A stretch of DNA of 64,000 bases from Myxococcus landrumus. GTDB lineage: Bacteria; Myxococcota; Myxococcia; Myxococcales; Myxococcaceae. The stretch spans positions 1,810,001 to 1,874,000 of the forward strand of contig NZ_CP071091.1 in NCBI RefSeq assembly GCF_017301635.1, in the 5' to 3' direction. The number at the start of each line of letters is the position of its first letter. Position 1 is the stretch's first letter. The position numbers were made by a program, and so were the translations under genes. Below the pieces are notes generated by a model. That model searched no databases, had not been told where the DNA came from, and saw only the letters and a list, made by a program, of their open reading frames with translations. This document shows, piece after piece, positions 1 to 64,000 of the stretch.

Positions 1-196
1 GCTTCACGTCCTCACCGTCCGACAGACGCCGCGCCAACGTACACAGCACCGCGTGTGCAGCCTCGCGTGCCTTCACCTTGTTGACCATCACCTCCCGGCT
101 GTTTCCGATTTCGTCCAGGAACGCCTGAAGGTCGAGGGACTCCTCGCGCTCCTTCACGGGAGTGATGTTGAGAGGAAGCTCCGTCTCGTGCGCCAT
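1..196 (-). CDS. DUF2267-like protein (partial, cut by the left edge)
   Basis: The minus strand opens with an ATG at 194-196 and stays open for 65 codons to the window edge. A purine-rich ribosome site (GGAGAC) lies just upstream at about 201-206. The visible N-terminus is acidic and helical, and contains REAAHAVLCTLARRLSDGE. This resembles the repeated helical unit of DUF2267 proteins, small cytoplasmic proteins of unknown role often found near stress genes. The family call rests on that one motif, so it is tentative. The gene lies 121 bp downstream of the RND pump gene on the same strand and could be cotranscribed or have its own promoter. Confidence 0.55.
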   Translation of the reverse strand, partial: MAHETELPLNITPVKEREESLDLQAFLDEIGNSREVMVNKVKAREAAHAVLCTLARRLSDGEDVK

Positions 197-317
197 GGGG
201 TTGTCTCCTTGCTCGCCGGGAACGCAAGTCCCATTCGCGGCCTGGACCACATGGTGGCCACGCCCCTCGCGCGCTTCAGCGAGAGAACACAGCCCTCCTC
301 CCCCCTTCGCTCGCCGC

Positions 318-3300
318 TCAGCCGTGCGCCGCCGGACGAGGCTCCTCACTCCCTTCACGCGAGGGTTGCCCTGAACCACCCGTCTCGTCATCCGGGCGCT
401 TGCCCCGCCAGTTGGCCAACCGCGTCTTCATGCGGTCCGCCACCACGTAGAAGGCCGGCACGACCACCAGGCTCAGCACCGTGGACACGGAGAGCCCGCC
501 CAGCACCGCGATGGACATGGGCGCACGCGTCTCGCTGCCCGCGCCCAACGCCAGCGCCGCGGGCACCGCCGCCATCATCGTCGCCGTGGACGTCATCAGG
601 ATGGGCCGCAACCGCACCGGACCGGCGCGAGCCATCGCCTCCACCGCATTCATCCCCAACTCCCGCTGCTGGAGCGCGTAGTCCACGAGGATGATGGAGT
701 TCTTCTTCACGATGCCCATCAGCAGCAACAAGCCAATCATGCTGAAGATGTTCAGCGTGCTGCCCGTCCCCAGGAGCGCGAACGCCGCCCCCGCCACCGA
801 CAACGGCAGAATCGTGAGCACCGTGACGGGATGCAGGAACGAGTTGAACTGCGCTCCCAGCACCATGTACGCGACACCAATCCCCAGGAAGAGCGCGAAG
901 AACAAGCTGCTCATCGAGTCCCGGAACGCCACACTCGCGCCCCCAGGGACCACGCGCACGCCTCCGGGCAGGTCCTTCGCCAGGCGCTCCACCGTCGCCA
1001 GCGCGTCCTCCTGATTCGAGCCCGGCGCCACGTTGGCGAAGATGCTGATGGCGCGCTCGCGGTCTCGACGGGTGATGGCCTGCAACGCCGGCCGCTCCTC
1101 CTGCTCCACCAACGTGGACAACGGCACCAGCGCGCCACTCGCCGTACGCACCTTCAGCAACGCCAGGTCCTCCGGACGCGAGCGCTGCCCCGCCATCAAG
1201 CGAAGGCGCACGTCGATGCGGCGACCTCCCGTGCTGTACTTGCCCACGCGCACACCACCCACCAGCGCGTTGATGGTCGTCGCCACCGCCTGCATCGGAA
1301 CACCCAGGTCCGCCGCGCGAGCGCGGTCTGGCATGATGCGCAGTTCGGGCATGCCCACCTGGTAGTCGGTGTCCACGTCCACCACCTTGCCGCTCGCCTG
1401 GACCTTCTCGCGCATCTCCTGGCTCGCCTTCACCAGCTCATCCCAGTCCGAGCCTCGGACGCTGAACTCCACCGGGAACCCGCGCTGCGACGAGAAGCCC
1501 TGCTGCGACAGGTCCTGCACCACCGCGCGCAAGCCCGGATAGCTGTTGAGCTCCTTGCGCAGCACCTGCTGGAACTCCGCCTGGGGCATCCGCTCGTCGG
1601 GCGGCTTCAACGTCAGCATCATGAAGCCTCCGTTCGCCCCACCCGCGCCCACCAGTGCGAAGACGCTCAGCACCTCCGGCCGAGACGCGGCGAAGGCCTC
1701 CGCGCGCTGCATGAGCTGGTTCGTCTCCTCCATGCTGCTCCCGACCGCCGTCTGCATGCGAACCATCAACCGGCTCTGGTCCTGCGACGGAACGAACTCA
1801 CTCGGGAGCGCGCGGAAGGCGAACACGCTGGCCCCGAGGATGAGCAGCGCGCCCGCCAGCACCCGCCAGGGGCGCTGCAGGGCCCAGCCCAGCGCACGGC
1901 CATACAGGTGTTCGAGCTTCGTGAACGCCTTGTCCACCCAGACGCCCACCTTGCTGCGGCCCTCACGCGAGGTCTTCAGGAGCTGTGCGCACCGCGCCGG
2001 CGCCAGGGTGATGGCCTCCACGTACGACAGCAGCACGGCCACGCACAGCGTGACGCCGAACTGGAGGAAGAACTTGCCGATGATGCCCTTCATGAACACC
2101 ACGGGCAGGAAGATGGCGATGACGGCCATCGTCGCGGCCAGCGCGGCGAAGGTGATCTCCGCCGTGCCCTCGCGCGCGGCGCGCACCCGGTCCTTCCCCT
2201 CCTCCGCGTGCCGGAAGATGTTCTCCAGCACCATGATGGCGTCGTCCACCACGATGCCCACCGCCAACGCCAATCCCAACAGCGTGAAGGTGTTGAGCGT
2301 GAAGCCCAGGAAGTAGATGACGGCCACCGTCCCCAACAACGACATGGGGATGGCCAGCACCACGTTCATCGTGCTCGACAGCGAACCCAGGAACAGCCAG
2401 CACACGAACGCGGTGAGGATGCAGGCCAGGAGCAGCTCGAACTCGATTTCGTGCACGCTCTCCTCGATGAACTGCGTCGAGTCGAACCGCACCGCCACGT
2501 CCATCCCCTCCGGCGCCTCCTTCTGGATGCGGTCGAGCTCCGCGCGAATCCCCTTCGCCACCGCCACCGCGTTGGCTCCGCGCTGCTTCTTGATGCCCAG
2601 GCCCTGCGCGGGCGTCCCGTTGACGCGCGCCATGCGCCGCACGTCCTCGAAGCCGTCCTCCACCAGCGCCACGTCGTGCAGGTACACCGGCTGCCCGCCC
2701 TGTTCGCGGAGGACGATCTTGCGCAGCGTCTCCAGGTCCAACGCCTCGCCCAGGACGCGCACGTTGACCTCACGTCCCGCCGTCTCGATGCGGCCCGCGG
2801 GCAACTCCACGTGCTCCCGCTGGAGCGCGGAGGTGATGTCCGTCACCGTGAGACCCAGCGCGTCCAGCTTGTTGGAGTCCACCCAGATGCGGATGTTGCG
2901 CTCCAACGAGCCGCCCATCTGCACCTCACCCACCCCCGGCACCGTCTGGAGCTTCTCCTTCACCCGGTAGCGCGCGAAGTCGCTCACCACCTGCTGAGAG
3001 AACGGACCGGACACCCCCACCTGGATGATGGGGTTGTCCTCGGGGTTCGTCTTCGTGACGATGGGCGGGTCGATGTCCTCGGGGAGCTGGCGCTGTGCCT
3101 GGCTCACCTTCGCCTGGACGTCCTGCAGCGCCGCGTCCACATTGCGCGACAGGTCCAGCTCCACCGTGATGTTCGCGGAGCCCTGACGCGCGGTGGAGAT
3201 GATGCTGGTGACACCCTCCACCTGCGTCACCGCCTCCTCGATGGGCTCGATGACGTCACTCTCGACCGCTTCCGGGTTCGCCCCCTCCCACGACACGCTG

Positions 3301-3440
3301 ATGTTGATGGTGGGGTAGTCGACGTCCGGGAACTGGCTGACGCCAATGCGCCCCGCCGCCACCAGCCCGAAGACGATGGTGGCGGCCATGATCATCCATG
3401 CGAGGACGGGCTTCTTGATGCACGCTTCCGTCAAACTCAT
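318..3440 (-). CDS. RND efflux pump, inner-membrane transporter (HAE1/AcrB family)
   Basis: A proton-driven tripartite efflux pump subunit of the inner membrane. The 1,040-residue length is normal for the AcrB/MexB family. The N-terminus (first transmembrane helix followed by VSQFPDVDYPTINISV) is typical. The TM4 segment GIVVDDAIMVLENI carries the paired aspartates used for proton relay. The C-terminal half repeats the fold, with a second helix bundle (FNSFLHPVTVLTILPLS onward). Its start overlaps the stop of the adaptor gene by 4 bp (ATGA), so the two are translationally coupled in a channel-adaptor-pump operon read on the minus strand. Substrate cannot be told from sequence. The heavy-metal CusA subfamily is less likely because the DD pair and N-terminal text fit HAE1 better. 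Confidence 0.96.
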   Translation of the reverse strand: MSLTEACIKKPVLAWMIMAATIVFGLVAAGRIGVSQFPDVDYPTINISVSWEGANPEAVESDVIEPIEEAVTQVEGVTSIISTARQGSANITVELDLSRNVDAALQDVQAKVSQAQRQLPEDIDPPIVTKTNPEDNPIIQVGVSGPFSQQVVSDFARYRVKEKLQTVPGVGEVQMGGSLERNIRIWVDSNKLDALGLTVTDITSALQREHVELPAGRIETAGREVNVRVLGEALDLETLRKIVLREQGGQPVYLHDVALVEDGFEDVRRMARVNGTPAQGLGIKKQRGANAVAVAKGIRAELDRIQKEAPEGMDVAVRFDSTQFIEESVHEIEFELLLACILTAFVCWLFLGSLSSTMNVVLAIPMSLLGTVAVIYFLGFTLNTFTLLGLALAVGIVVDDAIMVLENIFRHAEEGKDRVRAAREGTAEITFAALAATMAVIAIFLPVVFMKGIIGKFFLQFGVTLCVAVLLSYVEAITLAPARCAQLLKTSREGRSKVGVWVDKAFTKLEHLYGRALGWALQRPWRVLAGALLILGASVFAFRALPSEFVPSQDQSRLMVRMQTAVGSSMEETNQLMQRAEAFAASRPEVLSVFALVGAGGANGGFMMLTLKPPDERMPQAEFQQVLRKELNSYPGLRAVVQDLSQQGFSSQRGFPVEFSVRGSDWDELVKASQEMREKVQASGKVVDVDTDYQVGMPELRIMPDRARAADLGVPMQAVATTINALVGGVRVGKYSTGGRRIDVRLRLMAGQRSRPEDLALLKVRTASGALVPLSTLVEQEERPALQAITRRDRERAISIFANVAPGSNQEDALATVERLAKDLPGGVRVVPGGASVAFRDSMSSLFFALFLGIGVAYMVLGAQFNSFLHPVTVLTILPLSVAGAAFALLGTGSTLNIFSMIGLLLLMGIVKKNSIILVDYALQQRELGMNAVEAMARAGPVRLRPILMTSTATMMAAVPAALALGAGSETRAPMSIAVLGGLSVSTVLSLVVVPAFYVVADRMKTRLANWRGKRPDDETGGSGQPSREGSEEPRPAAHG

Positions 3441-4654
3441 GGGCGAGCACCTCCTCCGCCAGCGCCGTCCTCCGCGCGAGGCTCCACCGTCAGCGGGGGC
3501 TTCTTCCCCTCGGCCACGCGCACCGAGGCGCCGTCGCGCAGGGCCTCGCCGCCGCGCACCACCAGCGTCTCACCGGGCTTGAGTCCCTCGCGGACCTCCA
3601 CCCGTCCATCCGACGTGCGCATGCCCAGTTCGAGGACGCGCTCACGCGCCTTGTCGCCCTCCACCACGAACGCCAGGAAGCCTCGCTCGCTGGCGCGCAC
3701 CGCCGTCTGCGGCACCACCGGACTGCCGCCACGCGTCTCCACCGGCACCACCACCGCGGCGAACGCGCCCGGCCGCAGCCGCTTCGCGTCCTCGCTGGAC
3801 ACCTCCGCCGTCACGGGGACCATCCGGCTGGCCTCGTCGGCGGCCTCCGCCACATGGGTGATCTTCGCCTTGTACGAGCCGCTCTCCGAGCGCACCGAGA
3901 ACCGCGCGGGCAGGCCCGGCTTGATGCGCGCCACGTCGGCCTCCGGCACGGTGAAGCGCAAGAGCAGCGGGTCCTTGCGCAGCAGCGTCGCGAGCACCAC
4001 TCCCGCCTGGACGTACTGGCCCGTCTGCACCGTGCGCGTCTGGAGCACACCGTCCATGGGGGCTCGCACGTAGGCGTCCCGTTGGTTGAGCAGCGCCTGG
4101 TCCAGCGCCGCTCGCGCGGAGGCCACTTCCGCCTCCGCCGTGAGCGCTCGCGTCTGGAACGTCTCGAGCTGCTCCGCGGGCAGGAGCCCAGGGCTTGCCT
4201 GGTTGACGGCGGAGCGGCGCTCAGCGCCGGACTTCGCCTCCACGAGCGCGGCACGCGAACGGGCCAGCGTGGCCTCGGCCGCGCGCACGGCGATGGCGTA
4301 GCGCGCGGGCTCTATCTCCGCGAGCACGTCGCCCTTCTTCACCATCTGCCCTTCCATGAAGAGCACCCGCTCCACGGCACCGGGCACGCGGGCGGTGATC
4401 TGCACCCGCTCGAAGGCCTCGACGGAGCCCACCGCGTTCACGACGAACTCGACGTCGCGCGCCTCGACGGGGGCAACCTCGACGGGGAACTGGAGAGGAC
4501 CTCGGCCACCCGGGCCTCCCCCGGGACGGCCGCCCCCCTTCGCTCCGGCGGAAGGTGCCGCGCCCTTCGGGGACTCCTCGTCCTTCTTGCATGCCCCCAC
4601 GGCCAGCATCGCCACGGCCAGCGTCAGCGTTCCTGCGCGTCGCATCACCTTCAC
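3437..4654 (-). CDS. RND efflux adaptor (membrane fusion lipoprotein)
   Basis: Periplasmic adaptor that links the inner-membrane pump to the outer-membrane channel. The 405-residue protein begins with a lipoprotein signal peptide (lipobox LAVGAC, Cys22), followed by a Lys/Asp/Glu and Gly-rich linker. It then shows the biotinyl-lipoyl half-motif (VNAVGSVEAFERVQITARVPG), a helical hairpin (about residues 100-180) and beta-barrel and membrane-proximal segments ending in an Arg/Glu-rich tail. It overlaps the genes on both sides by 4 bp, so all three pump genes form one tightly coupled operon. Confidence 0.95.
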   Translation of the reverse strand: MKVMRRAGTLTLAVAMLAVGACKKDEESPKGAAPSAGAKGGGRPGGGPGGRGPLQFPVEVAPVEARDVEFVVNAVGSVEAFERVQITARVPGAVERVLFMEGQMVKKGDVLAEIEPARYAIAVRAAEATLARSRAALVEAKSGAERRSAVNQASPGLLPAEQLETFQTRALTAEAEVASARAALDQALLNQRDAYVRAPMDGVLQTRTVQTGQYVQAGVVLATLLRKDPLLLRFTVPEADVARIKPGLPARFSVRSESGSYKAKITHVAEAADEASRMVPVTAEVSSEDAKRLRPGAFAAVVVPVETRGGSPVVPQTAVRASERGFLAFVVEGDKARERVLELGMRTSDGRVEVREGLKPGETLVVRGGEALRDGASVRVAEGKKPPLTVEPRAEDGAGGGGARP

Positions 4655-6087
4655 GGTTCCTTCCCCAAAGGATCGAGTCCGACTGCCGCCCGCAACCCCA
4701 ACAGGGCCACGCCCAGCGCATAGCGGCTGCGCGCCAGGGCCACCTCCGCCTCGAACTGCTGCAACGAGGCGTCCGCCACCGTCAACGCCGTCGCCAACCC
4801 CTGGCGGTAGAGAATGCCTTGCTCTTCGGCGTTCCGCCGCGCGGCACGGGTCGCCAGCTCACTCTGCGTCAGCGCCGCCTGGGCATTCTCCAATGCCACC
4901 CGGGCCCGCTGGATGTCCACGTCCACGCGGCGCGTGCTCGCCTGCTGCTCTAGCGCCGCGGCGCGCGCCAGCGCGACTCGCTCATAGCGCTCCGCGTAGC
5001 GCTCGCCGCCATCGAAGAGGTTCCACGTGAGGTCCGCCGACAGGAAGCCATCTCCCGTGCGACCCGTCAGGCCACTCTCGTTGGTGAGGCGGTATGTGGC
5101 GGCCACACCCAGCGCTGGAAGCAACCGGGCCAGCGGCTCAAGTGCGTTGGCCTCGAGCGACTCCACGCGCAGCCGCGACGCCAGGATGTCCGGTCGACGC
5201 TCCACGGCCCCGGGAATGAGGGCGTTGTGTGCATCCAAGGGACGGGCCGCGTCATCGAGCAGGGCCTGGGGCGCGGCGAGCCCTCCCTCCACTGGCTCCA
5301 CCAGGAGGTAGCCCAGCTCCAGCCGGCTCGTCTCCGCGAGATTGCGGGCACTGATGAGCGCCACCTCCGCGGTGGCGACCTCGACCTCCGCGCGCGTCAC
5401 ATCATTCGTGCTGGCCAGGCCCCCCTTCGCCCGAGCCTCCGCATCCGCTTGCGACTGCCGGGCGAAGGCGAGGCGCTGCTCCGCCGCCTGGAAGACCTGC
5501 TGCTCCTGCAGCGTGATGAGGAAGGCATTGGCCGCCTCGAAGCCCACCTGGCGCCGAGCCTCCACGGCCTCCAGGCCCACGGCCTCTCCCTCCAGCCGCG
5601 CCGCCCGGTAGAGCGGAAAGCCGCGAGCATCGAAGAGGGTCATTCGCGCGACGATGTTCGCGCCAAAGGCGTTGTAGCGCTGGAGCACGACGCGCTGACC
5701 GCCCACCTCACGCGTGGACTGGTTGGAGCGGCGCGTGTACGTGCCCGTCGCCGACAACTCCGGGAAGAAGAACGCGCGCGCACGCGCCACACGGGCCTCG
5801 GCGGCCTGGGCTCGCTGCTGGGCCGCGAGCGCGGACTCGTTGCGCTCCGCCGCCAACGACACCGCACGCTCCAACGACATCGTCGCACCATGAATGGCCG
5901 AGCCCTCGACCGGTGCGGAATCCGCAGCGCCCCGTGCGGAATTCGCAGCCCCGGCTGCGGAATCCGCAGCGTCGCGCGAGGCAGTGGCGGCCACGGGGGC
6001 ATCGCTCGGTGCCGCCTGGGACTCGGACGGGGACAAGACCATCCAGGCACACAGGGGCACGACGAGGGCGTTTCGAACAGTGAACAT
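4651..6087 (-). CDS. TolC-family outer-membrane efflux channel
   Basis: First gene of the efflux operon. The 478-residue protein has a signal peptide (cleavage probable after SESQA), then two repeats of coiled-coil and strand segments rich in Ala, Arg and Glu (such as ALAAQQRAQAAEARVARARA), as expected for a TolC-type trimeric channel. A low-complexity stretch right after the signal peptide holds three AA(D/N)SA units, encoded by palindromic 21-bp repeats described separately. It overlaps the adaptor gene by 4 bp. The 197-bp gap to the divergent lipoprotein gene at 6285 should hold promoters for both; I found no clear operator there. Confidence 0.93.
   Translation of the reverse strand: MFTVRNALVVPLCAWMVLSPSESQAAPSDAPVAATASRDAADSAAGAANSARGAADSAPVEGSAIHGATMSLERAVSLAAERNESALAAQQRAQAAEARVARARAFFFPELSATGTYTRRSNQSTREVGGQRVVLQRYNAFGANIVARMTLFDARGFPLYRAARLEGEAVGLEAVEARRQVGFEAANAFLITLQEQQVFQAAEQRLAFARQSQADAEARAKGGLASTNDVTRAEVEVATAEVALISARNLAETSRLELGYLLVEPVEGGLAAPQALLDDAARPLDAHNALIPGAVERRPDILASRLRVESLEANALEPLARLLPALGVAATYRLTNESGLTGRTGDGFLSADLTWNLFDGGERYAERYERVALARAAALEQQASTRRVDVDIQRARVALENAQAALTQSELATRAARRNAEEQGILYRQGLATALTVADASLQQFEAEVALARSRYALGVALLGLRAAVGLDPLGKEP
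5913..5970. repeat. Three tandem palindromic units inside the TolC-like gene
   Basis: Three copies of a 16-17 bp near-palindrome (core GCGGAATCCGC, middle copy GCGGAATTCGC) start at 5913, 5934 and 5954, a spacing of about 21 bp or seven codons. In frame they encode AADSA, AANSA and AADSA in the early mature part of the outer-membrane channel. The unit length is a multiple of three, so the array can expand or contract without a frameshift. Confidence 0.8.
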
Positions 6088-6284
6088 GTGCGGGGTCAGA
6101 TGAGGCTCGGGCCAGAGGGAGACGCAGTGTCACGTGCTGGGGCCCGACGAGCGAAAGGACGCACCCGACAACGGGGCTTCTGGACGATGGCCAGCACGGC
6201 GGTCTATGGGGGGTGTTCGGGTCCTTGGGTTTTCGTCGGAACGTCACGACAGCGGGCGCTGCAGCGCCAGGGAATGCACGAGCG

Positions 6285-8255
6285 ATGCGTTTATTCCATG
6301 TGAGTGTATTGCTGCTGACAGCTCCCCTCTGGGGCTGCAAGAGGGAGACCAATTCCACCGAAGGCGTCGTCCGGGTCTTCATCTCCTATGCGACGTTCAA
6401 GCCGAAGTGCCTGACGCTCGTCGTGGAGGACACTCAGAACCCTTCGAACAAGCGGGACACCTTGGTGCAGGTGGAGCCCGACCGCGTGAGCGACATGCGC
6501 ACCGGCGTCATCCTCGAGCAGAAGGGCTGGAGCCGGAACCTGCGCGTGACAGCCCGCGCCCACGAACGCACGTGCGAGGGACCCGTCATCGCACTCCAGT
6601 CCTCGACCGTGCTCTTCCCGGAGAAGGACGTCACGGACGTCACGCTGGACCTTCGCGCCGAGGACCTCGATGGCGATGAGTACTTCGCGAACAAGGGCCC
6701 CTATCCGGGAACGGACTGCGACGACTCACAGTCTGGCGTCAACCCTGGAGCCCAGGAGGTTTGCGACGGCATCGACAACAACTGCGCCGCGGGTGAGAGC
6801 GATGTCGGTGGCAACACCGAGTACTGGGTGGACGCGGACGGAGACACCTATGGCGATGCGGCGAGCCCCTCGGCCCGCGCGTGTGGCGCACCTCCGGGTG
6901 CCGCGCTTCGCGGCGGTGACTGCAACGACAGGGACGCCGCCATCCACCCTGGACAGGCGGAGCTCCTCTGTGATGGCAAGGATGACAACTGCAACAACGT
7001 GGCGGATGATGCCCCATTCGACGTAGGCGCCATCTGTCACACGGCCCAGCTCTGCGAGGGCCGCACGGCGTGCCAGGGAGCCACCGCCTCCACGTGCATC
7101 AGCACGGAGGTGCCCGTGCCGTACTTCGCGGACGACGATGGCGATGGGAACTCCGGGCACCCGGTCGGAGAGGCCTGCGCGGCGCCGGAACCCGGTGCGA
7201 CTCGCGAGCAGACCGACTGCGATGAGGGGACGGTGTTGGCGTCGAGGACCGTGCCCACCGAGACCTGTGACCGGTTGGACAACAACTGCAATGGCCAGAC
7301 AGACGAAGGGATCGCGGGATGCAATGCGGTGGCGTGGAGTCCAGCGCCTTCGCCTGGGCTCGGCGGCACGCGATTCGACGCGGTCGCCACCTATGCCAAG
7401 GGCCGCGGATGGATCGCCGGTGACAACAAAGTGGTGCGCATCGAGAACAACACGCTCTTCCCCGTCGCGAGCTGTGACAGCGGTGCCGAGTGGAGATCCG
7501 CCTGGGCCGCGAGCAACGGGCGCGTGTTCCTGGGATCGAGCAATGGCCAGTTCGGAACCATGGCCCCGGGTGGTGAAGCCACGCCCTGCGTCCAAGAGGC
7601 GAGCACCTTCACCGGAGCCATCTACGGGCTGATTGGCTTCGAGCAGGGCAACGGAGACATCATCCTGTACGCGGCCACCGGGCAGGGTCGAATCCTGCGG
7701 TGGCGGTACGTCCCCGGCGCGGCGAATCAAGAGGTTCCGACCTCGGTCACCCAGGTGTCGGCGAACCTTCGAGCCATCCATGGCTTGGGTCCTGAGTCAC
7801 TGATCGCCGTGGGCGCGGAGACCGTCGGCGGACAGCAGCGGCCCGTGGCCTTCCGCGCCCCCGCGAGCGGCAGCACCACCTGGGTTCGCGAAGAACTGGG
7901 TGTCCCCGATGCCACCGGGTTCCTGACGGGCGTCCGGGTCCTGACGCAGCGGCTGGTCTATGTCTCGGGCGACGATGGCTTGCTGCTCGAGAAGACTCGC
8001 AACACGTGGACCCGCAAGCCGCCCCTGATTCTGTCCAGCGGAAGCCAGCCAACCATCCGGTCCCTCGCGGCGTTCGGACGCACCGCCATCTACGCGGTGT
8101 CCTCGGAAGTGAATGACATCCACTTCTTCAATGGCTCCGCCTGGTCCAGCGTCACCACTGCGCCCCAGACACTCAACGCCCTGGGAGGCTCGGGCCCCGG
8201 AGACGTCTGGGCCACTGGTCATAGCGGCACACTTCTTCGCTGGACTCCTCCGTGA
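6285..8255 (+). CDS. MopE-like putative metal-binding lipoprotein
   Basis: The ATG at 6285 is preferred over an upstream in-frame GTG at 6213 because it gives a clean lipoprotein signal peptide (lipobox PLWGC). The 656-residue product has three repeats of the type D.DGD(x)n..DC(D/N)...CDG.DNNC at roughly residues 125-350. This is the putative metal-binding motif named after the copper-binding MopE of Methylococcus, common in myxobacterial surface lipoproteins. The second half (about 370-656) is rich in short Gly/Ser/Trp strands and probably folds as a beta-propeller. Metal type and role are unknown. It is divergent from the efflux operon and ends 18 bp before the Mla-type operon. Confidence 0.8.
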   Translation: MRLFHVSVLLLTAPLWGCKRETNSTEGVVRVFISYATFKPKCLTLVVEDTQNPSNKRDTLVQVEPDRVSDMRTGVILEQKGWSRNLRVTARAHERTCEGPVIALQSSTVLFPEKDVTDVTLDLRAEDLDGDEYFANKGPYPGTDCDDSQSGVNPGAQEVCDGIDNNCAAGESDVGGNTEYWVDADGDTYGDAASPSARACGAPPGAALRGGDCNDRDAAIHPGQAELLCDGKDDNCNNVADDAPFDVGAICHTAQLCEGRTACQGATASTCISTEVPVPYFADDDGDGNSGHPVGEACAAPEPGATREQTDCDEGTVLASRTVPTETCDRLDNNCNGQTDEGIAGCNAVAWSPAPSPGLGGTRFDAVATYAKGRGWIAGDNKVVRIENNTLFPVASCDSGAEWRSAWAASNGRVFLGSSNGQFGTMAPGGEATPCVQEASTFTGAIYGLIGFEQGNGDIILYAATGQGRILRWRYVPGAANQEVPTSVTQVSANLRAIHGLGPESLIAVGAETVGGQQRPVAFRAPASGSTTWVREELGVPDATGFLTGVRVLTQRLVYVSGDDGLLLEKTRNTWTRKPPLILSSGSQPTIRSLAAFGRTAIYAVSSEVNDIHFFNGSAWSSVTTAPQTLNALGGSGPGDVWATGHSGTLLRWTPP

Positions 8256-8273
8256 CCCGCTAAGCTCGACTCC

Positions 8274-8972
8274 ATGGACCTCCGCGCGGCAGCCGTGACT
8301 GTGAGGCATGGTGCGCGCACGGTACTTTCGGACGTGAGCTGTGAGGTCCCTCCCGGAACGCAGGCACTCCTGCTCGGGCGTTCCGGCGCGGGGAAGACGA
8401 CCCTGCTGAAGTCACTGGCGGGGCTCGTCATCCCCTCCCTTGGACACATCACCTGGGATGGCCAGGACGCGGCTCACCTGTCCTCCGCTGAGCGCCGCAC
8501 ACGGCAAGCGGCCTTCGGCATGGTGTTCCAGACCGACGCGCTGTTCGACTCGCTCACCGTGCGACAGAACGTCCTGTTTCCGCTGGTCCGCCGCCACGTG
8601 CCCACCGCCGAAGCGGAGGCTCGCGCGGATGAGGTGCTTCGCGCCGTGGGCCTGGAAGCCGCCGCGGACACGCTTCCGGAGCGACTGTCCGGAGGCATGA
8701 AGAAGCGCGCGGGCATCGCGCGAGCCCTCGCGGCGAGGCCCTCGGTGTTGCTCGCGGATGACCCCTTCGCCGGACTGGACCCGGGAACCGCCCGACAAGT
8801 GGCGCGGGTGCTGCTGGAGGTCTCCCAGGGCGGAACCCTCCTCGTCGCCGCACCCGAGGCACCGCTGGACCTTCCCCTTCCCCGCTGGCTCTACCTGCGC
8901 GGCGGTCAGCTCATCCACGACGGGGCTCCCGCTCCCGCGCTGGAGCATGAACACGACGAGGTGCTCGCATGA
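8274..8972 (+). CDS. mlaF: Mla-type ABC transporter ATPase 1 (degenerate catalytic residues)
   Basis: First gene of a five-gene lipid-transport operon. The 232-residue ATPase has a normal Walker A (GRSGAGKT, 35-42), Q-loop (Gln86) and signature (LSGGM, 138-142). Its Walker B reads VLLADD, so Asp163 stands where the catalytic Glu should be, and no His occurs in the switch region (about 185-200, LLVAAPEA). Established knowledge of ABC ATPases says these residues drive hydrolysis, so its own Walker A/B site should be weak or inactive while its signature can still serve a partner. It overlaps the permease gene by 4 bp. MlaF assignment rests on the neighbouring MlaE and MCE genes. Confidence 0.88.
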   Translation: MDLRAAAVTVRHGARTVLSDVSCEVPPGTQALLLGRSGAGKTTLLKSLAGLVIPSLGHITWDGQDAAHLSSAERRTRQAAFGMVFQTDALFDSLTVRQNVLFPLVRRHVPTAEAEARADEVLRAVGLEAAADTLPERLSGGMKKRAGIARALAARPSVLLADDPFAGLDPGTARQVARVLLEVSQGGTLLVAAPEAPLDLPLPRWLYLRGGQLIHDGAPAPALEHEHDEVLA

Positions 8973-9775
8973 CCCCGTCGCCGAAGCCAGAGTCGCCCGA
9001 GTTGAATGCACTGCGCGGTGTCGGCGGCCTGGGACTCGAAGCGGTCCGAGGCACCGGCGCGCTCGCCCTGGTCGCGGCTCGCACGGTCCTGGGCCTCCCG
9101 CGATTGGAGCGCCGTGAGCTGACCCGTGCGCTGGTGCAGTTCGGCTACGACTCCCTTCCTCTCGCCATGGCCACGGCGGCGCTCGCGGGCGTCATCGTCG
9201 TGCTGCAATCGGGCCTCTACATCCAACGCTTCGGCGCGCGTGCCTTCCTCGGGTGGGCCTCGGGGTATGGCGTGCTGTGGGAGTTCGGTCCGCTGCTGCT
9301 CGGCCTCATCATGTCCGCGCGCATCGGCGCCAGGAACGCGGCGGAGCTCGCCACCATGCAAGTCGGCGGGCAGATCGAGGGACTCCGGGGAATCGGGCTG
9401 GACCCCTTCGCCATCCTCGTGGCTCCGCGCGTGGTCGCCATGGAACTGAGCATGCTCGCGATGAGCACCTTCACGTTCATGGTCGCCATCCTCTTCGAGT
9501 CCGTGGCCGCCCTCTTCACCCTCGACCTTCCCCTGCGAACCTTCTTCGGGACGTTCGCGCACATGCTGAGCCCGCTCGACATCGCGGGGGGTGTGGTGAA
9601 GACCGGAGTCTTCGGACTCGCCATCTCCCTGGTGTCCACCGCGGTGGGGCTCTCCGCGAGAGGCGGTGCCCAAGCCGTGGGCCGCGCGGCGGCGAGCGCC
9701 GTGGTCCAGAGCTGCGCCGCCATCTTCGTCCTCGACTTCGTGCTCACGCTCCTGCTCGCGGGGTGGATGGCATGA
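8969..9775 (+). CDS. mlaE: MlaE-family permease 1
   Basis: Inner-membrane permease of the MlaE/YrbE family, 268 residues, with an N-terminal interfacial helix and about five transmembrane segments. The family core is visible as VLWEFGPLLLGLIMSARIGARNAAELATM, here about residues 97-131, which carries the conserved Gly, Ala and Glu of the coupling region. The operon encodes a second, distinct MlaE-type permease immediately downstream (9772), overlapping by 4 bp. Canonical MlaE forms a homodimer; two genes here suggest a heterodimer. Confidence 0.9.
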   Translation: MTPSPKPESPELNALRGVGGLGLEAVRGTGALALVAARTVLGLPRLERRELTRALVQFGYDSLPLAMATAALAGVIVVLQSGLYIQRFGARAFLGWASGYGVLWEFGPLLLGLIMSARIGARNAAELATMQVGGQIEGLRGIGLDPFAILVAPRVVAMELSMLAMSTFTFMVAILFESVAALFTLDLPLRTFFGTFAHMLSPLDIAGGVVKTGVFGLAISLVSTAVGLSARGGAQAVGRAAASAVVQSCAAIFVLDFVLTLLLAGWMA

Positions 9776-10518
9776 ACCGGGTGCTCTCGTTCTTCGGCGC
9801 CCCCGTCGTCCTCTTCGCGCGCACGACCCGCGCTGGAGCACGCGAGGGCGTCTCCTGGCGCGAGTGCATGGTCCAGCTCCATGAACTCGGCGGGCGCAGT
9901 GTGTGGCTCGTGATGTCGGGCATGGCGTTCTTCGGAGCGGTGCTCGTCACCATCGCGAACAGCCAGGCACGCCGGTTCGTGGGCAACGTCGCGGTGCTCG
10001 GGCCCGCCTACTTCGAGCTGCTGATTCGAGAGCTCGGCCCCGTCGTCTCCGCGCTGCTCACCGCCTCCCGCGCGGGCGCCGGCCACGCCGCCGAGCTCTC
10101 CACCATGAGCGTGAATGAGCAGGTGGAGGCCCTCGAGATGTCCGCGGGAGACCCGTACTCGGACCTGGTGGCGCCTCGCGTGGTGGCCGGACTGCTGGGC
10201 GTTCCACTCCTCAGCACCCTCGGAACCGTGGCGGCGACGTTGTCAGCGGTGGCCGTCGCGGGGATTGCGTTCGGCGTGGATGGGCGAGCCTTCATGGACC
10301 CTCGCTATGTGGACGGCTGGGACTTGCTGGCCGCGGGGCTGAAGGCCGGAGCCTGTGGCCTCTACATTCCCCTCGCCGCCGCAGTGGCCGGCCTGAGGGC
10401 ACGAGGTGGCGCCGAGGCCGTCGGCGCGGCGACCACCGAGGGCGTGGTGACCGCGAGCCTGGGCTGTCTGTTGATTGACTTCGCCGTCTCCCTCGCCTTC
10501 CAGCTCCTGCGCCTGTGA
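9772..10518 (+). CDS. mlaE: MlaE-family permease 2
   Basis: Second MlaE/YrbE-type permease, 248 residues. The start at ATG 9772 overlaps the stop of the first permease, although the frame is open far upstream. The conserved core appears as ELGPVVSALLTASRAGAGHAAEL, close to the classical MlaE sequence. It then has EQVEALEMSAGDPYSDLVAPRVVA, the usual cytoplasmic segment that contacts the ATPase. It differs clearly from the first permease, so the pair is not a recent duplication. The next gene starts with a GTG overlapping its stop. Confidence 0.9.
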   Translation: MNRVLSFFGAPVVLFARTTRAGAREGVSWRECMVQLHELGGRSVWLVMSGMAFFGAVLVTIANSQARRFVGNVAVLGPAYFELLIRELGPVVSALLTASRAGAGHAAELSTMSVNEQVEALEMSAGDPYSDLVAPRVVAGLLGVPLLSTLGTVAATLSAVAVAGIAFGVDGRAFMDPRYVDGWDLLAAGLKAGACGLYIPLAAAVAGLRARGGAEAVGAATTEGVVTASLGCLLIDFAVSLAFQLLRL

Positions 10519-11273
10519 CGCCAGACACTTCCACCGCGACCAAGGAAGACACGCTCCGCTTCACGGACGTGCGCGTCGCGTTCGAGCAAGGCCGGCGCGT
10601 GCTCGACGGGATGACGGCGGAGGTCTCCACGCGTGAGTTGACGTTCATCGCGGGAGCCAGTGGCTCGGGCAAGAGTGTGCTGTGCCGGATGGCCGTGGGG
10701 CTGCTGCGCCCGGACTCCGGAAGCGTCGAGCTGTGGGGCGAACGCGTCGACACCCAACCCGAGCGGGAGCTGGTGCGCTTGCGGCGCCGCGCGCCCTATC
10801 TCGTGCAAGGCCCTGCCCTGCTCGACTGGCGCACGCTGCGAGAGAACGTGCGACTGGCGGACCCAAGCGCGGCCGAGGACGCCGTGGAGTCCGCGCTCGA
10901 ACAGGTGGGGCTCCTCGAGTGGGCGGACCGGCTGCCGCCCGAGCTGGGCCCCGGAGCCAAGAAGCGCACGGCCATCGCGCGAGCCCTGGTGTTGAAGCCG
11001 CGCTACCTGCTCCTGGACGAGCCCACCACGGGGCTCGACCGGCGCGCGGCATCACAGGTGGAAGAGGTCCTCTCGTCCCTGAAGTCACAAGGGCTGGGCG
11101 GGCTGGTGGTGACTCATGACTACCGCCAGCTCCGTGGACTGGCGGACCGAGTGCTGGTCGTGGCCCAGGGGCGCTGTGCCTACCTGGGTCCCCCTGAAGG
11201 TTTCCTGGAGTCCTCCGCGCCGGAGCTCCAAGTGCTGACGGCGCCGTTCATGGAGGGTGCGACGGATGGATGA
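10515..11273 (+). CDS. mlaF: Mla-type ABC transporter ATPase 2 (degenerate signature motif)
   Basis: Starts at GTG 10515, overlapping the permease stop. The 252-residue ATPase has a normal Walker A (GASGSGKS, 47-54), Q-loop (Gln98), Walker B with catalytic Glu (YLLLDE, Glu169) and switch His201 (VVTHD). The signature reads LGPGAKK (144-150) instead of LSGGQ/M, losing the Ser and Gly that contact the gamma-phosphate across the dimer. The defect is complementary to that of ATPase 1. A dimer of the two would hold one intact site (this Walker A/B with the partner's LSGGM) and one degenerate site. Confidence 0.88.
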   Translation: MTPDTSTATKEDTLRFTDVRVAFEQGRRVLDGMTAEVSTRELTFIAGASGSGKSVLCRMAVGLLRPDSGSVELWGERVDTQPERELVRLRRRAPYLVQGPALLDWRTLRENVRLADPSAAEDAVESALEQVGLLEWADRLPPELGPGAKKRTAIARALVLKPRYLLLDEPTTGLDRRAASQVEEVLSSLKSQGLGGLVVTHDYRQLRGLADRVLVVAQGRCAYLGPPEGFLESSAPELQVLTAPFMEGATDG

Positions 11274-12276
11274 GCGACGGTTGGAATTGAAGGTGGGTGC
11301 CCTGGTGCTGGCCGCGGTGGTGGGCGTGCTGGTGCTGCTGTGGCTGATGGGAGAGCTGACACTGGGCTCGACCTCGCTGCTGGCCGTGGACTTCGGACAC
11401 ACGGGCAACGTGGTCGAGGGTGCCCCCGTGAAGCTCGCGGGTGTCCAGGTGGGCCGGGTCCAGGCCATTCGATTGATGCCGGAGCGGAGGGATGCTCGCG
11501 GTCAGCCGCTCCCGGTGCGCATGGAGCTGGCCGTGGACCCGTCGTCGCAAGGGGCCCTGCGCGCGGATGCGCGGGTGACGGTGGCGACCGTGGGCCTCCT
11601 GGGCGAGCCCTACCTGGAGCTGAATCCCGGAACACAGCCCGCCCCACTACCAGCCGGCGAGGCGCTGCGAGGCGTCGATGCACCGCGCCTGGACGTGCTC
11701 GCGGAGAAGCTCTCCGGCTTCGTCGAGACCATCTCCGCCATGCTGGAGAAGGACCCGGAGGCGGTGACGGACCTGGTCTCCAACGTGTCTCGTTTGACGA
11801 GGACGTTGAACGAGCTGCTCGCGGAGAACAAAGGCGACGTGAAGGTGCTGGCGTCCGAGCTGGCCGCGGCGTCGAAGGACTTGCGACACCTCGCGCAGCT
11901 CGCCCGAGAGGCCATGCAACCCGGAGGCAAGGCCGCGAAGCTGCTCGATGACGCGGCCGCGACGGCGGCGGTGCTGAGAAGTGACCTCCCGGGCCTGACG
12001 AAGTCCGCGGGGACGACGTTGGACGGGCTCGCCGCCGTCACGGGCGCGCTGACGCCCGAGGATGGTCAACGCGTGAAGCTGGCCCTGGAGAAGCTCACCT
12101 CGGCGGCGGGGCAACTGGACTCCATCGCCACTCGGGCGGACCGGGTCCTCGCGCGGATTGAGGCGGGTGAAGGCACGGTCGGCTCGGTCCTTCAGGACCC
12201 CACGCTCTACAACGAGCTGCGCACACTGGTGACAGACCTGCGCAAGCACCCGTGGAAAATGCTGTGGAAGGACTGA
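11266..12276 (+). CDS. mlaD: MlaD-like MCE-domain substrate-binding protein
   Basis: Inner-membrane-anchored periplasmic lipid-binding subunit. ATG 11266 is chosen because a GGAGGG ribosome site sits at 11252-11257 with good spacing; a GTG nine bases earlier would overlap that site. The 336-residue protein has one N-terminal transmembrane helix (about 11-32), one MCE domain (about 40-130, with NVVEGAPVKLAGVQVGRV) and a long helical C-terminal region (about 145-325). This matches the MCE proteins that form a ring with a helical extension. It overlaps ATPase 2 by 8 bp. No MlaB-like STAS protein or MlaC-like carrier is encoded nearby. Confidence 0.9.
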   Translation: MDERRLELKVGALVLAAVVGVLVLLWLMGELTLGSTSLLAVDFGHTGNVVEGAPVKLAGVQVGRVQAIRLMPERRDARGQPLPVRMELAVDPSSQGALRADARVTVATVGLLGEPYLELNPGTQPAPLPAGEALRGVDAPRLDVLAEKLSGFVETISAMLEKDPEAVTDLVSNVSRLTRTLNELLAENKGDVKVLASELAAASKDLRHLAQLAREAMQPGGKAAKLLDDAAATAAVLRSDLPGLTKSAGTTLDGLAAVTGALTPEDGQRVKLALEKLTSAAGQLDSIATRADRVLARIEAGEGTVGSVLQDPTLYNELRTLVTDLRKHPWKMLWKD

Positions 12277-12349
12277 CGCGGCCGAGTAACGAATACAGCA
12301 CGATTGCGACAGGTTGACTTCCGTCGGGTTCAGGCGCTTCGTTCCGGCC

Positions 12350-13162
12350 ATGTCCTCACCGTCCCACCCTGCTGGGTGGCCCCAATGGGCCCAGGCGATT
12401 CCTCCGGAACCCGACGAGCACGTCTTCGAGACGGGCGGCACGTACGTGCTGGCGTACCTCTTCGCGCTCCTGTTCTCGCTCCCCCTGCTCATCACCATCG
12501 TGGTGCCCCTCGTCGCCATCTGGTTCTTCTGGGGCAGGTCCGGCCGGTTCCTCCTCACCAGCCACCGGCTCATCTGGAATCCCCACATGGGGAAGAAGGT
12601 CATCATTCCTCGCGAAGCGCTGCGAGGGCTGGAGATTGACGTAGGGACCCGCATGAGGAGCGTGAGCTTGCGCGGAGCCCAGAAGCTCACGATGCCCTTG
12701 CTGTGGCGCTACAAGAAGCTCTGGGGTGGACTGCTGTTGCTTCAGCGCTGGCAGCCGCCCAGCACGACGTCCGCGACCGCGGCCTTCAAGGTAGTCGCGG
12801 GGTGGCGAGTGTCCGGCCTGCAGGTCCAACCCGGCGCCGTGGTCATCCTGCGAGACAGCGTCCGCTTCCTTCCCGAGGAGCCCTCCGCGAACGTGGCCGT
12901 GGAAGGAGGGGCGGCGATGGCCGGGCTGATGTTGGGCGTCACGTATCGCTCGCATCGGGCCCAACTGCCGGTGGTGAGCGCGCTCGCACAGGTGGCCCGC
13001 GCCCAGGAGCCGCAGTCCGAACTCGACTCCTTGCAGAGGCTCGTGAGCGGTGAGACGTGGCAGGGCCCTCCCGCGAAGCAGGGCCCCGCGGGCAAGGGAC
13101 GGACACGCGTGACCTACCAGGAGGGTCCTCGGAAGCTGACGTTCGTCGTTCCAGCGGAGTGA
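12350..13162 (+). CDS. Membrane protein with a PH-like domain
   Basis: Not a protein I recognise by name. From ATG 12350 it has 270 residues: a Pro-rich N-terminus, a strongly hydrophobic stretch (about 34-62) giving one or two membrane passes, then FLLTSHRLIW followed by an Arg/Lys-rich beta region. That segment resembles the start of bacterial PH-like (bPH) domains, which often sit beside membrane segments. A Gly/Ala-rich hydrophobic stretch near residue 190 and an Arg-rich C-terminus follow. A TTG 36 bases earlier is an alternative start; neither start has a strong ribosome site. It follows the Mla-type operon by 73 bp and might be cotranscribed. Confidence 0.6.
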   Translation: MSSPSHPAGWPQWAQAIPPEPDEHVFETGGTYVLAYLFALLFSLPLLITIVVPLVAIWFFWGRSGRFLLTSHRLIWNPHMGKKVIIPREALRGLEIDVGTRMRSVSLRGAQKLTMPLLWRYKKLWGGLLLLQRWQPPSTTSATAAFKVVAGWRVSGLQVQPGAVVILRDSVRFLPEEPSANVAVEGGAAMAGLMLGVTYRSHRAQLPVVSALAQVARAQEPQSELDSLQRLVSGETWQGPPAKQGPAGKGRTRVTYQEGPRKLTFVVPAE

Positions 13163-13174
13163 GGGTTCGTGCAC

Positions 13175-13480
13175 TCACGGGCCGTTGGTATCGCGGGCCC
13201 TCAGCACGGCGTACACAGTGCGCGCCGCTCGCCTGGTAGCGATTGGCGTCGTGGTGGGGATGGATGCTCCAGAGCTTGGGCCGGTGGCTCCGGAGGAAGA
13301 CGCGGTAGCGGTGTCCGGGTCGAAATCCGAGATGCCCAGCGCGAAGCTCACCAGCGGGGCCTGGCGCTCCTCCACGGCAACAGGGGGCGACGCCTCCGGC
13401 CGGTCACTTCCACAGCCCACGACACTCGCGACAGCGAGCGCCATCCACAGACGACTCCTCCAGCGCGATGAGAGGGTCAT
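13175..13480 (-). CDS. Small lipoprotein of unknown function
   Basis: A 101-residue protein read on the minus strand from ATG 13478-13480. The N-terminus is a good lipoprotein signal peptide (basic start, hydrophobic core, lipobox SVVGC), and the short mature part is rich in Ser, Thr and Pro with no recognisable domain. A longer start about 39 bases upstream is possible. The frame stays open further upstream but without a sensible signal sequence. It converges on the PH-like gene with 12 bp between stops and diverges from the USP-PLD gene, with which it shares a 194-bp promoter region. Confidence 0.55.
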   Translation of the reverse strand: MTLSSRWRSRLWMALAVASVVGCGSDRPEASPPVAVEERQAPLVSFALGISDFDPDTATASSSGATGPSSGASIPTTTPIATRRAARTVYAVLRARDTNGP

Positions 13481-13520
13481 GGCAACCAAGAATACCCACC
13501 ATCCCCGCAAAGACATACCT

Positions 13521-13542
13521 GTTGCTATAGGCAACCAGTTGC
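13521..13542. promoter_or_regulatory. Operator-like array of GTTGC/GCAAC arms
   Basis: Three arms, GTTGC, GCAAC and GTTGC, follow one another within 22 bp, separated by TATAG and CA, so two inverted repeats share the middle arm. A further GGCAACCA copy lies at 13481-13488. The array sits between the divergent lipoprotein and USP-PLD genes, where an operator is expected. No factor can be named. Confidence 0.35.
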
Positions 13543-13674
13543 ATCCCCCGCGATGCCGCACGTCAGAGGTGGCAGGCCCGCCCGCTCCGGGAGTGGGGCT
13601 CCAGGTGATACCCCTGGGGTTTGAAGCGGGACCGGGCATAATGGGAGGCCGGTTGTCCGGGAAGTGCACACGCC

Positions 13675-16431
13675 ATGTTCCGTCGTCTCGTGGTCGTCTT
13701 CGATGCCGGCTCGGAGTCCGAGCAGGTTCTTCACTGGGTCCAGCGGCTGACGGCTGCTCCCGAGGCCGTCTACCTGTACGGGCTCGTGCCCGAGCGCAGT
13801 GAGCTGGAGGCACCTCCTCCCGCCAGCCTCACCGTGCTGGACCGCCTCCGCCACGCCCTGCATGACTGGGATGAGGGTATCCAGGTGAGTGGAGCCCTGG
13901 AGACGCACCTCGACACCGGGGGCATCGTCCATGTGGCCACGAAGCACGGCGCGGAGCTGGTCGTCTTCGGCCCGCATCTCGATACGTCGCCGAGAGCCCG
14001 GGTGAGCGCCATGCTCATGCTCTGCTTGCGAGAGCACCTCCCCGTGCTCTCCATCGGCAGAGCGGCCACGCCCTCTCCCGCCCTCCCCTCTCGCACGGCG
14101 GTGGCTGTCGCGCCGGATGGACGGGGACTCGGCGCCGTGGCCACGTTCCTCTCCCGCTGCGCCGTGCGCTCCGAGCTCATCGCGCTCACGTCCGAGCTGG
14201 AGCCGGAGCAGGCGTCACATCTTCAGGCCCTGGGCCGGGCCCTGGGCATCGAGCAGTTGCTCCACGTCGAAGCCCTCACCGAGAACCCCGCCAACAGCCG
14301 CGCCGAGGTCTTCGACGTCGCGGCGCTGCGCTCCGGTGCGGACCTCCTCCTCGTTCCAGCCGATGCCCTCGCCGACGTGGAGGCGCTGATGCTGGGCCTG
14401 TTCGGCGCCAGGGCGCTCCAGGAAGCACGCGTCCCCATCCTGATGCTGCCCCGGGCGCAGCCCTCATCCGCGATGTTCGAGGACACCTATGCGGTCTCGG
14501 ATTCCCTCGCGGCCCACGGACTGTCGCCCCGCTTCGCCGTCGAGCGCGTGGGCTTCATGTCGAGCGTCTCCGTTCCCGAGGCGGGAGACCTGACGGTCTT
14601 CGAGGGCGGGAACACCCTGGGCCAGGGCAGACATACGGGAGGCACCGCCGTCCTCGAAGCCTCCTGGTTCGAGCACACCCGGGGACACCATGCCCTCGCG
14701 TTCTCCTTCGCGGGAGCCTCGGCCCCCAGGGACCTGATGCCCTGCTATGTGCTGGCGCCCGAGAAGCCCGTGCTCCTCGTGGACAGCCTAGTAGAGGAGG
14801 AGGCGCTCGACGCGGCCCGGGCGCTGGCGGCGGAGCGCTACCACCTGGTCTTCGTTCGGCTGCGTGACAGCGACTCTCTCGCTCAGCAGCGGGCGCGGCT
14901 GCGGGAGAAGCTGCCCGACCTCCCCTGGCCACTCCTGCTCGATGCCAGCGCGTGGCTCGATGACGCTCGCGCCGATGATGTCCCCAGGCAGGTCGATGGA
15001 CAGCGGCTCCTGCGCGTGGCGACCCGCCTCGCCGCCGCGCACATCCCCATCGCCGCCGTCCTCACGCGCGATGCGTACAAGCCCCTCCATCCGCACCTCC
15101 GCACGCTGAGCCCCGAGGAATCTGTGGCGCTCTCACGGACCACGCCCCTGGAGCCGCTCCCCATCCCCGATGAGTCAGGGGCCTTCGCACGAGAGCTGGT
15201 GCTCGCGGGATGCGGCCCTCGACGGGAAGGACACGACATCGCGTTCGAGCTCGACAACCGGCTCGCTCGCGAATCCCTCCTGGCCGCCATCGACGCGGCG
15301 CGAAGCACCATCCATTGGCAGTGCTACATCGTCGAGGACGACGCCATCACCGCCCGCATCACGGAGGCACTGAAGCGCGCCGCCGCGCGAGGCGTGCACG
15401 TGCGCTTCCTGGCGGATGCGCTCTACAGCGGCCATGACTCCTTCGGCGCCCTCAACCCCGCGCTCGTCTCCCTGTCGGAGACGCCCTTCGTCGAGGTGCG
15501 CGCCATCGCCCCGCTCGTGGGTGTCCCGAGCCTCTCCGAGCTCAAGCAGCGCAACCACCGCAAGCTCACCCTCATCGACTCCACGCGGGCCTTCGTCTCG
15601 GGCCGCAACCTCGGCGCGCCCTACTACACGGGCTTCGACGAGGTGGACCTGCATCGGGACACGCCCTACCGCGACATCCCCTGGCTCGACTGCGGCGCGC
15701 GGCTCCAGGGCCCTCTCGTCGGAGACCTCGAGCGCGCGTTCCAGGCCGAGTGGACCCGGGCCGGCGGCGAACCGTTCGACATCCCAGAGTCAGCGCCCGT
15801 GGGGACGATGGCGGCGAGGCTGGTCCTCCATGAGGGACTCCGGGATACGCACACGCTCGATGCGCAGCTCGCGCTCATCCACCATGCACGCTCGCGACTC
15901 GTGCTGGTGAACACCTTCCCCCTGCTGCTCGAGCTCCAGAACGCACTCATCGCCGCCGTGCGTCGAGGCGTGCGCGTGGAGATTCTCTTCGGCAGCGTCC
16001 GGCCCCACCATGGAGACGCCCGGACCTACTTCCCCGGTGGAGCCCTCCGCGAAGTGGCGGACCACTACGTTCGCAGCCGGCTGGACGCGGTCATCGAAGC
16101 AGGCGCCATCGCCTACGAGCTGGCCCTGCCCACCTTGCCGACCTGGGAGCCCTCACTGGAGCAGCTCTGCCCCCACGTCCACGCGAAGCTCCTCGTCTGC
16201 GACACCACGGCGGTCGCGGTCGGCAGCGCGAACCTGGATGTCACCGCCGCCTATTGGGAGAGCGAGGCCCTGGTCATCGTCGAGGACCCTCCGTTCACCG
16301 AGCGGATGCTCGGAGCCCTGGAGTCCCTCTTCGCCACATCGCGGCGCATCGACCACGAGGACTCGCGCTGGCGCGACGAAGTCGAACAACGTGCCTGGGT
16401 CGGCCGCAACTGGCCCTCCCTCGTCGGATGA
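13675..16431 (+). CDS. Tandem universal-stress-protein domains fused to a phospholipase D-type domain
   Basis: A 918-residue fusion. Residues 1-125 and 137-262 each look like a USP-type alpha/beta domain (beginning RRLVVVFDAGSESEQ and TAVAVAPDGRGLGAV, ending LPVLSIGRA and VPILMLPRA). Residues 265-500 show no domain I can name. Residues 510-918 form a phospholipase D/cardiolipin-synthase-type module with both catalytic HxKx4D motifs: HRKLTLID near 627 and HAKLLVCD near 836, followed by GSANLD. No signal peptide or membrane helix is visible, so it is probably cytoplasmic or peripheral. Family knowledge suggests phosphodiester or phospholipid chemistry; control by nucleotide-binding USP domains is inference. 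It is translationally coupled to the phosphoesterase gene at 16428. Confidence 0.82.
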   Translation: MFRRLVVVFDAGSESEQVLHWVQRLTAAPEAVYLYGLVPERSELEAPPPASLTVLDRLRHALHDWDEGIQVSGALETHLDTGGIVHVATKHGAELVVFGPHLDTSPRARVSAMLMLCLREHLPVLSIGRAATPSPALPSRTAVAVAPDGRGLGAVATFLSRCAVRSELIALTSELEPEQASHLQALGRALGIEQLLHVEALTENPANSRAEVFDVAALRSGADLLLVPADALADVEALMLGLFGARALQEARVPILMLPRAQPSSAMFEDTYAVSDSLAAHGLSPRFAVERVGFMSSVSVPEAGDLTVFEGGNTLGQGRHTGGTAVLEASWFEHTRGHHALAFSFAGASAPRDLMPCYVLAPEKPVLLVDSLVEEEALDAARALAAERYHLVFVRLRDSDSLAQQRARLREKLPDLPWPLLLDASAWLDDARADDVPRQVDGQRLLRVATRLAAAHIPIAAVLTRDAYKPLHPHLRTLSPEESVALSRTTPLEPLPIPDESGAFARELVLAGCGPRREGHDIAFELDNRLARESLLAAIDAARSTIHWQCYIVEDDAITARITEALKRAAARGVHVRFLADALYSGHDSFGALNPALVSLSETPFVEVRAIAPLVGVPSLSELKQRNHRKLTLIDSTRAFVSGRNLGAPYYTGFDEVDLHRDTPYRDIPWLDCGARLQGPLVGDLERAFQAEWTRAGGEPFDIPESAPVGTMAARLVLHEGLRDTHTLDAQLALIHHARSRLVLVNTFPLLLELQNALIAAVRRGVRVEILFGSVRPHHGDARTYFPGGALREVADHYVRSRLDAVIEAGAIAYELALPTLPTWEPSLEQLCPHVHAKLLVCDTTAVAVGSANLDVTAAYWESEALVIVEDPPFTERMLGALESLFATSRRIDHEDSRWRDEVEQRAWVGRNWPSLVG

Positions 16432-17294
16432 GCCCTGTCCCCATGGCCCTCCCTTCCTCCGAGAGCTTCTGCTTCGCCGCCGTGGGCGATGTGCATGGAC
16501 GCATGCACCGGATGGTGTCCTTCCTCCAGTCCTGGTCGAAGCGCGCCCGTCGCGAGCTCGACTTCGTCCTCCAGGTGGGAGACTTCGAGCCCCACCGCGA
16601 TGAAGCCGACCTGGCGACCATGGCCGCCCCAGCGCGCCACAAGCACCTGGGCGACTTCGCGGACTACCACCAGAAGCGGCGCCACTTCCCCTGGCCCGTC
16701 CACTTCATCGGCGGCAACCACGAGCCCCACGGCTACCTGGACACCGAGCCGCGAGGCTTCCAGCTCGCACCGAACTGCCACTACCTGGGTCGCTCGAGCG
16801 CCATCGACCTGAACGGCCTGAGCGTCGTCGGTGTCTCCGGCATCCACGACGAGGCCACCTTCCAGAAGCCCCATCCCCCGCTGTCCCTGCTGGGCACCGT
16901 GTCGAACAAGGCCTTCACCTACTTCCACGAAGAAGACATCGAGCGCGCCATGGCCTTTGGCCGCGCGGACGTGCTGGTCGTCCACGACTGGCCCTCCGGA
17001 ATCATCGCGGCCCAGGACCGTGAAGCCTTCACGCAACAGCGCCGCAGCCCGGACGCGGACGCCGTGGGCAACGAGTACGCCCGGCTCCTGGCCGAAGCGC
17101 TCCAACCCTCGCTCGTGCTCTGCGGCCACCTGCACAAGGGCTATCGGGGAGTACTCGCCCACACCTCGGGCACCGTCTCCCAGGTGTGCTGCCTGGCCAG
17201 CGTGGAACAGGGGGCCGAGGCCTTCGCCGTGTTTCATGTCTCACCTCTCGGGATTCAGGAGATCACCCACCAGGGAGCCCCAGAACGGCCCTGA
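16428..17294 (+). CDS. Calcineurin-like metallophosphoesterase
   Basis: A 288-residue cytoplasmic phosphoesterase. The motifs of the two-metal site are present: GDVHGR near residue 19, VGDFEP, GGNHEPHG, VHDWPSG and CGHLHKGY. The ATG at 16428 overlaps the USP-PLD stop (ATGA), which favours it over the ATG at 16443. The overlap implies coupled translation and a shared task, perhaps processing of a phosphodiester product, but the substrate cannot be read from sequence. Confidence 0.85.
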   Translation: MSPVPMALPSSESFCFAAVGDVHGRMHRMVSFLQSWSKRARRELDFVLQVGDFEPHRDEADLATMAAPARHKHLGDFADYHQKRRHFPWPVHFIGGNHEPHGYLDTEPRGFQLAPNCHYLGRSSAIDLNGLSVVGVSGIHDEATFQKPHPPLSLLGTVSNKAFTYFHEEDIERAMAFGRADVLVVHDWPSGIIAAQDREAFTQQRRSPDADAVGNEYARLLAEALQPSLVLCGHLHKGYRGVLAHTSGTVSQVCCLASVEQGAEAFAVFHVSPLGIQEITHQGAPERP

Positions 17295-17338
17295 GGATCC
17301 CGGGGGACGGACCGTCCACGACACGACGTGTGCGATAG

Positions 17339-19120
17339 ATGTGGGACAGAAGAGCAATTCTTCGAGCCACGAGGGTGGAACCCGGTGGTACAAGCCCCGC
17401 CGTGACTTCCGCACCGCCGTCCGCCCCCCCCGACGCCACCTTTGAATCCCTGGGCTTGAAGCCCCAGCTCGTGGAGGCGCTCACGTCCCTCGGTTACGAG
17501 GAACCCACGCCTATTCAGCACGCGTCCCTCCCACCCCTGCTCGCCGGGAAGGACCTGCTGGGCATCGCCGCCACTGGAACCGGCAAGACGGCTGCCTTCG
17601 CGCTTCCGCTCCTTCACCACCTCGTCCCGGGCAAGGCACGGCCGCATACCACCTCCGCGCTGGTGCTGGTCCCCACGCGCGAGCTGGCCATGCAGGTGTC
17701 CGAGGCCATCCACCGCTACGGCCAGAAGCTGGGCGCCACCGTCCTCCCGCTCTACGGCGGGCAGGTCATCGGCCAGCAGCTTCGCGTCCTCAAGCGCGGC
17801 GTGGACGTCGTCGTCGCCACGCCCGGCCGCGCGCTGGACCACCTGCGCCGGGGCACGCTCCAGTTGGACCACGTGCAGACCGTCGTGCTCGACGAGGCCG
17901 ACGAGATGCTGGACATGGGCTTCGCCGATGACCTGGAGGCCATCCTCTCCGGGACGCCCGAGGACCGACAGACCGCCCTCTTCTCCGCCACCCTGCCCCC
18001 GCGCATCGCGAGCATCGCCGAGCGCCACCTGCGGCAGCCGGTGCGCGTGCGCATCGCCAAGGAGAAGGTGGAGCCCGGTGAGCTGCCGCGCATCCAGCAG
18101 ACCGCGTTCGTCGTGCCGCGCGCGTTCAAGATCGCCGCGCTGGGCCGGTTGCTCGACGTGGAGTCCCCCACCGCCGCCATCATCTTCTGCCGCACGCGCA
18201 CGGAGGTGGATGACCTCACCGTCTCCCTCAACGGCCGGGGCTGGCGCGCCCACGCGCTCCACGGCGGCATGACGCAGGAGCAGCGAGATCGCGTCATCAA
18301 GCAGCTCAAGTCCCACGGCACCGACCTGCTCGTCGCCACGGACGTCGCCGCGCGAGGCCTGGACATCCCCCGGCTCTCCCACGTGGTGAACTTCGACGTG
18401 CCCAACGCCCCGGAGGCGTACGTGCACCGCATCGGCCGCACCGGCCGCGCGGGCCGGGAGGGCGTGGCCATCACCCTGGTGGAACCTCGCGAGCATCGGC
18501 TGCTGCGCAACATCGAGAAGGTGACGGGGCAGCGCATCCAGGTCGCCACCGTCCCCACCGTGGCGGACCTCCGCGCCAAGCGGCAGGAGCTGCTGCGCGC
18601 CACCCTGCGCGAGCTGCTGGTGGCCGGTGGCCAGGACATGTACCGGAGCCTCGTGGAGGACCTCGCGGGCGAGTTCGAGCCGCTCGACATCGCCGCCGCG
18701 GCCGTGAAGCTGCTCCAGGATGCCCAGGACGAGGGCCGCGCGAAGGAAGAGGAAGAGATTCCCGCCGTCGCGCCTCCCCAGGAGCGCAAGGAGCGGCCGG
18801 GCCGCCCCAGCAGCGGTCCTGGCGGCAGGCCGGGAGGTCGCCCCGAGCGTGGCGGTCCTCGCCGTCCGCAGCAGGGTTCCTGGGACACCACGCGCCTCTG
18901 GATTGGCGCGGGCCGACAAGCCGGCATCCGTCCCGCGGACCTGGTGGGCGCCATCGCGGGAGAGGCCGGACTGGACTCGTCCCGCATCGGCGCGATTCAG
19001 ATCACCGATGGGTTCTCGCTGGTGGAGGTCCCGGAGCCCGACGCCAACCGCGTCATCGCGGCGCTGAAGGCGGCGACGATTCGCGGGCGGAAGGTCCTCA
19101 TCCGCAAGGACCGGACCTGA
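17339..19120 (+). CDS. DEAD-box RNA helicase with DbpA-type RNA-binding domain
   Basis: ATP-dependent RNA helicase. The Q motif (PTPIQHASLPPLL), motif I (ATGTGKT), DEAD, SAT and the motif VI region (HRIGRTGRAGR) are all present. A Pro/Gly/Arg linker (about 485-520) leads to a C-terminal RNA-binding domain of DbpA type (RLWIGAGRQAGIRPADLVGAI), which in DbpA targets 23S rRNA. A role in ribosome assembly is therefore likely but not certain, as CsdA/DeaD-type helicases share this domain. The ATG at 17339 lacks a ribosome site; an in-frame GTG at 17402 is a good alternative start. Confidence 0.92.
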   Translation: MWDRRAILRATRVEPGGTSPAVTSAPPSAPPDATFESLGLKPQLVEALTSLGYEEPTPIQHASLPPLLAGKDLLGIAATGTGKTAAFALPLLHHLVPGKARPHTTSALVLVPTRELAMQVSEAIHRYGQKLGATVLPLYGGQVIGQQLRVLKRGVDVVVATPGRALDHLRRGTLQLDHVQTVVLDEADEMLDMGFADDLEAILSGTPEDRQTALFSATLPPRIASIAERHLRQPVRVRIAKEKVEPGELPRIQQTAFVVPRAFKIAALGRLLDVESPTAAIIFCRTRTEVDDLTVSLNGRGWRAHALHGGMTQEQRDRVIKQLKSHGTDLLVATDVAARGLDIPRLSHVVNFDVPNAPEAYVHRIGRTGRAGREGVAITLVEPREHRLLRNIEKVTGQRIQVATVPTVADLRAKRQELLRATLRELLVAGGQDMYRSLVEDLAGEFEPLDIAAAAVKLLQDAQDEGRAKEEEEIPAVAPPQERKERPGRPSSGPGGRPGGRPERGGPRRPQQGSWDTTRLWIGAGRQAGIRPADLVGAIAGEAGLDSSRIGAIQITDGFSLVEVPEPDANRVIAALKAATIRGRKVLIRKDRT

Positions 19121-19129
19121 AGCGAGGTC

Positions 19130-19810
19130 TCAGGGCTCCGCCCATTGGCGGAGCAGGTTGTGGTAGACGCCCGTCAGCATGACCAGGGAGGGGCTCTTGG
19201 GCACCTCCTGGTTGAGCTGCATGATGGCGGTGTCCATGTCGAACAGCAGCGCGCGCTTCGACACGTCCCGCACCATGCTCTGAACCCAGAAGAACGAAGC
19301 CAGCCTCGCCCCCCGCGTCACGGGCGTCACGTGGTGCAGGCTGGTGGACGGGTAGATGATGAGGTCACCCGCCGGTAGCTTCACCGAGTGGTGGCCGTAG
19401 GTGTCCTCCACCACCAGCTCTCCCCCGTCGTAGCTGTCCGGCTCCGAGAGGAAGAGCGTGGCCGACACATCGGTGCGCACGCGCTGCGCCGTCCCTGGAA
19501 TGGGCCGGATGGCGCCGTCCACGTGCGAGCCGAAGTGCATGCTCGTCTCGTAGCGGTTGAACAGCGGCGGGAAGACGCGCTGGGGCAGCACGGCGGAGAT
19601 GAAGAGCGGACTGCGCTCCAGCCCCGCCAGCACCAGGTCTCCCAGCTCGCGCGCCGCGGCGCTCCCCTCGGGGAGCTGGAGGTTCTGCTTCACCTGCGCG
19701 GACTGGTGGCCGGCCGTCACCCGGCCGTCCGTCCAGTCCGCCTTCTCCATCACCGCGCGGCAGCGGGCCACTTCGGCCGCGGTCAGGACGTTTGGGATGT
19801 GCAACATCAT
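19130..19810 (-). CDS. piuC: PKHD-type Fe(II)/2-oxoglutarate hydroxylase (PiuC/YbiX family)
   Basis: A 226-residue dioxygenase with the iron-binding HxD ([13 protein letters not shown]), the distal His ([11 protein letters not shown]) and the 2-oxoglutarate-binding Arg following it. PiuC/YbiX genes usually sit beside catecholate-siderophore receptors, as in the fiu-ybiX pair of E. coli, and the same holds here: the gene starts 15 bp after the receptor stop on the same strand. The start is the first of two adjacent ATGs, with a GAGAGAGG ribosome site upstream. The substrate is not established, even for the family. Confidence 0.9.
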
Positions 19811-19825
19811 GACCGCGAACCTCTC

Positions 19826-22123
19826 TCAGTCGAAGCGGTAGCGAGCCGTCAGCAGGGCCGACACGCCCTCGGCGGGGACGGCGTGACCCGCGTAGTACTG
19901 GTCGTAGTACAGCGTGTCGGTGAGGTTGTAGACGTTGAGCTGGACCAGCGCCTTGCCGAACGCGTAGCTCGCGAAGGCATCGAAGCGCCAGAAGTTCGGG
20001 ACGTAGTTCGTCACCGCGCTGGCCGAGGTCGGGTTGTTGACGCTCGTCACGTCCTGGTAGATGGCGCCGCCGCCCAAGGTGAAGTCCTTCAGCGGAGAGT
20101 ACGTCGTCCACAGCGAGATGCTGTGGCGCGGCGTGTTGGGCAGCCGCTGGCCGACCATGTGCGGCGTCGTGTGCTCGACGATGGCCGAGTCCATCAGCGT
20201 GTAGTTGGCGAGCACCTTCCAGCGCTCGACGATGGTGCCTGACACGCCCAGGTTGAGGCCCTGCACACGCTGCTCACCGGCGAGCACCTGCGGCGGCCCT
20301 TCCGGGTTGGTGTTGGGCACGCGCGCGTCCGTCTTGTTGATGCGGAACACCGCGGCGGTGAGGCCCAGCCGGTCCTCGAGCAGATCCGCCTTCGCGCCCG
20401 CCTCGATGATGGTGTTCTTCTCCGGGTCCAGGCTCACGGTGTCGGCGGCCAGCGTGCCCAGTTCGGCGGAGGGGCTCGCGGAGGTGCCATACATGCCGTA
20501 GACGCTCACCTTCTCCACCGGCTTGACGACGACGCCCGCGCGCCAGTTGAGGAGGTGGTCGCTGCTCTGCAACCGCGTCTTCGCGCCCGTGGCGGCCGTG
20601 GAGACGTAGTCGGTGTTGAACACGTCCCAGCGCACCGAGCCCAGCAGTTCCACGTAGGGGCCCAGCTCGATCTGGTCCGCGATGTAGAGGCCCAGTGTCC
20701 GCTGCACGCTCACGCTGGAGCTGGAGAACACGGGCGACACCGCGGACAGGTCCGGGTCCGAGTCCGGGTTGAACAGGTCCGCCGGGAGGTTGGGCCCGGT
20801 CGGCAGGCCCACCGCGTTGAGGTTGTAACGGCCCTGGCTGCGCTTCTCCCAGGTCAGCTCGACGCCCGCGTTGGCGCTGTGCTTGATGAAGCCCGTCTGC
20901 AGCTCACCGCCCACGGCGGTCTGGTTGGCGACGTAGGAGTTGTCCGTCTCCGTCTGGAAGCGCTGGCGGCCAATGGTCGTCGGTGCGCCGGTGGGCGTGA
21001 GACCACGAGGCGCGGTGGGGCTGGCGAAGCGGTCCACCCGGCCGAAGCGCAGCGTGTTGGTGAGCTGGAGCGACTCGCCCAGCCCCTGGGTGACGCGGGC
21101 CGTGGCGACGTGCGCGTCCACGCGCTCCTTGTCGGACTTCACGCCGTAGAAGTTCTCGCGCGGCACGTCGAGCGACTCGGTGACGGGGCTGCCGTTGAAG
21201 TACGGCATGCCGTAGTCCGGGATGCCGTCCTCGCGCTGGAACATGTAGTCCATCTCCAGCGTGGTGCGCTCCGCGAGCTTGTAGCGCAGCGACGGCGCCA
21301 CACCCACGCGGTTGTCCTTCACCACGTCGCGGCCCGCCGTCGAGGAGAGCTGGCCCATGACGTTCAGGCGGAGCTGCAGGTCCTCCGACAGCACCTGGTT
21401 GATGTCCGCGTCGACGCGGCCCGTGGGCGCGGTGCCGCCGCTGAGCGTCACCTCCTGGAACGACGTGCGCTTGGGCTTCTTCGTCACCAGGTTGATGGCG
21501 CCACCGGCGGAGCCACGACCGAAGAGCACGGACGACGGACCGAAGTACGCCTCCACGCCCTCCAGGTTGAACGTGTCGCGCGTGAACCAGCCCAGGTCGC
21601 GAGCGCCATCGCGGGAGACGTCGTTCTGCGCGGAGAAGCCACGCAGCATGAAGGAGTCCCCCTGGCGGACACCTTCGCCGGCGCTCATGGTGATGCCGGA
21701 GACATTGCGCAGCGCGTCCCGCACCGTCGTCGCCCGCTGCTCCTCCATCACCGCCTCGGGCACCACCGTCACCGACTGCGGTGTGTTCACCAGCGCCTTC
21801 TGGACCTTGGGCAGCGAGCTCTCACGGACCTGGTAGCCCTCCGTCTCGCCCTGCACCTCCACGGTGGGCAGCACGAAGTGGCCCTCCGTGCCCTGCTGGG
21901 ACTCCGTCGACGCGGCCGTCTGCTCGACAGGGGCCGCCGAGGCCTCCACCGGCGCCTCCGCGCGAGGCGTCTCCGCCACGGGCTCCTGCGCCACCGCACC
22001 ACCCGCCGCCAACGCGGACACCAACCCCACCGCCGGACCCCACGGCTTCAGCACCGCACGAACCCCGCCCACATGCCCCACACTCGACCGGATGCCAGCG
22101 CTACGCGACTTGCTGAACGACAT
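19826..22123 (-). CDS. TonB-dependent siderophore receptor
   Basis: Outer-membrane receptor for an iron-siderophore. The start is ATG 22123 with a GGAG ribosome site about 7-10 bases upstream; the frame is open further upstream but contains no better start. The 765-residue protein has a signal region ending AAGGAVAQ, a linker with a probable TonB box (LPTVEVQG), a plug domain (SVTVVPEAVMEEQRATTVRD and VEAYFGPSSVLFGRGSAGG) and a 22-strand-type barrel ending in RYRFD. The linked PiuC gene favours a catecholate substrate as for Fiu, by inference. A moderate Fur box lies 63-77 bp upstream. Confidence 0.94.
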   Translation of the reverse strand: MSFSKSRSAGIRSSVGHVGGVRAVLKPWGPAVGLVSALAAGGAVAQEPVAETPRAEAPVEASAAPVEQTAASTESQQGTEGHFVLPTVEVQGETEGYQVRESSLPKVQKALVNTPQSVTVVPEAVMEEQRATTVRDALRNVSGITMSAGEGVRQGDSFMLRGFSAQNDVSRDGARDLGWFTRDTFNLEGVEAYFGPSSVLFGRGSAGGAINLVTKKPKRTSFQEVTLSGGTAPTGRVDADINQVLSEDLQLRLNVMGQLSSTAGRDVVKDNRVGVAPSLRYKLAERTTLEMDYMFQREDGIPDYGMPYFNGSPVTESLDVPRENFYGVKSDKERVDAHVATARVTQGLGESLQLTNTLRFGRVDRFASPTAPRGLTPTGAPTTIGRQRFQTETDNSYVANQTAVGGELQTGFIKHSANAGVELTWEKRSQGRYNLNAVGLPTGPNLPADLFNPDSDPDLSAVSPVFSSSSVSVQRTLGLYIADQIELGPYVELLGSVRWDVFNTDYVSTAATGAKTRLQSSDHLLNWRAGVVVKPVEKVSVYGMYGTSASPSAELGTLAADTVSLDPEKNTIIEAGAKADLLEDRLGLTAAVFRINKTDARVPNTNPEGPPQVLAGEQRVQGLNLGVSGTIVERWKVLANYTLMDSAIVEHTTPHMVGQRLPNTPRHSISLWTTYSPLKDFTLGGGAIYQDVTSVNNPTSASAVTNYVPNFWRFDAFASYAFGKALVQLNVYNLTDTLYYDQYYAGHAVPAEGVSALLTARYRFD

Positions 22124-22185
22124 GGACTTCTCCACTCCCGGCCGCGCTCGTGGCTCCGGGCTCTCATATGAATCCGTGAAAACGA

Positions 22186-22200
22186 CGATTATTAGAATCA
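22186..22200 (-). promoter_or_regulatory. Candidate Fur box upstream of the siderophore receptor
   Basis: The 15-mer CGATTATTAGAATCA matches 10 of 14 fixed positions of the 7-1-7 Fur consensus (TGATAATnATTATCA). It lies in an AT-rich island in otherwise GC-rich DNA, between the PepSY gene and the receptor start. It could give the receptor its own iron-responsive promoter besides the one before tonB. It is weaker than the site at 24398. Confidence 0.5.
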
Positions 22201-22254
22201 ATACGGTGGCACCCGAAGGCGCCGCGGGAACCTCGCCCGCCCCGGGGAAGAGTC

Positions 22255-23538
22255 CTAGGCGGGGGTCTCCGATTCGCCCGTGGACGCGGGCACCTCGGCG
22301 CGCTGCTGGCGCCGTGGGAAGAAGCGTCGCCACGACAGGGCGAAGCCCGTCCACACCAGGAAGGCACCGGCCAACGAGGCGATGGCGGCGATGAGCTGGC
22401 CCGGCCACCCCAGCGCCTCACCCGTGTGGAGGAAGCGCAGCCACGAGCGCGTCTGGCGGCCCGAGTTCAGGTCCGTGTAGCCCTCGCGCTTCGCCACCTG
22501 TCCGGTGAAGGGATCCACGGCGACCTGCGTGGAGGAGAACAACGGCCAGGCGTCCTTCTCCTTGACGCTGAACGACACGGCGTCGACCTTCGCGGGCCCC
22601 GCGTTCGCCTCCGCGCCCTTCGAATCGGACGGCTCTCGCGCCTTGTCGCCAGCCTTCGGGCCACCGGGCTGCTCCGACGCAGCGCCCTGCGCGCCCTTGG
22701 GCGGCGACGGAATCCGGTAGGTGATGCTCGCCCAGGTGGGGACCTGCTCCTGGACGGTGGACACCATCGCGCTCACCGACTTGCGCTCGGCGCCGGTCTC
22801 TGGGACGGGGACCTTCACGCCCCCGCCGCCCTGCGCGGGCACGGGGTTGCCCGTCACCGTGTAGACCAGGTCACTCGCCCACTTGTACGAGATGACCATG
22901 CCGGACGCGGTGAGGACGACGAGCACGGGCAGCATCCAGAAGCCCATCACGTTGTGCCAATTGAAGTCGCGCGCCTTGCCCTTCAACCCACCGCGGAACC
23001 ACACCACGGACCGCACGGCCTTGCGCGACCAGTTGCGCGGCCACCACAGGTAGAGACCCGACAGCGCCAGGAAGAGGAAGCCCGCGTTGGACGCACCCGT
23101 GATGGCCTTGCCCATGGCGCGGTTGTCGCCGCCCGTGGCCAGCCACCGGTGCCACTCCTCCATCAGGTGGAAGAACGAACGCCACCCCTTCGAGCCGCTC
23201 TCGAGCACCTCGCCCGAGTAGGGATTCACGTAGAGCACCGCCGTGCGGCCCAGCGCGACCTGCGCGGACGCCGTCTCGGAGGGATACACGGTGATGCCCG
23301 ACACCTGGGCGTCCGGACGGGCCTCGCGCACCTTCGCCAGCAATTCCTCGACGGTCAGCCGCCGCGCGTCCGCGCTCGGAGCGGGCACGGTGCGCGCCTC
23401 GGACTCCGCCCACGCGATGACCTGCGGCTGGAAGGCCAGGGCCACGCCCGTCACCGACATGATGGCCACGACGATGCCGGTGACAATCCCCACGGCGAGG
23501 TGAATCCAGAAGAGCGTCTTGCGAAACGGAAGAACCAT
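22255..23538 (-). CDS. PepSY-associated transmembrane protein, iron-uptake linked
   Basis: A 427-residue inner-membrane protein of the PepSY_TM family, often annotated as iron-regulated membrane protein and possibly a reductase or periplasmic partner in siderophore uptake. ATG 23538, 8 bp after the tonB stop, gives the usual N-terminus (FRKTLFWIHLAVGIVTG). Membrane segments lie near residues 10-35, 165-190, 220-240 and 385-410, and family-typical histidines are visible (HLMEEWHRW, NWHNVMGFW). A Pro/Gly/Lys/Glu-rich insert (about 290-330) interrupts the second periplasmic part. Its place between tonB and the receptor supports the iron role. Confidence 0.85.
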   Translation of the reverse strand: MVLPFRKTLFWIHLAVGIVTGIVVAIMSVTGVALAFQPQVIAWAESEARTVPAPSADARRLTVEELLAKVREARPDAQVSGITVYPSETASAQVALGRTAVLYVNPYSGEVLESGSKGWRSFFHLMEEWHRWLATGGDNRAMGKAITGASNAGFLFLALSGLYLWWPRNWSRKAVRSVVWFRGGLKGKARDFNWHNVMGFWMLPVLVVLTASGMVISYKWASDLVYTVTGNPVPAQGGGGVKVPVPETGAERKSVSAMVSTVQEQVPTWASITYRIPSPPKGAQGAASEQPGGPKAGDKAREPSDSKGAEANAGPAKVDAVSFSVKEKDAWPLFSSTQVAVDPFTGQVAKREGYTDLNSGRQTRSWLRFLHTGEALGWPGQLIAAIASLAGAFLVWTGFALSWRRFFPRRQQRAEVPASTGESETPA

Positions 23539-23546
23539 GGTCTTCG

Positions 23547-24419
23547 TCACTTCAAGGTGAACTGGATGGGAAGCTCGAGGATGACTCGCACGGGCTTGCC
23601 CTGGCGCCCGATGGCGGGCGTGAAGCGCCAACGGTTGACGGCCTCGATGGCGGCGGCGTCGAGCGTGGGGATGGAGCGCAGCACACGCGTGTGCTCGGCC
23701 TCCACCTCGCCATCCGTCCCGACGATGATGCGAACCAGCACGAGTCCCTGGATGCCTTCGCTCTTGGCGCGGCGCGGATAGTCGGGCCGGGGCTGCTTCA
23801 ACACGGTCGGCGGACGGAGCACCTGGCCCAGTCCCACCGCGTCCCCCAGCATTCCCGTGGCGCCCACGATGCCGCCCTGGGTTCCCCCCACCGAGCCGCC
23901 CACGACCCCACCCGTGACGGAAGGAGCAGGCCCCGAGTCGGCCGGCGCATCCGCGACGGCGTCCGGGGTGCTCGGCGCGTCATCGGCGACGGGCGGAGTC
24001 TCATCAACCGGGGGCTCGATAACCTCCGGCTTCGGCTGGGGTTGAATGGGCGTCTCCACCACCGGCCGCGCCACGCGGGGACGGGAGGGACGCGCAGCAC
24101 GCTCCACGGGGACCGAACGAGCCGCGCCCGAAGACGGGGCGGGAGGAGGCGGCGCGAAGGCGAGCAGCACCAGCTCCGGCTCCTCGGGGGCCGGGGGGCG
24201 CTCCCGCGCACTCGCCGGCATGGCCATCCCCGCGGCAACGACTCCCGCGTGGACCACCACCGCCGTGATGAGCGCCCAACCCCAGCGAGCCCAGAGCCCT
24301 TCCGGCTCCACGGCCTCTCCCATGCGGAAGAGCCCCGTGGAGGGCGCCACCCGCGGTTCAACGGGGCGCTCACTCTCCAGGGCCGGAAGATCGAAATTGA
24401 GAATCATTCTCACTTTCAC
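23547..24419 (-). CDS. tonB: TonB energy transducer
   Basis: Couples the proton-motive force to outer-membrane receptors. The 290-residue protein has one transmembrane helix (about residues 42-65), a long Pro/Glu/Ala periplasmic spacer and a C-terminal TonB domain (PRPDYPRRAKSEGIQG with the typical VNRWRFTPA). It heads the iron cluster, and no exbB/exbD is nearby. The start is uncertain. GTG 24419, GTG 24413 and ATG 24407 all lie in or beside a strong Fur box, none with a good ribosome site. An ATG at 24323 would still leave the helix intact. Confidence 0.9.
   Translation of the reverse strand: MKVRMILNFDLPALESERPVEPRVAPSTGLFRMGEAVEPEGLWARWGWALITAVVVHAGVVAAGMAMPASARERPPAPEEPELVLLAFAPPPPAPSSGAARSVPVERAARPSRPRVARPVVETPIQPQPKPEVIEPPVDETPPVADDAPSTPDAVADAPADSGPAPSVTGGVVGGSVGGTQGGIVGATGMLGDAVGLGQVLRPPTVLKQPRPDYPRRAKSEGIQGLVLVRIIVGTDGEVEAEHTRVLRSIPTLDAAAIEAVNRWRFTPAIGRQGKPVRVILELPIQFTLK
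24398..24412 (-). promoter_or_regulatory. Fur box at the head of the tonB iron-uptake cluster
   Basis: TGAGAATCATTCTCA is a perfect 7-1-7 palindrome matching 12 of 14 fixed positions of the Fur consensus. It overlaps the first codons of tonB as called. A TTGACG at 24453-24458 with a weak TACTCC 18 bases on could be the promoter, placing the box just after the transcript start. Iron repression of tonB, the PepSY gene, the receptor and piuC is the natural inference. Confidence 0.82.
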
Positions 24420-24543
24420 GCGGCATCAGGAGTACGCCTTTCCCCCGGGGGCCGTCAACGCACGGAGCGAACAACGCCGCATTTGTTTCATCAGGGCGGC
24501 AAATACACGCACTGCGCGCAGAGGCCTTCCACCACCCCGGGCC

Positions 24544-25032
24544 TCAAAGGCGCGTGTAATTCCAGCTCAAGGCGTGTCCTCCGGAATACGGCATCACACC
24601 GTGAAACACGCGAGGATCTTCGTCGAAGACCAGGGGCAGGAAATGCCTGTCACCGTCCCACATGGGCAGCCGAGGCAGCTCCGTCAGGGGGACCCAGGAC
24701 AGCGTGCCCTCCGGATTGCGCTCGAAGGGCGTGCCCTCGAAGGCGTCGATGCGGAACACGAAGCCGAGCCAGTCCTCCCCGTGTTTGCCAAAGCCCGGCC
24801 ACGAGAGCGTGCCTCGCAGCACCATGCGCGTGCACTCGATGCCCGCCTCTTCGCGAATCTCGCGGCGCATGCAGGCCGCGACGTCCTCATCGCGCTCCAT
24901 CTTCCCGCCCAGCCCGTTGTACTTGCCCAGGTGCGCGTCATCCGGTCTCGCGACGCGGTGGATGAGCAGCACGCGCTGCCTGTCCTCGGACATGACGTAG
25001 CCGAGGGTTCCGATGATGGGGGTATAGGGCAT
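24544..25032 (-). CDS. NUDIX hydrolase (MutT/8-oxo-dGTPase-like)
   Basis: A 162-residue cytoplasmic pyrophosphohydrolase. The complete NUDIX box Gx5Ex7REUxEExGU is present (begins GKMERDE, ends REIREEAGI). The opening GTLGYVMSEDRQRVLLIHR and the NGLGGKME context resemble 8-oxo-dGTP diphosphatases of the MutT/MTH1 type, although NUDIX substrates are hard to predict. It lies upstream of tonB on the same strand, 124 bp away, and does not look part of the iron operon. It is divergent from gltB across a 281-bp gap with no clear operator. Confidence 0.88.
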   Translation of the reverse strand: MPYTPIIGTLGYVMSEDRQRVLLIHRVARPDDAHLGKYNGLGGKMERDEDVAACMRREIREEAGIECTRMVLRGTLSWPGFGKHGEDWLGFVFRIDAFEGTPFERNPEGTLSWVPLTELPRLPMWDGDRHFLPLVFDEDPRVFHGVMPYSGGHALSWNYTRL

Positions 25033-25313
25033 GTGCTCCTCATGAAACCGAGCGCATCGAGCGCGCGCGGCGCCGCTTCATAGCGGATTCCCCAAGGACG
25101 CCGGCCTCCCTCCAGCGAGCCACCCGCCCCTCCCTCGTGGGTCGGGTGGTTGAGCACCGGTGGACATCCGTCGCCTGCGCGACAGAAGGCGGCCAGGCCC
25201 CCAGGCCCACCCTTCCCCTGCGGGACCCCACCTTTACGCAGGTCGACGCGACGCGTTAGCCTGTAGCGACACAGCGATGACCTCTCGCGTCACGCGGGAG
25301 AAAGGGGAAGTTG

Positions 25314-29870
<4,557 letters not shown>

Positions 29871-29873
29871 GCC

Positions 29874-31334
29874 ATGGGCAAGCCCACCGGATTCACGGAG
29901 TGGTCGCGCGTCCCCGCGCACAAGCGAGAGAAGCAGGAGCGGCTGGGAGACTTCCGCGAGTTCACACTGCCGCTCGCTCCCGACGAGGCCAAGCGGCAAG
30001 CGGGACGCTGCATGGACTGTGGTGTCCCGTTCTGCCACCAGGGTTGTCCGCTGGGGAACCTCATCCCCGACTTCAACGAGGCCGTGTATCGAGGCCGCTG
30101 GCGCGAGGCCTACGACATCCTCAGCCGCACCAACGGCTTCCCGGAGATGACGGGCCGGCTGTGTCCCGCGCCGTGTGAAGCCGCCTGCGTGCTGGCCATC
30201 GACCAGGACGCGGTGACCATCGAGCAGTTGGAGAAGGAGATCGCCGAGCGGGCCTTCGCGGAGGGCTGGGTGAAGCCCCGGCCTCCGGCTCGGCGCACGG
30301 GCTTCACGGTGGGCGTGGTGGGCTCGGGTCCCGCGGGACTGGCCGCCGCGGCCCAGCTCAACGCCGCGGGGCACAGCGTCACCGTGTACGAGCGCGACGC
30401 GCGGGCCGGTGGCCTGCTGCGCCTGGGCATCCCGGACTTCAAGCTGGAGAAGTCCGTCGTGGACAGGCGCCTCGCGCTGATGGAGGCGGAGGGCGTGGTG
30501 TTCCGCACCGGCGTCGACGTGGGCGGCGCGGTGAGCTTCCGCGAGCTGCGGGGCCGGCATGATGCGCTGCTGCTCGCCATGGGGGCTCGGCGTGCGCGTG
30601 AGCTCGAGGTCCCGGGTCGCGAGCTGTCTGGTGTCGTGCAGGCGATGGAGTACCTGGAGCACCAGAACCGGCTCGTCGCGGGTCAGGGAGAGAAGCAGCC
30701 GCACCTGGACGCGGCCGGCAAGCGAGTGCTCATCCTGGGCGGTGGTGACACGGGCTCCGACTGCCTGGGCACGGCGCTCCGTCAGGGGGCGAAGAGCGTG
30801 CATCAAATCGAGCTCTTCCCCGCCCCTCCCCACCTGCGCGCTTCGGACAACCCGTGGCCCCGGTGGCCCCTCATCTTCCGCACGTCGTCGAGCCAGGAGG
30901 AAGGCGGCGAGCGCGCCTTCGCGCTGATGACGAAGCACCTGTCGGGCACGAACGGGAGGCTGGAGACGCTGCACGCCGTGAAGGTGGAGGTGCAGCGCTC
31001 GGTGGGCAGTGGCCCTCGGCTGGTGGAGGTCCCCGGCTCCGAGACCACGCTCGAGGTCGACCTGCTGGTGCTGGCCATGGGCTTCACCGGACCGGAGACC
31101 CCAGGGCTCGTCGAGGACCTGGGGGTGGCCCTGTCGCCACGAGGCACGGTGCAGGTGGACGCGCGCTTCGCCACGTCGGCGGACGGGGTCTACTGCGCGG
31201 GTGATGCGAGCCGAGGCGCGAGCCTCATCGTCTGGGCCCTCTCCGATGGACGCGAGGCGGCGCGGTCCATCGACGCCTATCTGTCCGGTGGGCTGTCGGT
31301 GCTGTCCACTCGCGGCGCGGACAGCCCGTTCTGA
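29874..31334 (+). CDS. gltD: Glutamate synthase, small (beta) subunit
   Basis: NADPH-oxidising partner of GltB, 486 residues. The N-terminal cysteine-rich region (CMDCGVPFCHQGCPLGNLIP near residue 44, then CPAPCEAACV) binds the two 4Fe-4S clusters. FAD- and NADPH-binding GxGxxG/A motifs follow (VGVVGSGPAGLAAAA near 144 and LILGGGDTGSDCLGT near 286). The late segment YCAGDASRGASLIVWAL is typical of the family. It starts 3 bp after gltB and ends 12 bp before a convergent gene. Confidence 0.97.
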   Translation: MGKPTGFTEWSRVPAHKREKQERLGDFREFTLPLAPDEAKRQAGRCMDCGVPFCHQGCPLGNLIPDFNEAVYRGRWREAYDILSRTNGFPEMTGRLCPAPCEAACVLAIDQDAVTIEQLEKEIAERAFAEGWVKPRPPARRTGFTVGVVGSGPAGLAAAAQLNAAGHSVTVYERDARAGGLLRLGIPDFKLEKSVVDRRLALMEAEGVVFRTGVDVGGAVSFRELRGRHDALLLAMGARRARELEVPGRELSGVVQAMEYLEHQNRLVAGQGEKQPHLDAAGKRVLILGGGDTGSDCLGTALRQGAKSVHQIELFPAPPHLRASDNPWPRWPLIFRTSSSQEEGGERAFALMTKHLSGTNGRLETLHAVKVEVQRSVGSGPRLVEVPGSETTLEVDLLVLAMGFTGPETPGLVEDLGVALSPRGTVQVDARFATSADGVYCAGDASRGASLIVWALSDGREAARSIDAYLSGGLSVLSTRGADSPF

Positions 31335-31346
31335 ACGAGGGTTGCT

Positions 31347-31958
31347 TCAGTCCTCGAACGTCTGGAGCTTCAGTCCCTCCGCGACGAGCTCGGCCACCGA
31401 GACACGGTGGTCGAGCGTGTCGAGCGGGCACCCCCACAGCGCGACGATGGAGCGGTCCAGCTTGCGCGTGACGTCTCGAGCGGCCCAGGCATGGTCGTGA
31501 AGGGCGTCCGCGACCTCGCCCGCCAGGGGGCGCAGCTCCTCCGACACACCGCGATTCACCACCGAGAGCTGGAAGGGATGGCCTTCCAGCACTCCCGAGG
31601 CGAAGTTGGGAAGCGCCAGGAGCAGGCTGCGCATGTGCCAGGCACGCCCCAGGGCGTCGAACCAACCCGGCGCGTCGACCACACCGAGCGACTTGAGCAA
31701 CGCGACGCTCGCGCTCTGTTCCTCAATCACCTTCCGCTGCGGCAGCGCCATCAGCCCAAAGCGACGGAACAACGCCAACGTCAGCGAGCGATACCACCCC
31801 TCGAGGTCCTGACGGTTGAGCTCTCGCATCCAGGCCACCGCCGCGCAGAGGGTGACGAGGTCCGCGGGCCCGAGATGCTCATGCATCGAGAGGTCACAGT
31901 AGTTTCGCGGGACGAACGGCGTCGGGCGGTACGACCTGAGCTCCGTGAACGTGGTCAT
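31347..31958 (-). CDS. Hypothetical protein, 203 residues
   Basis: I do not recognise this protein. It has no signal peptide or membrane segment and looks mainly helical and cytoplasmic. Visible features are a Tyr/Pro-rich start (YRPTPFVPRNYCDLSMHEHLG), a Trp-rich middle (about 35-110) and an acidic C-terminus. It lies 9 bp downstream of a beta-barrel gene on the same strand, so the two are likely cotranscribed. It converges on gltD. The reading frame has strong third-position GC, which supports a real gene. Confidence 0.6.
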   Translation of the reverse strand: MTTFTELRSYRPTPFVPRNYCDLSMHEHLGPADLVTLCAAVAWMRELNRQDLEGWYRSLTLALFRRFGLMALPQRKVIEEQSASVALLKSLGVVDAPGWFDALGRAWHMRSLLLALPNFASGVLEGHPFQLSVVNRGVSEELRPLAGEVADALHDHAWAARDVTRKLDRSIVALWGCPLDTLDHRVSVAELVAEGLKLQTFED

Positions 31959-31967
31959 TCTCTCCCC

Positions 31968-32555
31968 TCAGAATCGAAAGGTCGCCCCGGCGCGGACGTG
32001 AGGCTGGACGGCCCGCTCGAACTCGGTGGTGGTGCCGACGTTGCACACGAAGAGGTGACACTCGCCCACGACGACCTCGGTGGACATCAGGCTGCCCTCC
32101 ATCCCCGCGCCCAATGACACCACCCACTCCTCGCCAATGGGCTGAGCGTAGCCCACGAGCCCACTGAGCGCGAGGCGATGCCCGCTCGCCGAATCCCCTC
32201 GACTGAAGATGAAAACCTCTCCCTGAAGCGACACGAACATGCCGTCGTGGATCTGCTCGCTCAGGAAGTAACGGCCTCCAAGATGCGCACCGAGCACGTT
32301 CCGGAAGTCCTCCGTGTCCACACCGAAGCTCGGCCCTCCGTAGAACGTGACGGTGCCATCGATGCGCCGCTCCATGTCCAGCGCGATGATGGGCGGAGGC
32401 GGCGTCGAGTCACTCGATGAAAAGGTGTTGCCACTCAGCCCCACGGAGACCGCGCCTTTGTACGTCACGGGCTCGGCTTCCTGGGCTGCGGCCAGGGTCG
32501 ACGTGAAGAGAGGACCCGTGAGGGCAACGAGTCGAAGAGCGGTGTTCAGGTTCAT
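31968..32555 (-). CDS. Outer-membrane beta-barrel protein
   Basis: ATG 32555 gives a 195-residue protein with a signal peptide (ending TLAAAQ). Alternating Gly/aromatic strands follow (VSVGLSGNTFSS, YGGPSFGVD, LGAHLGGRYF, VSLQGEVFIF, LALSGLVGYAQPI, VSLGAGMEGSL), and it closes with VRAGATFRF, the aromatic C-terminal signature recognised by the BAM machinery. An eight-strand barrel of the OmpA/OmpW size class is likely. Two cysteines (VGECHLFVCN) may form a loop disulphide. Function unknown; it heads a probable two-gene operon with the hypothetical gene after it. Confidence 0.72.
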   Translation of the reverse strand: MNLNTALRLVALTGPLFTSTLAAAQEAEPVTYKGAVSVGLSGNTFSSSDSTPPPPIIALDMERRIDGTVTFYGGPSFGVDTEDFRNVLGAHLGGRYFLSEQIHDGMFVSLQGEVFIFSRGDSASGHRLALSGLVGYAQPIGEEWVVSLGAGMEGSLMSTEVVVGECHLFVCNVGTTTEFERAVQPHVRAGATFRF

Positions 32556-32625
32556 GGTGTGCCCCGCTGAGCAACCCGCATGCCTCGCGTAAGTGTTGGA
32601 AAGACCGACGGCGCGGTCCGACTTC

Positions 32626-32643
32626 TGTGCAGCCCATTGCACA
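32626..32643. promoter_or_regulatory. Inverted repeat TGTGCA-N6-TGCACA
   Basis: A perfect 6-bp inverted repeat with a 6-base spacer lies in the 256-bp gap between the divergent beta-barrel and ELWxxDGT genes. A further CTGCACA occurs downstream, near 32680. The shape fits a dimeric operator, but the arms do not match the CRP consensus spacing and no factor can be named. Confidence 0.3.
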
Positions 32644-32811
32644 AGTGAGAAACGTGTCTCGCCCCTGAGAGGTAGCGCGGCTGCACACTCGCCGGCGCAC
32701 CGTCTGCTTCTCATCACCCCGTCACCCTCTCAGGAGGATTCCCAACGGTGGCGACAAGGCCACTTTTGGCGCCCGAACGCGCGCGGTGTCGCGCAAGGAA
32801 CGGTGCCACGC

Positions 32812-35616
32812 ATGAACCTGCCCCTCGTGCCCTGCTCGCTGTGCCTGACCCTCATGGTCTCCGCGCTCTGCTGCGGCAGCGAAGGAAGCCCCGAGGCAAC
32901 TGGCGCGAAGCTCGGCGGCGGCGAAGACACGATGGCGTCGCCCTATCCCATCGACGACATCGCGGGCGGGCGGTTGAGCGCGGGCCCTCATGCCTTGACC
33001 GACGTGGGCGGCATCCTCTTCTTCGCCGCCACGGACGGCACCCGAGGCACCGAGCTGTTCAAGAGCGACGGCACCGACGAGGGCACACGCCTCGTCCAAG
33101 ACGTGCGAGCGGGGCCCCTCGGCTCCGAGCCTCGCGAACTCACCGCGCTGGGCAACACCCTGTTCTTCGTCGCGAATGACGGAGTCCACGGCGAGGAGCT
33201 GTGGAGAAGCGAGGGCAAGCCCTCCAACACGCGGCTCGTCGTGGACCTGCGCCCCGGCCGCAGGGGCTCCGCTCCCGAGAGCCTCACGGTGCTCGGGCAA
33301 CAGCTCTTCTTCCTCGCCAACGATGGCACCTTCGGGACGGAGCTGTGGCGAACGGACGGCACTCCCGAGGGCACCACGCTGGTCAAGGACATCGACCCGG
33401 GCCCCCCTGGGGCAACGCCCTCCTATCTCACCCCCGCGAACGGCCTGCTGTACTTCTTCGTGGACCGGACCTTGTGGCGCAGCGACGGCACCCCCCAGGG
33501 GACTTCCGCCGTGCAGGAGATCCACGCCCCACCGGGGCTCACCGTCCGGCCCCGCGCGCTCGCTGTCGCGGACTCGCGGCTCTACTTCTTCATGAGCCAG
33601 GAGCCCGAGGACGCGTCCGACAAGGCCCTCCGCACGCTCGCGCTGTGGACGAGCGACGGGAGCACGCAAGGCACGACGAAGTGCCTCGAGGTCCCGCTCG
33701 CGGAGTTCAGTGAACCGCTTCGCACCCTGGCCGCGGGGCCGCTCCTCTTCTTCGTCTCCCAGGCCCCGGGACTTGGCGACGAGCTGTGGCGCAGCGATGG
33801 CACCACCGAGGGCACCTTCCTGGTGCGCGACATCGCCCAAGGCCCCCTGGGCTCGCATCCTCGAGAGCTCACGGCGATGGATGGGCGCCTCTACTTCTCC
33901 GCATGGACGCCTGAACATGGGGACGAGCTGTGGCGCAGCGACGGCACGCCCGAGGGCACGGTGCTCGTCAAGGACATCGTCCCAGGCCCGGAGGGCTCCG
34001 CCATCGCCTTCCTTCGCGAGACGCACGGCCGCCTCTATTTCTCCGCCCGGGAACCGGGCACGGGGCATGAGCCGTGGCGCAGCAATGGCGCCGCGCGGGG
34101 CACCGCGCGCATCGAAGACCTCGCGCCCGGGGCGTTCTCCTCCAGCGCTCGCGACTTCACCATCAGCGGCCGGAGGGTCTTCTTCACCGCGAACGTTCGC
34201 GCCACCGGCGCGGAGCTGTGGGCCCGGGATGTGGGCTACACCTTCCGCGTCGCCTCGAAGCGCCTGCGGTGGACGGAGGATGAACACGAAGCCAGCTCTC
34301 CGCTCGCGAGGCTCGTGCAGGACATCTTCCCAGGCCCCGGTGGAGCGCCTCCTCACGCGTGGACCCCGCGCGGCGACACGCTCTACTTCGACGCGAACGA
34401 CGGCAGCGTCGGCCAGGAACTCTGGAGGACCCAGGGCACTCCCGAGAGCACGTCGCTCCTCAAGGACGTGCGCCCAGGCCCCAAGTCCTCGGAGCCCTCC
34501 GACTTCTTCGTCCTGGATTCATGGGTCCTCTTCTTCGCCGATGACGGCACGCATGGCCGCGAGCTCTGGCGGACGGATGGCACCCGCGAAGGCACTGTCC
34601 TCGTGAAGGACCTCGCCCCAGGCCTCGCGAGCGGCCAGGGAGAAGGAAGTCCCGTCGTCGTGGACGGCGTCGCGTACTTCAACGCGCGAGATGCTCAACA
34701 CGGCGAGGAGCTCTGGCGCACCGACGGCACTCCCGAGGGGACCTGGCTCGTCAGGGACCTCGCGCCCGGCCTGGAGGACAGCTCACCTCGCTACCTCACC
34801 GCCATGGGCTCGCGCGTCTACTTCATCGCGAACTTTCCGGAGCGAGGCTGGGAGCTCGGCGTCAGCGACGGCACCGTCACCGGAACCCGCTGCATCAAGG
34901 ACATCCTTCCCGGTCCGGCGGGCGCGTTCCCGACCACGCTCACCGCGCTGGGCTCGCGCCTCTTCTTCACCGCCAACGACGGTGTCCACGGCGAGGAGCC
35001 CTGGGTCAGCGACGGGAGCGAGACCGGCACCCAGCTCCTCCTCGACATCTGGCCCGGAGAGACGGGCTCCTATGCGAGCCTCTTCACGGCCGCGGCCGGA
35101 CGCATCTTCTTCGCGGCCACGGACCCGACCGCGGGCCGCGAGCCCTGGCTCAGCGACGGCACCCGCTCCAACACCACCCGCGTGCGGGATGTGAATCCCG
35201 GCCCCGAGGGTTCCTATCCCCTGTGGTTCGGCACCCAGGGCGCCAGCGTCCTCTTCAGCGCCGATGACGGCACGCACGGCATCGAGCTGTGGCGGGCCAC
35301 CGCCAGCCCGGCCCATGCCAGCCTCGTCAAGGACCTCTGGCCGGGACGAGGAAGCTCCGAGCCCCGCTGGATGACCTCCGTGGGCCCTCACGTCCTCCTC
35401 CACGCGGACAACGGCACGCTGGGCGCGGAGCTCTGGGAGACGTCGGGGACCGAGGCGGGAACGCGGCTGCGTCAGGAGCTGGCGCCGGGCGGACAGGGCG
35501 CTGCGCCCTACTTCTTCACCCTCACCGATTCCCAGGTGTTCTTCCTCGCGGATGATGGGGCTCAGGGCATCGAGTGGTGGGTCCTGACCCGCCCCGTGGA
35601 GACCGCTCGGGAATAA
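32812..35616 (+). CDS. ELWxxDGT-repeat surface lipoprotein
   Basis: ATG 32812, with AAGGAA about 12 bases upstream, gives 934 residues and a lipoprotein signal peptide (MVSALC). The mature protein is almost wholly built of about 18 repeats of roughly 50 residues, each centred on a variant of ELWRSDGTPEGT followed by LVKDI.PGP. and a strand with LFF.A.DG. This is the ELWxxDGT repeat family, common in myxobacteria, and probably folds as beta-propeller blades. One repeat near residue 470-510 is interrupted (AELWARDVG with an Arg/Glu-rich insert). Function is unknown; a surface or extracellular binding role is inferred. Confidence 0.85.
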   Translation: MNLPLVPCSLCLTLMVSALCCGSEGSPEATGAKLGGGEDTMASPYPIDDIAGGRLSAGPHALTDVGGILFFAATDGTRGTELFKSDGTDEGTRLVQDVRAGPLGSEPRELTALGNTLFFVANDGVHGEELWRSEGKPSNTRLVVDLRPGRRGSAPESLTVLGQQLFFLANDGTFGTELWRTDGTPEGTTLVKDIDPGPPGATPSYLTPANGLLYFFVDRTLWRSDGTPQGTSAVQEIHAPPGLTVRPRALAVADSRLYFFMSQEPEDASDKALRTLALWTSDGSTQGTTKCLEVPLAEFSEPLRTLAAGPLLFFVSQAPGLGDELWRSDGTTEGTFLVRDIAQGPLGSHPRELTAMDGRLYFSAWTPEHGDELWRSDGTPEGTVLVKDIVPGPEGSAIAFLRETHGRLYFSAREPGTGHEPWRSNGAARGTARIEDLAPGAFSSSARDFTISGRRVFFTANVRATGAELWARDVGYTFRVASKRLRWTEDEHEASSPLARLVQDIFPGPGGAPPHAWTPRGDTLYFDANDGSVGQELWRTQGTPESTSLLKDVRPGPKSSEPSDFFVLDSWVLFFADDGTHGRELWRTDGTREGTVLVKDLAPGLASGQGEGSPVVVDGVAYFNARDAQHGEELWRTDGTPEGTWLVRDLAPGLEDSSPRYLTAMGSRVYFIANFPERGWELGVSDGTVTGTRCIKDILPGPAGAFPTTLTALGSRLFFTANDGVHGEEPWVSDGSETGTQLLLDIWPGETGSYASLFTAAAGRIFFAATDPTAGREPWLSDGTRSNTTRVRDVNPGPEGSYPLWFGTQGASVLFSADDGTHGIELWRATASPAHASLVKDLWPGRGSSEPRWMTSVGPHVLLHADNGTLGAELWETSGTEAGTRLRQELAPGGQGAAPYFFTLTDSQVFFLADDGAQGIEWWVLTRPVETARE

Positions 35617-35683
35617 TGCTTTCTTCCAACCGTTAGAGAGAGATTGGCCTTATTCTCATTCTTTTTTCCCGGAGACGTCCGAC

Positions 35684-36100
35684 ATGACCAGCGAGCAGTC
35701 CCTCATCGTGACTGAGACCGACCTGGAGCGTCTGCGCCAGGTCATCGACCACCATGGAGGGGGCCGATTGGCCGAGCTCGCGGACATGCTTGATGCGGAG
35801 CTGTCCCGGGCCAAGGTCGTTCGCTCGGAGACAGTCCCCCCCAGCGTGGTGACGATGAACAGCACCGTCCTCTTCGAGGACGAGCAGACGGGTGAGCAGC
35901 GTCAGGTGACGCTCGTCTACCCGCGCGACGCCAACACCGATGATGGTCGCATCTCCGTGCTGGCCCCCATCGGCAGCGCCCTGATTGGCCTGTCCGTCGG
36001 CCAGTCCATCGCCTGGCCGCTGCCGGGCGGACGCACCAAGCGGCTGCGCATCGTCGCGGTGCCCTACCAGCCCGAGGCCGCGGGCCAGTTCCACATCTGA
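35684..36100 (+). CDS. rnk: Regulator of nucleoside diphosphate kinase (Rnk/GreA-like)
   Basis: A 138-residue protein with the layout of Rnk: a short N-terminal helix pair (TETDLERLRQVIDHH) and a C-terminal GreA/GreB-type FKBP-like domain (VTLVYPRDANTDDGRISVLAPIGSALIGLSVGQSI). Family members bind RNA polymerase near the secondary channel but lack the long coiled coil of GreA. GGAGA lies 9 bases before the ATG. An AT-rich patch (35640-35666) just upstream may be the promoter. A good intrinsic terminator follows the stop. Confidence 0.9.
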   Translation: MTSEQSLIVTETDLERLRQVIDHHGGGRLAELADMLDAELSRAKVVRSETVPPSVVTMNSTVLFEDEQTGEQRQVTLVYPRDANTDDGRISVLAPIGSALIGLSVGQSIAWPLPGGRTKRLRIVAVPYQPEAAGQFHI

Positions 36101-36120
36101 AGCACGCTCGACGTCGAAGC

Positions 36121-36157
36121 GGCGCTCGTCCCTGCATCCAAGGGGCGGGCGCCTTTT
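36121..36157 (+). terminator. Intrinsic terminator after rnk
   Basis: A 12-bp stem (36121-36132 with 36142-36153, two G-U pairs, nine-base loop) is followed directly by TTTT. It sits 20 bp after the rnk stop and 11 bp before the stop of the convergent parA gene. Confidence 0.8.
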
Positions 36158-36167
36158 CGCGTCCGCG

Positions 36168-36932
36168 TCAGCGCAGGCCCACGCGCTTCGCCAGCTCCTG
36201 AGCCAGCGCGCGCAGCTCCTCCACGCCGGGCGCCGTGGGGCTCGTGTCGAAGACGACCTCGTAGCCCAGCCCCGCCTGGTTGATGGACTCCGAGCGGGGA
36301 ATCCGCGCGCGCAGCACCGGCACGGTGGAGTCCTTCAGCGCCTCCTCCATCGCCTCGTTCGTCGCCGTGGTGCGCCGGTCCCACAGGTTCACCACCGCCA
36401 CCAGCGCGCCGCCCTGCTGCTCGCGCACGTCGCGCCACGCCGTCTCGATTTCTCCCAGCCCCTGGAGCGCGAAGGCCCCCGTGGGCACGGGCGCGACGAC
36501 CAGGTCCGAGTGACTCAGCACGGCCTCCGTGTAGGCACCGATGCTCGGCGGCGTGTCCGCGAGGATGACGTCTGGAGTCCAGCTCAAGGTCTTCAACGCC
36601 CGAGGGATGGCCTGGAGCCGGTGGCCCCACTGGAAGAGCTCTCGCTCCAACGCCGCCATGCGCGGCGCCGCCGGCGCGATGAACAGCGTGGGCCGCTTGG
36701 GCGACGCCACCACCACGTCATCCATCCGGTACTTCGGCCGAGGCCCCAGCGCCTCCGCGACACACGGTCCCTCGCGGCTCTCCAGCCCCAGCACGAGCGA
36801 CGCGTGCGCCTGCGGATCCAGGTCCAGGAGCAGCACCCGCTTCCCGGCGTCCGCCAACGCCGACGCCACGTGCGCGCACAGCGTGGTCTTCCCCACGCCT
36901 CCCTTGATGGTGCAGAACGCAATCAACGCCAT
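36168..36932 (-). CDS. Orphan ParA/MinD-family ATPase
   Basis: A 254-residue ATPase with the deviant Walker A (KGGVGKTT, residues 10-17, including signature Lys10), switch I region (LLDLDPQAHAS) and Walker B (VILADTPPS). These motifs belong to ParA-type proteins that dimerise on nucleoids or membranes to position cargo. No parB, parS array or membrane partner gene is adjacent, so it is not an obvious chromosome-partition pair. It may place a protein complex or regulate another process. It is divergent from the metallo-hydrolase/sigma54 pair across 257 bp. Confidence 0.88.
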   Translation of the reverse strand: MALIAFCTIKGGVGKTTLCAHVASALADAGKRVLLLDLDPQAHASLVLGLESREGPCVAEALGPRPKYRMDDVVVASPKRPTLFIAPAAPRMAALERELFQWGHRLQAIPRALKTLSWTPDVILADTPPSIGAYTEAVLSHSDLVVAPVPTGAFALQGLGEIETAWRDVREQQGGALVAVVNLWDRRTTATNEAMEEALKDSTVPVLRARIPRSESINQAGLGYEVVFDTSPTAPGVEELRALAQELAKRVGLR

Positions 36933-37107
36933 GGGCCTCTCCTACACCGGATTTCCCACGCCGGCGACCACGCCCAAGGCCCTCGAAAGAGCCCGGGAAA
37001 GCCTCCCATCCTCGACGCGCCGGAATGGTACGGCCGCACCATCCAAGGGCGATCCAGATTGGTGCACTGGCTCACAGAGTCAGACCTCCCATCAATAATT
37101 CCAGGCA

Positions 37108-37135
37108 CTTGAGCATGGCATCCGGCGTGCTCAAG
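37108..37135. promoter_or_regulatory. 8-bp inverted repeat (operator-like) upstream of the MBL gene
   Basis: CTTGAGCA at 37108-37115 and TGCTCAAG at 37128-37135 form a perfect 8-bp inverted repeat with a 12-base spacer, 55 bp upstream of the MBL-fold gene. An AT-rich patch (ATCAATAATT) lies just before it. Binding of a dimeric regulator is inferred. Confidence 0.4.
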
Positions 37136-37138
37136 CAC

Positions 37139-37167
37139 AGGGCATCAGGGCGTCCCGGGGATGCCCT
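37139..37167. promoter_or_regulatory. Leader hairpin before the MBL gene
   Basis: AGGGCATC (37139-37146) pairs perfectly with GATGCCCT (37160-37167), and the 13-base loop contains a further GGG/CCC pair. The hairpin ends shortly before the AGGAGG ribosome site of the MBL gene, so it could act as a leader structure or a second operator. Confidence 0.35.
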
Positions 37168-37189
37168 CCACCTTTCGAGGAGGCTCGTC

Positions 37190-38023
37190 ATGGAAGTCCG
37201 GTACTACGGCGTTCGGGGAAGCATCGCGGTCTCGGGCTCGCGCATTGGTGGGAACACGGCGTGCGTGGAAGTCACGAGCCAGGGCCACCGGCTCATCTTC
37301 GACGCGGGCACCGGCATCCGCGCGCTGGGCGAGGCGATGATGCGCGAGGCGACGCCGCACAAGGTCGCGATGTTCTTCTCGCACCTGCACTGGGACCACG
37401 TTCAGGGCTTCCCCTTCTTCACGCCCGCGTACCTGCCCACCTCCGAGCTGACGCTGTATGGCCCCGGAGCCAACGGCGCGCAGGGGCTCCAAACGGAGCT
37501 GGCGGCGCAGATGCAGCCTCCGCACTTCCCGGTGCCGCTGAGCATCATGCGCTCGCGCATGGACTTCCTGTCGGCGCTGCACGGCAAGACGGTGGAGGTG
37601 GGCCCGTTCAAGGTGACGCCCATCGACGTGCCCCACCCCCAGGGGTGCCTGGCGTACCGCGTGGAGGCGGATGGCCACTCGTTCGTCTACGCCACCGACG
37701 TGGAGCTGCGGATGGAGGACATCGCGCCCGACGTGGCGCGGATGTTCGAGGGCGCGGACGTGCTGTGCCTGGACGCGCAGTACACGCCGGAGGAGTACGA
37801 CGGTCGCCGGGGCATTCCGAAGAAGGGCTGGGGGCACTCGACGATGATGGACGCGGCGGGCGTGGCGAAGTCGGTGGGTGCGCGCCGACTGTGCCTGTTC
37901 CACCATGACCCGGCGCACTCGGACGAGGTCCTGGAGGACATGGCCGAGCAGGCCCGCTCCATCTTCCCCGTGTGCGAGCCCGCGCGCGAAGGCCAGCGGC
38001 TCCTGCTGGGCCGCGCGGCCTGA
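37190..38023 (+). CDS. MBL-fold metallo-hydrolase
   Basis: A 277-residue metallo-beta-lactamase-fold hydrolase. The start at ATG 37190 has an AGGAGG ribosome site; the longer open frame upstream lacks one. The metal-binding motif is SHLHWDH (His65, His67, Asp69, His70), with further ligands in PHPQGCL, TDVE, and FHHDPAH near the end. The opening RYYGVRGSIAVSG and the C-terminal HHDPAHSDEVLE resemble the MBL proteins linked to signalling or cyclic-nucleotide phosphodiesterases, but the substrate is unknown. The sigma54 activator gene starts 15 bp downstream, giving a likely two-gene operon. Confidence 0.85.
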   Translation: MEVRYYGVRGSIAVSGSRIGGNTACVEVTSQGHRLIFDAGTGIRALGEAMMREATPHKVAMFFSHLHWDHVQGFPFFTPAYLPTSELTLYGPGANGAQGLQTELAAQMQPPHFPVPLSIMRSRMDFLSALHGKTVEVGPFKVTPIDVPHPQGCLAYRVEADGHSFVYATDVELRMEDIAPDVARMFEGADVLCLDAQYTPEEYDGRRGIPKKGWGHSTMMDAAGVAKSVGARRLCLFHHDPAHSDEVLEDMAEQARSIFPVCEPAREGQRLLLGRAA

Positions 38024-38038
38024 GAGGTGGGCCGAACG

Positions 38039-39607
38039 ATGCCAGGTGAATGCTATGGTGACGCTTCGGCCTTCATCCTCCCGCCCCTGCCCACCATGTC
38101 CCCAGCTCCGGATGTTCCCCAGGTCCTGCTCCCGCTCGGAGGGCTCGTCGGGCGGGAGGTGGACCTCGACGCCTTCCTCCAGAGCTTGATGGACCGCATC
38201 GCGGCCACCATGCAGGCGGACCGTGGGACGTTGTGGCTGTTGGACCCGGCGCGCCGCGAGCTGTTCAGCCGCGCGGCCCACCTGCCGGAGGTATCGCAGA
38301 TTCGAGTCAAGCTGGGCCAGGGCGTCGCGGGCACCGTGGCCCAGTTGGGCCAGCCCATCAACGTGCCGGACCCGCGCGGCGAGCATCGCTTCTTCGCGGA
38401 CATCGACCGCATGACGGGCTACCGCACCAACAGCCTGCTCGCCGTGCCACTGCGCGACGTGGACGGCGCCCTGTACGGCGTGCTCCAGGTGCTCAACCGC
38501 CGAGGCGGTGAGCGCTTCACGGCCGAAGACACGGAGCGGCTCGACGCGATTGCCGCGCAGGTGAGCACCGCCCTCCAGAGCACCAGCCTCTATCAAGAGC
38601 TCCAGCGCGCGAAGGACCAGCCGCAAGCCCCCGTGGGCTACTTCTTCAACCGCATCATCGGCGAGTCCCCCCAGCTCCAGGCCATCTACCGGCTGGTGCG
38701 CAAGGCGGCGCCCACCGATGCCACCGTGCTGCTGCGCGGAGAGAGCGGCAGCGGCAAGGAGTTGTTCGCGCGCGCGGTGCACGTCAACGGCCCCAGGCGC
38801 GACAAGCCCTTCATCAAGGTCGACTGCGCCGCGCTGCCCGCCACGCTCATCGAGAACGAGCTGTTCGGCCATGAGAAGGGCGCCTTCACCGGCGCGGACC
38901 ATCGGATGCCCGGCAAGTTCGAGGCGGCCGACAACGGCACCGTGTTCATCGACGAGATTGGCGAGCTGCCGCTGCCCGTGCAGGGCAAGCTCCTGCGCGT
39001 GCTCCAGGACCGCGAGTTCGAGCGCGTGGGCGGCACGCAGGCCATCAAGGTGGACGTGCGCATCGTCGCGGCCACGCACCGGGACCTGGCCCGCATGGTG
39101 GCGGAGGGACGCTTCCGCGAGGACCTCTACTACCGCATCAAGGTCGTCGAGGTGGTGCTCCCCCCGCTGCGTGAGCGCGGCGCGGAGGACATCGAGCGGC
39201 TGGCGCGGCACTTCGTCGCCACGGCGGCTCGCAGGCATCGGCTCCCGACGCCCCGACTCAGCGCCCCCGCCCTGGAGCGGCTCAAGCACTACCGGTGGCC
39301 GGGCAACGTCCGGGAGCTGGAGAACTGCATCGAGAGCGCGGTGGTGCTGTGCGAGGGGGAGATTCTCGAGGAGCACTTGCCCCTCCCCGATATGGACCGC
39401 CTGGCCCCCGCGGCCTCGCCCACGCCGCCTCGCGCGACGGCCCCGGAGGCGCTGCTGCAACCCCTGGCGGAGGTGGAGCGCCTGCACATCCTGCGCGTCC
39501 TGGACGCGGTGAAGGGCAACCGCACCGCCGCCGCGAAGGTGCTGGAGATTGGCCGCAACACCCTGGCCCGGAAGCTCAAGGAGTACGGCCTCGGCGACGA
39601 GGCGTGA
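38039..39607 (+). CDS. GAF-domain sigma54-dependent transcriptional activator
   Basis: Enhancer-binding protein of about 522 residues. An N-terminal GAF sensor (about 35-185) precedes an AAA+ domain (about 205-435) with Walker A (GESGSGKE), the sigma54-contact loop GAFTGA, Walker B (GTVFIDEIGE) and the arginine-finger region. A Fis-type helix-turn-helix closes the protein (NRTAAAKVLEIGRNTLARKLKEYG). The ATG at 38039 has a GAGAGG upstream; GTG 38027 and ATG 38096 are possible alternatives. There is no response-regulator domain, so the signal is probably a small ligand at the GAF domain. Coupling with the MBL gene suggests the enzyme may change the sensed ligand (inference). Confidence 0.92.
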   Translation: MPGECYGDASAFILPPLPTMSPAPDVPQVLLPLGGLVGREVDLDAFLQSLMDRIAATMQADRGTLWLLDPARRELFSRAAHLPEVSQIRVKLGQGVAGTVAQLGQPINVPDPRGEHRFFADIDRMTGYRTNSLLAVPLRDVDGALYGVLQVLNRRGGERFTAEDTERLDAIAAQVSTALQSTSLYQELQRAKDQPQAPVGYFFNRIIGESPQLQAIYRLVRKAAPTDATVLLRGESGSGKELFARAVHVNGPRRDKPFIKVDCAALPATLIENELFGHEKGAFTGADHRMPGKFEAADNGTVFIDEIGELPLPVQGKLLRVLQDREFERVGGTQAIKVDVRIVAATHRDLARMVAEGRFREDLYYRIKVVEVVLPPLRERGAEDIERLARHFVATAARRHRLPTPRLSAPALERLKHYRWPGNVRELENCIESAVVLCEGEILEEHLPLPDMDRLAPAASPTPPRATAPEALLQPLAEVERLHILRVLDAVKGNRTAAAKVLEIGRNTLARKLKEYGLGDEA

Positions 39608-39742
39608 CGCGCTCCGTCGGCAGCTCCCCTCACTGACAGCCGGGCCACCCGGGAATTCCTCCTCGAAACCGACAAGGCGTGCCTCCCGGAACAACCTGGA
39701 GCATGCTGGGGCGGCCCGATATTCGGTTCGAGGGGGAGTCCG

Positions 39743-42070
39743 ATGAGAGTGATTGAGACGCTGGCCAACCTGCCCGCGGAGCTGGCCGAGAAGATTCCCG
39801 ACGTGAAGCTACAGGAGCAGGACATCCGGGTGACGCTGGCCCAGGAGGGACTGACGCGCGGAGGAATCCTGCCGCCCAAGCTGAGCCTGGCGGACTTCGC
39901 GCTCTCCTTCGAGGCCAGCGCGGAGGCCACGGTCCGCAACTTCAACTCGGTGGGTGACGTGGACGAGAACGGCGTGGTGGGAGAACCCCCGCCCGCGAAC
40001 GCGCCTCCTTCGGACCTGCCCCGCCCGCAGCTCATGCTGGGAGGAAACACGGGGTGGATGCGCTACCAGGCCACCGCGCGCATCAAGGCCGCCGCGTCCG
40101 GTGGCTGGTCCATGGTCACCGTCAATGGCCAGACGGAGCTGTCCGCCACGCTCAGCGACTACCGCGCGCATCCCCTGACCCGCAACATGCGCGAGGCCGC
40201 GAAGGAGGACCTGGCGCAGCCGCGCCTGCTGGTGCTGTCCACCGACCTGGCGAAGATGGCGACGGGGGACGCGGTGGCGTGGCGGGTGCGCGGCATGCTC
40301 GAGACCGGGCTGGACCTGGGCTGGGCGGACCTCTTCACGTCGAACCTGTCGGACCTGTCGTTCGTCCGGAACAGCGAGCTCATCGAGCTGAAGAGCTCCA
40401 TCGTGGCCCTGGTGCGGGCCCGGGTGTCGCTGGTCGATGACTACCAGCTCAGCTTCTCGCGCCCCGGCCCGGGCCGCATCCACCTGGCGGTGCGCAAGGC
40501 GAAGTCCCACGAGGCCTCGAGTGGCGCGGGGCTGGGCATCACCGTGGCGTTCTCCGACCCCGAGGCCGTGCAGGCGCGGCTCAAGGAAGTGTTGAGCGCG
40601 CTCGCGGGCCAGGCCGAGTCGAAGGTGGACGAGCTCATCGAGAAGGCGCTCCGCAAGGTGCTCTCGCCCGAGGAGGAGGCGCTGCTGCGCGCGGTGCTGG
40701 AGCGGCTGGGGTTGGATCCGCAGATCATCAACCTGGACCACCTCAAGCAGGAGTGGGACGAGTTCAAGCAGAAGGTGGAGTCCGCGCTGGAGAAGGTGGT
40801 GAAGGCGCGCGTCGCCAGCGCGTTCCAGTACGAATACCTGCGCATCTCCGAGTCCGCGACGCTGCTGGAGGTCGAGCTGGACGAGGCCACCGCGCTGCAC
40901 TTCCACGGCTCGCTCTTGCGCGGCAACCTGGTGGACCTGATGGCATGGCTGCGCGAGCCCGCCAACGCCGGCACCTTCACGCTGAAGAACTACCTCAACT
41001 CCGCGTCCTTCACGCTCCAGCAGACCGTGGGCTTCTCGCTCACGGTGGGCACGTTCGAGGTGCTCAAGTCGCGCAACACGCTCAAGCAGACGTGGGTCTC
41101 CCAGGAGAACACGCAGGGCGCGCGGCGTCAGGCCTTCCTCGGGCGGCGTGCGTACGAAGACGCGCTCATGGGCCACCGCAACCGCTGGATGGTGGACTTC
41201 CAGGCGGACATGGAGTCGTTCGCGCCCGCGCCCGCCGCGTCCGACTTCCGCTACGGCCTGCACATGCTGCTGTGGGGCCAGAAGAAGAAGCTCACGAAGC
41301 AGGAGCTCCAGCAGGCGGTGGATGACGCCGTCGTGTGGGGCGTGCTCGATGCCAACGACGCGTCCAAGGTGACCTCGACACTGGAGGCCCACCTGGGCAA
41401 GACGGACGTGCAGACCCAGGTCGAGCTCAAGGTGTCCGATGCGATGCTGCGGGAGCTGGTGCCCCGGATTCAGGGCTTCGACCTCAAGCTGTTCGCCAGG
41501 GCGCTCGCGCGCGCCATGCCGTGGAGCGAGCAGACGGCCCGCGTCTCCGCCGAGTTCCGCAAGCTCGTCTACGCGCCCATCTGGGAGTCCTACCTCACCG
41601 AGGTGATGAACAAGGGCAGCTTCCTGTCCGGAGACCTCTCCCCCACCCGCGCCGCGCAGATCGCCGCGTGGTTCATCGAGAAGGACTCCACGGTGAAGCA
41701 GCTCGCCTCCGGCCTGCTGCTGCGCGAGAAGACGTGGCAGCCGCCCGGCGGGAACTTCAGCTTCGCGGAGGTCACCGACAAGAACCGCAACACGCTGGCC
41801 AAGTGCCGCCGCTTCGTGGATGGGCTCGTGCGACTGCGCAAGTCCATCGAGGAGCGCCGCAGCGGCGAGGAGCTGCGCACCGTGCACAGCGACATGGAGA
41901 GCCTGTGGAACACGGGCTTCCACCTGCGCACCGCGGGCGCCGTGCTGGCCGAGGTCGCGAAGAGCACGCCTCGTGGACTGGGCGGCATCGAGCGCACCTT
42001 CACGGTGCGGCTGGCGGACAGCCAGGAGCAGTTCGTGTTCTCCACGGCGTTTGGCCCCACGGTGCCGTGA
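39743..42070 (+). CDS. Large hypothetical protein, 775 residues
   Basis: I do not recognise this protein. It starts at ATG 39743 with GAGGGGGAG upstream and carries no signal peptide, membrane helix or cysteine-rich motif, so it is probably cytoplasmic. The N-terminal third (1-260) alternates strands and helices. The middle (about 270-360) is a highly charged helical region likely to form a coiled coil (VDELIEKALRKVLSPEEEALL, then WDEFKQKVESALEKVVKARV). The last 400 residues are mixed and rich in Lys, Trp and Leu, with repeated Phe/Thr strands near 400-440. It stands alone between the sigma54 activator and a convergent membrane-protein gene. Codon use matches its neighbours. Confidence 0.75.
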   Translation: MRVIETLANLPAELAEKIPDVKLQEQDIRVTLAQEGLTRGGILPPKLSLADFALSFEASAEATVRNFNSVGDVDENGVVGEPPPANAPPSDLPRPQLMLGGNTGWMRYQATARIKAAASGGWSMVTVNGQTELSATLSDYRAHPLTRNMREAAKEDLAQPRLLVLSTDLAKMATGDAVAWRVRGMLETGLDLGWADLFTSNLSDLSFVRNSELIELKSSIVALVRARVSLVDDYQLSFSRPGPGRIHLAVRKAKSHEASSGAGLGITVAFSDPEAVQARLKEVLSALAGQAESKVDELIEKALRKVLSPEEEALLRAVLERLGLDPQIINLDHLKQEWDEFKQKVESALEKVVKARVASAFQYEYLRISESATLLEVELDEATALHFHGSLLRGNLVDLMAWLREPANAGTFTLKNYLNSASFTLQQTVGFSLTVGTFEVLKSRNTLKQTWVSQENTQGARRQAFLGRRAYEDALMGHRNRWMVDFQADMESFAPAPAASDFRYGLHMLLWGQKKKLTKQELQQAVDDAVVWGVLDANDASKVTSTLEAHLGKTDVQTQVELKVSDAMLRELVPRIQGFDLKLFARALARAMPWSEQTARVSAEFRKLVYAPIWESYLTEVMNKGSFLSGDLSPTRAAQIAAWFIEKDSTVKQLASGLLLREKTWQPPGGNFSFAEVTDKNRNTLAKCRRFVDGLVRLRKSIEERRSGEELRTVHSDMESLWNTGFHLRTAGAVLAEVAKSTPRGLGGIERTFTVRLADSQEQFVFSTAFGPTVP

Positions 42071-42076
42071 GCCTGG

Positions 42077-42109
42077 GTGCTCTCGTGCTCACATCGAGCG
42101 CGAGAGCAC
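42077..42109. terminator. Hairpin between convergent genes
   Basis: GTGCTCTCG (42077-42085) pairs perfectly with CGAGAGCAC (42101-42109) across a 15-base loop, overlapping the stop of the minus-strand gene. There is no T-run on either side, so a terminator role is only a guess. Confidence 0.3.
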
Positions 42110-42943
42110 GACCGCGGCGGCCAGGGACATCGCTCCCGCCGCCGCGAAGTGCATCCAGGCCTGACGGGACAGCCTGGCGCGGAGGGACTCGAGCTCGGAG
42201 CCCATCACCACCAACGCGGCTCGGCGCTTCTGACCGCGCAACACGTACGTCCCCTCGCGGGGCCCGCGGCTCAGCTCGCCCACCACGAAGCAGACCTCCC
42301 CCGGCATCCCCACACGCTCCCAGGACAGCGCCCGGGGCTCCTCGAGGGGCGTCCAGGGAGGTGTCGTGCACCTGCGCGGACACACGGGTGCCATCACGGA
42401 GGCCGGTGAGAAACACACGCGAGCGCGTGAATGCGCGCCCCGGAGCATCAGCGTGGGGGAATAGCCCCGCTCGTGGGACAGGAGCGCCCCCTTCCTTCCG
42501 TGCTCGGCCACGGTGCGGACCTCGGACTCGAAGAACGCACAGGAGACACCGCCTGGAGAGGAGAGGACCTCTTCGGCGTCGAGCGTCCCCTGGAAGACAC
42601 CCCACCCTCGCGCCTCACCGGAGCGCAGCGCCGCCACCGCGTCATCCAAGGACCGAGGCGCCGAGCCTCCCAATCCATCCGCGTTCATCCGCACACGAGA
42701 GCCCCGCACCACCAAGAGGGCGGAGAGCATCACCAGCGCGAGCGCCACGGACTTGTCCACGGCCTCGGACGACAAGACGTCCTGCGTCCAGAGCGCGCCC
42801 AGCGCCAGGAGGCCGAACCAGAGGGCCAATCCTCGGGGTGGCCGCGACGCCACGCATCGCCGTCCCTGACTGAACGCAGCCGACACGAGCGCCGCGAGGA
42901 ACGCGGCGTAGAGGGGCGCAACGAGGACGCGCCAGAAGCTCAT
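42089..42943 (-). CDS. Membrane protein with a GIDE-like domain
   Basis: A 284-residue protein with membrane helices near residues 8-25, 40-57, 65-80 and a last one at 265-280. The soluble part between them (about 105-260) reads WGVFQGTLDAEEVLSSPGG.SCAFFE.EV followed by a Gly/Arg-rich beta region. That layout (charge to be paid, Pro/Gly, Cys, aromatic, then beta-strands and a final helix) resembles the GIDE/BAM domain of eukaryotic MUL1 and its bacterial homologues. There is no RING finger, so no ubiquitin ligase activity is implied. Function unknown; the similarity is judged by eye only. Confidence 0.55.
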   Translation of the reverse strand: MSFWRVLVAPLYAAFLAALVSAAFSQGRRCVASRPPRGLALWFGLLALGALWTQDVLSSEAVDKSVALALVMLSALLVVRGSRVRMNADGLGGSAPRSLDDAVAALRSGEARGWGVFQGTLDAEEVLSSPGGVSCAFFESEVRTVAEHGRKGALLSHERGYSPTLMLRGAHSRARVCFSPASVMAPVCPRRCTTPPWTPLEEPRALSWERVGMPGEVCFVVGELSRGPREGTYVLRGQKRRAALVVMGSELESLRARLSRQAWMHFAAAGAMSLAAAVVLSRSM

Positions 42944-43091
42944 TCCTTCCCTCCGGCAACCGGGCCTGGGCTCGTTGCACCGGGCCTCGGTGAGCGAGGA
43001 AAGGTGGGGCGCGAGGACAGGGCGCGCAAGGCCACGCGGGGCAGCCCACCCCGAGCGATGCCCCGGATGTCCGAAACATGAGGCTTTCGTG

Positions 43092-43688
43092 ATGACGGCC
43101 CGCAGCCGGCTCCGCTCTCATGGACGCGTGAAGCGCCCACCCGCGGACCTGGAGCCCCTCGTGAGTTCCCTCCCTCGCGGACTCCCCCTCTTGTTGCTCT
43201 TGTTGGCTGCGACACAATGGGCCTGCGTGTCGAGTACACGCTGTGGCCCAGCCTTCTGCGAGTCGGACGAAGTGTGTTGCAACAGAAGCTGCGGCGTCTG
43301 CACCAAGCCGGACACGGAGGAGGCCTGCTTCGCCATCAGCTGCACCGAGGGCCCGGGCCAGATGCCAGCCCCAGGTGCTGGGGGACCTTGGCCGCGTCAC
43401 CGTCTCCCCTTCGCTCATCTGATGGAGGCGGGGGTCTCCGTTCTCCCGCTCTCCGCCCTGGACCTGCCCGAAGTGCGCCTCCACTATCGCTACGCACACG
43501 AGCTCACGGGAGGCACCTTCCGAGAACACGAGGTCGGCGCGAGCGGGTGGTTGCAGCTTCCATGGTTGCACGCCGTGCACCTGGGCGCCGAGGGCACCAC
43601 CCGCTTCACACGACTGACCTCCACCCAGACGGGCCGTTCGCGCTCCGGCTCGATTCGGATCGAGGTGTTCTGGGGCGTCTACGACTAG
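43092..43688 (+). CDS. Cys-rich lipoprotein of unknown function
   Basis: ATG 43092 gives 198 residues with a long basic N-terminus, a Leu-rich core and a lipobox (TQWAC). Just after the lipid site a compact Cys-rich knot follows (CGPAFCESDEVCCNRSCGVC, then CFAISC), typical of small disulphide-bonded myxobacterial surface modules. The rest (about 105-198) is beta-rich with aromatic strands. An in-frame GTG near 43127 could be a shorter start. It converges on the kinase gene with only 4 bp between stops. Confidence 0.6.
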   Translation: MTARSRLRSHGRVKRPPADLEPLVSSLPRGLPLLLLLLAATQWACVSSTRCGPAFCESDEVCCNRSCGVCTKPDTEEACFAISCTEGPGQMPAPGAGGPWPRHRLPFAHLMEAGVSVLPLSALDLPEVRLHYRYAHELTGGTFREHEVGASGWLQLPWLHAVHLGAEGTTRFTRLTSTQTGRSRSGSIRIEVFWGVYD

Positions 43689-43692
43689 GGAG

Positions 43693-46365
43693 CTACTGCT
43701 CCTGACCGGAGGCCACCTTGCGCGGGGGACGCGCCTCCAGTTGGCCACGCACCTTCAAGTCATCAAAGGTGCAGGCGAGGTTGCGGCAGCCCACGGCCAC
43801 CTTGCCCACGCGGTTTGCCAGACCCGGCAACAACTTCCGGGCGAAGCGCTGCCGGCCCAGGAAGCCTTCCGCCAACACGACGCCGCCCTTCATCGGGCTC
43901 AGCTTCAACCGCACCAGATACGGCCCCGTCGTGGGCAAGGGCATCTCGTCCTCGACGAGCCCGTCGGTGTCCTGGGCGCTGTTGCCGACGACCTCCTGCC
44001 CATCCTCCGTGAAGTAGCGCCACGCCAGGCGCATGCCCACCTCGGGGATGGCGAAGGCCGACACCTGGAGGTCCTTGATGCGGAAGGACAGCTCGCCGTA
44101 GTGCTGGGCATCCGGCTCCTCGGGGTACTCGTTCCCGAGCGGCTTGACGTCCATCACCACCTGCGCGTCGAAGTTGTCCGCCGCGAAGTAGCGGTGCGCC
44201 ACGTAGGCACGAGGCACCAGCCGCCGCCCTCCCGCGTCCTGTCCGCCCTGCCACGCGCGGAGCTGTCCCTCTTGGAGCTTCCAGTCACCGCTGTGGAGGT
44301 TGAGCTCCTCGGTGCCCTTGTCGTCGAAGGAGACCTCGAAGCGGGACTCGCCCTCCGGCGTCTTCGACTCCACCAGGTTCACCGTGGTGAAGACCTCATG
44401 GTACGTGTTCGGCGGCCACGCCTTCGTGCCCGTGCGGACCTTCACGCCCTGGGTGCCGATGACGACGTTGTCATCCTTGCCCACGTGCACGCTCACCGGC
44501 ACCAGCTTGGCCACGATGCCAATCAGCGCCGCCGCGCCCACGACCGTCAGTCCCGCGCGCATGCCGCGCCACCCGGTGCGGAAGCGGCGCGCGAGCTGGC
44601 TCGTGGACCTGCGCCGCGACCGAGGCTGGCGCTCCGTGATGAGCCCCGCCGCCAGGCCACCGGGCACGGACGACGTGGAGATCATCACCTCCAGGGCCGC
44701 GCAGAGGTCTCCTGCCTTCGCGTAACGGGCCTCGGGGTCCGTCTCCAAGAGACGCTCCACCACCAGGTCCACGCGAGGGTCCAACCCCGGCACCCGCTGC
44801 GAGGGCAGCTTGAAGCGCCCCAGCGGCAGCTCTCCGGTGAGCACCTCGTAGAGCACCACGCCCAGCGAGAACAGGTCGGCGCGACCGTCGACGTTCTTCG
44901 CGTCGCGCCGCTGCTCCGGAGCCATGTAGTTCAGCGTGCCCATGGCCACCGCCGTCGCGGTGAGCTGGAGCCGGGACTCCGACTGACGAATCCCCGCCAG
45001 TCCGAAGTCCGCCACCTTCACGTTGCCGCGCCCGTCCAGGAGGATGTTCTCCGGCTTGAGGTCGCGGTGGATGATGTCCTTGTCATGCGCGCACTCGATG
45101 GCGCGCGCCACCTGGAGCAACAGCTTCAGGCCCTGCTGCGGCGAGAGCGCGCTGGCGGAGATGGCCTCCCGCAGCGAGCGCCCCTCCACGAACTCCATGA
45201 CGAAGTAGTAGTGCTCGCCCGCGACGCCGCGGTCGATGATCTGCACGATGTTCGGGTGATTGAGGGCGGCGAGCGCCGTGGCCTCCTTCTCGAACCGGGC
45301 GACGAACTCCGGGTCCTTCGCCAGCTTCGGCGGCAGGAGCTTCACCGCCACCGTGCGCCCCAGCGACGTCTGGCGCGCGAGCCACACCTCGCCCATGCCA
45401 CCGCGCCCCAGCATCTCCTGGAGCTCGAACCCGGGCAGCGACACCCGGGCCGCCGCCACGAAGGTCTCCACGGCGTGCACGTCCATGTCCGAGTCCTCCC
45501 GGCCACGCCCCGTGGGCGCCGCGGAGCGCACCAGCGTCGCCCCCATGGGCTCATCCAGGTGCGAGGACGACGAGGGCATCGCCACGCCACTCGGCCCCTC
45601 CACACCCCCGGGGACTTCGCGCGAATCGCCTTCCGGCACGGGAACTCCTGGCAGCGCGTCCGCACGCGGGGAGGTGTCCTCTCTCCCCGACGCCGAACCC
45701 GCGCTCACGCCATGACTCGACAACTCACCACCCACCGCGACGCCTGGAAGCGCGACTCCACTCGAAGGGGCCACAACCCCCGACGCACGCGGAACGAACG
45801 TCGGCGAGCTTCCGCCGGCCAGCTCCGTGCGCCCCGCGACGCTGACGCCCGCTTCCGTTGTCGAGGACTCGCCTGCGTCGCTGGACGCAGGCACCGGCGA
45901 AGCCTCGCTCGCCGTGTCGCCAGGGACGCCCGCCGACATGCTGCCCGGCGCCACTCCCGAGCGCGAAACACCACTCGACCGCATGCCACTCCCCTGCCCC
46001 ACCTTCGAGTTGCCCGGCCCTGATTCCTGCACGGCCTCACGCGCGTCCTGCGGCGGCTGGGTGGCATCGCGGAGCGCTCCACCATTCGCGTAGGGCGCAC
46101 TCGAGATGCGCTCGTCCTCGCGCAGCCCCGGCACCACCGTGTCCCGCGAGTGCTCATCGCGCGCGCGATGCGGCGCGAACGTCGTGTTCGACCCTGTGTC
46201 CCTCGAAATCGACGAGGCGTTCTGCGTCCCCGGCCGCGCGCTGCTCACATCCTGGCGGCGCACCTCGAACCGGATGCCGCAGCGGCACGTCAACTTCTGG
46301 CCGCTGACGTAGACCCGGGTGTCGTGCTGGGTCCCGCAGTTGGGACACTCCTGGGTCGTCGTCAT
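43693..46365 (-). CDS. Ser/Thr protein kinase with zinc ribbon and extracytoplasmic domain
   Basis: A Hanks-type membrane kinase of 890 residues. It opens with a zinc-ribbon-like CxxC...CxC (Cys7, 10, 27, 29), then a long Ser/Pro/Gly-rich disordered linker (about 35-305). The kinase domain (about 312-570) has all key motifs: the Gly loop GRGGMGEVW, VAVK, HRDLKPEN and DFG. A transmembrane helix (about 600-625) leads to an extracytoplasmic beta-rich domain (about 640-890) of laminin-G/DUF1080-like appearance. The ATG at 46365 overlaps the stop of the cyclase gene (ATGA). Membership of one operon suggests the kinase and cyclase act in one signalling route. Confidence 0.92.
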   Translation of the reverse strand: MTTTQECPNCGTQHDTRVYVSGQKLTCRCGIRFEVRRQDVSSARPGTQNASSISRDTGSNTTFAPHRARDEHSRDTVVPGLREDERISSAPYANGGALRDATQPPQDAREAVQESGPGNSKVGQGSGMRSSGVSRSGVAPGSMSAGVPGDTASEASPVPASSDAGESSTTEAGVSVAGRTELAGGSSPTFVPRASGVVAPSSGVALPGVAVGGELSSHGVSAGSASGREDTSPRADALPGVPVPEGDSREVPGGVEGPSGVAMPSSSSHLDEPMGATLVRSAAPTGRGREDSDMDVHAVETFVAAARVSLPGFELQEMLGRGGMGEVWLARQTSLGRTVAVKLLPPKLAKDPEFVARFEKEATALAALNHPNIVQIIDRGVAGEHYYFVMEFVEGRSLREAISASALSPQQGLKLLLQVARAIECAHDKDIIHRDLKPENILLDGRGNVKVADFGLAGIRQSESRLQLTATAVAMGTLNYMAPEQRRDAKNVDGRADLFSLGVVLYEVLTGELPLGRFKLPSQRVPGLDPRVDLVVERLLETDPEARYAKAGDLCAALEVMISTSSVPGGLAAGLITERQPRSRRRSTSQLARRFRTGWRGMRAGLTVVGAAALIGIVAKLVPVSVHVGKDDNVVIGTQGVKVRTGTKAWPPNTYHEVFTTVNLVESKTPEGESRFEVSFDDKGTEELNLHSGDWKLQEGQLRAWQGGQDAGGRRLVPRAYVAHRYFAADNFDAQVVMDVKPLGNEYPEEPDAQHYGELSFRIKDLQVSAFAIPEVGMRLAWRYFTEDGQEVVGNSAQDTDGLVEDEMPLPTTGPYLVRLKLSPMKGGVVLAEGFLGRQRFARKLLPGLANRVGKVAVGCRNLACTFDDLKVRGQLEARPPRKVASGQEQ

Positions 46366-48023
46366 GCGCGGCGCGGGGAGGCGGCGGTCGTGTATTCCAC
46401 ACCGTGGACACGGTAGGTCGGGACCGCCTTCTCCTTGCCCTTGACCGTGAGCGCCGGCAGCTCCTCCACGTCGAAGCCCGCACCGGCCTTGCGCACCGTC
46501 GTCTCGGACGCGAGCACCTCGCCGCTCTTCGCCATGCCGCACAGCCGAGAGGCCGTGTTCACCGTGTCGCCAATGGCCGTGAACTCATGCCGCTCCGCGC
46601 TGCCCATGTAGCCCACGACGGCCTGGCCGGTGTTGATGCCGATGCCCACCTCGATGGGGGCCTTGCCCGCTTCCACGCGCTGGCGGTTGATGCCCTCCAC
46701 CGCGTCCTGCATCTCCAGCGCCGCGCGCAATGCCCGCGCCGCGTCATCCGGATGGGAGAGCGGCGGGCCCCACACCGCCATCACGCAGTCGCCGATGAAC
46801 TTGTCCAGGTTCCCCTCGTAGCGGAACACCACGTCCGCCATCGACGAGAAGAACATGTTCAGCATGGAGACGACTTCCTGGGGCGACTCGTTCTCGGAGA
46901 TGGTGGTGAAGCCCCGGATGTCCGCGAACAGGCAGCTGACTTCCGCCAGCCGGCTCTGCCGCAGGTCTTCCGTCTCGCCGGAGATCACCGCGTCCGCCAC
47001 CGCCTTCGACAGGAAGCGGCTGAGCTCCGCGCGCGTGACGGCCTCCGCGCGGATCTGCTCACCCAGCGCGGCGTTCTCCAGCGCGATGCTCGCCTGCGAG
47101 GCGATGCCGGAGAGGATGTTCAGGTCCTTCTCCGAGAACGCGTTGATCTGCTGGCGGCTGTCCAGGAACAGCACCGCCTGGATCTTCGAGTTCACCATCA
47201 GCGGCACGGCCATGGCCGAACGGATGCCCTGCGCGACGATGCTCTCCGCCGCGGAGAAGCGCTCGTCGATGATGGCGTCCGCCGTCAGCACCGCCTTGCC
47301 CGTCTCCACCACCCGCTTGAGCACGGTGTCGGAGAGCATCACGTTGACCGGCTTGCCCGTGCGGTGGTGCACCGCCGCCGGGATGAACTCCCCATCCCCC
47401 GCGACCTTCAGGATGACGCCGTGGTCCGCGGCCAGGAGCTGGAAGGCGACTTTCAGAATCTGCTCGAACAGGCCCGTCTGGCTGCCCTGCAAGCCCACCT
47501 GCCGGTGGAACTCGTGCGCGATGCGCAGCTTCTCGTAGTCGCGGCGCAGCGCCTCCACGTCGGTCATCTGCTCGACGGGGCGGAAGTTCTGCGGCACCTG
47601 GTCCATCTGCGCCAGGAAGGCGGGCATGGACACCGACTGCGCCACCACCGTCACCCCGGGCGCGGTGGGTGCGTTGGGGTTCGCCGCGGGCTCACCGCTG
47701 TGGAAGATGAGGCGCGAGGCCCCCAGGGCAATCTCGTCCCCGTCCCGCAGCCGCAGCTCCTTCACCCGCTTGCCGTTGACGAACGTCCCGTTGGAGGACC
47801 CCAGGTCCTTGAGGACGAAGTCCTTGCCTACCCGCTCGATGGTCGCGTGCTCCTTGGAGACCTCCCGGTCGACCAGGCGCAGCGTGTTGGACGGATGCCG
47901 GCCGAGCGACGTCAGCGGCCCCAGGGGAAACTCCCCGAGGGTGCCGTCCGCGAAGCGCCCGGTCAGTCGGGGGCCTCGAAGCTGCCCGGATTTCGGGGCG
48001 AATGGGGCGGGAACCTGGCTCAC
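46362..48023 (-). CDS. FHA-GAF class III adenylate/guanylate cyclase
   Basis: A 553-residue cytoplasmic signalling enzyme. An N-terminal FHA domain (about 20-110; GRHPSNT, VSKEHATIE, GSSNGTFVNG) reads phosphothreonine. A GAF domain (about 165-330) follows. The C-terminal class III cyclase (about 355-535) has both metal-binding aspartates (FADIRGFT and FIGDCVMAVWG), the base-selecting Lys (LDKFIGD) and the NTASRL Asn/Arg pair. The Lys, as in LDKFIGD, favours ATP as substrate, hence cAMP. It is first in an operon with a Ser/Thr kinase, overlapping by 4 bp; phosphorylation of the cyclase or its partners read by the FHA domain is a natural inference. Confidence 0.93.
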   Translation of the reverse strand: MSQVPAPFAPKSGQLRGPRLTGRFADGTLGEFPLGPLTSLGRHPSNTLRLVDREVSKEHATIERVGKDFVLKDLGSSNGTFVNGKRVKELRLRDGDEIALGASRLIFHSGEPAANPNAPTAPGVTVVAQSVSMPAFLAQMDQVPQNFRPVEQMTDVEALRRDYEKLRIAHEFHRQVGLQGSQTGLFEQILKVAFQLLAADHGVILKVAGDGEFIPAAVHHRTGKPVNVMLSDTVLKRVVETGKAVLTADAIIDERFSAAESIVAQGIRSAMAVPLMVNSKIQAVLFLDSRQQINAFSEKDLNILSGIASQASIALENAALGEQIRAEAVTRAELSRFLSKAVADAVISGETEDLRQSRLAEVSCLFADIRGFTTISENESPQEVVSMLNMFFSSMADVVFRYEGNLDKFIGDCVMAVWGPPLSHPDDAARALRAALEMQDAVEGINRQRVEAGKAPIEVGIGINTGQAVVGYMGSAERHEFTAIGDTVNTASRLCGMAKSGEVLASETTVRKAGAGFDVEELPALTVKGKEKAVPTYRVHGVEYTTAASPRRA

Positions 48024-48211
48024 GCGCGAATCCTCACCGGCCCGGACACTACCAGAGCCTTTCGTGCGCGGGGAACGTCTGGCACACCCCCCAGGCCTGC
48101 CGCCCCCCGGAGGGCTGCACGGCTGGTCAGGGTCCCGTACCTGGGACGGCGCGTCACCTGGGGCCTACCACCCCGCTTCTCACTGGGGGCCTACACTGGT
48201 AAGGGGGGCCC

Positions 48212-49807
48212 GTGCGAATCAAACAGAAGCCCGAAGACTTCAGCGTCAAGGAATCCTACCGGTTCGATGAAGTCTCCGGGGGGCGCTTCCGCGTCTACCT
48301 CATGGACAAGCAGAAGCTGTCCACGTTCGACGCGGTGACCCGCCTGCGCGACGCCTTTGGCCTGCGGCCGGGCGCCATCAGCTACTGCGGCCTGAAGGAC
48401 AAGCAGGGCCGCACCGAGCAGCTCATCGCCGTGGACGGCGCCGACGTGGACATGCAGGAGCCCGACCTGCGCCTGAAGTACCTGGGCCGGACGAACAAGG
48501 CCCTGTCCTCGGCCAACATCACGTCCAACCGCTTCTCCGTGACGGTCCGGTCCCTGGGCCCGGAGTCCCTGGGCCCCCTCAACGTGGCCGCCGCCGAGGT
48601 CAACCGCCTGGGCGTGGTCAACTACTTCGACAGCCAGCGCTTCGGCTCGCTCAAGCACGGCCAGGGCTTCATCGCCAAGGACCTCATCCGGGGCGACTTC
48701 GAGGCCGCGCTGCACAACTTCCTGGCCAAGCCGTCGGACCTGGACCGCTCCGAGGACGCCAAGGTGAAGGCCTTCTGGCGCGACAACTGGGGCAAGTGGG
48801 ACTCGCGCGTCCCCTTCGAGGGCACCAAGAAGTACCACCGCGTCCTGCGCTCGCTGCGCGAGGAGCCCAAGGACTTCACCCGCGCCTTCCTGCAGATCGA
48901 CGCGGACTACCGCGCCATGCAGTTGTTCACGTACCAGAGCTACCTCTGGAACGAGGGCGTCCGGCGCTACCTCCAAATCCTCCTGCCGCGCGAGTCGCTG
49001 TTCCCCATGCGCTATCAGGCCGGCACGCTGCTGTTCCACCGCGACGCGGACCCGGAGACGCTGCGCGTGCTGCGCGACGCCACCTTCCCCCTGCTCGCGC
49101 CGGACAGCCACTTCACCGACCCGAAGGTGGAGGAGGCCGTGCGCTGGGTGCTGGGCCGCGAGAAGCTCCAGCTCTCCGACCTGACCATCCCCGGAGCGGA
49201 GCGCATGCTCTTCTTCAAGCACGAGGAGCGGCCCGTCCTCTCCTTCCCGCACAAGCTGGTCATCGGCCGCGCGCAGCCCGACGAGCTCAACCGGGGCCAC
49301 ATCAAGTCCAACGTCGCCTTCACCCTGCCGCCGGGCGCGTACGCCACCCTGGTCGTCAAGCGGCTGTTCCACTTCGAGTACGCCGAGGACACCCCCGAGG
49401 AGATTCGCGCCTCGCAGCGGCCCAAGCTCGTGGAGCTGGAGCAGGCCGAGGCGGCCCCGTCGAGCCGCCGCGGTCCCCCGGTCCGCGAGAGCCGGACCAG
49501 CACGCGCGACAGCCGCGCCCCCCAGCGTGAAGGCCGTGCGCCCCAGCGTGAAGGCCGCGCGCCCCCGCGCGAAACCCGTGGCAGCGCGCGCGATGGCGCC
49601 GAGCGGGCTCCGGCCTCCAAGACCTCCACCCGGGCCACCGCCTCCAAGGCTCCCGCCAAGGTCGCCCTCAAGGTGGAGGTGCAGGTGGAGGAGAAGGCCC
49701 CCGCCGTCCCGCTGGGATTCCGTGAAAAGCAGCGTCAGCGCAAGGCCGCCCGCGAGGTCGCCCGGGCCGAGACGGCCGCCAAGCGCCCGAAATCACGAAA
49801 GAAATAA
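48212..49807 (+). CDS. truD: tRNA pseudouridine synthase TruD with an extended basic tail
   Basis: Makes pseudouridine at position 13 of certain tRNAs. GTG 48212 has an AAGGGGGG ribosome site. The catalytic motif GLKDKQGRT (Asp63) and the downstream NYFDSQRFG are diagnostic. The core ends near residue 405, about the length of a normal TruD. A further 125 residues form a low-complexity basic tail rich in Arg, Pro, Ala and Lys, including tandem seven-residue units (APQREGR, APQREGR, APPRETR) coded by about 21-bp DNA repeats at 49515-49580. The tail may bind RNA. The gene is monocistronic and divergent from the FHA-cyclase. Confidence 0.95.
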   Translation: MRIKQKPEDFSVKESYRFDEVSGGRFRVYLMDKQKLSTFDAVTRLRDAFGLRPGAISYCGLKDKQGRTEQLIAVDGADVDMQEPDLRLKYLGRTNKALSSANITSNRFSVTVRSLGPESLGPLNVAAAEVNRLGVVNYFDSQRFGSLKHGQGFIAKDLIRGDFEAALHNFLAKPSDLDRSEDAKVKAFWRDNWGKWDSRVPFEGTKKYHRVLRSLREEPKDFTRAFLQIDADYRAMQLFTYQSYLWNEGVRRYLQILLPRESLFPMRYQAGTLLFHRDADPETLRVLRDATFPLLAPDSHFTDPKVEEAVRWVLGREKLQLSDLTIPGAERMLFFKHEERPVLSFPHKLVIGRAQPDELNRGHIKSNVAFTLPPGAYATLVVKRLFHFEYAEDTPEEIRASQRPKLVELEQAEAAPSSRRGPPVRESRTSTRDSRAPQREGRAPQREGRAPPRETRGSARDGAERAPASKTSTRATASKAPAKVALKVEVQVEEKAPAVPLGFREKQRQRKAAREVARAETAAKRPKSRKK

Positions 49808-49869
49808 ATTCGCGGTGAGCGAAAATCCTTTGGACGCAATGGAGGGGAGACCGCGTCGTAGACGAGGAC

Positions 49870-50502
49870 GTGAACGCTCTCGCCCTCGACGACGTGCCCG
49901 GGAAGCTCGCCCATGCCATCGGGATGCTGATGGCAGATGACGCCGTCCAGCTCCCCTGGAAGGCCGACGTCCAGGCGGCCCGCCGGGGTGACCCTTCAGC
50001 CTTCGAGACCCTGGTGCGCAGCGTGCAGCGCCAGGTGTACGGCCTCGCGCTCCGCCTGCTCCAGAGCGAGGCCGAGGCCGCCGAGGTCTCTCAGGAGGCC
50101 TTGCTGCGCGCGTACCAGAACCTCCACCGGTACGACGACTCGCGCCCCTTCGACTTGTGGGTGTTGGCCATCACCCGCAACCTCTGCCTGGACCTGCTCC
50201 GGCGCCGCACCAAGGTGCGCACCGAGGAGCTGGAGCCCATGAAGGAGGTCCTCCCCAGCGGCGAGGCGTCGCAGGAGGAAGGCGCCATCGCCCGCGAGGA
50301 GCGCCAGTCGCTCGAGGACGCCATGGCCACGCTCTCCGTCGACGACCGTGAAGTCCTCGCGCTCTACTACGTCCAGAAGCGTACGACGAAGGAGATCGCG
50401 CAGATCCTCGGCTGTGCTCCTGGCACCATCATGGCCCGGCTCTTCAGGGCGCGGGAGAAGCTGCGAAAGAAGATGACCACGACAGAGGAGGCCTCCCGAT
50501 GA
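49870..50502 (+). CDS. ECF-type RNA polymerase sigma factor
   Basis: A 210-residue sigma70-family factor of the extracytoplasmic-function group. Region 2 (about 35-110) shows FETLVRSVQRQVYGLALRLL and YDDSRPFDLWVLAITRNLCLDLLRRR. Region 4 (about 145-200) shows LSVDDREVLALYYVQKRTTKEIAQILGCAPGTI with the C-terminal helix-turn-helix. The GTG start is forced by an in-frame TAG at 49858; a GAGG lies just before it. The next gene, overlapping its stop by 4 bp, encodes a membrane protein with a zinc-binding anti-sigma N-terminus, as usual for ECF pairs. Confidence 0.93.
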   Translation: MNALALDDVPGKLAHAIGMLMADDAVQLPWKADVQAARRGDPSAFETLVRSVQRQVYGLALRLLQSEAEAAEVSQEALLRAYQNLHRYDDSRPFDLWVLAITRNLCLDLLRRRTKVRTEELEPMKEVLPSGEASQEEGAIAREERQSLEDAMATLSVDDREVLALYYVQKRTTKEIAQILGCAPGTIMARLFRAREKLRKKMTTTEEASR

Positions 50503-51002
50503 GCGTGCAACCCTGCCCCGACCTCGAGGTCCTCTTCGCCGAGCTGGAAGAAGGCGAAGGCTCCGCACTGGACCACGCCGCTGACTGCTCCGCCTGCTCC
50601 GCCGTCCTCGAAGAGCACCGGCTGATGGAGCAGGACCTGTACCGGCTGGCGGATCCGCTCCCGCCGCCCACCCTGGTGGCGAGCGTCATGGCGCGCGTCG
50701 CCACGGAGCCCGTACCTCAACGTCGCGAGGTCTGGTCCGGGCTCACCATCCTGATGTCCTCGCTGATTGGAGGTCTGGGCATCCTGGTGATGAGCGACCA
50801 GGCCCTCGGTCGGTTGGGAACCGGTGTCGCAAGCCTCCTGGTGGAGGGGCGGTTGTTCGTCGAGGGCGTGCTGAGTGGCGCCCGCGCGCTGTGGTCCACC
50901 GAGGGATTGGCCGTGGCGGCCGTCCTCGCCTTCCTCCTCCTGACGTCCCTGGCAGGTCTCAAGCGTCTCGCAGGCAGCGCCCCCACCCCCTCCGAAGCCT
51001 GA
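50499..51002 (+). CDS. Membrane anti-sigma factor (zinc-finger type)
   Basis: A 167-residue protein. The N-terminus has a His/Cys motif (LDHAADCSACSAVLEEH) of the anti-sigma zinc-binding (ZAS/zf-HC2) type. It then has hydrophobic segments near residues 80-100 and 130-155 that place it in the inner membrane. The gene overlaps the sigma factor by 4 bp and is followed 7 bp later by a beta-solenoid membrane protein, so all three are probably one operon. That it inhibits the sigma factor until an envelope signal arrives is inferred from the arrangement. Confidence 0.85.
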   Translation: MSVQPCPDLEVLFAELEEGEGSALDHAADCSACSAVLEEHRLMEQDLYRLADPLPPPTLVASVMARVATEPVPQRREVWSGLTILMSSLIGGLGILVMSDQALGRLGTGVASLLVEGRLFVEGVLSGARALWSTEGLAVAAVLAFLLLTSLAGLKRLAGSAPTPSEA

Positions 51003-51009
51003 GCAACCC

Positions 51010-52518
51010 ATGAAGATCTCCCCTCGCTTCCTCATCCCCGCGTTGCTCATGGGCGCCCCCCTCTCGCTCGCCGAGCCCGCCCAGGCCCCCCAGTCCCAGA
51101 CGGCCCCCGCCGCGAAGAGCATCGACGTCAGCTTCCGCGGCAGCCTGCGCGACGCGCTCAAGACCATCGCCAACAAGGGCGGACTGAACCTCGTCGTCAC
51201 CGGCGACCTGGATGTCCCCGCGGAAGTGCACCTGCGCGGTGTCACCGCCGAGCAGGCCCTGCGCACCGTGGCCCGCGCCTACTCGCTGCGCCTGGAGAAC
51301 GACGGAGCCATCACCACCCTCCGGCCGATGACGCCTCACGAGAAGGAGGCCCAGGCGCAGGAGCTGTCCGCCCCGACGAGCCCCGCCGCCACGCCCGCGG
51401 CTCCCGCCTCGCCGGCCCCGCCCGCGCCTCCCGAGCCGCCCAAGTCCGCCAGCGAGACGGGCGAGGACGTGGATGCCCTGGTCAACGACGCGCTCAACGG
51501 CGTGGACCTGGAGTCGATGCACGAGGTGCGCGAGCAGATCCGCGAGAAGCTCAACCAGACGCGGGATGAGATCAAGCGCTCGCGCCGCTCCGGTGGGCGC
51601 AACGTGGTGGCGCGCGGCCAGTCGCTCGAGGTGAAGGAGGACCAGTTCGTCCAGAGCGCCGTGGTGTACGGCGGCAACCTGGTGGTGAAGGGCAGCGTGG
51701 AGAACGACGCGGTGGCCTTCGGCGGCAACCTCATCATCCACGGCCACGTGTCCGGCGACGCGCACGCCTTCGGCGGCAACGTCATCCTCAAGAACGGCGC
51801 CAGCGTGGAAGGCGACGTGTCGTCCTTCGGCGGCAACGTCGAGCGCGAGGACGAGACCCACGTCGAGGGCAGCATCAACACGTTTGGCGGCGCGAACATC
51901 GGCCGCATCGTCGCGGGTGAGCTCAAGGAGAGCCTCAAGGAGGGCTTGAAGGAGTCGCGCAATCCCCGCGTCGAGCGCGACCACTCCTCGGACGACGACG
52001 ACAACGACAGCGGCGGGGGCCTGGCGTCCCTCATCCTCACCTTCGCGGTGCTCTTCGGCCTGGGCTTCCTGGGGCAGATGTTCGTCCCCAACCGGATGAA
52101 GCTCCTGGGCGATGAGATTCGCGCCCGGCCCCTGCAGAGCGGGCTCACCGGCCTGTTCGGAATGCTGGCGATGATTCCCCTGACGGTGGTGCTGTGCGTC
52201 ACCATCATCGGAATCCCCGCGGCTGTCCTGCTGTGGATGGCCGCCCCCCTGGCCGTGGCCCTGGGCTTCGCGGCGGTGGCGAGCGAGGTGGGTGCCCGCA
52301 TCCCGGTGATGCGCGGTCGGAAGACGCAGGCCATCGTGCTGGCGCTCGGTCTGCTGGTCACGCTGGTGGTGGGCAGCATGCCGGTCATCGGCATCATCAT
52401 CTCCGCGCTCGTGGCCCTGGTCGGACTGGGCGCCGTCATCCGCACCCGCTTCGGTTACCGGCCGCGCGGCACGGGCATCCCGGAGCCCATCCACCCGCAC
52501 ACCGAGCAGCCCATCTGA
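51010..52518 (+). CDS. STN and beta-solenoid (bactofilin-like repeat) multi-pass membrane protein
   Basis: A 502-residue envelope protein. A signal peptide (1-22) precedes an STN/secretin-like domain (about 38-107, with FRGSLRDALKTIANKGGLNLVV), a Pro/Ala spacer and a charged coil (about 155-195). Five repeats of about 18 residues of the type (V/A)xFGGN(L/V)x(I/L)...(V/H)xGD span 215-297 and probably form a right-handed beta-solenoid like bactofilins. Four to five transmembrane helices (about 336-480) follow. It belongs to the sigma/anti-sigma operon and may be its sensor or main output. Polymerisation is unproven. A paralogous solenoid occurs at 59497. Confidence 0.75.
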   Translation: MKISPRFLIPALLMGAPLSLAEPAQAPQSQTAPAAKSIDVSFRGSLRDALKTIANKGGLNLVVTGDLDVPAEVHLRGVTAEQALRTVARAYSLRLENDGAITTLRPMTPHEKEAQAQELSAPTSPAATPAAPASPAPPAPPEPPKSASETGEDVDALVNDALNGVDLESMHEVREQIREKLNQTRDEIKRSRRSGGRNVVARGQSLEVKEDQFVQSAVVYGGNLVVKGSVENDAVAFGGNLIIHGHVSGDAHAFGGNVILKNGASVEGDVSSFGGNVEREDETHVEGSINTFGGANIGRIVAGELKESLKEGLKESRNPRVERDHSSDDDDNDSGGGLASLILTFAVLFGLGFLGQMFVPNRMKLLGDEIRARPLQSGLTGLFGMLAMIPLTVVLCVTIIGIPAAVLLWMAAPLAVALGFAAVASEVGARIPVMRGRKTQAIVLALGLLVTLVVGSMPVIGIIISALVALVGLGAVIRTRFGYRPRGTGIPEPIHPHTEQPI

Positions 52519-52599
52519 CGCGAGCCGCACCGGATTCACGGGATTGACTGGCGCATCAAGGGAGTCCGAGGGTCCGCCCTCTCCAGTGAGAAGCAGACA

Positions 52600-52647
52600 C
52601 ATCGGGGACTGTCACGAAGCCCTTACGGCGCGTGGCGGTCCCCGATG
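52600..52647. promoter_or_regulatory. Long hairpin (17-bp stem) between operons
   Basis: Positions 52600-52616 pair with 52631-52647 over 17 bp with only two G-U pairs; the outer ten pairs are perfect (CATCGGGGAC with GTCCCCGATG). The 14-base loop holds a further GCC/GGC pair. It lies 81 bp after the solenoid gene and 133 bp before the dehydrogenase operon. No T-run follows on either strand, so it is not a classical terminator. It may be a leader RNA element, a protein-binding site or a repeat element. Confidence 0.55.
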
Positions 52648-52708
52648 ACGTTGAGCGGCGCTCTTAGAGAAGTTCCAGTGCGCCATCACTGGCACTGTCG
52701 GATGGCAC

Positions 52709-52730
52709 GCATGACCGGGGTGCGTCATGC
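52709..52730. promoter_or_regulatory. 7-bp inverted repeat before the dehydrogenase operon
   Basis: GCATGAC (52709-52715) and GTCATGC (52724-52730) form a perfect inverted repeat with an 8-base spacer, 51 bp before the likely start at 52781. This looks like an operator or leader hairpin. A second short repeat (CAGTGC at 52676 with GCACTG at 52692) lies just upstream. Confidence 0.4.
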
Positions 52731-52780
52731 GCCGACAGGCTTTGACCACTCGGTCCGGGTACGCCATTTTGCGCGCACCC

Positions 52781-54127
52781 ATGCGACGCCTCCCAGATGC
52801 CTCGTTGCGCGGCAGGGCCATCACCGTGGACCTCGAGGGCGAGAGCATCCCCGCCATCGAAGGCGAGCCGGTGGCGTGCTCTCTCGTCGCCGCGGGCGAG
52901 CCCATGCTTGCCCGTTCCGTGAAGTACCACCGCCCTCGCGGGCCCTTCTGTTTCGCCGCCGCGTGTTCGCAGTGTCTGATGAGGGTGGATGGCCTGCCCA
53001 ACGTCTACACCTGCCGCACCCCCGCGCGGGAAGGCATGAAGCTGGAGCGGCAGAACGCCTTCCCCTCCGCGAAGGTGGATGTGTTCGAGACCATCGACTG
53101 GTTCTTCCCCAAGGGGCTGGACCACCACGAGATGTTCGCGGGAGTCCCCGTCGCTGAGACGGTGATGGCCAAGGTCGCGCGCCAGCTCGCCGGCCTGGGC
53201 CTCCTGCCCAAGGAAGAAGCCCCTGTTCCTCCCCCTGCCCGCACGCTGCGCACCCGCGTGGCGGTGGTGGGCGCCGGCGCCGCGGGACTCGCCGCCTCGC
53301 GGGAGCTGACCGCGAGCGGCATCCCCTTCCTCCTGTTCGAGCGCGAGGACCACCTGGGTGGCCGGCTGGCCCATGGCGCTCCGGAGAAGGACGCTCCAGC
53401 CATCACGGACGCAGGTTCGCTCGCGAAGGACAGCGTCTTCACGCGCGCCACCGCGCTGGGCCTGTACGACGACGAGGACGGCCGCTACCTCGCGGTGGGG
53501 GCATGGGAGCCCGGCGGCGTGCGCCTCTTGAAGGTCTACGCGGAGCGCTTCCTGCTGACCCCGGGGGGCCACCCGCCCACCATTCCATTCGAGAACAACG
53601 ACCTGCCCGGCGTCTACGCGGGCCGCGCGGCCAGCCTGCTGCTGCGGCAGTACGCCGTGGCCCCGGAGGTCGCAGCGCTCGTGGGCTGGGGCGATGAGCT
53701 GTACGGGCTGGCCCGCCTGCTGGAAGAGCACGGCGTGAAGGTGGCCGTGGTGGTGGACCTCCAGGGTTCACCGCCTTCGGGTGGACATCCGCTGGCGACG
53801 CGGGGCTCCGAGCCCAAGGCCCATGGCCTGCGGCACGTGAGCGCCTTCAGCTTCAGCACCTCCGACGGAAGCCGGCGGAAGGTGGACTGCGACGCGGTGC
53901 TGGTGTCCGTGCCGGTGAGCCCCAGCTTCGAGCTGGCGCGCCAGGGCGGAGCGAAGGTGTCGTTCGACGCGGGGCGAGGGTTGTTCCGGGTGGAGGCGGA
54001 CGCGCAGGGCCGCACCGAGGCGCAGGACGTGTACGTCGCGGGGGATGTCACGGGTGGAGGCAACGCCCGGCAGGCCGCCGAGGCGGGACAGCGCGCGGCG
54101 CGGGCGCTGGTGGGAGGACTGTCATGA
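52781..54127 (+). CDS. 2Fe-2S/FAD dehydrogenase subunit (sarcosine oxidase alpha-like)
   Basis: A 448-residue subunit of a membrane- or cytoplasm-linked amino-acid dehydrogenase. Residues 10-85 form a plant-type 2Fe-2S domain with the ligand set Cys57, Cys62, Cys65 and Cys78. A dinucleotide fold (VAVVGAGAAGLAASRE near 160) and a second nucleotide region follow, ending in VYVAGDVTGGGNA. This is the N-terminal half of sarcosine oxidase alpha fused to a ferredoxin domain, as in hydroxyproline, octopine and cyanide-forming (HcnAB) dehydrogenases. Starts at 52781 and 52727 are both possible. It overlaps the partner gene by 4 bp. Substrate unknown; an N-methyl amino acid or imino acid is likely. 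Confidence 0.85.
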   Translation: MRRLPDASLRGRAITVDLEGESIPAIEGEPVACSLVAAGEPMLARSVKYHRPRGPFCFAAACSQCLMRVDGLPNVYTCRTPAREGMKLERQNAFPSAKVDVFETIDWFFPKGLDHHEMFAGVPVAETVMAKVARQLAGLGLLPKEEAPVPPPARTLRTRVAVVGAGAAGLAASRELTASGIPFLLFEREDHLGGRLAHGAPEKDAPAITDAGSLAKDSVFTRATALGLYDDEDGRYLAVGAWEPGGVRLLKVYAERFLLTPGGHPPTIPFENNDLPGVYAGRAASLLLRQYAVAPEVAALVGWGDELYGLARLLEEHGVKVAVVVDLQGSPPSGGHPLATRGSEPKAHGLRHVSAFSFSTSDGSRRKVDCDAVLVSVPVSPSFELARQGGAKVSFDAGRGLFRVEADAQGRTEAQDVYVAGDVTGGGNARQAAEAGQRAARALVGGLS

Positions 54128-55611
54128 GCAAGTCGATGATCTGCTCGTGCGAGGACGTCACCGCGGACGATGTGCGGCACGCCGTCTCGCGCGGGTATTG
54201 CGACGTGGAGTCGGTGAAGCGGTACACCGGGTTCGGCACCGGCATCTGCCAGGGCAAGAGCTGCCTGTCGGCGGTGGCCTCGCTGTTGGAGAAGGAGAAG
54301 GCGCTCAAGGCCGACGCGGTGGTGCCCTTCACGCCCCGCCCGCCCCTGTTCCCCACGGAGCTGAGCCTGCTGGCCAGCGCCCCCGTGGACGAGTCGCTGC
54401 CACCCATTGGCGGCGTGCCCCAGGAAGTGGACGCCTTCCCCAAGGCGCTGCGGCCCGAGGGCCCCGTCCCCGCCAAGGCCAAGGTGGTCATCATCGGCGG
54501 CGGTGTCATGGGCCTGGCGCTCGCGTACAACCTGGCGCGCTCGGGTGAGACGGACGTGGTGGTGCTGGAGCGCGGCTACCTGTGCGCGGGCGCGTCCGGC
54601 CGCAACGGCGGCGGCGTGCGCATGCAGTGGGGCACCCCCGCGCTGGTGGAGCTGGCCAAGCGCTCCATCGACGTGATGAAGGGCTTCGCCCGGGAGATGG
54701 GCATCAACGTCTGGCTGCGCCAGGGCGGCTACCTCTTCCTCGCGCGCAAGCCCGAGGTGGCCAAGCGGCTGGAGCGCAACGTCGCGCTGCACAACCGCTT
54801 TGGCGTGCCCACGCGGATGGTCACCCCGGACGCGGCGCGCGACATCGTCCCCGGACTGACGATGAAGGGCTGCGTGGCGGCCTCCTTCAATCCCGAGGAC
54901 GGCGTCATCTTCCCCTGGCCGTTCCTGTGGGGCTACGCGCAGGGCTGCCGCAAGAAGGGCGTCCGCGTGGAGACGTACACGGAAGTCACCGGCTTCGAGG
55001 TCAGCGGCGGCCAGGTACGCAAGGTGAAGACGGACCGCGGCGACATCGCCTGCGACACGGTGGTGCTCGCGTCCGGCGCGTGGAGTCCGCAGGTGGCGAA
55101 GCTGGTGGGCGTGGACCTGCCCAACGAGCCCCACCGCCACGAAATCCTCAGCACCGAGCCCCTCAAGCCCTTCCTGGGGCCGCTGGTGTCCGTGCTCGAC
55201 TCGGGCCTGTACTTCAGCCAGTCCATGCGCGGCGAAATCGTCGGCGGCATGGGCGACCCGAAGGAGCCGCCCGGACTCAACATGGGCAGCACGCTGCGCT
55301 TCGTGTCCCGCTTCGCCCACGCGCTCATGGAGCAGCTCCCCCAGGTGGGCCACGTGAAGGTCCTCCGCCAGTGGGCCGGCTGCTACGACGTGACGCCGGA
55401 CAACAACCCCATCCTCGGCCGCACCCCGGGACTGGACAACCTCCTGCAGATGTCCGGCTTCGTCGGCCACGGCTTCATGATGGCCCCCGCCGTCGCCGAG
55501 CGCATGGCGGCGTGGATGATCACCGGCGAGTCCGATGAGCTCTTCACCCGCTTCAACCTGCGCCGCTTCGCCGAGGGCACCCTGGAGCGCGAGGACATGA
55601 TCATCGGCTGA
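54124..55611 (+). CDS. BFD-domain fused FAD oxidoreductase (sarcosine oxidase beta-like)
   Basis: A 495-residue catalytic subunit. A bacterioferritin-associated-ferredoxin-type 2Fe-2S domain comes first (Cys7, Cys9, Cys42, Cys47; CxC-x32-Cx4C) and a DAO-type FAD domain begins near 120 (VVIIGGGVMGLALAYNLA). The FAD domain is like sarcosine oxidase beta, with the motif ASGRNGGGV and late DNNPILGRTPG. It overlaps the alpha-like gene, so the two form a heteromer carrying two 2Fe-2S centres and two flavin sites. BFD domains are usually separate or on the alpha side, so its position here is notable. A hairpin terminator follows. Confidence 0.88.
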   Translation: MSKSMICSCEDVTADDVRHAVSRGYCDVESVKRYTGFGTGICQGKSCLSAVASLLEKEKALKADAVVPFTPRPPLFPTELSLLASAPVDESLPPIGGVPQEVDAFPKALRPEGPVPAKAKVVIIGGGVMGLALAYNLARSGETDVVVLERGYLCAGASGRNGGGVRMQWGTPALVELAKRSIDVMKGFAREMGINVWLRQGGYLFLARKPEVAKRLERNVALHNRFGVPTRMVTPDAARDIVPGLTMKGCVAASFNPEDGVIFPWPFLWGYAQGCRKKGVRVETYTEVTGFEVSGGQVRKVKTDRGDIACDTVVLASGAWSPQVAKLVGVDLPNEPHRHEILSTEPLKPFLGPLVSVLDSGLYFSQSMRGEIVGGMGDPKEPPGLNMGSTLRFVSRFAHALMEQLPQVGHVKVLRQWAGCYDVTPDNNPILGRTPGLDNLLQMSGFVGHGFMMAPAVAERMAAWMITGESDELFTRFNLRRFAEGTLEREDMIIG

Positions 55612-55647
55612 AGTCCTTCGCTCCCACCCGAGCGCGAGCGCACCTCG

Positions 55648-55690
55648 ACGGGCCGTGTCCCTCCTCCCTCGGGAGCGGGACGCGGCCCGT
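55648..55690 (+). terminator. Hairpin terminator after the dehydrogenase operon
   Basis: A 14-bp stem (55648-55661 with 55677-55690, one G-U pair) encloses a shorter inner hairpin. A weak CTTTCC follows within six bases. It lies 37 bp past the stop, so termination of this operon is likely, though the U-tract is poor. Confidence 0.6.
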
Positions 55691-55769
55691 GTGCTTTCCC
55701 GCCCCTGTCCTGCCCCCGGACACCCGGCGCCTCGACTGACCACGAAAGAGACAGCTCCCAGAAAAACAA

Positions 55770-55797
55770 GCAAACACCGAAAGTCACGAGTGTTTGC
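55770..55797 (-). terminator. Intrinsic terminator oriented to the minus strand
   Basis: A perfect 8-bp stem (GCAAACAC with GTGTTTGC, 12-base loop) is followed, reading the minus strand, by a tract of TTGTTTTTC. It has the layout of a strong intrinsic terminator in a GC-rich genome, but no minus-strand gene ends here. The nearest is the SDR gene, which stops at 56774. Confidence 0.65.
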
Positions 55798-55974
55798 CGC
55801 GGGGTGCGCGAAGGGGCTTTACACACCGGGGCCGCGAGACAGGAGCACGGGTGCACCACCACGAATCGCGTGGGCCCGGGCCTCCCGAGTGAAACCGTCC
55901 GGCGCGAGACACTGGCACGGGGTGTGCCTCGGCCACGCCGCGCGCAATCCCGCGCGTGGTGGAGGAGTCCCCCG

Positions 55975-56769
55975 ATGATCGCGAAGAGCATGCGTGCGTT
56001 GTTCCTGGTGGGTGCCCTGTCGGCGTGCGGTACGGAGCAGGCCCCGGACGTCCCGAACGCGGACGGCACCGAGCCGCTGCAGTCCCAGGAGTCCACTGTC
56101 ATCGTCGGCTCGGTGAACTGGGTCAGCGCCACCACGTTGACGGGCACGCAGCGCACGCGCTCGCTGGCGGTGGGCTACCTGTCCATTCCGGCCGTGGGCT
56201 CGCGCTGCACCGCGTGGCTGGTGTCCCCCGACGTCATCATCACCAACAACCACTGCATCGGCAGCGCGTCCGAGGCCGTGGGTGCGCGCGCCTCGTTCAA
56301 CTACGAGGACGGCGTCGCCTCGGCCAGCCGCGTCTGGTACAACTGCGCCACGCTCATCAAGACGTGGTCCGGCGACGACATGACGGCGCTGCGCTGCACG
56401 GCGACGAACGGCCAGCTCCCCGGCAACGTCTACGGCTGGCTGACGGTGTCCAGCACCAACGCGGCCACCAACGCCAGCATCTACGTGGTCCACCAGAACT
56501 GCGACTACTACACGACGTCCGGCTGCACCCCGAACAAGAAGGGCTCGCCGGGCGTGGTGAAGAACGCGAACTACTCCACCACGGACCTGTCCTATGACGC
56601 GGACACGCTGGGTGGCTCCTCGGGCTCGCCGGTGCTCTCCTCCACCACCCACCAGGTGGTCGGCCTGCACCACATCGGCCTCGGCGGCAACTCGCAGGGC
56701 CGCGGCACCGCCAACACGGGCGTGAAGGCCTCGCGCGTGAAGGCGCGCCTGGCGGAGATTGGCCTCTAG
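55975..56769 (+). CDS. Trypsin-like serine protease lipoprotein
   Basis: ATG 55975 has a GGAGGAG ribosome site 8-14 bases upstream. The 264-residue product has a lipoprotein signal (LFLVGALSAC, Cys18). The catalytic triad of the trypsin/V8 family is visible: His93 (TNNHCIG), Asp134 or Asp135 (SGDDMTALRC) and Ser216 (GGSSGSPV). Cysteines near 78/94, 124/141 and 176/184 are placed for disulphides, suggesting an exported enzyme. It converges on the SDR gene with 4 bp between stops. Confidence 0.88.
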   Translation: MIAKSMRALFLVGALSACGTEQAPDVPNADGTEPLQSQESTVIVGSVNWVSATTLTGTQRTRSLAVGYLSIPAVGSRCTAWLVSPDVIITNNHCIGSASEAVGARASFNYEDGVASASRVWYNCATLIKTWSGDDMTALRCTATNGQLPGNVYGWLTVSSTNAATNASIYVVHQNCDYYTTSGCTPNKKGSPGVVKNANYSTTDLSYDADTLGGSSGSPVLSSTTHQVVGLHHIGLGGNSQGRGTANTGVKASRVKARLAEIGL

Positions 56770-56773
56770 TCCG

Positions 56774-57631
56774 TCACGCCGGAGTGGGCTCGCGCGCCAG
56801 CAACACGGGCGACGCGAGCCCCGCCCGCAACACGCCCGCCCCCGACGGGCCGCCGCCCTTCACGCCTCGAAGCACCCGTCGCCCCAGGCTCCGCTTCAGG
56901 GCGCGAGGCAGGAGCGGCAACAACCGCATCACCCAGCGGTGCCCCAAACCCGGATACACCAGGGGCTCGCCGCGCTCGAACGCCGCCAGCGCGTCCCTCG
57001 CGCAGCGCCGCGCGGAGATTTGGAAGAAGGGCGCCAGGGCCTCGTCCTCGTCTCCCAGCGGCCCCGGGGCCACGCGGGTGACGACCACGCCGCGCCCCTC
57101 CACCTCCAGCCGCAGTGACTCCGTGAAGCCGTCGAGGAAGCGCTGTGTGGCGGCGAACATCGCGGCCCCGGGCAGGATGAGCTGCGCCGCCCCCGAGCCG
57201 ATGTTCAGCACCCCACCCCGCCCCCGCTCCAGCATGGGCACCACCAGGCGGTGGGTCAGCAGCGAGGGCACCCACACGTTCGCGCGCAGCAACGCCTCCA
57301 GCCCGCCCCAGGACACCTGGGCGAAGAGGCCCTGGCCACCCAATGCCGCCGTGTTCACCAGCACATCCACGCGGACGAAGTGCGACTCCAGGGAGGCCAG
57401 GAGCGCGTCGACCTCGCGGGCTTCGCTCACGTCGCAGCGCTCCAGGATGACACCCAGCGTCGGATAGACGGAGAGCAGTTCCTCACGCAGGGGCTTGAGC
57501 CGCTCCACATCCCGGTCCACCAGGACCAGCGTGCGGACGCGCCGCGACAACAGCCGGGCAAGCTCCTGCGCGATTCCCTCCGACGCACCGGTGATGAGGA
57601 CCGTGCCGTGGTCAATGGGAGGACGCATCAC
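56774..57631 (-). CDS. Short-chain dehydrogenase-like protein lacking the catalytic Tyr and Lys
   Basis: A 285-residue protein with the SDR fold. The N-terminal cofactor motif reads TGASEGIA (third Gly replaced by Ala) and NTAA stands for NNAG. The strand-and-loop context GGVLNIGSGAAQ...PGAAMFAATQRF aligns with the active-site segment GxILNVSS...P..A.Y.ATKAF. There Ser146 is kept but Phe159 replaces the catalytic Tyr and Gln163 replaces Lys. By SDR family knowledge it should be unable to do normal hydride-transfer catalysis and may have become a binding or regulatory protein. It is divergent from the USP gene. Confidence 0.8.
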   Translation of the reverse strand: MMRPPIDHGTVLITGASEGIAQELARLLSRRVRTLVLVDRDVERLKPLREELLSVYPTLGVILERCDVSEAREVDALLASLESHFVRVDVLVNTAALGGQGLFAQVSWGGLEALLRANVWVPSLLTHRLVVPMLERGRGGVLNIGSGAAQLILPGAAMFAATQRFLDGFTESLRLEVEGRGVVVTRVAPGPLGDEDEALAPFFQISARRCARDALAAFERGEPLVYPGLGHRWVMRLLPLLPRALKRSLGRRVLRGVKGGGPSGAGVLRAGLASPVLLAREPTPA

Positions 57632-57811
57632 GAAGACACCTCGTCTCAGGTGGCCATCGTGCGCACGAAATGCGGAGCGCGCTCGCCCTCCCGCAAGGTC
57701 TGCGCGTCACCAGGGCGAGCGTCCGGGCGGGCGCTGGCATGGAACTTCCACTGAGGCACTTCCAGCCCCATTCCCCAAGTGCAGGGGCATTCCCACGTCA
57801 AGGAGCAGCCC

Positions 57812-58276
57812 ATGGCCGCGCCGTCTCGAATCCTGGTCCCCGTCGACTTGAGTGAAGGCTCGCGCTCCGTCGTCGACTACGCGCTGCACCTGGCCAGCCC
57901 CTTCGGCGCCTCCGTGGACGTGGTCCACGCCTGGGAGCCGCCCCAGTACGTGGCGCCCGACCTGCTGGTGGCCGCCCCCGGCTGGAACTCGCTCTCCCTG
58001 GAGCAGGTGGCGATGGAGACAGCCAACAAGGAGCTGGGCAACCTGCTCCAGCAGATGGGTCCGCCGGGCGTTCCTCTCAAGCACCGGGTGATGGTGGGCG
58101 AGGCCGCCTCCACCATCCTCGAGCTGGCGGAGAAGGAGGGCTACGACCTCATCATCATGGGCACCCACGGAAGGCGCGGCCTGCCCCGGCTCCTCCTGGG
58201 CAGCGTCGCGCAGAAGGTGGTCTCCCGCGCGTCCTGCCCCGTGCTCACGCTGCACGTCGCGGCCGACAAGAAGTAG
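57812..58276 (+). CDS. Universal stress protein
   Basis: A 154-residue single USP domain. ATG 57812 has an AAGGAG site upstream. It starts with SRILVPVDLSEGSR and carries the ATP-binding signature GTHGRRGLPRLLLGS (Gx2Gx9GS), so it belongs to the nucleotide-binding UspFG/MJ0577 group. It probably dimerises and responds to energy or redox stress. It converges on the transporter gene with 12 bp between stops. Confidence 0.93.
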   Translation: MAAPSRILVPVDLSEGSRSVVDYALHLASPFGASVDVVHAWEPPQYVAPDLLVAAPGWNSLSLEQVAMETANKELGNLLQQMGPPGVPLKHRVMVGEAASTILELAEKEGYDLIIMGTHGRRGLPRLLLGSVAQKVVSRASCPVLTLHVAADKK

Positions 58277-58288
58277 CCGCCCGGAAGG

Positions 58289-59347
58289 CTATCGCCCCAG
58301 CGCGGCGCGCGCGGCGGCCTCCCGCCGCCGGGCCGCGAGCACGGTGGGCAGCGCGAGCACCACCATGGCCACCATGACGAGCCCCGCGCCCATCAGCTCC
58401 CGCGAGCCCACGCCGGGCAGGCCCATTCCCACCGACAAGCCCACCGAGGCCACCACGCCGGCCAGCACGCTGGAGGCGCGGTTCACCGGCACGGAGAAGG
58501 CGTTCTCCCGCGCGTCCAGCAGGATGAGCCCACCAAAGATGCCGGTGCCCTGGGAGAACAGGCCCACCGCCATCTCCTCCAGCAAGCGGCCTCGGGCGAA
58601 CACCCCCAGGAAGCCCTCGCGGAGGTCCAGCGCGGGCGCCGAGCCACCCCAGAGCGCCGCCAGCGCGAGGATGAGCACCAGGAAGGGGGTGGCCACCATC
58701 TGCTCCTCCACGAAGTAGCGGGTGGAGAGCGACTTGTCCTCGGACTTGGCCAGCCGGCTCATCGCCCGCAGGCGGATGAAGTAGCTCAGCAGGTACACGC
58801 CCACGTCCACCGCGGCCACCACCGACAGCGTGGCCCGGGCGTCCGACGCCGACGCGACGACCACGGCCGACAGGCTCAACCCCAACGCCAGCCACGAGGG
58901 CCACTTCACCCGCCTCCGGCTGAGCACGTCCACCACCGGCGCCAGCACCAGCACGCCGCCCCGCATCAGCAACATCATGAAGACGATGGAGGTCCCCTCC
59001 AGCGCATACGCCAGCGTCGTGGTGGCGATGATGGCGGCCGAGCACATGCCCGACACGAACGTCCACGCCCCGGGCATGGGCACCTTCACGCCCATCACCT
59101 CGCGCTGCGACGCGAAGCGCCACCAGCGCTTGAGCGACAGGAAGACGAACATGCCCACCATCGACGTCACCGCGCTCACCGGCAGCAGCGTGAAGCCGAC
59201 GATGCCCTGTTCCATTCCTGGGAGAGCCCCCGTCGAAAGCGCCTTCGTCAGCGCGCTGTAGGGGGCGTACGCCGCGAAGTAGCCCAGCGCGTAGAGCCAG
59301 ATGGTCAGGTCGTGTGAGTCATCGTGCTGCGTCACGGGAGCGGCCAC
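58289..59347 (-). CDS. DMT/EamA-like multi-pass membrane transporter
   Basis: A 352-residue protein with about ten transmembrane helices, arranged as two halves like the drug/metabolite transporter superfamily. GTG 59347 is chosen because a GAGG lies just upstream; the open frame continues 72 bases further without a good site. Helices include LYALGYFAAYAPYSALT, FTLLPVSAVTSMVGMFVFLSL and ALGLSLSAVVVASASD. The substrate is unknown. It converges on the USP gene and is divergent from the solenoid gene. Confidence 0.7.
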   Translation of the reverse strand: MAAPVTQHDDSHDLTIWLYALGYFAAYAPYSALTKALSTGALPGMEQGIVGFTLLPVSAVTSMVGMFVFLSLKRWWRFASQREVMGVKVPMPGAWTFVSGMCSAAIIATTTLAYALEGTSIVFMMLLMRGGVLVLAPVVDVLSRRRVKWPSWLALGLSLSAVVVASASDARATLSVVAAVDVGVYLLSYFIRLRAMSRLAKSEDKSLSTRYFVEEQMVATPFLVLILALAALWGGSAPALDLREGFLGVFARGRLLEEMAVGLFSQGTGIFGGLILLDARENAFSVPVNRASSVLAGVVASVGLSVGMGLPGVGSRELMGAGLVMVAMVVLALPTVLAARRREAAARAALGR

Positions 59348-59496
59348 GGGAGAGACCTCGATGTGGGACAGGGCCAGCCCACACCGTACTGCAAGGCGCA
59401 CGCCCTGGCCCGCCCTCAAGTGAATCTCCGGTGCGATGCAATGCCTCCGAGCCCCCCGCGTAGGAGAAACAACCTGGCCGTCCCTGGAGCCCGCCC

Positions 59497-60057
59497 ATGC
59501 GCTCGCCCTTGCTTCCCACCCTGGCCCTCGTGTCGACCCTCGCCCTTCCCGCCTTCGCCGGGGACACCGCCGCGAAGAAGACCAGCGACGTGAAGGTGAA
59601 AGTCGTCTGCGCGCAGGACAGCAAGGACGGCAGCCGCGCCGTGCAGGGCACGAACCTGGTCATCGAGGCCGGGGAGAACGTGAAGGACGCCGTGGCCATC
59701 GACGGCGATGTCATCGTCCGCAAGGGCGCCAGCGTCGACGACGCCGTCGCCATTCACGGCCGCGTCATCGTGGAGCCCGGCGCCCGCGTGAAGGGCGACG
59801 CCGTGTCCATGGGGGGCGAGGTCCGCGTCCAGAAGGGCGCGCGCGTGGAAGGCAGCGCGCTGGCCCTCGGCGGAAAGCTCAGCGTGGACAAGGACGCGAC
59901 CATCGAGGGCGACAAGGTCAGCCTGTCCTTCGAGATTGGCGGCAAGGACCTGGTGAAGGGCCTCATCGAGGAGGCCCTCGATGATGAGTCCGGCTGCCAC
60001 ATCATCGACAGCGACAACGACGAGGACGACTCGGACGAGAGCGACAAGGACGTCTGA
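59497..60057 (+). CDS. Exported beta-solenoid repeat protein with acidic tail
   Basis: A 186-residue protein: signal peptide (cleavage probable after PAFA), then a short lead-in, then four to five repeats of about 19 residues of the type AVAI.G.V.V..GA.V.GD (about 58-155), predicted to form a beta-solenoid. The C-terminal 20 residues are almost only Asp, Glu and Ser. The repeat is clearly related to that of the 51010 membrane protein, but this one has no transmembrane helices. Function unknown; the acidic tail may bind cations. Confidence 0.7.
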   Translation: MRSPLLPTLALVSTLALPAFAGDTAAKKTSDVKVKVVCAQDSKDGSRAVQGTNLVIEAGENVKDAVAIDGDVIVRKGASVDDAVAIHGRVIVEPGARVKGDAVSMGGEVRVQKGARVEGSALALGGKLSVDKDATIEGDKVSLSFEIGGKDLVKGLIEEALDDESGCHIIDSDNDEDDSDESDKDV

Positions 60058-60093
60058 GCCGCCTCGCCGCCGAATCCGAATCCCCCGAGGGAG

Positions 60094-60864
60094 CTACGCC
60101 GCGCTGGGCTCCCCGGGTGAGGCCGGATCGCGGGTGAGAGGCTGGAGCGTGGCGCGCAGGGCGAGAATCTGCGTGCGCGCCAGGTCCTTGAGCTTCTCCA
60201 AGTCATCCAGGGTCATCCCCTTCGTGGAGATGGGCGTGCCCACCGTCACCAGGCCCCGTGAGGTGGAGAAGCGCCACGAGTGCTTCGGCAGCGCCTTGCG
60301 CGTCCCGCTCACGGCCAGCGGCAACACATCCGCCTGCTGCTCGATGGCCAGCCGGAACGCGCCGTCCTTGAAGGGCAGCAGCTCATCCGTCTTGGAGCGG
60401 GTGCCCTCGGGGAAGATCATCACGGGCATCCCCTTCTTCATCCACTCCTTGCAGCGCGCCATGGCGCCGGTGGCGGAATCGCGGTCTCCCCGGTGCACCG
60501 GGATGTCGCCAGCGATGCCCATCATCCATCCCACCACGGGGATCTTGAAGAGGCTCGCCTTGCCCAGCCACTTCATCTCCCAGGGCAGGTGCGAGATGAG
60601 GAACGGGTCCGCGTTGGACTCGTGGTTGCTCACCACCACCGTGTTCGCGTGCACGTGCTTCGGCACGTCGCCATGCACCCGGAAGCGCCAGAACGGGGTC
60701 AGCTTCGCGGCGGTGACACCCACCAGCCGGAAGCACCGCCCGACGGCATAGCGGTTCCGGTCGAAGGGCAGCGTGACGATGGCGATGGCCAACTGCACGA
60801 AGAAGCCGACCAGCGCGACGATGCCAACTTCAATCCACGTCCAGATGGACAGCAGTGCGTTCAT
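60094..60864 (-). CDS. plsC: 1-acyl-sn-glycerol-3-phosphate acyltransferase
   Basis: Makes phosphatidic acid from lysophosphatidic acid at the inner membrane. ATG 60864 has GAGGAG five bases upstream, better than the in-frame TTG at 60879. The 256-residue protein has an N-terminal hydrophobic helix, the catalytic NHx4D (NHESNAD) and the acceptor motif FPEGTR. It lies 18 bp after xthA on the same strand and is probably cotranscribed with it; the functions are unrelated. Confidence 0.92.
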   Translation of the reverse strand: MNALLSIWTWIEVGIVALVGFFVQLAIAIVTLPFDRNRYAVGRCFRLVGVTAAKLTPFWRFRVHGDVPKHVHANTVVVSNHESNADPFLISHLPWEMKWLGKASLFKIPVVGWMMGIAGDIPVHRGDRDSATGAMARCKEWMKKGMPVMIFPEGTRSKTDELLPFKDGAFRLAIEQQADVLPLAVSGTRKALPKHSWRFSTSRGLVTVGTPISTKGMTLDDLEKLKDLARTQILALRATLQPLTRDPASPGEPSAA

Positions 60865-60882
60865 GAACTCCTCGAGCAATCG

Positions 60883-61665
60883 TCAACGGACCGCGGGGTC
60901 CAGGTCCACACTCACCGGGCAGTGGTCCGAGCCCGACACGTCGGGGTGGATGGCGGCGCGCTTGACGTAGGCCATGGCCCCCGGCGAGGCCAGGACATAG
61001 TCGATTCGCCAGCCGATGTTCTTCTCCCGCACGCCAAACCGCTGGCTCCACCAGGAATAGTGGCCGCCGTCCTTCTGGAAGTGCCGGAAGGTGTCGACCC
61101 AGCCCGCGCGGAGCCACCGGTCCAGCTCCTCGCGCTCCTCCGGGCGGAAGCCGCTCGTCTCGCGGTTCTCCCGGGGCCGAGCCAGGTCGATGTCCTGGTG
61201 CGCCGTGTTGAAGTCGCCCATCACCAGCACGCGCCCGCCGTCGCGCAGCGGCTTCTCCAGGGCGGAGAACAGGCGCCGGTAGAAATCCAGCTTGAAGGGG
61301 ATGCGGCTCAGGTCCCGGTCCTTCCCGTTGCCGTTGGGGAAGTAGACGTTGGCCACCGTGAGCTTGCCGAAGCGGGCCATCTGGAGCCGCCCCTCCACGT
61401 CCATCTCCGGGACGCCCAGGCGGGTCTCCATCGCGTCCGGCTCCTGACGCGAGAACAACCCCACCCCGCTGTAGCCGGGGCGCTCCGCGGAATTGAAGTG
61501 CGTCTTCCACCGGGAGGGAGCGCGCACCTCGTCGGGGAGCTGGTCGGCGCGCGCGCGCACCTCCTGCACTCCCACCACCTGGGCCTTGGCGCTCGACAAC
61601 CACGGCAGGAAGCCCTTGCCATGGGCCGAGCGCAGGCCATTCACGTTCCAGGAAACCACTCGCAC
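60883..61665 (-). CDS. xthA: Exodeoxyribonuclease III (AP endonuclease)
   Basis: DNA-repair enzyme of 260 residues, Xth family. The GTG start is at 61663-61665. Key motifs are SWNVNGLRSA (metal Asn), GVQEVRA (metal Glu), YFPNGNG, GDFNTAH (catalytic Asp/Asn), RIDYVLAS and GSDHCPVSVD (Asp/His). All catalytic residues are present. It heads a two-gene transcript with plsC. The gap to the surface-protein gene (83 bp) holds two inverted repeats. Confidence 0.95.
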   Translation of the reverse strand: MRVVSWNVNGLRSAHGKGFLPWLSSAKAQVVGVQEVRARADQLPDEVRAPSRWKTHFNSAERPGYSGVGLFSRQEPDAMETRLGVPEMDVEGRLQMARFGKLTVANVYFPNGNGKDRDLSRIPFKLDFYRRLFSALEKPLRDGGRVLVMGDFNTAHQDIDLARPRENRETSGFRPEEREELDRWLRAGWVDTFRHFQKDGGHYSWWSQRFGVREKNIGWRIDYVLASPGAMAYVKRAAIHPDVSGSDHCPVSVDLDPAVR

Positions 61666-61701
61666 AGGAACGCTTATGACCCGGCCGGGCCGGGTTTTCC
61701 A

Positions 61702-61731
61702 GCCCCTACCGTGGGTGCCACCGGTAGGGGC
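61702..61731. terminator. Perfect 10-bp inverted repeat between the surface-protein gene and xthA
   Basis: GCCCCTACCG at 61702-61711 pairs perfectly with CGGTAGGGGC at 61722-61731 around a ten-base loop. It follows the stop of the surface-protein gene (minus strand). A second GC-rich palindrome with TTTT lies at about 61679-61698. The T-run faces the plus strand, so termination of the minus-strand gene is only plausible. Confidence 0.45.
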
Positions 61732-61748
61732 CGGATTCAGCCCGTCAA

Positions 61749-64000
61749 CTACTCCGTGGGGCTGGAGGCGTTCTGCGGCTGCCGCTTCGTCCGGAGCACG
61801 AAGTCAGCGGCGTTGTCCTCGGAGTCCTGGCCGTTGCCCAGCAGCGCATCCGACCCGTCCTCCATCGTGACCGACGTCGACGTCACGGACGCCTTGCGCT
61901 CGAACGAGCCCGCCGCCACCGGAATCGCCGGGAACGCGCTTCCCTCCGGAGAGTCGCCGGTGCCGTAGGCGAACGCATCCACCGTCGCAGGGTCGTTCTT
62001 GCCCGTCCCCAGCTCCGGCGGACCGATGCGCAGGTTGCCGCCGCCGGTGCGGCTGGCGGACATGGAGAACACCGTGCCCCAGCTCACGTCCCCCTTCACG
62101 GTGCCCGCGTACTTGGAGTGCACGACCAGGAGGTACCCACGAGGCTGCACGGTCGTCCCAGCCGGCAGGGGCGACGACAAGTAGTTGTCTCCCTTTTCGC
62201 TCTTGTACTGGAGCTTCCAGCCGGACAGGTCCAGCACGCGGGAGGTCGGGTTGAACAGCTCGACGAACTCGTCACTCGCGTCGGAGGGCCCCGCGGGCGC
62301 CACCTCGCTGATGAGGATGTGGTCCGGCCCCGTGGGCGCGGGCTGCACCTTCAGCTTCGCCGTCACGGACTGCGCACCGAGCGTCGCCACCACGGTGCCC
62401 TCGCCCGCGACCTTCGCCGCGACCAGGTCGAACTTCGCCGTCAGCGAGTTGGCCCGCACCACGACCTGCGCCGGCACCGTCGCCAGCTCGGCCGGCTGCA
62501 CCGCCAGGCTCACCACCGTGTCCACCGCGGGAGGCACATCCATCGTCACCGTGTAGGCGACCGTAGCGCCCGCGCGCACGTCCGAAGTCTCGGGCGAGAG
62601 CATGGCCAGCGCCGAGGGCTCCTCCGCCGCGAGCACCCGCACCGTGGCATCCAGCGACACACCCGCCAGCGTGGCCGTCAGGGTCGCCTTCTCCTGGCCC
62701 GGCTCATGCGTCGCGGCCGTGTTCAGGATGACGACGGCGGACCGCGCACCCGAGGGAATCACCACCTGATTGTCCACCACGGAGACCGCCGGGTTGGACG
62801 ACGTCACCGACACCACCATGTCCTGCGGCGCCGGAGCCCCCAGCGTCACCGTCAACGGCTCCGGGAACGTGGGGCCGTTGACGCCCGCGCGCACGAACAC
62901 GCCCGTGGGCGACAGGGAGACCAGCGTCGCTTCACCCGAGCCCTCCACCAGGTCGTTCGCGGAGCGCGGCTCGATCTTCGAGTGGTCATTGCGCAGCTCC
63001 AACACACCCGTGATGGACGCGAACTGCGTGCCCTTCGCGGGGATGGCGAACGTGTGCAGGTAGTCGTTGATGCGCAGCGAGCCGGTCACCTCGAACTCCC
63101 CCGTCGGCGCCTTGTCGCCACCGCCCGGAGGAGGCGCGATGTCGGTCACTTCCACCTTCGTCACCCGCACCAGCACGCCTTCCAGCGCACGCGCACGCGA
63201 GCCACCGGTGGTCGCCTCCGCGGGCGTCACGAGCTGCGGAGCCACGGGCGTCGCCGCCGGGCCCCGCACCGTGACGGTGGAGGCCTCGAGCTGCACCTGT
63301 CCGAAGTAGTGCGTCACCGTCGCGCTGACATCCACGCGAGCCCCCACCACCACGGTGCTGGCGGGCGCGGCCTTCGTGAAGACGAAGCCGCCGGAGTAGT
63401 CCACGCCACGGAAGCCCTGCTCGGACGGATGCACCTGCGCGAAGAAGCCCGTGGGGCCCACGCCCGTGACGGTGAGGCCGGTCAGCGCCACGTTCTGCCC
63501 CACCCAGGCGGAACCGCCGCCCGGCGCCGGCTGCTTCACGTCGTAGATGGACACCGGGCAGGCCATGTCGCCAGGGTTGGCCGTCGCGCAGAGGTCGCAC
63601 ACATCACCGCGCCCATCGCCATCCGCGTCCGCCTGGTCCGGGTTGGCCGTGGTGGGGCAGTTGTCCACCGCGTTGATGATGCCGTCGCCGTCCGCGTCGT
63701 TCGGGTTGGGGCGGCTGCACTCCGTGGTGCCCGCTGCGAACGGGCACACGTCACACGCATCACCCAGGCCGTCGCCGTCCTGGTCCGGCTGCTTGCCCTG
63801 GTCCAGCGGACGGATGGGATTGAACACGGCCGGGCAGTTGTCCTGCGCGTCCGGGATGCCGTCGCCGTCCGCGTCCTGCGCCGCGGGGCCGCTGGCGTAG
63901 AGCGTGGAGCCCGACACGGAGGCCGGGAAGCGCGCGTTGGTGGAGGCACGGACGGGCTCGCAGGTCGGCTCGTTCGTCGGAGCCTGGCAGGAGAACAGCG
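61749..64000 (-). CDS. Surface lipoprotein with thrombospondin type 3 repeats and lamin-tail domain (partial, cut by the right edge)
   Basis: The reading frame runs to the window edge with no stop, so the start lies outside. The first visible residues, LFSCQAPTNEPTCEP, look like a lipobox, so only about 20 codons may be missing. Then come thrombospondin type 3 calcium-binding repeats (DADGDGIPDAQDNCP, DQDGDGLGDACDVCP and two more), an OB-fold-like region (about 160-320) and Ig-like Big-type repeats (about 340-540). A C-terminal lamin-tail domain (about 550-730; ILISEVAP, FVELFNPTSRVLDLSGWKL) follows. Such proteins are typical of myxobacterial surfaces and of some extracellular nucleases, but no nuclease domain is seen here. 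Confidence 0.82.
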   Translation of the reverse strand, partial: LFSCQAPTNEPTCEPVRASTNARFPASVSGSTLYASGPAAQDADGDGIPDAQDNCPAVFNPIRPLDQGKQPDQDGDGLGDACDVCPFAAGTTECSRPNPNDADGDGIINAVDNCPTTANPDQADADGDGRGDVCDLCATANPGDMACPVSIYDVKQPAPGGGSAWVGQNVALTGLTVTGVGPTGFFAQVHPSEQGFRGVDYSGGFVFTKAAPASTVVVGARVDVSATVTHYFGQVQLEASTVTVRGPAATPVAPQLVTPAEATTGGSRARALEGVLVRVTKVEVTDIAPPPGGGDKAPTGEFEVTGSLRINDYLHTFAIPAKGTQFASITGVLELRNDHSKIEPRSANDLVEGSGEATLVSLSPTGVFVRAGVNGPTFPEPLTVTLGAPAPQDMVVSVTSSNPAVSVVDNQVVIPSGARSAVVILNTAATHEPGQEKATLTATLAGVSLDATVRVLAAEEPSALAMLSPETSDVRAGATVAYTVTMDVPPAVDTVVSLAVQPAELATVPAQVVVRANSLTAKFDLVAAKVAGEGTVVATLGAQSVTAKLKVQPAPTGPDHILISEVAPAGPSDASDEFVELFNPTSRVLDLSGWKLQYKSEKGDNYLSSPLPAGTTVQPRGYLLVVHSKYAGTVKGDVSWGTVFSMSASRTGGGNLRIGPPELGTGKNDPATVDAFAYGTGDSPEGSAFPAIPVAAGSFERKASVTSTSVTMEDGSDALLGNGQDSEDNAADFVLRTKRQPQNASSPTE

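Follow-up and report, generated by a model that had tools for sequence, protein, structure and literature searches.

Complementary motif losses in the two ATPases of an MCE/Mla-type operon from Myxococcus landrumus point to a heterodimeric motor with one degenerate ATP site

Introduction

An operon of Myxococcus landrumus that resembles the Mla lipid transporters encodes two ATPases, each altered in motifs that the other retains, and raises the question of whether these proteins form the two halves of one motor or drive two separate transporters. An earlier note on this DNA favored a heterodimer with one fully degenerate and one fully canonical ATP site. Here, we analyze the operon within a window of 64,000 nucleotides (contig NZ_CP071091.1, positions 1,810,001 to 1,874,000) and compare its ATPases with those of related loci.

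Operon organization

Five genes on the forward strand, spanning positions 8274-12276 of the window, overlap at their ends by 4, 4, 4 and 8 nt, in order, and form a single operon. The first encodes ATPase 1 (8274..8972, 232 aa), an MlaF-like nucleotide-binding domain (NBD) assigned to ABC_tran by Pfam. It is followed by two MlaE/YrbE-type permeases matching PF02405 (cut-off 22.5 bits): permease 1 (8969..9775, 268 aa; E 1.4e-52, 178.8 bits), whose ATG overlaps the ATPase 1 stop, and permease 2 (9772..10518, 248 aa; E 3.2e-44, 151.5 bits). ATPase 2 (10515..11273, 252 aa, GTG start), also an ABC_tran NBD, and an MCE protein (11266..12276, 336 aa) complete the operon. The range of 8274-11273 delimited in the earlier note spans the four transporter genes and ends before the fifth, the MCE gene.

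The MCE protein contains a single MCE domain at residues 39-122 (PF02470, E 8.4e-16, 58.4 bits, cut-off 25.1), followed by about 200 further C-terminal residues; it scores below both cut-offs for TIGR00996 and TIGR04430, and it matches solved MlaD and Mce chains weakly. The family profile of permease 2 matched solved MlaE and YrbE1A/YrbE1B chains. At the level of sequence and fold, the MlaE/YrbE permeases, the MCE domain and the MlaF-like ABC ATPases together identify an MCE/Mla-type system. Among the five operon proteins, we found no match to the STAS (MlaB-type) family and no MlaB, MlaC or MlaA partner. The two permeases share 35% identity, as do the two ATPases. Some relatives carry two MCE genes.

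Active-site residues of the two ATPases

ATPase 1 retains an intact LSGGM signature (residues 138-142), carries Asp163 of the pair D162-D163 at the position of the catalytic Glu, and has no His in its H-loop region (GGTLLVAAPEAPLDL). ATPase 2 shows LGPGA at residues 144-148 in place of the LSGGQ/M signature and keeps both Glu169 and His201, while the Walker A Lys and the Q-loop Gln are present in both proteins. These are exactly the coordinates and residues that had been reported for each ATPase from the sequence alone, and the numbering agrees with that of E. coli MlaF. We take Glu170 of that protein to be its catalytic Glu; the catalytic position there is the signature start plus 25, and the same offset leads to Asp163 in ATPase 1 (138 + 25) and to Glu169 in ATPase 2 (144 + 25). 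The published passages drawn on for E. coli MlaF place its LSGGM signature at residues 145-149 and state that an E170Q mutant does not rescue.

Both proteins are predicted to adopt confident folds as single chains (AlphaFold2 mean pLDDT of 90.7 for ATPase 1 and 92.6 for ATPase 2). In fold comparisons, many NBDs tied as matches, MlaF among them (7ch8_J: Z 28.4, rmsd 2.3 and 231 aligned for ATPase 1; Z 29.2, rmsd 2.1 and 235 aligned for ATPase 2), and MlaF chains were likewise tied with other NBDs among the sequence matches. Values of dN/dS range from 0.08 to 0.22 between the window ATPase 1 and eight Myxococcaceae orthologues, and from 0.12 to 0.18 for ATPase 2 and its Myxococcaceae orthologues; both ATPases are under purifying selection. 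Decay of ATPase 1 into a pseudogene was ruled out by these dN/dS values, by its confident predicted fold, and by the residues kept across the family.

Conservation of the motif pattern

In a heterodimer, the Walker motifs of ATPase 1 would meet the signature of ATPase 2 (site 1), and the Glu and His of ATPase 2 would meet the SGG of ATPase 1 (site 2). We scored both sites in 78 loci carrying both ATPases: 32 from Myxococcaceae, five from other genomes of the phylum and 41 from named records, with near-identical pairs such as L233/L237 included. Site 2 is intact in 78/78, and the signature at site 1 is broken in 78/78. In addition, Glu and His are both absent from site 1 in 36 loci, only His in 29, only Glu in 12 and neither in one; Glu and/or His is thus lost in 77 of the 78, by routes that differ across lineages, and the site is disabled through at least three residue combinations. 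The expectation of one fully canonical site stood throughout, whereas that of a fully degenerate one holds for a part of the loci: many relatives keep the Glu in ATPase 1 and alter only the His and the signature, a Glu or His survives at site 1 in many of them, and the broken signature is its sole constant feature.

Larger sets of each protein read the same way. ATPase 1 keeps SGG in 107/107 and lacks Glu and/or His in 106/107; ATPase 2 keeps Glu and His in 99/99 and SGG in 0/99. Signature, Glu and His are all kept in 13/13 MlaF-type controls, which were picked after their residues had been seen (L138, L140, L143, L144 and L155, reading alike, were left out) and comprise 12 ATPases adjoining one MlaE gene plus L137, with no MlaE gene in the stretch examined; L290 and L294-L296 were classed as controls by gene content. 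Class assignment depends partly on the motifs, since the class profiles include the motif columns; for linked genes, it matches what their position indicates.

Before counting, we dropped three unrelated minus-strand LolD-like ATPases (L227, L264, L285), L283, whose contig equals G189:C5 in length and was treated as that of L126, all fragments no longer than 180 aa, and identical sequences. Nine Myxococcaceae loci beyond the 32 chosen added an ATPase 1 only. The ATPase 1 of L113, a split match whose parts read DDP and lack the His, was left out of the counts.

An oddity of a single genome was ruled out by the conservation of the motif pattern in relatives. The heterodimer reading passed the search of relatives for the same residue pairing, which the earlier note had suggested, and chance restoration was set aside, with two exceptions. 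Locus L111, which counts against the pattern, has an ATPase 1 with both Glu and His, leaving the signature alone broken at site 1. In L115 (G004), likewise a detail against it, a His occupies the aligned H-loop column of ATPase 1 (AAHDAPPEL) and the catalytic position is still Asp; it is the single such genome among Myxococcaceae.

On an ATPase 1 tree built with the motif columns excluded, the Glu/His state requires nine changes, which indicates that the same site was altered repeatedly and by differing residues. For ATPase 2, the first two signature positions require 5 and 11 changes, and Glu/His none. A quick combined ATPase tree (LG+G4) requires two changes for ATPase 1 and one for ATPase 2 (support 65), which would be compatible with each class having arisen once. 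The motif pattern, together with the joint presence and absence described below, is as expected if selection acted on an obligate heterodimer in which one site is degenerate.

Joint presence and absence

The genes also tend to be present or absent together. In genomes where ATPase 1 is not adjacent to the permeases, the best match elsewhere was an ATPase 1 lacking the His, in 11/11 genomes tested. For 9/9 genomes of the phylum set, the best match to the ATPase 1 profile is an orphan gene with SGG and without the switch His. A prediction test run after these first nine, on Sorangium cellulosum So0157-2 (L298) and Polyangium y55x31 (L297), both of which postdate the counts and lie outside them, gave in each, as the best match, an orphan ATPase 1 with LSGGQ, DEP and Ser in place of the His.

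Both ATPases are also missing in 21 of the 22 family genomes without permease 2. The ATPase 1 profile gave no match above 199.1 bits in these 22 (control G060, 363.7), and the ATPase 2 profile none above 183.3 bits in 21 of them (control, 377.9). The scores of canonical MlaF and ATPase 1 overlap outside the family, so score alone was not used to call the ATPases present in the phylum at large.

Two genomes count against this association. In G094 (89% complete, 650 contigs), a fragment of ATPase 2 lies at the edge of a contig, and orthologs of ATPase 1 and permease 2 were not found; G141 has no ATPase 2 recognized among the loci returned, together with an orphan ATPase 1 match (L128) that contains a stop. 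Among loci from named records, 24 of 80 have no ATPase 1 in the stretch examined, 10 of these 24 being without either ATPase class; the orphan search among the 24 covered the genomes of three (L236, L247 and L283, the last equated with G189).

A working model and its alternatives

We consider it very probable that the five genes specify a single MCE lipid transporter with an ATPase 1/ATPase 2 heterodimer holding one degenerate and one canonical ATP site. The heterodimer proposed in the earlier note is supported by the comparative sequence evidence, namely the confinement of all defects to the site of ATPase 1 Walker motifs and ATPase 2 signature in 78/78 loci, the co-occurrence of the genes and their joint absence. 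We infer the physical heterodimer, its stoichiometry, the permease contacts of each ATPase, single-site hydrolysis, the substrate and the direction of transport. The core would have pseudo-twofold symmetry, with one copy each of permease 1, permease 2, ATPase 1 and ATPase 2, and the single MCE protein would form a ring, probably a homohexamer. With the NBDs dimerized head-to-tail, the degenerate site (ATPase 1 Walker A/B with the ATPase 2 signature) would bind ATP and hydrolyze it slowly or not at all, serving as a clamp or in an allosteric role. The canonical site (ATPase 2 Walker A/B, Glu169 and His201 with the ATPase 1 LSGGM) would perform the turnover, at one ATP per cycle, and the substrate, judged by family, would be a lipid. 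Slow hydrolysis, of which a site with Asp is still capable according to PMC7756269, counts against this model.

Alternatively, the operon could hold two independent homodimeric transporters, with permease 1 served by (ATPase 1)2 and permease 2 by (ATPase 2)2, that have the MCE protein in common. The permeases are indeed complete MlaE domains and the ATPases complete NBDs, and the Mla complexes described in the passages drawn on have MlaF homodimers. However, both sites of (ATPase 1)2 would lack Glu and/or His and both signatures of (ATPase 2)2 would be broken, and independent decay would not restrict the defects to one composite site in 78/78 loci; the genes are, moreover, missing together, and Mce1, according to the passages describing it, offers a solved precedent for a permease heterodimer. 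We regard this arrangement as highly improbable. Even less credible, to the point of being nearly negligible, is a role of ATPase 1 as a non-catalytic regulator or remnant outside a core NBD dimer formed by two copies of ATPase 2 with its unusual signature. In some lineages its gene does lie apart from those of the permeases, but the unlinked gene accompanies the system in 11/11 genomes tested, ATPase 1 is under selection comparable in strength to that on ATPase 2, and its own signature, useful only when completing the site of another subunit, is kept in 107/107.

A further alternative accepts the heterodimeric ATPase and lets both sites hydrolyze, with Asp163 and the altered signature tolerated as tuning without functional asymmetry. 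The retention of Glu in many relatives speaks for it, as does the statement, in the part of PMC7756269 drawn on, that Glu-to-Asp sites seem able to hydrolyze ATP still, slowly. Against it, the signature is altered in all ATPase 2 proteins scored, and Glu/His loss repeatedly joins the same site and never the other. We consider this alternative unlikely, though less so than the two others.

Extending the heterodimer model beyond this operon, we lean, with more reserve, toward a broader reading in which Myxococcota and some Bdellovibrionota-like relatives would possess a distinct and ancient class of MCE lipid transporters in which permeases and ATPases are both obligate heterodimers and selection keeps exactly one ATP site disabled. 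Because that site was broken repeatedly by differing changes, selection would have acted on single-site ATP turnover itself, and a single hydrolysis per cycle would suffice for lipid movement through such a transporter.

The same genome has two further MlaE loci with canonical MlaF (L001 and L002), which, together with the repeatedly disabled site, makes symmetric and asymmetric motors comparable on the same permease fold. An MCE transporter with two halves distinguishable in a structure would also be informative about the direction of lipid transport by MCE systems and about its stoichiometry.

Comparison with known systems

Half-disabled ATPase pairs are known in other transporters, and for the MCE/Mla class they are apparently undescribed as far as we found: among the matches listed from open-access PMC literature (titles and abstract openings, with subscription papers and bioRxiv outside the scope), none reported a heterodimeric or degenerate ATPase in such a system. 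For the comparison systems we drew on passages of PMC9882608, PMC7367683, PMC7790496 and PMC10665443. As described there, MlaFEDB, a type VIII ABC (MCE) phospholipid transporter (E. coli 6xbd, P. aeruginosa 7ch8), has the composition MlaF2E2D6B2, with two copies each of a single permease and a single ATPase; its MlaF homodimer agrees with what the earlier note had stated. The operon shares with it MlaE-type permeases, MlaF-like NBDs (LSGGM in ATPase 1) and an MCE protein, but differs, at the gene level, in having two differing permeases and two differing ATPases with complementary motif losses. Scores against the more specific profiles fall below their cut-offs: 123.8 bits for ATPase 1 with NCBIfam MlaF NF008809 (cut-off 441), and, for permeases 1 and 2, 100.2 and 120.9 bits with MlaE NF033619 (315) and 141.8 and 132.8 bits with TIGR00056 (212.2).

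Mycobacterial Mce1 (8fed), in the same passages, places two YrbE permeases as a heterodimer on a MceG homodimer, with six Mce proteins. The operon likewise has two differing YrbE-type permeases, whereas it encodes one MCE protein and two ATPases rather than six Mce proteins and one MceG. Differing NBDs also cooperate in importers of the Opp/Dpp type (for instance, M. tuberculosis Rv1281c and DppD), in ECF transporters (EcfA/A') and in PhnK/PhnL of C-P lyase, chains of which were among the sequence or fold matches of our ATPases; these pairs, however, work with other permease families or none.

A parallel to the motif losses lies in asymmetric ABC transporters (TAP/ABCB2-B3, TM287/288 and the ABCC family), where one NBD carries an altered signature and its partner a Glu-to-Asp change, frequently accompanied by a change in the H-loop, yielding one degenerate composite site. 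The part of PMC7756269 drawn on describes a signature change in all degenerate sites of human ABC transporters and Glu-to-Asp as the second most frequent change; it also describes ABCG5/G8 as heterodimeric with another pattern, in which the Walker A Lys is changed. The arrangement typical of asymmetric transporters, with complementary losses in one composite site and the other intact, appears in 78/78 of our loci. Those systems are transporters of other types, whereas the degenerate site proposed here would accompany MlaE/YrbE permeases together with an MCE protein, in a class of bacterial lipid transporters that belongs to another ABC type.

Operon organization

Five genes on the forward strand (8274-12276) make up the transporter operon: ATPase 1 (8274-8972, Pfam ABC_tran), permease 1 (8969-9775, MlaE), permease 2 (9772-10518, MlaE), ATPase 2 (10515-11273, ABC_tran), and an MCE protein (11266-12276, MlaD), with overlaps between successive genes of 4, 4, 4, and 8 nt. 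Single-chain AlphaFold2 models of ATPase 1 and ATPase 2 are confident (pLDDT 90.7 and 92.6, respectively), and both have MlaF as one among many NBDs in their fold matches. On re-reading of the sequence, the motif residues described in the earlier note were correct: ATPase 1 combines LSGGM with Asp163 and no switch His, and ATPase 2 combines Glu169 and His201 with LGPGA. The M. landrumus genome (10.37 Mb, one contig) holds two further MlaE genes, each next to an ATPase in which LSGGM, Glu, and His are all present.

An ORF at 6213-8255 (+), ending 18 nt upstream of ATPase 1, encodes a product with three Cu-binding MopE motifs (PF11617). Since relatives of this ORF lie directly 5' of ATPase 1 in several Myxococcaceae loci (e.g., L069, L070, L073, L035, and L046), it may be part of the operon unit. 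The ORF 3' of the MCE gene (12314-13162, +) had no Pfam match at E 0.01, and a stretch of 65% identity lies beyond the operon only in L069 among loci L006-L074, many of which end before that point.

Motif conservation at the proposed composite sites

Motifs were scored in a chosen set of 107 ATPase 1, 99 ATPase 2, and 13 MlaF-type control sequences. SGG is kept in every ATPase 1 (107/107) and in no ATPase 2 (0/99), which retains Glu and His throughout (99/99); all motifs are intact in the 13 controls. Taking as a model the NBD dimer of MlaF, which is described as head-to-tail, we assigned the Walker motifs of ATPase 1 and the signature of ATPase 2 to site 1, and the opposite pair to site 2. 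The complementary residue pairing proposed earlier recurs in relatives: across 78 two-ATPase loci (32 from the family, 5 from other genomes of the phylum, and 41 from a wider scan), site 2 is intact and the site 1 signature broken in 78/78. Site 1 has further lost Glu and His in 36 of these loci, His only in 29, Glu only in 12, and neither in one. Glu and switch His are both kept in 1/107 ATPase 1 sequences, that of L111 (genome G146), where the ATPase 2 signature is already VGPG; this locus may resemble an early step.

When ATPase 1 sequences were placed on a tree built with the motif columns removed, Glu/Asp needed 7 changes, His/no His 3, and the combined state 9; positions one and two of the ATPase 2 signature needed 5 and 11, and its Glu/His none. 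The same composite site has therefore been changed by more than one route, and the other has stayed whole in all scored sequences.

Distribution in Myxococcaceae

Permease 2 was matched (E <= 1e-40) in 74 of 96 family genomes. In 20-sequence alignments, SGGM, D162, and D163 are invariant in ATPase 1, as are E169 and H201 in ATPase 2, whose signature in family rows reads LGPG or VGPG, with one VSPA (L051). The operon is interrupted in some relatives: about 6 kb separates permease 1 from permease 2 in G005 (L116, 1044-7115), about 2 kb is inserted between permease 2 and ATPase 2 in G012 (L118, 7525-9666), and ATPase 1 lies about 1.2 kb from permease 1 in G047 (L120, 5514-6746).

Both ATPase profiles were run against the 22 genomes lacking permease 2, with G060 as a positive control (ATPase 1, 363.7 bits; ATPase 2, 377.9 bits). 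For most genomes, a subset of the first-look candidates was scored (e.g., 127/301); within this scope, no ATPase 1 score in the 22 rose above 199.1 bits, and the ATPase 2 score was at most 183.3 bits in 21 of them. The second-best ATPase 1 match of G060 scored 200.8 bits, so values up to 199.1 bits represent the background level given by related ATPases. Only G094 (89% complete, 650 contigs) scored higher for ATPase 2, with a fragment of the gene (244.9 bits) lying where a contig ends.

Relatives beyond the family and orphan ATPases

With the permease 2 profile, relatives turned up in 9 of 147 genomes from the remaining families of the class (E <= 1e-40) and in 7 of 195 from the phylum's other classes (E <= 1e-45). 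L110, L111, and L112 show the full order of ATPase 1, permease 1, permease 2, ATPase 2, and MCE. No ATPase 1 was seen next to permease 1 in nine genomes (the contig ends close upstream in G190, G156, and G194); the top ATPase 1-profile match in all nine is an orphan, encoded away from the permease pair, with an SGG signature and without the switch His, and no MlaE gene was found near these orphans within the stretches examined. The His is replaced by Asn in L129, L131, L132, L134, and L135, by Thr in L133, and by Ala in L128, L130, and L136. A TAA stop falls within the profile match of L128 (G141), which is readable only to AAADG and is a truncated gene or an assembly error.

In three genomes of 2.9-3.0 Mb (G141, G142, and G140), the stretch examined holds the permease pair alone (L106, L107, and L108), without ATPases or an MCE gene, and the orphan ATPases are encoded elsewhere. 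In two of these genomes, the ATPase 1-profile search also yielded an orphan ATPase 2 whose signature is broken (L152 and L154); no ATPase 2 was recognised among the loci that it yielded in the third, G141.

The wider contig scan listed 80 loci of 553 confirmed relatives; these 80 are mostly MAGs titled Myxococcota, Myxococcales, Polyangiaceae, or Deltaproteobacteria, along with Sorangium cellulosum So0157-2 (L247), Polyangium (L236), Oligoflexales (L269), and Bdellovibrio sp. (L293). Among them, the ATPase 2 signature in most cases reads LGDG, LSDG, IGDG, or FGDG, and ATPase 1 has Glu with Ser for His, or Asp with His, with one Asp/Ser and, in Bdellovibrio, Asp/Asn. One MAG titled Klebsiella pneumoniae (L252) has a permease scoring like permease 2 of the family, and its title is probably wrong. 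Two MCE genes of unequal similarity occur outside the family in L217, L219, L222, L230, L232, and L291; the MCE ring could therefore be mixed there.

ATPase 1 is absent from the examined stretch in 24 of the 80 loci, several stretches being short and L292 having one permease only. The orphan search among these 24 covered L247, L236, and L283 (taken as G189). In the Sorangium and Polyangium genomes, the best ATPase 1-profile match was an orphan, as predicted (L298 and L297, respectively), with LSGGQ, DEP, and Ser replacing His.

Proposed mechanism and comparison with known systems

It is highly probable that the operon encodes one asymmetric MCE transporter, in which a heterodimer of permeases 1 and 2 would sit on a heterodimer of ATPases 1 and 2, with ATP hydrolysed at one composite site and the other degenerate. 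If the genes instead encoded two independent homodimeric transporters, repeated alteration confined to one composite site would not be expected, and we regard that arrangement as very improbable; the orphans predicted and found in Sorangium and Polyangium weaken it slightly further and slightly strengthen the case for a single asymmetric transporter. Its substrate is likely a lipid, judging from the transporter family.

Site 1 shows the same pattern of altered motifs as human degenerate ABC sites, for which the published description gives an altered signature in every case, Glu-to-Asp as the next most frequent change, and additional H-loop changes in many. Asp-bearing sites apparently still permit slow ATP hydrolysis, according to the same description, so a "disabled" site 1 would mean one too slow to drive transport. 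MlaFEDB, described as MlaF2E2D6B2, uses two copies of one ATPase, whereas the operon here has genes for two different ATPases. Mce1 has a permease heterodimer (YrbE1A/B), as proposed for this operon, but its ATPase is described as a MceG homodimer, in contrast to the ATPase heterodimer proposed here. Among the papers listed by our searches of an open-access library, we found none on a heterodimeric or degenerate ATPase in the MCE/Mla class; the proposed transporter would combine MCE components with an asymmetric motor of the sort already known from other ABC types.
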